NCBI GenBank assembly: GCA_043820025.1
Contig: JBDRED010000043.1
Location: 1-22,952, forward strand
Origin: JBDRED01 sp043820025 [NCBI: Elusimicrobiota bacterium]
Lineage (GTDB): Bacteria > RUG730 > JBDRED01
Direction: 5' to 3'
Length of the DNA: 22,952 bases
Shown here piece by piece: positions 1 through 22,952 of the stretch (within the stretch, counting starts at the first letter, position 1; each line of letters opens with the position of its first letter). A program made the translations under genes and the position numbers. The notes under the pieces are model-generated. The model did not search any database, was not told where the DNA came from, and was given only the letters and a program-made list of their open reading frames with translations.

Positions 1-1202
1 ATAGGCATAACAATAGCGAACTCTTCTCCTCCATAACGTCCAATAATATCTGTGCTATAAACTGTGCTTCTTATTGTATGGCTTACAACCCGCAACACCT
101 CATCGCCAATTAAATGGCCATACTTATCATTAAATTCCTTAAAGAAGTCAATATCAATCATGAGCAGAGCAAGCGAATGGCCATAACGTTCAGCTTTCTT
201 AAGCTCAGCCTCAAATCTTTCATCCCAATAGCCTCTTGTAAAGAATCTTGTCAGCTCATCGCGCCTGGATTTTTCCCTAACCTCTTCATACAAATAAATC
301 TTCTTAAAACCTAATGCTATTTGACGAGAAAGAATGATGAAATACTTAATAAGATAGTGTTCAAAATACTCCTTGTGCGACGAAAACAAAAAAGCGCCTC
401 CTGTAAGCGTGCCATAAATTCCAAAAGGCACATACATACATGATTCTATTTCTTCAGGCATCACATTGAAATGCGTTTTCCATAACTCATTCTCTCTATC
501 AATCACAATTGGCGACGACTCTCCAATAAAATACTGTTCTTCGGAAAGACATGGCTTTATTCTATTCCATAATACATCGGTCATTTCATGAGAATACACC
601 GGCCTGTACTCGCTGATACTGCTGTCATATAAAAACATAACATATTTATCGAGCATAAACGCGTTATTTAAAAATCCAACTACCAAATTGACCATATCAT
701 CAAAGGCAGTGACAGCGACCATCTTTTTTGTGAGTTCATATATAGAGGCCATCATCTTTATATCTCTATTATACCTAGCTACATTTTTTTGCAGAGCGTT
801 ACGGTTTGCTTCCATGATATGCAGTCGTTCTTTCAGATCAATATACTCAGCATTCATCTCGTCGTGTTCTTGTTTTTTTGTAAGCGAAGACACATAAAGC
901 GCGCTGCTCACTGCAAGAATAAAGATAGTCTGAAACTGCATTAAAGATGAATAGGGATTAATAACTAAATTATAGATAACATAAAATATCGCAAGAAGAA
1001 GCGAGACCTTAAACTGTTTTGGAGCATGTTTGTATCCAAACCATAACATAAAAATCGTCCACGCAAAGATATATACTATCTGGCCTTCTGTGCCGTAAAT
1101 ATAATCCGCAATAACAAGAAGAAGTATTGAGATAACCGTAACAATAAAACCCTGCCTTCTCACCATACGCAATGCTTTATGAAACAATTTATTATTTTTC
1201 AT
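1..1202 (-). CDS. Membrane-anchored GGDEF protein, C-terminus cut by window edge
   Basis: This is probably a diguanylate cyclase making cyclic di-GMP at the inner membrane. My reading of the minus strand from the ATG at 1202 stays open to base 1, giving about 400 residues. The N-terminal ~95 residues hold several hydrophobic stretches (for example FIVTVISILLLVIADYIY), then a coiled linker and a GAF-like region. The catalytic domain starts near residue 310 (DELT, later IDIDFFKEFND) and carries GGEEF at residues 391-395. The position of the allosteric I-site (RxxD, five residues before GGEEF) reads YSTD, so product inhibition at that site is probably lost. The ATG overlaps the stop of the upstream GGDEF gene by 4 bases (ATGA), which implies translational coupling. 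The end of the GGDEF domain and anything after it lie outside the window. Confidence 0.9.
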   Translation of the reverse strand, partial: MKNNKLFHKALRMVRRQGFIVTVISILLLVIADYIYGTEGQIVYIFAWTIFMLWFGYKHAPKQFKVSLLLAIFYVIYNLVINPYSSLMQFQTIFILAVSSALYVSSLTKKQEHDEMNAEYIDLKERLHIMEANRNALQKNVARYNRDIKMMASIYELTKKMVAVTAFDDMVNLVVGFLNNAFMLDKYVMFLYDSSISEYRPVYSHEMTDVLWNRIKPCLSEEQYFIGESSPIVIDRENELWKTHFNVMPEEIESCMYVPFGIYGTLTGGAFLFSSHKEYFEHYLIKYFIILSRQIALGFKKIYLYEEVREKSRRDELTRFFTRGYWDERFEAELKKAERYGHSLALLMIDIDFFKEFNDKYGHLIGDEVLRVVSHTIRSTVYSTDIIGRYGGEEFAIVMP

Positions 1203-2521
1203 TGTATTACCACTCTATTTCTTCCTGAGGTCTTAGCTTTATATAAAGCTTTATCAGCTTTATCAATAATATCAAGAACGCTCTTATTATCACCCGGCTG
1301 AGCTATGCCTATACTAACCGTAACGCCGCACTTCTCTTCAATAATTCCACGAATCTTTTCCGCTTTCTGAAACGCGCTATGAATATCTGTCATAGAGAGA
1401 AGCAGGACAAACTCCTCTCCGCCATACCGCGCCACAAGGTCTGTCTCACGGCTGTTTTCTTTGAAAACCCTGGAAACATCCTTTAAAATCTTGTCTCCGC
1501 TTAAATGCCCGAATGTGTCATTGTATCGTTTAAAATGATCTATATCAACCAACAAAAGAGACAATGGTATTGAATAACGCTTTGAACGGTTTATTTCTTC
1601 TTCACAAATTTCCATAAAATAACGCCTGTTAAAAACGCCTGTTAAGCTGTCTATTATAACAAGCTCCTGAATTTTGCCAAATAGAACCGCATTTGTTATG
1701 GCAAGAGAAGCGATATCAGCAATAATCAGCACCATTCTGAGATCTTCCTCTCTATAAGCGCCTGCGTACGAAGCTCCAATTTGTATACATGAGTGCATAG
1801 TCTCGCCATTCCAAAGCGGAAGTATCATGAGCGACTTAAACTGTGAAATTCTTGCGATATCAGCTGAAAATCTATAGTCTCTGCGCAGATCAGTAATAAG
1901 CAGAGGCACCTCTTGTTCAATAACCCATTTAACAAAAATATTATCTGTCTTTAAATCAACAATAGATACCTCTCCAATATTTATTATATCGTTTATATTT
2001 TGTATTATTAGTTTATTAATTTCTTTGTATCCAAGCGTAGAGTTAAAAACATTCGCGAGATTACTCAGCCTATAATGTTTATCCAGCCTGTCCCTCAGAG
2101 CTGTTAACAGCTCGCTGTCTTTATGATATCCCAGCTCTTCTTGCGTTTTCTTTTCATCAAGCTCCTCAAATAATAAATTGTGACGCCGCTCAATTAAATG
2201 ATCTCTTTTTCCATACCTCTGCAATAAAATCAGGCAGACCCAGAGATACCCGACCTCAATCAATAAATATATTTTTTCAATACCATCTACAAACAGGATA
2301 CCTGAAAAACCCATAAGGCTGATAAGCGCTGTAATAATTATGGCTGTGAATAAACCATAACTAAAAAATGTTACAACTGTAAAGACTGCGAAATACGGAA
2401 AGAATAAAACAAATTGAAAGTGCTGAGCAAGCACATGATAGAAAAGAATAAGGAATAGGGCAACCAGTAAAAGAGGCAAAACAATATACTGGATTGTATT
2501 GTTATTTTTTACTTCGCCCAT
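1199..2521 (-). CDS. Membrane GAF-GGDEF diguanylate cyclase
   Basis: A 440-residue sensor cyclase predicted to make cyclic di-GMP. Residues ~10-100 form a hydrophobic membrane block of four or five segments. Residues ~105-150 look like a charged coiled linker, ~150-285 resemble a GAF sensor domain, and ~285-440 are the GGDEF domain. GGEEF is at 367-371, the substrate/metal segment VDIDHFKRYND is near 325-335, and an intact I-site (RETD) sits at 358-361, exactly five residues before GGEEF, so feedback inhibition is likely. The ATG at 2521 has a ribosome site (GGAGAG) about 7 bases upstream. It overlaps the end of coaE by 13 bases and the next GGDEF gene by 4, so the three are probably cotranscribed. 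The signal sensed is unknown. Confidence 0.93.
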   Translation of the reverse strand: MGEVKNNNTIQYIVLPLLLVALFLILFYHVLAQHFQFVLFFPYFAVFTVVTFFSYGLFTAIIITALISLMGFSGILFVDGIEKIYLLIEVGYLWVCLILLQRYGKRDHLIERRHNLLFEELDEKKTQEELGYHKDSELLTALRDRLDKHYRLSNLANVFNSTLGYKEINKLIIQNINDIINIGEVSIVDLKTDNIFVKWVIEQEVPLLITDLRRDYRFSADIARISQFKSLMILPLWNGETMHSCIQIGASYAGAYREEDLRMVLIIADIASLAITNAVLFGKIQELVIIDSLTGVFNRRYFMEICEEEINRSKRYSIPLSLLLVDIDHFKRYNDTFGHLSGDKILKDVSRVFKENSRETDLVARYGGEEFVLLLSMTDIHSAFQKAEKIRGIIEEKCGVTVSIGIAQPGDNKSVLDIIDKADKALYKAKTSGRNRVVIQ

Positions 2522-3117
2522 TTTTGACTCTCCGATTCCCAGAATTCTTTAAGCCTTGCTTTTAATAATTCTATTGAATCATTATTTTCTATAACATAAT
2601 CAGCTTTTTTTACCTTCTCTTCGTTACTCATCTGATTTTGTAAAAAGAATTCAAAAACTCCACGGCCCCAATTTCTGTCATTAGCCAGTCTTTTTTGTAT
2701 AATATTTTTTTCAGCTGTTATAACAAGCACCTTATCAGTATCCTTATCCATACCTGTTTCATACAAAAGAGGAACATCAATAACAACTACCTTTGTCTCA
2801 AGTTTTATGGTTTCAATCCTATTTAGTATATCGTTAATTATAAAATCATGGGTAATAGCGTTTATCTCAGCCAGACTTTTAGGATTTGTCATTAAAATAT
2901 CTCTTAATTTCCCGCGGTCTACCTCATCGCCAAGGCCGAGAATATCTCTGCCGAAATTTTTAATAAGCTCATTATATAAATACCCGTTTTTGATATAAAG
3001 AGACTTACAAACATTGTCCGCGCTTATTACCCCGGCTCCAAAAGAAGCAAGTATATTGCCTGCTGTTGTTTTCCCGCTGCCTACTGTGCCGGTTAATCCT
3101 AAAATGAATGTTTTCAT
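2509..3117 (-). CDS. coaE: Dephospho-CoA kinase
   Basis: Catalyses the last step of coenzyme A synthesis, phosphorylating the 3'-hydroxyl of dephospho-CoA with ATP in the cytoplasm. The 202 residues match the normal family length. The P-loop GTVGSGKT is at residues 10-17, the segment with SADNV follows near 33, and the conserved VVIDVPLLYETGMD segment is near 110-124, followed by the kinase lid with ...AEKNIIQKRLANDR. It lies 87 bases after polA; a polA-coaE pairing is common in bacteria. The start ATG has no clear Shine-Dalgarno, but a TATAAT lies 7 bases upstream (see the promoter entry). Its 3' end overlaps the downstream GGDEF gene by 13 bases. Confidence 0.96.
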   Translation of the reverse strand: MKTFILGLTGTVGSGKTTAGNILASFGAGVISADNVCKSLYIKNGYLYNELIKNFGRDILGLGDEVDRGKLRDILMTNPKSLAEINAITHDFIINDILNRIETIKLETKVVVIDVPLLYETGMDKDTDKVLVITAEKNIIQKRLANDRNWGRGVFEFFLQNQMSNEEKVKKADYVIENNDSIELLKARLKEFWESESQKWAK

Positions 3118-3124
3118 ATATATT

Positions 3125-3152
3125 ATTATACTTTGTTGGGATATTTAGACAA
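3125..3152 (-). promoter_or_regulatory. Possible sigma-70-like promoter giving a leaderless coaE transcript
   Basis: Read on the minus strand, TTGTCT (3152-3147) and TATAAT (3130-3125) are separated by 16 bases. Only 7 bases lie between TATAAT and the coaE ATG, so transcription would start at or next to the start codon. No Shine-Dalgarno is visible in front of coaE, which agrees with a leaderless message. The -35 match is partial and the region is AT-rich, so chance is a real alternative. Confidence 0.35.
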
Positions 3153-3204
3153 GCGAAAATTTGATGACGTATATAGCAGCCACAGATACCAAACTAAGCA
3201 GCAC

Positions 3205-5784
3205 TCACGCCCCTTCCATCTCTTCCCAATTATTCCCAACCTCAATATTAACGCGCAAAGGAACTCTTAATTTAACTGCATTTTCCATTATATCTTTTAT
3301 TATTTTTATACACCTGTCAACTTCTGAATCAGGCGCTTCTAAAATTATTTCATCATGTATTTGCAAAATCATTTTTGAAATCATTTTCTCGTTCAAAATT
3401 TTCTTTCCAAGATCCACCATAGACTTCTTAATAATATCAGCTGCTGTTCCCTGCACAGGAGTATTTATTGCCATACGCTCGCCTGCAGAACGCACATAAA
3501 AAACCGGACTTTTAATCTCTTTAATAAATCTTTTTCTTCCAAAAAGTGTTTTTACAAACCCGTTTTTTTGGGCAAAGCTGATTGTATTATCCATGTAATT
3601 CTTTATCTTGGTGTATTTATTAAAGTACGCGTTAATAAACGAGTCCGCCTCTTTTCTGGGAAGGCCAAGATCCTTTGCAAGGCCAAATGAACTCATACCG
3701 TAAACCAGGCCAAAGTTTATGCGCTTTGCAATATTTCTCTGTTCATTGGAAATCCCGGATAATGGCATTCCAAATATCTCAGAAGCTGTAACTGTATGTA
3801 TATCTTTATTTTCAATAAACGCTTTTTTCATGGTTTCATCGTCGGAAAGCTCAGCAAGCACCGTCAAATCTATTTGACTATAATCCGCGGCAATGAGCTT
3901 ACAGCCTTTTGACGCTACAAACGCCCTGCGCACACGCCTGCCTGTATCAGTCCTTATTGGAATGTTTTGTATATTCGGACTGCTGGATGATAACCGCCCT
4001 GTAGCTGTAAGTGTATGATTAAAGGACGTATGCAGCCGTCCTGTTTCGGGATTAACGAGCAAAGGAAGAGCGTCAACATAAGTTGATTTTATTTTTGCCA
4101 GCTCGCGATATCTGATCATAGCGTCAGGCAATGGATGCGATTTTGCTAAAACATTCAGAACATATTCCGACGTAGACGGGCCTGTTTTTGTCTTCTCTAT
4201 TACCGGAAGCCCCAGCTTTTCAAATAATATCACGGCAAGCTGTTTTGGAGAATTAATATTAAACTGCTCTCCTGCGCTTTTATAGATTATTTCTGTCAGA
4301 CTCTTTAACTCTGTTTCAAATTCAATACTAAGCTTCTTTAGATAATCACAGTCCAGCTTAACGCCATCCTCTTCCATGACTGCTAAAACCCTGCAAAATG
4401 GCAGTTCAATTTCTGTATAATGTTCCTGCAAACCATCCTCTTTCATTTCAGTATTAAGCAGATCAGACAGGCTGTATAATTTTTCCATCCTCTTTAATGT
4501 TTCGTCCATTGTCTGAGGCGCAGAAACCTCTTCGCCTCTATACTTAAACAAGGCGTCCTCAAACGAATTTACCGAAGAATCCAGAATATAAGCTGCGACT
4601 ACAGCGTCGAACACAATATCGGTGTCTAATTTAATGGAAAAATATTTATTTAATATTTTATAGAGTTTTTTAAAATCTTCTGTAACAAGAACTCTATTCT
4701 TTCTTGATAAAAACTCATTAAAACTTCCGCGCCATTTGTCTCTATCATTAAAATCAGCAAACATAAACCCGGATAATGGCGAATATAGCGCCACTCCCTT
4801 TGAGAATAAATCTTCATACCAAGCTATGCTGTATTTGGTTTCGTTAAGCGGGCTAAATGAAGCGATTACGCCATACGAAGACTTTGCAATATTTTCATTT
4901 TCTTTTCTTGGCGCTGAATTATTATCAGATTCAATTTCCTGCAGTAGTTTATTAAACTCAACCACTTTAAGAAAATCCTTGAAAGCCTTGCTTTGAAATT
5001 CATCCTTAATCGCGTAACTCTCTATTTTGTCGTCGATCGGCACATCATAATTTAAAGCTATAAGATCATAGCTTAGTTTTAACTGTTCTATATTCTGCTC
5101 AATTTTTGATTTATACGCAGGCTTTAAATATTCAAGCTTTTTAATAATCTCGGGAATTGCCCCATATTCAGAAATAATATTTTGAGCAGCCACCTTTCCT
5201 ATGCCTTTTACTCCGGGAATATTATCAGAAATATCTCCGAGAAGCGCCAGATAATCTCTAAGATTTCCGGGCTTAACTCCAAACTTCTCCTCAACACCTG
5301 CCTCGTCATAGATTACATTTTTGGGCGCAGCTAAAACCTTTACATTCTTGTCAACCAATTGAAGTATATCCTTGTCTCCGGTCACAAGCACAATCTCCGC
5401 ATCTTGTTGTTCACTGCGCGCTTTTTTGACAAGAGTAGCTATAATATCATCTGCCTCAAATCCCTCTCTCTCGATATATGGCAGACCCATAGCTGTTACA
5501 GCATTTTTAATGAGCGGAATCTGTCTTATAAGTTCCTCAGGCGTCTTTTTTCTTTGCGATTTATATTCTTCGAACATTTTATGACGAAATGTTTTTGCCG
5601 GATAATCAAAACACACGATACAATAATCAGGGCGGTTATCCTTAATTATTTTTCTAATCATTTTTATAAAACCATAAACAGCGTTTACAGGCATACCGTC
5701 TTTGGTAGTCAGCATAGGCAGAGCGTAAAACGCTCTATGCACATAAGCAGTACCGTCAATAATATAAAATGATTTTTTTTCCAT
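3205..5784 (-). CDS. polA: DNA polymerase I, probably without proofreading activity
   Basis: Repair polymerase that removes RNA primers and fills gaps; 859 residues. Residues 1-285 are the 5' nuclease domain (DGTAYVHRAFYALP, FEADDIIATL near 109-118, VTGDKDILQLVD near 134-145, GVKGIGKVAA helix-hairpin-helix). Residues ~300-440 align with the 3'-5' exonuclease domain, but the acidic DxE motif is absent, leaving only a structural remnant (FDAVVAAYILD). The polymerase domain has motif B R683-K687-F691-Y695 and motif C QIHDEI (H810, D811). Motif A reads DYSQIDLT instead of the usual DYSQIELR: the residue matching the steric-gate glutamate (E710 in E. coli) is Asp639, and the following Arg is Thr641. 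Only a weak ribosome site (AAGAAG) precedes the ATG. It lies between the FTR-like gene and coaE. Confidence 0.97.
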   Translation of the reverse strand: MEKKSFYIIDGTAYVHRAFYALPMLTTKDGMPVNAVYGFIKMIRKIIKDNRPDYCIVCFDYPAKTFRHKMFEEYKSQRKKTPEELIRQIPLIKNAVTAMGLPYIEREGFEADDIIATLVKKARSEQQDAEIVLVTGDKDILQLVDKNVKVLAAPKNVIYDEAGVEEKFGVKPGNLRDYLALLGDISDNIPGVKGIGKVAAQNIISEYGAIPEIIKKLEYLKPAYKSKIEQNIEQLKLSYDLIALNYDVPIDDKIESYAIKDEFQSKAFKDFLKVVEFNKLLQEIESDNNSAPRKENENIAKSSYGVIASFSPLNETKYSIAWYEDLFSKGVALYSPLSGFMFADFNDRDKWRGSFNEFLSRKNRVLVTEDFKKLYKILNKYFSIKLDTDIVFDAVVAAYILDSSVNSFEDALFKYRGEEVSAPQTMDETLKRMEKLYSLSDLLNTEMKEDGLQEHYTEIELPFCRVLAVMEEDGVKLDCDYLKKLSIEFETELKSLTEIIYKSAGEQFNINSPKQLAVILFEKLGLPVIEKTKTGPSTSEYVLNVLAKSHPLPDAMIRYRELAKIKSTYVDALPLLVNPETGRLHTSFNHTLTATGRLSSSSPNIQNIPIRTDTGRRVRRAFVASKGCKLIAADYSQIDLTVLAELSDDETMKKAFIENKDIHTVTASEIFGMPLSGISNEQRNIAKRINFGLVYGMSSFGLAKDLGLPRKEADSFINAYFNKYTKIKNYMDNTISFAQKNGFVKTLFGRKRFIKEIKSPVFYVRSAGERMAINTPVQGTAADIIKKSMVDLGKKILNEKMISKMILQIHDEIILEAPDSEVDRCIKIIKDIMENAVKLRVPLRVNIEVGNNWEEMEGA

Positions 5785-5816
5785 ATTGTTACTTCTTTAA
5801 AGATTATCTCATTTTC

Positions 5817-5838
5817 TCTCCGCCGGGGGCGGGGGAGA
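5817..5838. repeat. GC-rich imperfect hairpin between FTR-like gene and polA
   Basis: The sequence TCTCCGCC-GGGGGC-GGGGGAGA folds into a GC-rich stem in an otherwise AT-rich gap of 97 bases. It resembles the hairpin at 9703-9725 in arrangement (CTCC-rich arm, GGGG-rich arm) and may be a decayed copy of a dispersed element. There is no T-run placing it as a terminator for either strand. Confidence 0.4.
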
Positions 5839-5881
5839 TTATTTGGCTTTCTCTTACTGCAGGCAATAAAGGGAATTAAAA

Positions 5882-6169
5882 TTACTTTTTAAAAAATAAA
5901 CTGCAGTGGCAGTGTCCGTCGCGCTCAATCTCTTCCTTATGCCATTTACAAGGACATATCTTGTCCTTGTCTTTTTCCTTATCGCCTTCTACTATCCTGC
6001 ACGGACAATACTGAAACCCAAACTTAATCTTATTTTTTGCGAGCCCTTTAATTACCATATTTAATATTTCCGTATCAGGATTTAAGATATAGCCGCTTCT
6101 CTCAGAATATTTTTTTGCGAACTGCATTATCGTTTTTTCTTCCCGGTTAAATTTATCTTTTTCTTCCAT
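5882..6169 (-). CDS. Ferredoxin-thioredoxin reductase catalytic-subunit-like protein
   Basis: A 95-residue protein with the CPC...CPC...CHC pattern of the ferredoxin-thioredoxin reductase beta chain: Cys55/57, Cys72/74 and Cys87/89. In that family four of the six cysteines bind a [4Fe-4S] cluster and the other two form the redox-active disulfide that passes electrons from ferredoxin to thioredoxin. By alignment the active pair here should be Cys57 and Cys89. The family signatures YCPCR near 54-58 and CHCSLF near 87-92 are present. The spacing between the second CPC and CHC is 12 residues, as I recall for prokaryotic stand-alone forms, against 8 in the cyanobacterial enzyme. No variable alpha subunit or thioredoxin lies nearby. 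The ATG has a strong AGGAGGT ribosome site. The exact electron donor and target are unknown. Confidence 0.85.
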   Translation of the reverse strand: MEEKDKFNREEKTIMQFAKKYSERSGYILNPDTEILNMVIKGLAKNKIKFGFQYCPCRIVEGDKEKDKDKICPCKWHKEEIERDGHCHCSLFFKK

Positions 6170-6293
6170 TTTACACCTCCTATACCCGTCATCGTATTGT
6201 TTAAAATATTGAAAATTACTTAAATATTTACTTAATTCATCGTCAATAATTTTAATACTATTTTTAACTCTCGTCTATCCCCCCTAAAAACAT

Positions 6294-6406
6294 TGTCATT
6301 CCTGCGAAAGCAGGAATCTTTATTAGTCTTACATCTAACAATTAATCATTTTTCCTAACGATATTAGTTAACTTTTTCAAAGATGCCTGCTTCCGCAGGC
6401 ATGACA
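6294..6406. repeat. REPIN-like pair of inverted palindromes
   Basis: Two hairpins face each other in the gap between tsaC and the FTR-like gene. The left arm (6294-6321) holds ATTCCTGC-GAAA-GCAGGAAT and the right arm (6379-6406) holds ATGCCTGC-TTCC-GCAGGCAT. Both are bounded by TGTCAT on the outer side and TCTTT on the inner side. The arms differ by T/G and matching A/C changes that keep the stem paired. The hairpin type is similar to the dRS3-like ATTCC(N)GGAAT repeats of other bacteria. The remaining ~170 bases of this 281-base gap show only the ribosome site of the FTR-like gene and AT-rich sequence. Confidence 0.75.
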
Positions 6407-6450
6407 TATACTGTCATATTTTTTCATTTTATTTTTGACATGACTACTCG

Positions 6451-7095
6451 TCATACCCGAGTTAAACACTTATTTATCTCTTCTTTTGAAATAACTCCTT
6501 CGCGAATTATTTTAATTCCATCGCCTGCTGCATCAACAATCGTAGAAGGCACAGAAGAATACTTCTTTTGGTCATCAATAACAAAATCTACCAGACCGTT
6601 AAACAGCTCCTTAAGTTTTTCAATATCGGTTAATACCTCTTTTCCTGAAATGTTAGCAGAGGTAACCAGCAGAGGCGTTTTAATTTTTTTTAAAATCGCC
6701 CGCATAATAGGATGATCCGGCACTCTGAGAGCTATTGTCTCACTAGTCCAATTAAATGTTTTCATTAAATAAGCTGACGGCCTTGCAATAATAGTTAACG
6801 CGCCGGGCCAAAAAGCGGATACCAGTTTTTTTATTTTATCATCAGGATTAAGTATAAGACCAAGAGCAGATTCAATATCCGCAGTCTGAAGAACAAATAA
6901 TTTTGATTCAGGCCTCTTTTTAATATCATACAAACGTTTTAATGCCCGCTCATCGTTAATTCTTCCGGCAAGGCCATAAATGGTGTCTGTGGGCACAATC
7001 CCGATCTCGCCATTCAAAAACCTGCGGACAGCATCACTAAGATCCTGCCCGCTTAATCGCCCTTTACAAGAAAACACCTTTGTATTACTCTGCAA
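6451..7095 (-). CDS. tsaC: Threonylcarbamoyl-AMP synthase (YrdC/Sua5 family)
   Basis: Makes threonylcarbamoyl-adenylate from threonine, bicarbonate and ATP, the first step of the t6A37 modification of ANN-decoding tRNAs. The 214 residues cover one YrdC domain, without the Sua5 C-terminal extension. Visible signatures are GIVPTDTIYGLAG (residues 32-44), the basic loop DIKKRPESKLF (58-68), ALTIIARPS, the ALRVPDHPI stretch and LLVTSANISG. The start is a TTG at 7095 with GAGGAG about 6 bases upstream. It overlaps the end of the preceding small exported protein by 11 bases, so the two are probably translationally coupled. The essential partners TsaB, TsaD and TsaE are not in the window. Confidence 0.93.
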   Translation of the reverse strand: MQSNTKVFSCKGRLSGQDLSDAVRRFLNGEIGIVPTDTIYGLAGRINDERALKRLYDIKKRPESKLFVLQTADIESALGLILNPDDKIKKLVSAFWPGALTIIARPSAYLMKTFNWTSETIALRVPDHPIMRAILKKIKTPLLVTSANISGKEVLTDIEKLKELFNGLVDFVIDDQKKYSSVPSTIVDAAGDGIKIIREGVISKEEINKCLTRV

Positions 7096-7519
7096 TCACG
7101 CTCCTCAACTTACAAACCCACTCGTCCGCAAGTTTTATTGGCTTTTTTCTCAGAAACTTCGCATCATCGTCAGCGCACGCAATAACCACACCTTTTATTT
7201 TTACACAAATACGTTTTTCAAACTTATCAAGAATTATTGTTTCAGCGCCAATAGTTCCTTCATTCATGCTTTGAGAAATGATAACACCGGCCGCGAGAGC
7301 GCGATTATAAGGCGATTCGTTCCCTGATCCGGCATAAAACCGTATTGTAGTAACTCCGTCTATCAGAACATCGCCTATTTCGCCATTGCTTCCGATAATC
7401 TTTTCCACATTAACCCTTTTATTAAGCTTTCCATCATAAGGAGAAGAAATTATTTTACCGGCTGACAAATGAAATAATATTAATATACTGAGCAGAATAT
7501 GTTTATTATATTTAGACAA
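7085..7519 (-). CDS. Small exported protein of unknown function
   Basis: I do not recognise this 144-residue protein. Residues ~8-25 (ILLSILILFHLSAGKIISS) form a hydrophobic segment that looks like a signal peptide. The rest is soluble with alternating beta-like stretches (VNVEKI, GDVLIDGVTTIRFYAG) and a segment SPYNRALAAGVIISQSMNEG, followed by two cysteines (Cys94 region RICVKIKGVVIACADDD). The start is a TTG at 7519 with GGTGG about 6 bases upstream; no better start is visible. It lies 27 bases after ftsB and overlaps tsaC by 11 bases, which suggests cotranscription but does not reveal a role. Codon use is like its neighbours. Confidence 0.75.
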   Translation of the reverse strand: MSKYNKHILLSILILFHLSAGKIISSPYDGKLNKRVNVEKIIGSNGEIGDVLIDGVTTIRFYAGSGNESPYNRALAAGVIISQSMNEGTIGAETIILDKFEKRICVKIKGVVIACADDDAKFLRKKPIKLADEWVCKLRSVIAE

Positions 7520-7546
7520 TCTTTTCCACCAAACCTTTCAACCCTA

Positions 7547-7846
7547 TTATGTTTTATCTTCTTCATATTTAAATTTATACATAACCTCGCCGTCATGAAC
7601 AAAACCAAGATCCTTCCTTGCGCTTTTCTCCACATAAAGCATATCATTTTCCAGTAATTCCTTTTCATTCTGAAGCGTTTTGCGCCTTTGCCTAAGCTCA
7701 TTCATCTCTGCTTTTACCTCTTCAACACCGCGCTTGCCTTTTAATAGACTGCGAAATGTTTTATTCGCGAAAAGAACTGCTGATAGAGCTAAGATAAAAA
7801 ATAATACAATATATTTGGATGCGCTGTGTTTCATGAAATACCTCAT
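7547..7846 (-). CDS. ftsB: Septum formation initiator (FtsB/DivIC family)
   Basis: A 99-residue bitopic division protein expected to join FtsL and FtsQ/DivIB at the septum. It has a short cytoplasmic tail, one membrane helix (~11-28, YIVLFFILALSAVLFANK), a charged coiled coil (~38-72) and the family's C-terminal signature, here EKSARKDLGFVHDGEVMYKF at 73-92. The ATG at 7846 follows GGGGGGTG with about 5 bases spacing; an in-frame ATG four codons later is also possible. In many bacteria ftsB follows eno directly. Here eno is also upstream but is separated by the phosphorylase-superfamily gene, yicC and a repeat island. Confidence 0.88.
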   Translation of the reverse strand: MRYFMKHSASKYIVLFFILALSAVLFANKTFRSLLKGKRGVEEVKAEMNELRQRRKTLQNEKELLENDMLYVEKSARKDLGFVHDGEVMYKFKYEEDKT

Positions 7847-7931
7847 TTAACACCCCCCTGAATTTTCTTTCAATTAATTTCAGGTTCCAGCTTCTATTTA
7901 AGAAGCGGGACAGCGGGATGCATAACTTCCT

Positions 7932-8813
7932 TTATTCGATATTTTGTATCTGTTCCCTGATCTTTTCTACTTCAACCTTGCCCTGCAATACAAGATTTTT
8001 TCCATTCATCTGACTAAGTTTATCTCCAAGCGTATTAAATTCTCTGGCCAGCTCTTGAATAATAAATCCTATCTTTTTTCCCACCGGGCCATTTTCATTT
8101 AACGCGCTTCGTAAATGCGTTATATGACTGCCTATTCTGACAAGCTCCTCTTCGTACCCGCCCTTAAATAACATCATGACAATATCTTTCTCCACTGTTC
8201 GCTCATCTGTCTTTAACTTTATATGGCGCTTCTTTAGCTCGCTTATTTTTTTTCTCACCTTTTTTTCAACTTCATGCTCTTCGGATTTTTGGACCCGCTC
8301 AAGCTGTTTAAATGTTCTATAAATTTTATCAACATAAGTCACAAACTTTTTCTTAAGCCTTGCGCCTTCGTTTTTTCTTGCTTCATGTAATTTCAAGACC
8401 GCTTGATTCATTACGCTGTTTATCTCTTTATCAGATACGTCAACATCCTTTTGCTCGCGCGTGTTCCAAATATACGGAACATGGAGCAGGTCCCTGAGAG
8501 CAACCATATCCTTCTTTCCCAACTCGCGGGCTATCTGAGAATATTCTTTAAAGCCTTGTATAAACGCTTTCTTATTTATCATCTGCTTTGCCTGTGTGTA
8601 TTTAAGTTCTTCCCATGATATATGCACGTCAACCTTACCCCTTAGAATATTTTTTTTAATACAGGCCCGCACCTTCTCTTCAAGCGTCAAATCCCGCATT
8701 GGGAGATGGACCATAATATCCAAAAACCTGCTGTTTATAGTTGTGATAGTAATATCCCATTTTCGCTTTTTATCCTTAATAATACTGTGCGCGCATCCTG
8801 TCATGCTAATCAT
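7932..8813 (-). CDS. yicC: YicC-family endoribonuclease
   Basis: A 293-residue YicC protein, the normal family length. Members form ring-like oligomers, and the E. coli protein is reported to act in degradation of a small RNA. The N-terminal YicC domain shows SMTGCAHS at the start, NSRFLDIMVHLP near 27-38 and LRGKVDVHISWE near 57-69. The C-terminal domain ends GKKIGFIIQELAREFNTLGDK and KVEVEKIREQIQNIE, both family hallmarks. The usual SMTGFG is SMTGCA here. The ATG at 8813 has GGGGGA 8 bases upstream, inside the last codons of the preceding gene, giving an 8-base overlap. Confidence 0.93.
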   Translation of the reverse strand: MISMTGCAHSIIKDKKRKWDITITTINSRFLDIMVHLPMRDLTLEEKVRACIKKNILRGKVDVHISWEELKYTQAKQMINKKAFIQGFKEYSQIARELGKKDMVALRDLLHVPYIWNTREQKDVDVSDKEINSVMNQAVLKLHEARKNEGARLKKKFVTYVDKIYRTFKQLERVQKSEEHEVEKKVRKKISELKKRHIKLKTDERTVEKDIVMMLFKGGYEEELVRIGSHITHLRSALNENGPVGKKIGFIIQELAREFNTLGDKLSQMNGKNLVLQGKVEVEKIREQIQNIE

Positions 8814-9609
8814 TTATACAATCCCCCTTAATATTTCTTATTATAATTCGTGTCAGATTCTGTCTCGCTTTTAAACAATTCTTATACAAAACTGCGCATC
8901 TATATAAGTCCAATACCGACGCGCCTTTATCCGATAATTCGCGAAACGTGTGAAACAATCCCTTTCTTTTAAAACAAACCGGCAAAAGTTCAGTCATAGG
9001 AAACACAAAAAAGTAATCATCAGATATTCCTTTAAGGATACTAAAGGATACATTGTGTTGTCTACAAAAAAGAGCCGCGTGCCAGGATTCCATATCAACT
9101 AAACACGCTTCTTGAAAACTATTTTTTATATCAGTTTTCAAATTCTTATCTGCTAAGCCATTAGTTGTGACAATAGCGTTTCTATAATTTAGTTTCCTAA
9201 TGGTTCTTTTCTTACTGGGACACTCCTCCCCGCCGCTAAATACACCCTCGAGGAATATCCCCATTTCACTTACAGGAATACTCCCTTGGTCATTTATTAC
9301 CTTACAAGGCATGACACAATCGCCGACATTTAGCTGAGGCACGACAGCGCCGGCCAAACCGATAAAGACAATGTGTATATTTTCCGGCAGAGCATTCAAT
9401 ATAATTGATAAATTCTTAACTACCTTATTCTTTCCAACGCCCATACAGCCTGTATAAACAATTGTATTATTAATTTCGTAGGATTCTAAAAATATTTTCT
9501 TTTCCGGTATAATATTTTTACTGTTTTGGGAAAGTTTTTTTAGGTTTTTGGAAATATCTTTCATTTCCCATTTCATTGCAGATAACAAGACTAGTGTTTT
9601 GTGTTTCAT
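8806..9609 (-). CDS. Phosphorylase-superfamily (nucleosidase-like) protein with in-frame repeat insertion
   Basis: A 267-residue protein of the purine/uridine phosphorylase superfamily, which cleaves N-glycosidic bonds of nucleosides or related compounds. The N-terminus (TLVLLSAMKWEM) resembles the first strand of the nucleosidase fold. IVYTGCMGVGKNKV and IVFIGLAGAVVPQLNVGDCVMP follow the pattern of MTA/SAH-nucleosidase-like proteins, and CLVDMES (near residue 170) is the conserved DMES nucleoside-binding motif. Overall it looks closest to hopanoid-associated or futalosine-hydrolase-like branches, but the substrate cannot be decided. Residues 117-132 (GIFLEGVFSGGEECPS) are encoded by a palindromic repeat that also occurs free at 9794-9832. 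No strong ribosome site precedes the ATG. It overlaps yicC by 8 bases. Confidence 0.8.
   Translation of the reverse strand: MKHKTLVLLSAMKWEMKDISKNLKKLSQNSKNIIPEKKIFLESYEINNTIVYTGCMGVGKNKVVKNLSIILNALPENIHIVFIGLAGAVVPQLNVGDCVMPCKVINDQGSIPVSEMGIFLEGVFSGGEECPSKKRTIRKLNYRNAIVTTNGLADKNLKTDIKNSFQEACLVDMESWHAALFCRQHNVSFSILKGISDDYFFVFPMTELLPVCFKRKGLFHTFRELSDKGASVLDLYRCAVLYKNCLKARQNLTRIIIRNIKGDCIND
9216..9261 (-). repeat. Family-2 palindromic element inserted in frame in the phosphorylase-superfamily gene
   Basis: On the plus strand it begins GGGACACTCCTC, continues through CTAAATACACCCT and ends GAGGAATATCCCC. The intergenic element at 9794-9832 has the same order (GGGGACACTCCTC, TAAATAAACCCT, GATGAATGTCCCC) but lacks about 7 bases in the middle. 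The termini are inverted repeats of each other. It encodes GIFLEGVFSGGEECPS without a stop in the frame used. Confidence 0.8.
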
Positions 9610-9645
9610 AAATATTTACTTGTCTTTCCTGTGCTCCCTCTGTCT

Positions 9646-9663
9646 TTCCTGCGTAGGCAGGAA
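9646..9663. repeat. dRS3-like hairpin TTCCTGC-GTAG-GCAGGAA
   Basis: A perfect 7-bp stem with a 4-base loop, the same hairpin type as the left arm at 6294-6321. The outer TGTCTTTCCTG is also found once more at 9621-9631, so a second, truncated copy may lie beside it. It is part of a 250-base gap (9610-9859) that holds repeats and no gene. Confidence 0.65.
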
Positions 9664-9667
9664 TCCC

Positions 9668-9764
9668 TTGCCGGACACGGTTTGTCACCCCCCTCACCCT
9701 AACCCTCTCCCCACAGGGGCGAGGGAATAATAAATTCCTAATTGCCGGACAGGGTTTGTCACCC
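9668..9764. repeat. Direct repeat pair TTGCCGGACA(C/G)GGTTTGTCACCC
   Basis: Copies at 9668-9690 and 9742-9764 differ at one base over 23. A related sequence (TTGCCGGATGGGGTTTTCA) begins near 22754, in the gap before the giant gene, so this is a dispersed motif. Between the two copies lies the hairpin at 9703-9725. Confidence 0.7.
9703..9725. repeat. Hairpin CCCTCTCCCC-ACA-GGGGCGAGGG
   Basis: A 10-bp stem with one mismatch, preceded by CCCCTCACCCTAA. This is the recognisable form of a GC-rich dispersed repeat seen in many bacterial genomes. It is bracketed by the TTGCCGG direct repeats. A possible relative sits at 5817-5838. Confidence 0.65.
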
Positions 9765-9793
9765 TAAATAAAGAACTGAATTATTTATCTTTT

Positions 9794-9832
9794 GGGGACA
9801 CTCCTCTAAATAAACCCTTGATGAATGTCCCC
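9794..9832. repeat. Family-2 palindromic element, intergenic copy
   Basis: GGGGACACTCCTC at the left end and GATGAATGTCCCC at the right end are inverted repeats with few mismatches, enclosing TAAATAAACCCTT. It lies just downstream of eno (stop at 9860) on that gene's strand and is homologous to the copy inside the phosphorylase-superfamily gene at 9216-9261. No T-run follows, so it does not look like an intrinsic terminator. Confidence 0.75.
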
Positions 9833-9859
9833 AATCAACTGCCTGCAATGACGTATGCT

Positions 9860-11165
<1,306 letters not shown>

Positions 11166-11166
11166 T

Positions 11167-11187
11167 TACTCGTTACGCGTTATGCGT
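11167..11187. repeat. Three tandem heptamers, consensus TACGCGT
   Basis: TACTCGT, TACGCGT and TATGCGT follow one another directly upstream of the enolase ribosome site. They form one of two heptamer arrays in the 110-base gap between eno and the phosphohexomutase. Short heptamer arrays of this kind resemble the STRR sequences known from cyanobacteria. Confidence 0.55.
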
Positions 11188-11233
11188 CGTGCGCATTTTG
11201 TATTTATAAATTATTTCTTCTCCTGATCTTCCT

Positions 11234-11261
11234 TTCTGACTTCTGACTCCTGACTTCTGAC
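11234..11261. repeat. Four tandem heptamers TTCTGAC
   Basis: TTCTGAC, TTCTGAC, TCCTGAC and TTCTGAC in a row, ending 2 bases before the stop codon of the phosphohexomutase. The period is exactly 7 and one unit has a single change. It is unrelated in sequence to the other heptamer array 47 bases away. Confidence 0.7.
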
Positions 11262-11263
11262 TT

Positions 11264-12718
11264 CTATTTATATATTATCTCTTTTCCTGCTTTTAGTAAT
11301 TTACTTAATCCCTGCTTGGAGCGAGATTCAATATAACATCTTACTATAGGCTCTGTGCCTGAAAGCCTTATCCCTAACCAATCTCCATTTTCGCACTCAA
11401 CCTTAAATCCGTCTAACCTGTTCACTTTTTTAACCTTATTACCCGCAATAACGCTAGGTTCAAATGTCATAAGCCTTTCTCTTAGCGAGTCCATTACCGT
11501 TTGATCCAGCCTTAGATTTGTTCTTTCTGAATAAAAGATTCCTACCTCTTTTTGAAGATCATTAAGAATTTTTTTAATACTCTTTTTTTCCATTGCAGCC
11601 ATCTCAACTGCCAAAAGACACGCTACTATTCCATCCTTTTCCGGAACATGGCCTTTTATTGTAAGCCCGCCGCTTTCCTCGCCTCCTATTACCAACGACT
11701 CCTTAACCAATATATCGCCGATATACTTAAACCCTACAGGCGTTTCACGAAGCTCAAGTCCCCATTTCCCGGCAACAGCGTCTATAAATGATGATGTCAT
11801 AACACTTCGCGCAATAATACCTTTCCATTTCCGCGTCTTAGCAAGATGATTAGCTAAAAGCGCGATTACCTCATTAGCAGAAATATAAGACCCATCGCTG
11901 TCAATAATCCCAAATCTGTCAGCGTCGCCATCGCTTGCTATTCCCAGTCTAAATTTTTTGGATTTTACCATCTTAATAATTTCAGTTAAATAAACCTCAG
12001 CAGGTTCCGGATGGTGGCCGCCAAACATACAGTCGCGGTTTTCATGCACAATAGCGTACGGGATTTTATGTTGTTTTAGTATTTCACCGAGATATCCCCG
12101 CCCTGCGCCGTGCATAACATCAACAGCAATTTTTATTTTTGATTTTCTTATAGCGTCAAAATTTATGAGCTGTGACACGCGTTTTAAGTATGTCTTCTTA
12201 AATGACCTGACAATTATCATTTTTTTCTTAACAGCTTCATTAAATGGAACTCTGTTTATTCTTGATGTATCGTTCTGTATTTCATTACAATTTATTTCTA
12301 TCTGTTTTGTTGTTTCAGGAAGCGCCGGCCCTCCCCATGCAGGTGAAAACTTGAGTCCGCTATACATATACGGATTATGGGAAGCTGTAATATTTATTCC
12401 GCCGCGCGCTTTTTTTCTTATTATTTCATACGCAATGGTTGGGGTTGGAACATCTTCACTGCTATAACTTACCTTAAAACCATTTGCGGCAAACACCTCG
12501 CTCGCAGCTTTAGCAAAGTCCTCTGACATAAACCGCGTGTCATATCCAACAATTATTTCACCCCTCGTGTCTCCGTAGTGGACAGTCCCGCATGCGGGGA
12601 CTGTCTCCTGTAAACCTATCAAATAATCGCAGATTGCCTGCGCAGCGCAATACACGCGGTCATAAGTAAAACCTTTTGCTATTATATCACGCCAGCCTGA
12701 CGTGCCAAATTTAATCAT
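11264..12718 (-). CDS. Phosphoglucomutase/phosphomannomutase with in-frame palindromic insertion
   Basis: An alpha-D-phosphohexomutase of 484 residues, moving phosphate between C6 and C1 of glucose or mannose for glycogen, envelope and nucleotide-sugar supply. Signatures in order: FGTSGWRDI (4-12), the catalytic phosphoserine loop TASHNP (Ser113), the metal loop DGDADRFG, the sugar-specificity loop GEESGG and the phosphate-binding RLSGTEPIVRCY near the C-terminus. The ATG at 12718 is chosen because GGAGG lies 4 bases before it and MIKFGTSGWRDI is the family N-terminus; the open frame extends to 12868 only through a repeat. Residues ~38-46 (ETVPACGTV), between the first helix and IIVGYDTR, are encoded by a family-1 palindrome. 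Whether glucose or mannose is preferred cannot be told. Confidence 0.94.
   Translation of the reverse strand: MIKFGTSGWRDIIAKGFTYDRVYCAAQAICDYLIGLQETVPACGTVHYGDTRGEIIVGYDTRFMSEDFAKAASEVFAANGFKVSYSSEDVPTPTIAYEIIRKKARGGINITASHNPYMYSGLKFSPAWGGPALPETTKQIEINCNEIQNDTSRINRVPFNEAVKKKMIIVRSFKKTYLKRVSQLINFDAIRKSKIKIAVDVMHGAGRGYLGEILKQHKIPYAIVHENRDCMFGGHHPEPAEVYLTEIIKMVKSKKFRLGIASDGDADRFGIIDSDGSYISANEVIALLANHLAKTRKWKGIIARSVMTSSFIDAVAGKWGLELRETPVGFKYIGDILVKESLVIGGEESGGLTIKGHVPEKDGIVACLLAVEMAAMEKKSIKKILNDLQKEVGIFYSERTNLRLDQTVMDSLRERLMTFEPSVIAGNKVKKVNRLDGFKVECENGDWLGIRLSGTEPIVRCYIESRSKQGLSKLLKAGKEIIYK
12579..12608 (-). repeat. Family-1 palindromic element, in frame inside the phosphohexomutase gene
   Basis: TGGACAGTCCC-GCATGC-GGGGACTGTCTCC: the inner 9-base arms pair, with the outer bases drifted. 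It encodes ETVPACGTV in the same reading frame as the two copies in priA. It falls between two core elements of the enzyme's first domain. Confidence 0.85.
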
Positions 12719-12720
12719 AG

Positions 12721-12727
12721 TTCCTCC
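12721..12727 (-). promoter_or_regulatory. Ribosome binding site fixing the phosphohexomutase start
   Basis: GGAGGAA on the minus strand lies just before the ATG at 12718. It rules out the longer open frame, whose first ~50 residues would come from the intergenic palindrome at 12739-12769 and flanks. Confidence 0.8.
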
Positions 12728-12738
12728 AAGAATTAAAA

Positions 12739-12769
12739 GGGGACAGTCCCGCATACGGGGACTGTCCCC
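12739..12769. repeat. Family-1 palindromic element, intergenic copy between priA and the phosphohexomutase gene
   Basis: GGGGACAGTCCC-GCATAC-GGGGACTGTCCCC, the most intact copy in the window, followed on the plus strand by GGTGAACCT, which is shared with the copy at 12930. It fills part of the 121-base gap. No T-run follows on the minus strand. Confidence 0.85.
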
Positions 12770-12839
12770 GGTGAACCTCTCAGTAATATCTACATAAGTT
12801 ATTATTATAATAAATACAGAGAAAATTTCATCATTTTTT

Positions 12840-15011
12840 TTACAGCATGCTGACAGGATCAACATCAATGTTCATATGCATACCTTTTGACAGGCGATAG
12901 GATTTAATGATATTTATCCAAACTTCAGAAGGGACAGTCCCAAATGCGGGGACTGTCCCCGGTGAAACTTCTTTCACCACTATATGCCATCTGTGATTGT
13001 TATATAATTTTTTAATTGCTGACTGAAACGGCCCCATTAAAATTATCCCTCTTTCCTTGAAATCTGTATCATTTCTTAATCTATCAGCTAACTCTTCACA
13101 AGCCTTAAATACCTTATCCTCATCAGGCCCTCTTAATGTTATAGAAATAAGCCTGGAAAAAGGCGGATAAAAAAGATCCTTTCTCCATTTTAATTCTTTT
13201 TCATAAAATGCTTCGTAATTATATTCCCTCATCGCGTTAACAGAATAATGATTAGGATAATATGTCTGAATAATAACCTCTCCTTGTTTTTCGCGCCTGC
13301 CGCTTCTGCCTGCAACCTGCATAAGAAGCGAAAATGTCCTCTCTGTCGCTCTAAAATCAGGAATATTTAACGCTGTGTCAGCCGAGATAACGCCAACGAG
13401 CGAAACAAGAGGAAAATCAAAACCTTTCGCAACAAGCTGTGTGCCTAATAAAATATCATACTTATGATTTTTAAAGTCATTATAAATATCCTCTATATGA
13501 TTTTTTTTATTTGTTACATCTGTATCCAGCCTTGCTATTCGCGCTGACGGAAACAGCCTCACAAGCTCCTTTTCCACCCTCTGCACACCTGCGCCATACT
13601 GCTTAATTGCCGCGCTTGAGCATTTAGGGCATACACTTGGCTTATCCGACGAGTATCCGCAATAATGGCATAAGAGCTTATTATTATCGCTATGCATAAC
13701 AAGCGCAAGGTCGCAGTGAGGACAACGCAAAACATGTCCGCACTGCCTGCAGAAAATATATGTCGCAAAGCCGCGGCGATTAAGAAAAAGTATAATCTGT
13801 TCGTTTAATTCTAAACATTTTTTTATTGAAGCTTGGAGCATTCGTGAGATCATACTAAAATTTCTCGCTTCGTATTCCTTTCTAAGATCGATTATGTGGA
13901 TATTATTAGAAGTTAAAGCTGCTTTATCATAATTAACTAGTTTTCCGTCATTCTGAGGGCTGCTGCCCGAAGAATCTCCGTAAGAGGTTAATTCACTCGA
14001 AGATCCTTCGCTTCGCTCAGGATGACGACCTCTCTCCCCATACACCTTATTCGGCAGAGTCAATAAATCATACTCGCCCTGCTTCTGTCTATACCATGTT
14101 TCAATCCTCGGAGTAGCGCTGCCTGCAAGATACACGGCATTATGATATTTTGCTCTCCACTGCCCGATTATCCTGGCATCATACGCAGGTTTTGTATCCT
14201 GCTTATATGTATCCTCCTGCTCTTCATCAACCACAATAATTCCAATATCAGAAAACGGAGCAAAAACAGCAGACCTGGCGCCCACAATAATATCTACTTC
14301 TCCGGCCTGCGCTTTCTGCCAAATAATAAATTTTTCTCTATCAGTAATCTTGCTGTGCCACACAGCTACCCTATCGCCAAATCTCGACTCAAGCCAGCTT
14401 ACAGCCTGGGGCGTAAGCGCTATTTCAGGCACTAGATAAATCGCTTTTTTACCTTTATCTAAGACTTCCTTGATCGCATTATGATAAACCTCTGTCTTGC
14501 CGCTGCCTGCAATCCCATATAAAAGAAAGGATTTATATTTCTCTGTGTAGAGCGCTGATTTGATTTGTTTTATTACAGCGGCCTGTTCGGTTGTCGGATT
14601 ATGAAAAGGGATATTGATAACTGATTTTTCTATACCATCTTTTTTATTTTTCTTTACTGCGAATTTTTTTGGTGTGATTCCCCATAGAGCCTCGCCTAGA
14701 GAACAGAGATAATAAGCTTCAATCCATTTAGCAAGGCTTAACAACTCGTCATTTATGATTGGCTGTTTATCAAGGATATCTTTAATAGGTTTTAATTTAG
14801 ATGTATCGCCTTCTACAATATCGACTATAAAGCCTATCTTATATCCATCTGCGCCAAATGGAACGCGCGCGCGTTTGCCGATTATCGCAAGAGCGTCTTC
14901 AGAGGGGACAGTCCCGCATGCCGGGACTGTCGCCGGGGAATATTCCGGCAGAGCATACTCGAAGAGCGTATTCATTGGTAATGGTAATGCGATTTTTACG
15001 ATTTGTGGCAT
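12840..15011 (-). CDS. priA: Primosomal helicase PriA carrying three repeat-derived insertions
   Basis: Superfamily-2 helicase that restarts stalled replication forks by loading the replicative helicase. Of 723 residues, the N-terminal ~110 form the 3'-DNA-end binding domain. The helicase core has GIAGSGKTEVY (166-176), YLVPEIALTPQ (192-202), motif II VDEEQ (261-265, usually DEEH) and LAGSATPR. An eight-cysteine zinc region (CRQCGHVLRCPHC, LLCHYCGY, CPKC) follows, then LGTQLVAKGFDFP and QVAGRSGR. Three stretches are not family sequence: residues ~27-38 (ATVPACGTVPSE) and ~683-696 (SPGTVPAFGTVPSE) come from family-1 palindromes, and ~329-357 (HPERSEGSSSE... to ...NDGK) from an 82-bp REPIN-like element. 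All are in frame and avoid the motifs. The start has GAAGGAA upstream. The gene lies directly downstream of the RAYT module. Confidence 0.96.
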   Translation of the reverse strand: MPQIVKIALPLPMNTLFEYALPEYSPATVPACGTVPSEDALAIIGKRARVPFGADGYKIGFIVDIVEGDTSKLKPIKDILDKQPIINDELLSLAKWIEAYYLCSLGEALWGITPKKFAVKKNKKDGIEKSVINIPFHNPTTEQAAVIKQIKSALYTEKYKSFLLYGIAGSGKTEVYHNAIKEVLDKGKKAIYLVPEIALTPQAVSWLESRFGDRVAVWHSKITDREKFIIWQKAQAGEVDIIVGARSAVFAPFSDIGIIVVDEEQEDTYKQDTKPAYDARIIGQWRAKYHNAVYLAGSATPRIETWYRQKQGEYDLLTLPNKVYGERGRHPERSEGSSSELTSYGDSSGSSPQNDGKLVNYDKAALTSNNIHIIDLRKEYEARNFSMISRMLQASIKKCLELNEQIILFLNRRGFATYIFCRQCGHVLRCPHCDLALVMHSDNNKLLCHYCGYSSDKPSVCPKCSSAAIKQYGAGVQRVEKELVRLFPSARIARLDTDVTNKKNHIEDIYNDFKNHKYDILLGTQLVAKGFDFPLVSLVGVISADTALNIPDFRATERTFSLLMQVAGRSGRREKQGEVIIQTYYPNHYSVNAMREYNYEAFYEKELKWRKDLFYPPFSRLISITLRGPDEDKVFKACEELADRLRNDTDFKERGIILMGPFQSAIKKLYNNHRWHIVVKEVSPGTVPAFGTVPSEVWINIIKSYRLSKGMHMNIDVDPVSML
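12930..12960 (-). repeat. Family-1 palindromic element, in frame near the 3' end of priA
   Basis: AGGGACAGTCCC-AAATGC-GGGGACTGTCCCC, followed on the plus strand by GGTGAAACT as in the intergenic copy. It encodes PGTVPAFGTVP in the PriA C-terminal domain. Confidence 0.85.
13946..14027 (-). repeat. REPIN-like element of 82 bp, in frame in the middle of priA
   Basis: The ends are inverted: CGTCATTCTGAG on the left and CTCAGGATGACG on the right. The left part folds through GGGC-TGCT-GCCC and the right through ATCCTTCGCTTCGCTCAGGAT. The coding-strand version, CATCCTGAGCGAAGCGAAGG, is a very common dispersed bacterial repeat. It encodes HPERSEGSSSE and SGSSPQNDG between the helicase motif region and the zinc-binding region. 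Confidence 0.85.
14904..14934 (-). repeat. Family-1 palindromic element, in frame near the 5' end of priA
   Basis: GGGGACAGTCCC-GCATGC-CGGGACTGTCGCC with a few drifted bases in the right arm. It encodes ATVPACGTVPS in the N-terminal DNA-binding domain. Confidence 0.85.
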
Positions 15012-15031
15012 AAGATAAATTCCTTCGTTTG

Positions 15032-15123
15032 CGGGGCCTGAAGGCCCCGGGCTACATCGTTTGAGTTTAAATACATCGTTTTTCTCTTCTCTCTCGTTGT
15101 AGCCCGGGGGCTTCAGCCCCCGG
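15032..15123. repeat. REPIN copy 1, downstream flank of the RAYT gene
   Basis: Two REPs in opposite orientation: arm a (15032-15056) has GGGGCC-TGAA-GGCCCC followed by GGGCTACA; arm b (15098-15123) has TGTAGCCC followed by GGGGGC-TTCA-GCCCCC. The ~42-base middle contains TACATCGTTT twice and a pyrimidine run. From GGGGCCTG to the final CCGG it is identical to copy 2 at 15619-15712. Arm b overlaps the RAYT stop codon. Confidence 0.92.
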
Positions 15124-15598
15124 TATTTAAAATATCATCAATATTATAATCTATCGATCCTAAATACTTGTAATCTTTAAAATCTGTAACAATATTTTTA
15201 CGGACTGGATTATTTAAAACATACCTAACATGCGTTGTTAAATCATCTTCTTTTCTATGAATATAATCATAAAAACTTTCCTGCAAACCATATCCAGTCT
15301 CTTTTTTTAAATAAAAACTACTCCTTTGTTTAAATAACCTAATCGCTTCTAATATATTACTGTGTACTGTCCCCTCAATAATAAAATGAATGTGATTCGG
15401 CATAAACACATATATATAGTTTATAATATTTTCTTTTTTAATTTCTTCTTTCAGAAAATTCACTACATTAATAATTATTTCATTTTTATTAAAAATTATT
15501 TTTCTTTGGTCTGAACATATTGTCACAGTTAGACGAACATTACCTTTGTAATTGTTCTCATTTAATCTATGTTTTTTTCGTTTAATTATTTTTTTCAT
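15113..15598 (-). CDS. REP-associated tyrosine transposase (RAYT, Y1/IS200-like)
   Basis: A 161-residue single-strand HUH nuclease of the Y1 transposase family, which in studied cases binds and cuts REP hairpins. The HUH motif is in FMPNHIHFII (His69 and His71). The N-terminal KKHRLNENNYKGNVRLTVTICSDQRKIIF and the C-terminal FYDYIHRKEDDLTTHVRYVLNNPVRKNIV match RAYT-type proteins. Tyr96, 110, 112 and 126 are candidates for the nucleophile; I cannot assign it by eye. Length is normal and there is no frameshift, so it may be active. Two identical REPINs flank it, and its last codons (ACC GGG GGC TGA) lie inside the downstream REP, whose hairpin loop TGAA supplies the stop. Only a weak ribosome site precedes the ATG. 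Confidence 0.92.
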   Translation of the reverse strand: MKKIIKRKKHRLNENNYKGNVRLTVTICSDQRKIIFNKNEIIINVVNFLKEEIKKENIINYIYVFMPNHIHFIIEGTVHSNILEAIRLFKQRSSFYLKKETGYGLQESFYDYIHRKEDDLTTHVRYVLNNPVRKNIVTDFKDYKYLGSIDYNIDDILNTGG

Positions 15599-15618
15599 AG
15601 TTTACTTCGTTTGTGTTT

Positions 15619-15712
15619 CCGGGGCCTGAAGGCCCCGGGCTACATCGTTTGAGTTTAAATACATCGTTTTTCTCTTCTCTCTCGTTGTAGCCCGGGGGCT
15701 TCAGCCCCCGGG
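15619..15712. repeat. REPIN copy 2, upstream flank of the RAYT gene
   Basis: Same structure and orientation as copy 1: CCGGGGCC-TGAA-GGCCCCGG, GGGCTACA, the spacer with TACATCGTTT twice, then TGTAGCCC and GGGGGC-TTCA-GCCCCC. It starts 21 bases before the RAYT start codon and is preceded by TTCGTTTGTGTTTC, which is repeated before copy 3. Confidence 0.92.
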
Positions 15713-15729
15713 TTGTTTCGTTTGTGTTT

Positions 15730-15780
15730 CCGGGGCCTGAAGGCCCCGGGCTACATCGTTTGAGTTTAAATACATCGTTT
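15730..15780. repeat. REPIN copy 3, truncated to one arm and half the spacer
   Basis: Begins CGGGGCCTGAAGGCCCCGGG and follows copies 1 and 2 through TACATCGTTTGAGTTTAAA and TACATCGTTTT, then stops matching before the pyrimidine run and arm b. It is 18 bases from the end of copy 2 and preceded by the same TTCGTTTGTGTTTC. Confidence 0.88.
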
Positions 15781-15831
15781 TGGTTTCCGGGTCGTCCGAG
15801 TTGTATTATATCGTATCATATTTCCACAAAT

Positions 15832-15867
15832 AAAAAAAGCCCGGGGCGCGATTTGCGTCCCGGGCTT
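15832..15867 (-). terminator. Rho-independent terminator of the giant gene
   Basis: On the minus strand AAGCCCGGGACGC pairs with GCGCCCCGGGCTT (one mismatch) across a loop of about 5 bases, and seven T follow. It lies 46 bases after the giant gene's stop. It separates that gene from the RAYT module. Confidence 0.9.
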
Positions 15868-15872
15868 ATACA

Positions 15873-15903
15873 GGGGACGGTCCTAAATACGAGGACCGTC
15901 CCT
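15873..15903. repeat. Family-1 palindromic element between the giant gene's stop and its terminator
   Basis: GGGGACGGTCCT-AAATAC-GAGGACCGTCCCT. It differs from the other copies by A-to-G and matching T-to-C changes in the two arms, so the stem is preserved. It would add a second hairpin just before the terminator on the giant gene's message. Confidence 0.8.
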
Positions 15904-15912
15904 GATAGCTCA

Positions 15913-18900
15913 TTATGCCATTGATGCCATAATTTCTGCTGTTTTTAAATCTTCTTCATCCAATCTGTCTTTCTCAAGCATTTTCCTCTTCAGGAATGGA
16001 TTAATAAGCTTACGAAATATTGCTCCACCAACAGACTTACGCGCAGGCGCATCTAATATCACCTCTGCGCCAACATTCGCATCAATCAAAGTTTGTGTAA
16101 TACCTGCCTCTTCCTCAGGCGTAAACACAGGCGCAATAACAATCGGCGTCTCGAGCACTAATACTCCATTGTCTGTCTTTGCCTGCACTGCAGTAGACAT
16201 ACCTTCCTGCAGGGTAAACTCTAATGTCAATGCACTGCCATCATTTGCGCGAATATCTTCAACCTTACCCTCAACAAGCTTGCCGCCCTCAACCACATCG
16301 TGCGTAACTAATGCAGTGTGTATAACTTCATTGCCTACCTTTCTGCATACTACAACCTGCTTATATTCACTACCTTGCGCCAATTCCTTTAATTCATCTG
16401 CTGTGCGGTAATAAGCAATACCCCATTCTGCATTATACAGAGCGCCGCTGCGATCACTAACGCCATTTGCTAATTTATCAAGTTTCTGATCATTCATAGC
16501 TGAACCAAATATTTCTTTAAATTCAGCTACAGCTGCATCTTTATTACCATGTTTGTTTAACAATACAGCCATGATCAACTCAAACTTAAGAAAATTCTTT
16601 ATCATGCTTCTATCAGGCTCTGCTCCAATAACAGACCGAATATAATCTATCATTTCCTTACCGGGCGCTGTGCCCGCAGAAACAAGCTCGCCGCTTGGTG
16701 ATACATCAATTGCAGATAGTGTCCCTGTTCTTATTTCGCGTATTAAATCATCATAATTATCTCCTGCTTTGTTACCGCGAATTTGTTGCAGCGTTGCGGG
16801 ACCAGGCACATAAATACCGCCTGTACTCATTCTCTTTGCGCTGTCAGCGCTCAAATTGTCTCTATATGATGTGCTGTCACCGGTAAATACGACTGTCTTA
16901 CCATCATTTATTTTTGCCAGAAATTTTTGCACCTCAGTATCTAGGTTTCTACCTTCAACATCAACTACAATATAATCAGGTTCGCCTTTGACTATAGCCT
17001 CTCTAGCCTGTCTATAATACGCTTGGCTTACCATAGCTTGTATTTGAGCTACTTGCGCAAGATTCAGTCCCTTTTCTACTGCTTCAGTAACATACTTCTC
17101 TGCGTCTGCAGGAGTCATTTTCTGCACATACATTAAGTTATACATTAAGCTCTCTAAATACCAGTATTTATCCCCAATCTCCTCCTTAGAATCAACAAAT
17201 GTAGCAAGCGAATGCGCATTTTCAAGCATACGCACTATCTGCGACATTGGGATAGCTGCCACAGAACCATAACGCGCTATTAATGCTTCCATTTCTTTTG
17301 CTACCAGAGCCTTTTCATCATCCTCATGGCTCTTAATGCCTGTTGAATATTCATTTGCATCTTCTTTGGTTAAAATACTATTCATTCCTTTCCTTACACC
17401 TGCATAGCTCTTTGACATAATTACCCTATTGCCTATTCTTACAGGACGCACTAAATCATCCATTTCTTCTACAAATACATTATCTTCCGCTACGCCAAAC
17501 TGACCTGCAATGCTTTGAGCAAGCTCCGCGTCAGCTTTATTTTCCCTTAAACCCGCTGCTTCTAAAAGACTGCTAAACGTGCCTACTCTTTTAACACCCA
17601 TCTGAGGCATAAGCCCTAGTAATGCTTGCTCTCCACCGTAAGACTGCATGCTTCGATCGCCTTCTACCCGAGGTATTTCGACTGATTGTTGTAATGGTAA
17701 TCCTAATTCTGTGTACAATGGATTAATATGCTCTTCTCTGAAAAACATTTGCTTCTCGTATGCTCCGAGACTTGGAAGGCGCATATTATTATCCTGAGTA
17801 GTTCCAAATGGGAACCTACTAAGATTAATTAATTCTTGATTCGTTAATACAACGCCTATATTATAAAACGCAAACTCTTCGCCATAGAACCCACTATATA
17901 GATCGCTCATAATCTGATGAACAGCTTCCCTTATAGAAAAAACTTGATATTGTGCCAAATTATTTACCAGAAGAGTATCATGAATGTAATCCCTTTCCTC
18001 TTGTGATAAGAACCCAAATATTGTATTTACTGTATTAAATAGCAGTTTTCTCATCTCATCATCGCCGCCTTCAACATTTAAATCATTTATCATCATTACG
18101 CCTAGCGCTGCTGCCTTTGCCTTTGCGCCTTCAGCTCCGGCTACAGACGGCAATCCGGCATAAATCGGGAAAATATTTGGATTTGTCAAAGCTCCGATTG
18201 AACCCATACCAGAAAAAATCAAATTCAAGTCTTCACCCTTGTATGGAAGCTCATAAGGATCGAACATAATTGCAAAATGCACAACTCCATCATTGTCTTT
18301 ATATGGCACTCCAACCATAGCAAATGACGAAGGCACTCTTAATGCTCTATCATAAGACTTAAGTTCTTTCCTTACAGAATATGCGAGCCTGCCATTCTCT
18401 TCTATTACGCGGTCTAAGATTGCCCTACTTCCGATACTCGAAACCGTCTTAGAAGAAAATCTTGAATTAAGTATTGCTACTCCATCATTAATTACTAAGG
18501 TTTCTCCTTCATTTAATACAAGCTCAGTATTTTGAAGTACAACATCCCCATGAATTTCCAGAGTGCCGTTTCCTTTAATTATTGCTTTATCTACAAGAAG
18601 CCTGCCTTCACCTGTTATAATGACCTCGCCACTAATAATAGAATTTTTTTCATACTTTCTTACATTAGAATTAGCAACCTGAACCCAGTCTGCCTCAGGA
18701 ACCGCAGCAACATCAGTTAAATAACTGCCTCTAAGAGCGCTTAAACTGCCTACATCATCCCAGTTATTAACAGCTGCGCCCATAAACTGCATATCAGGCA
18801 TATTATCTATTATACGAGTTCTTTCGTCAGCGTTCTCTATCCCTTTACTAAGCAGAATCGCATCAATCGCGTCTCTATCATCCTGCGTACTTCCTCTCTT

Positions 18901-21900
18901 TTTATAGTGAACTACATACCATTGATATCTCCAATCAACATCACTAACATTTCCATGAGGAACAGCCATCCAAGCATTTAAGTCATCCTGGAAGTAACAT
19001 TGCACAACAGTTTGGAATATTGATACCTGATGATGCCAAATTAATGTAACAGGTATTCTGAACTGCTCATGCCTATCCCAGTTATAGTAATAATCATTTC
19101 CATTCATATCTTTAGGCAAGGTAACAGGTATATTAAGCGCATCAAACAGCCCCAAGTATACCTTCTTTGAGATTACATCAACAAATGAGTTTGCAAATAT
19201 GTCTGTAACAGGATTAGTATATAAGAATTCTGTCAAATCCTGAGCACTAGGCTTTTCCAGGAACGAAACCAAAGCCCCATTATTATCTGTAAAGAATAGT
19301 CCTAATGATGTTAATTTCTTGCCGCTTATTTGCGTGCCTGCTATATCAAAGGTCTGGCCTGCCACATATCTTTGTACATGTGCTCTTAAAGTATTATCTT
19401 GTGTATAATTTGCTCTTAAATCATTCAAAGAGTTTATATTTGCCGCGCCAATACTAGTTAGATACACGTTAATCGTTTCAATAAGGCCTTGTGTTTCTTT
19501 TGGCCCAAATAAAGCAAATACCTTATCATTACCTGATGCAACTCCTGTCCATAATGCGCTATTATCAGCAATAGTAAACTTCTGGTCATTAGCCACAATA
19601 AAGACTCTTCCATTTCTGTCTGCCGCCGGCTGAAGCATTATGCCTGCCATATTATTGAATAATGATGACAAAAATGTTGCCTTGGAACCAATCTGCTGAG
19701 GATCAAGATCGAAATATACAGGGCCCACGATCGCTTCAGCAACGCGCGTCTTTGAGCCGCCTGCCGGCATAACTAAAACCGGACCCGTTTCTAAAGTCCC
19801 TCTTCCTATATAATCTTCAACTCTACTAATCATACCCATCATACCACAGCGGTCATGCGGCCAGGTCTTATCTTTTTCAAGACTAATAAATATGTTGATC
19901 CCGATATCTTCTGCCAAATCATGCAGCATTCTATAGTAACCTATAGGCCCGGAATGATTATTTCTGTCAAAGTTTTTAATATTAATAAGAAGTGATAAAC
20001 CTTTTATGCCATGTTTACTACCAAATGATCTAATTAAGGTTTCTATCTGTTCCGCGGTCATCTTTTCAAAATCTAGTGTAAGTTTTTGTATTGCAGCGCC
20101 CACTTTTTCATCAGGATCAGAAACAGGCTGGGTATGGCTCATAACAAATACAGGATATTTATCCATCATAGCTTCTCCATATCCCTGCGATATTACAACG
20201 AAGTCAGGATATGCTACTCCTATTTCAGATAAATAAACAAATATATCAGAAATAATAACTCCCTTTCTAACATTCTCGTCCGCATCACTGCCTTTATCTT
20301 CATCCATTAACGCAACACCTGCATCTTTTGCTAAGACTAAGTCAGCATTCAGCTCATCTCTGCCACCTTCGTTCTTATATACATCAGCCTGCGCCTTCAT
20401 CTTTATATTTTCAAGTTTGCCTTCTGCGTCAATGCGGAGCGCCTTCTTCTTAAGATCGCTAAGCGCTGTTCTTTGTACATCAGTCTTTACAACTTCATCA
20501 CTATACTGAATCGCATTAACTCTTTCAATCACACCGCCCGCAGATTCCATCTTATCTTGAGGTGTTACAGCTGAATCAAGAATAGCATTAAGTTCAGCTA
20601 TAATCCGGTCTATATTAAGAACCTGCGGCTGTACGTCCTCATCCATTCTTTCATCATCACTGCCGTCATCGCCGCTGTCATCATCGCCGCCGCCGCCTGC
20701 GCCGGGAGCCGGAGCAGAACCAAATCTTCCAACACCATTCATTCTACCATCAACGCTTGCAAGCTGAGCGCTAACACTTATAAACTCACCAACAGCAGCT
20801 GTTGTAGTCGTATCACCCACTGTAATTGTAACTACCCCATTTTCAGCTACCTTTATTTCTCCGCCATATATTGCGGGGCTGCCGGGCTGAGCCGAGCTTT
20901 GCATTTTTCCATTCATTATAGGCACAATATTTCTAAACTCAGTTTCAGTAAGGCCGGCCAGCTTAAACATAGCCATTGCTGTTGTAAGCTTAAGCCTCTG
21001 AAGGTCAGCAGGAGAGTTTACCGTAATCCCATATTGCGCCATAACTCCCGCGGCTTCAGGAACAGCAGATAAGAAATTTTGAAGCTGTTCTTCAAGTGAA
21101 AGACTACTTTGCTGATACATACTTAGAATAGCGTATGTATCCATTGCTGTTTTCGGCATATAACCAAGCGTGCCTGCCTGCGCTGTTAAACGCGCATAGT
21201 ACACAGAATCATCTACTTCCTGCGTAATGTTTGGCGAAATTAATATGTATGACACGCCGACATTTCTTAAAAGCTCTGTGATACCTTCTGAGTGGTATCC
21301 GCCTGCTATTAAAACTGAGAGCGATGTTTTCTTTTTATAATCGCGCGGCGCGTTAAGCGTATGCTTTACAAGAGAACTGTTACGTTTTTCTGCAACGCCA
21401 TAAAACTTTTTTATAATATCAATTGATCCTTTAATGCTTGGCATCGCGTCTTTTACGCCATATTCCCAGGCAATATCAGACTTACTGCGGTTAATAAAAT
21501 CCTGAAGCCTTGCGTTAAATTCAGCTTCCTCAGCAAGATAAGTCTTTCCTTCTTTTAATGTTATTTTATTCGATATATAATTTTCCAGGAGGTTTATGTA
21601 TTTATCAAGGTATACTACTCTTTTTTGATCAGGAGTCACAGCAAGCATCTCGCGGATATCCTGCTGAAGCGAACGTTCCTCGTCAACGAGAGCCGCCGTA
21701 TTTATCGACTGCGACAATCTGACATATTCTAAATATCCATCAAGAAGCGCGTAAGTGTTTTTTATCGCAATGTTTTTTCTGGAAATAAGTCTGTCCAAAT
21801 ATATGTAAAACCTGTCACTGCCTTCCTTTTTAAACATTTCAAGACTACTCTTTTCCTTCTTTGAAAGGTGTTTTGACATAAGCATTACAACATCATTTGC

Positions 21901-22701
21901 TTCCTTATTTATAGCAGCCATCTTGCCGAGGCGCATACGCTTTTCAGCAAGCATTAAAACCTTTGAAAGATTAGGATACTCAAGATCAAACACAATACCG
22001 AAATCCGTTGAATACTGCTTTAATCTGTTTAGATATTTAACAACATTTACTTGGCCTTTAAAGTGGTCAGAAACCAGCTTTTCAAACTCAAGCTGATCCT
22101 TTGAATATATTTTGGATTTTGTTTGAGCCAGCTTATCCTTCAATAGTTTTGTGCCTTCCAATGCTTTTTTTCTAAGCTCAAGCGACTGAACCAATAGTTC
22201 GCCATCCTCATTATAAAGCCTTGAGTCCTCAGCTCCGGCAATAGTAATATTTTGACTCTCTGTCGCAAACTTTTCAGCGCCTGTCATAACGCCGCGGCCA
22301 ACCAATTCATCCACTAAACGTTCACGAACGCCAAATCCTTTCGGAATATTTTCAACAAAAGATGTATCAAGCTCGCCCCATGCGCCCTCTACAGATACAA
22401 CCTTCATCTCATCGCCATACCCTTCTTTTAGAGATTCAAGTATAGCCGCTATATTATTTTGCACCTCGCTGTGGCAATGCAGATCCTGAATACAAACGAC
22501 TGTATTTTTTCCTGAACCGCGGAATCTTTCGAGCACACGCCCGTGTTCCGGCGAGAGCACAAATTCATTGTTTACCAAATGATCCGGAGACACAGCTATT
22601 CCCGCAGGCTGAGCGAATGCGTACTGCAGTCCGCCGGACGTAATCATCATCATTACTGTAACAATACTCGAGATAATCTTTCTCATAATACCTTTCTTCA
22701 T
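15913..22701 (-). CDS. Giant exported multidomain protein with a ChaN/EreA-like N-terminus and a nucleotidyltransferase-like centre
   Basis: A 2262-residue protein of unknown function. A signal peptide (MRKIISSIVTVMMMITSG...AFA, residues 6-31) sends it out of the cytoplasm. Residues ~50-490 hold VCIQDLHCHSEVQNNI, VVSVEGAWGELD and, at the end, SVLIAGGYHSEGI; this spacing of His and Glu motifs recalls the ChaN/EreA-like fold (tentative). Residues ~660-690 are a Gly/Asp-rich linker (PAPGAGGGGDDDSGDDG). Residues ~975-1320 resemble a sugar-phosphate nucleotidyltransferase: VMPAGGSKTR, VFIVANDQKF, VSFLEKPS, NNWDDVGSLSALRGSYL. Residues ~1340-1420 look like a beta-helix. The last 800 residues are mostly soluble and unrecognised. 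The ATG at 22701 follows AGGAGG by 8 bases. It has its own terminator and appears to be a single-gene unit. Very large exported proteins are typical of Omnitrophota. Confidence 0.85.
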   Translation of the reverse strand: MKKGIMRKIISSIVTVMMMITSGGLQYAFAQPAGIAVSPDHLVNNEFVLSPEHGRVLERFRGSGKNTVVCIQDLHCHSEVQNNIAAILESLKEGYGDEMKVVSVEGAWGELDTSFVENIPKGFGVRERLVDELVGRGVMTGAEKFATESQNITIAGAEDSRLYNEDGELLVQSLELRKKALEGTKLLKDKLAQTKSKIYSKDQLEFEKLVSDHFKGQVNVVKYLNRLKQYSTDFGIVFDLEYPNLSKVLMLAEKRMRLGKMAAINKEANDVVMLMSKHLSKKEKSSLEMFKKEGSDRFYIYLDRLISRKNIAIKNTYALLDGYLEYVRLSQSINTAALVDEERSLQQDIREMLAVTPDQKRVVYLDKYINLLENYISNKITLKEGKTYLAEEAEFNARLQDFINRSKSDIAWEYGVKDAMPSIKGSIDIIKKFYGVAEKRNSSLVKHTLNAPRDYKKKTSLSVLIAGGYHSEGITELLRNVGVSYILISPNITQEVDDSVYYARLTAQAGTLGYMPKTAMDTYAILSMYQQSSLSLEEQLQNFLSAVPEAAGVMAQYGITVNSPADLQRLKLTTAMAMFKLAGLTETEFRNIVPIMNGKMQSSAQPGSPAIYGGEIKVAENGVVTITVGDTTTTAAVGEFISVSAQLASVDGRMNGVGRFGSAPAPGAGGGGDDDSGDDGSDDERMDEDVQPQVLNIDRIIAELNAILDSAVTPQDKMESAGGVIERVNAIQYSDEVVKTDVQRTALSDLKKKALRIDAEGKLENIKMKAQADVYKNEGGRDELNADLVLAKDAGVALMDEDKGSDADENVRKGVIISDIFVYLSEIGVAYPDFVVISQGYGEAMMDKYPVFVMSHTQPVSDPDEKVGAAIQKLTLDFEKMTAEQIETLIRSFGSKHGIKGLSLLINIKNFDRNNHSGPIGYYRMLHDLAEDIGINIFISLEKDKTWPHDRCGMMGMISRVEDYIGRGTLETGPVLVMPAGGSKTRVAEAIVGPVYFDLDPQQIGSKATFLSSLFNNMAGIMLQPAADRNGRVFIVANDQKFTIADNSALWTGVASGNDKVFALFGPKETQGLIETINVYLTSIGAANINSLNDLRANYTQDNTLRAHVQRYVAGQTFDIAGTQISGKKLTSLGLFFTDNNGALVSFLEKPSAQDLTEFLYTNPVTDIFANSFVDVISKKVYLGLFDALNIPVTLPKDMNGNDYYYNWDRHEQFRIPVTLIWHHQVSIFQTVVQCYFQDDLNAWMAVPHGNVSDVDWRYQWYVVHYKKRGSTQDDRDAIDAILLSKGIENADERTRIIDNMPDMQFMGAAVNNWDDVGSLSALRGSYLTDVAAVPEADWVQVANSNVRKYEKNSIISGEVIITGEGRLLVDKAIIKGNGTLEIHGDVVLQNTELVLNEGETLVINDGVAILNSRFSSKTVSSIGSRAILDRVIEENGRLAYSVRKELKSYDRALRVPSSFAMVGVPYKDNDGVVHFAIMFDPYELPYKGEDLNLIFSGMGSIGALTNPNIFPIYAGLPSVAGAEGAKAKAAALGVMMINDLNVEGGDDEMRKLLFNTVNTIFGFLSQEERDYIHDTLLVNNLAQYQVFSIREAVHQIMSDLYSGFYGEEFAFYNIGVVLTNQELINLSRFPFGTTQDNNMRLPSLGAYEKQMFFREEHINPLYTELGLPLQQSVEIPRVEGDRSMQSYGGEQALLGLMPQMGVKRVGTFSSLLEAAGLRENKADAELAQSIAGQFGVAEDNVFVEEMDDLVRPVRIGNRVIMSKSYAGVRKGMNSILTKEDANEYSTGIKSHEDDEKALVAKEMEALIARYGSVAAIPMSQIVRMLENAHSLATFVDSKEEIGDKYWYLESLMYNLMYVQKMTPADAEKYVTEAVEKGLNLAQVAQIQAMVSQAYYRQAREAIVKGEPDYIVVDVEGRNLDTEVQKFLAKINDGKTVVFTGDSTSYRDNLSADSAKRMSTGGIYVPGPATLQQIRGNKAGDNYDDLIREIRTGTLSAIDVSPSGELVSAGTAPGKEMIDYIRSVIGAEPDRSMIKNFLKFELIMAVLLNKHGNKDAAVAEFKEIFGSAMNDQKLDKLANGVSDRSGALYNAEWGIAYYRTADELKELAQGSEYKQVVVCRKVGNEVIHTALVTHDVVEGGKLVEGKVEDIRANDGSALTLEFTLQEGMSTAVQAKTDNGVLVLETPIVIAPVFTPEEEAGITQTLIDANVGAEVILDAPARKSVGGAIFRKLINPFLKRKMLEKDRLDEEDLKTAEIMASMA

Positions 22702-22709
22702 TTCTAACA

Positions 22710-22715
22710 CCTCCT
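22710..22715 (-). promoter_or_regulatory. Ribosome binding site fixing the giant protein's start
   Basis: AGGAGG lies 8 bases before the ATG at 22701. An in-frame GTG at 22710 overlaps this site and so is unlikely to be the start. Confidence 0.85.
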
Positions 22716-22755
22716 AAAGTGTTTTTTTCATTTTAATTTATTTACATACCTCTTT

Positions 22756-22814
22756 GCCGGATGGGGTTTTCAATCCCGTCCGCATGTTCAGTTCGGGCGA
22801 TTCGTGAATCGCCC
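22756..22814. repeat. Two REP-like hairpins upstream of the giant gene
   Basis: 22756-22783 forms a stem GC-GGATGGG / CCCGTCCGC with one bulged C; 22795-22814 is a perfect palindrome GGGCGATTC-GT-GAATCGCCC followed by CCTAC. The first hairpin begins with TTGCCGGATGGGGTTT, related to the direct repeats at 9668-9764. They lie in the ~170-base gap between the upstream gene and the giant gene. Confidence 0.7.
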
Positions 22815-22835
22815 CTACACTTTTTCCACAGGCAC

Positions 22836-22866
22836 AAAAAAAGCCCGGGGTTGTGGCCCGGGCTTT
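22836..22866 (-). terminator. Rho-independent terminator of the gene upstream of the giant gene
   Basis: On the minus strand AAAGCCCGGG pairs with CCCGGGCTTT across a 7-base loop (CCACAAC) and is followed by more T. It begins 4 bases after the stop of the partial reading frame at the right edge. The stem core AAGCCCGGG/CCCGGGCTT is the same as in the terminator at 15832-15867. Confidence 0.88.
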
Positions 22867-22870
22867 AACA

Positions 22871-22952
22871 TTACATATTTAATTGTGAAATAACATTAGC
22901 ATCCTCGTCATCGCTGTTTAAACTTTTAGCTGTCTTTCTCTGAATGCTGTTA
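22871..22952 (-). CDS. C-terminal end of an unidentified protein, cut by window edge
   Basis: My reading of the minus strand from 22952 is open for 26 codons, ending ...SLNSDDEDANVISQLNM and TAA at 22873-22871. The family cannot be recognised from so little. The case for a real gene end rests on the terminator placed 4 bases later on the same strand. Confidence 0.55.
   Translation of the reverse strand, partial: NSIQRKTAKSLNSDDEDANVISQLNM

What the first reader, a model, noticed from the sequence alone, without database searches (positions are those of the whole stretch)
12579..15903. A palindromic element that inserts in frame into essential genes: five copies in 3.3 kb, three of them coding
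Seen: GGGGACAGTCCC-6 bases-GGGACTGTCCCC occurs at 12579, 12739, 12930, 14904 and 15873. The copies in the phosphohexomutase and at both ends of priA are all read as TVPA(C/F)GTV, and no family motif is damaged. The consensus has no stop codon in any of the six frames (I read them by hand), which is what an element tolerated inside genes would need. Known: Rickettsia palindromic elements do the same in Rickettsia proteins. Inference: this is an independent, Omnitrophota-type protein-invading palindrome; I know of no description of it.
Basis: partly seen in the sequence, partly recalled or inferred. Interest (0 to 1): 0.88.

Follow-up and report, generated by a model that had tools for sequence, protein, structure and literature searches.

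The report
Mobile palindromes lodged inside bacterial genes
A short DNA palindrome sits five times in this stretch, three times inside protein genes without breaking them; it looks like a local member of a known class of tiny mobile repeats rather than a new kind of element.

Summary
The repeat is real: five hairpin copies (12-7-12, not 12-6-12) in 3.3 kb, three read in one frame inside phosphohexomutase and priA. Two of the three coding copies are clean insertions that distant orthologues lack. The third, near the PriA C-terminus, barely lengthens the protein (34 residues against 19-32). The PriA segments fall in loops of a predicted model. 'No stop in six frames' holds for the 31-nt core only, and 40% of shuffled palindromes share it. 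'Independent Omnitrophota-type' is not supported: closely similar palindromes occur in two genomes of the Peregrinibacteria phylum, one copy right behind a Y1 transposase gene, another within a long ORF; GGGAC-bearing inverted repeats flank long Y1 transposases in Bacillota. Di Nocera et al. 2013 already described Y1 transposases with GGGGWSAS termini, and REPs inside replication and repair genes. I read it as a non-autonomous repeat of a Y1 (HUH) transposase. The window's own genome is not held, so its copy number, cognate transposase and close empty sites are untested.

The parts
12578..12608 (.). Element A copy in frame in the phosphohexomutase gene (residues 38-48, QETVPACGTVH)
   Evidence: insertion absent from the 11 of 12 aligned homologues that cover the site and from PDB 1tuo and 9v68
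12739..12769 (.). Element A copy, perfect, intergenic between the priA stop and the phosphohexomutase start
12930..12960 (.). Element A copy in frame near the 3' end of priA (residues 684-694, PGTVPAFGTVP); not a clean length insertion
14904..14934 (.). Element A copy in frame near the 5' end of priA (residues 26-36, PATVPACGTVP); clean insertion
15873..15903 (.). Variant element A copy (GGGGACGGTCCT...AGGACCGTCCCT) downstream of the stop of the 2265-aa ORF
13946..14027 (.). CGTC-tagged REP dimer (head to head) read in frame in priA (residues 329-356, HPERSEG...PQND)
   Evidence: region is 49 residues against 8-10 in 76 of 76 PriA orthologues; pLDDT under 50 at 328-360
9216..9266 (.). Element B copy (GGGACACTCCTC...GGAATATCCCC) in frame in a phosphorylase/nucleosidase gene (residues 115-132)
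   Evidence: local score 60.5 against the 9793 copy, maximum of 1000 shuffles 31.5; does not fold better than shuffles (z -0.24); not tested against orthologues as an insertion
9793..9832 (.). Element B copy, intergenic (GGGGACACTCCTC...GAATGTCCCC)
   Evidence: hairpin z -3.69
12840..15011 (-). priA, replication restart helicase, 723 aa, carrying three repeat-derived segments
11264..12721 (-). phosphohexomutase gene, 485 aa
8806..9609 (-). PNP_UDP_1 phosphorylase/nucleosidase gene, 267 aa
15113..15598 (-). RAYT-like Y1 transposase gene, 161 aa, flanked by GTAG REPINs rather than by element A
   Evidence: REP_Tyr_transpos 72.4 bits, just under the cut-off of 80
15027..15123 (.). GTAG-tagged REPIN, overlaps the 3' end of the transposase gene
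   Evidence: D1, I6
15615..15711 (.). GTAG-tagged REPIN on the other side of the transposase gene
   Evidence: D1, I2
15726..15762 (.). Half of a GTAG REPIN

Best explanation
Element A is a non-autonomous, REPIN-like mobile palindrome whose ends belong to the GGGGAC-type termini of Y1 (HUH, IS200-like) transposases. Inferred: a Y1 transposase encoded elsewhere in the genome recognises the hairpin in single-stranded DNA and spreads it. Insertions in genes survive only where the element reads through and lands in a loop; the insertion itself is shown here for the phosphohexomutase and the PriA N-terminal site. Inferred: the peptide has no function and is merely tolerated.
For: Two inverted GGGACWGTCCC units form a hairpin in each of the five copies (z -3.17 to -5.82). 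Orthologues lack the insert at two sites. In an AlphaFold model of PriA (mean pLDDT 84.3) the N copy and the CGTC dimer lie in coil under pLDDT 50 and the C copy in coil of about 60. In genome G344 (phylum of a Peregrinibacteria genome) a palindrome GGGGACGGTCCT...AGGACCGTCCCC, with one arm identical to the 15873 copy and the other 11 of 12, begins 6 nt behind the stop codon of a Y1 transposase gene whose 5' end is cut by the contig. G344 holds 6 dimers against 0 for the reversed-pattern control, one of them within an open frame of over 1000 codons. Long Y1 transposases (250 aa or more) in the phylum of a Bacillota genome: 8 of 10 have flanking inverted repeats longer than any of ten shuffles, 6 of them with GGGAC; 0 of 15 other rows. 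Perfect hairpins near Y1 genes: 21 in 26.0 kb against 10 in 106.8 kb further off (52 of 64 loci). PMC3733652: Y1 genes with GGGGWSAS termini and intragenic REPs.
Against: No transposase flanked by element A is in the window; the one present is flanked by GTAG REPINs. Only 3 of 5 copies carry a strict GGGGWSAS. No target duplication or empty site from a close relative was seen. Only 3 of the 21 near-gene hairpins hold GGGAC, and 4 of the 21 lie in G415, a genome picked because it has the dimer. A strict dimer was absent from 299 of 299 genomes in the Bacillota phylum, a looser one from 143 of 145 in the other phylum. Compensating changes between copies are weak: 3 of 16 pairs, a number reached by 35 of 500 shuffles. 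The in-frame element B copy has no significant hairpin. The G344 in-ORF copy was not tested as an insertion, and that ORF has only Pfam hits below cut-off.
Confidence: 0.75

Rival explanations
1. A new, lineage-specific protein-invading palindrome unrelated to known transposase ends, selected for reading through in all frames.
For: Three coding copies share one frame and align in one orientation. A search for strings of the sequence listed 17 papers, none by title or abstract start about a bacterial repeat.
Against: Similar palindromes in other phyla next to Y1 transposases. A stop-free core is expected in 40% of such palindromes, and the extended unit has stops in 2 of 6 frames.
Confidence: 0.1
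2. The copies are regulatory or structural DNA sites (operators, terminators or mRNA stabilisers) kept by selection, with coding copies incidental.
For: Two of five copies lie between genes, one just upstream of a ribosome-binding site and one behind a stop codon beside a terminator-like hairpin (read); hairpins.
Against: Three of five copies are in coding sequence, two of them as extra residues; no Rfam match in the window; flanking bases are shared by most copies, as in an inserted unit.
Confidence: 0.1
3. The GTAG-flanked transposase in the window also mobilises element A (a variant of the best explanation, so the odds overlap).
For: It lies within the same REP-rich 3.3 kb, and the copies are clustered (P about 0.0018).
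Against: It is bounded by its own GTAG REPINs; in PMC3116915 a different REPIN cluster lies beside each RAYT (passage).
Confidence: 0.15

Closest known systems
TIRs of TIRYT (TIR-associated tyrosine transposases), Di Nocera et al. 2013, PMC3733652
   Same: Short repeats, some self-complementary, single or in dimers, some with a GGGGWSAS motif, flanking Y1 transposases and repeated in some genomes
   Different: No cognate transposase seen in this window; 2 of 5 copies depart from strict GGGGWSAS; in the sections I read, intragenic copies are described for GTAG and CGTC repeats, not for TIRs
REPINs / GTAG REPs with RAYTs (PMC3116915, passages; PMC3733652)
   Same: Inverted doublets forming a hairpin; a RAYT-like gene with GTAG REPINs lies in the window
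   Different: Element A lacks a GTAG tag in 4 of 5 copies (in 12578 a GTAG overlaps the first base); its units are 7 nt apart, against doublets with common inter-REP spacings of 71 and 110 bp in PMC3116915
Rickettsia palindromic elements (RPE)
   Same: Palindromes read in frame in protein genes
   Different: Much shorter than the ~150 bp given in PMC10969869; no abutting CGTC tag; sequences themselves were not compared
CGTC REPs
   Same: The PriA middle insert is a CGTC head-to-head dimer in a replication gene
   Different: That is a second repeat family, not element A

Membership tests
TIRs of TIRYT | GGGGWSAS motif | tested here: inconclusive
   GGGGACAG on at least one strand in 3 of 5 copies (12739, 12930, 14904); 12578 and 15873 depart. 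In PMC3733652 only some TIRs share the motif
TIRs of TIRYT | flanks a Y1 transposase gene | not testable with these tools
   Own genome not held. Met by a similar palindrome in G344 and by related ends in the Bacillota phylum
GTAG REP | GTAG tetranucleotide abutting the stem | tested here: not met
   Absent at 4 of 5 element A copies; at 12578 a GTAG overlaps the first base of a decayed arm end. Met by the D1 repeats beside the RAYT gene
REPIN | two inverted REP units forming one hairpin | tested here: met
REPIN | mobilised in trans by a RAYT | not testable with these tools
   needs an experiment or strain polymorphism
Rickettsia palindromic elements | in-frame insertion in ORFs | tested here: met
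   2 of 3 coding copies are clean insertions
Rickettsia palindromic elements | CGTC tag (RPE-4, RPE-6) or ~150 bp length | tested here: not met
   31-49 nt, no abutting CGTC
Rickettsia palindromic elements | sequence match to RPE families | not tested
   no RPE sequence was fetched
CGTC REP | CGTC at the end of the stem | tested here: not met
   Element A lacks it; the PriA insert 13946-14027 has it at both ends

The most novel reading that the evidence does not exclude
PriA, the replication restart helicase, is a preferred landing site for palindromes moved through single-stranded DNA at forks: here it holds three repeat-derived segments of two families, perhaps because its gene or protein is linked to their transposition, and the inserts may tune PriA.
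Probability: 0.06. Interest if true: 0.75.

Novelty: new member of a known kind. Interest (0 to 1): 0.4.

Why it matters
It extends gene-invading palindromes to a GGGGAC terminus type for which my searches showed no such description, and shows one replication gene holding three segments from two repeat families. It ties palindromes found inside genes to Y1 transposase ends in more than one phylum, which makes the origin of small protein inserts testable in close relatives.

Tried and rejected
Own-genome counts: not available. The single genome-contig scan with PriA kept 80 of 90 loci, titled as Bacillota-type groups, Fusobacteriales or Leptotrichia, one Peregrinibacteria and one unnamed uncultured bacterium, 33-41% identical in the best segment, so no close relative was compared. 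First look at ten of those genomes: 0 of 10 with the dimer. Viral contigs: 0 exact hits; one looser hit, L085, is a GC-rich stretch with a direct repeat, rejected as chance. Plasmids: 12 records, all at E 2 or above. PMM in viral contigs: none. RAYT in viral contigs and plasmids: one weak hit each, not followed. Rfam: none. The patterns differ (strict and looser), so the Bacillota phylum was not searched for the looser dimer. In L133 a shorter palindrome lies in an ORF with a GTVP reading; no Pfam domain and no close relatives in 39 genomes leave it untested. L136 may be a native match. My hairpin scan of the window had a threshold too high to list element A. Dropped rows: 7 of 83 PriA homologues (not complete or short); 7 of 30 loci, where two of the 15 control rows are probably not transposases; 12 of 64 loci, L142 among them. 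Papers seen only as listings: PMC6006769, PMC2229807, PMC2759123 and the others.

Full report
Observation. The five copies are present but the spacer is 7, not 6. Four are close to GGGGACAGTCCC-N7-GGGACTGTCCCC; the fifth (15873) is GGGGACGGTCCT-N7-AGGACCGTCCCT. Flanking TTCA.../...TGAA bases recur in several copies, giving a unit of about 44-49 nt. Shuffles give none. Each copy folds into a hairpin, z -3.17 to -5.82; for 12578, 2 of 200 shuffles fold as well. Paired changes between copies are suggestive only: covariation score reached by 7 of 500 shuffles, number of pairs changed on both sides by 35 of 500 (five sequences).

Coding copies. All three use the frame TVPA(C/F)GTV. Core frames are all open; the extended unit has stops in two of six, and 39.6% of shuffled palindromes are open in six frames. 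So open frames are unremarkable, and a shared frame in three copies is weak evidence.

Are they insertions? 76 of 83 PriA homologues were aligned. The N copy region is 21 residues in the window against 4-8 in the 46 of 76 in which the anchor aligned; the middle segment is 49 against 8-10 in 76 of 76; the C copy region is 34 against 19-32 (median 30) in 76 of 76. The N copy is also a 15-residue gap against PDB 4nl4. In the phosphohexomutase the insert is missing from the 11 homologues that cover the site, of 12 aligned, and from 1tuo and 9v68. No homologue holds the peptide. These homologues are distant (PriA: 33-41% in the best segment; PMM: 23-35%), so exact boundaries are unknown. An AlphaFold model of PriA from 40 aligned sequences has mean pLDDT 84.3, with pLDDT below 50 at 25-37, 118-131 and 328-360 and about 60 at 681-700; the repeat segments are coil in it. 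The 118-131 loop is not repeat-derived.

More repeats in the window. PriA residues 329-356 are a CGTC-type head-to-head dimer (13946-14027). A second GGGGAC-ended element occurs at 9793-9832 and, in frame, at 9216-9266 in a PNP_UDP_1 gene; the in-frame copy does not fold better than shuffles. A RAYT-like gene sits between GTAG REPINs.

Relatives. No whole genome is held for the window. The strict dimer is in 0 of 299 genomes of the phylum of G003; a looser dimer is in 2 of 145 of the phylum of G002, and in 1 of 59 among G344 and its relatives, G344 itself. G344 has GGGGACTGTCCCCGCTTGCGGGGACTGTCCCC between genes and six dimers in all. One begins 6 nt behind the stop of a Y1 transposase gene (PF01797, 28.2 bits) and has nearly the arms of the 15873 copy. 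Of the six, five overlap no open frame of 100 codons; one lies in a frame of over 1000 codons that runs off the fetched stretch, with only Pfam hits below cut-off. G415 has CGGGACAGTCCCAAATGGGACTGTCCCG; two of its four Y1 genes (L141, L145) are bordered on both sides by perfect palindromes of other sequence. In the phylum of G003, 36 of 61 genomes have Y1_Tnp; the long ones carry ends such as GGGGACGGTTCT or GGGGACAGGTAC, and L114 has GGGACAGTCCCGCAT upstream of one, without a matching copy on the other side.

Literature. In PMC3733652 (abstract, outline, sections 6, 15, 16 and passages read) REPs inside genes are reported in several species, many in replication and repair genes, and Y1 genes of species without GTAG REPs have terminal repeats, some sharing GGGGWSAS. 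PMC3116915 (passages) defines REPINs. PMC10969869 (passages) reviews RPE. Searches for strings of the sequence, for Omnitrophota with palindromic or REP terms, for intragenic palindromes, for TIRYT terms and for priA with REPs listed no description of this element; the library lacks most subscription journals.

Conclusion. Shown: repeat, in-frame reading, insertions at two sites, loops in a model, similar palindromes beside Y1 transposases in other phyla. Inferred: a Y1 transposase elsewhere in this genome moves it, and tolerance explains the coding copies. Phylum of the window, essentiality of the genes and expression were not tested.

Noticed in passing
window 10017-11153 (-): The enolase frame ends early at a run of G ([13 protein letters not shown]); by eye the rest of the protein reads on in another frame: a sequencing indel or a real frameshift.
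   Followed up: no
window 6294-6321, 6379-6406 and near 9645-9672: GTCATTCCTGCGAAAGCAGGAATC-like palindromes, resembling (from recall) CGTC-1 / dRS3 repeats.
   Followed up: partly
window 9668-9690 and 9742-9764: A further 23-nt direct repeat (TTGCCGGACA.GGTTTGTCACCC) beside a CCCTAACCCTCTCCCC stretch.
   Followed up: no
window 15360-15380: The RAYT gene itself contains GAGGGGACAGTACAC on its coding strand (read EGTVH), a half-site like element A; possibly chance.
   Followed up: no
window 15913-22710 (-): A 2265-aa ORF with no Pfam match at E 0.001.
   Followed up: no
L141 and L145: Y1 genes of genome G415 bordered on both sides by perfect palindromes around AATT or ATTT, each with its own arm sequence.
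   Followed up: partly
L135 and L177: The long G344 ORF also repeats the peptide EIPASPAGGLRSTQDD, perhaps another in-frame repeat.
   Followed up: no
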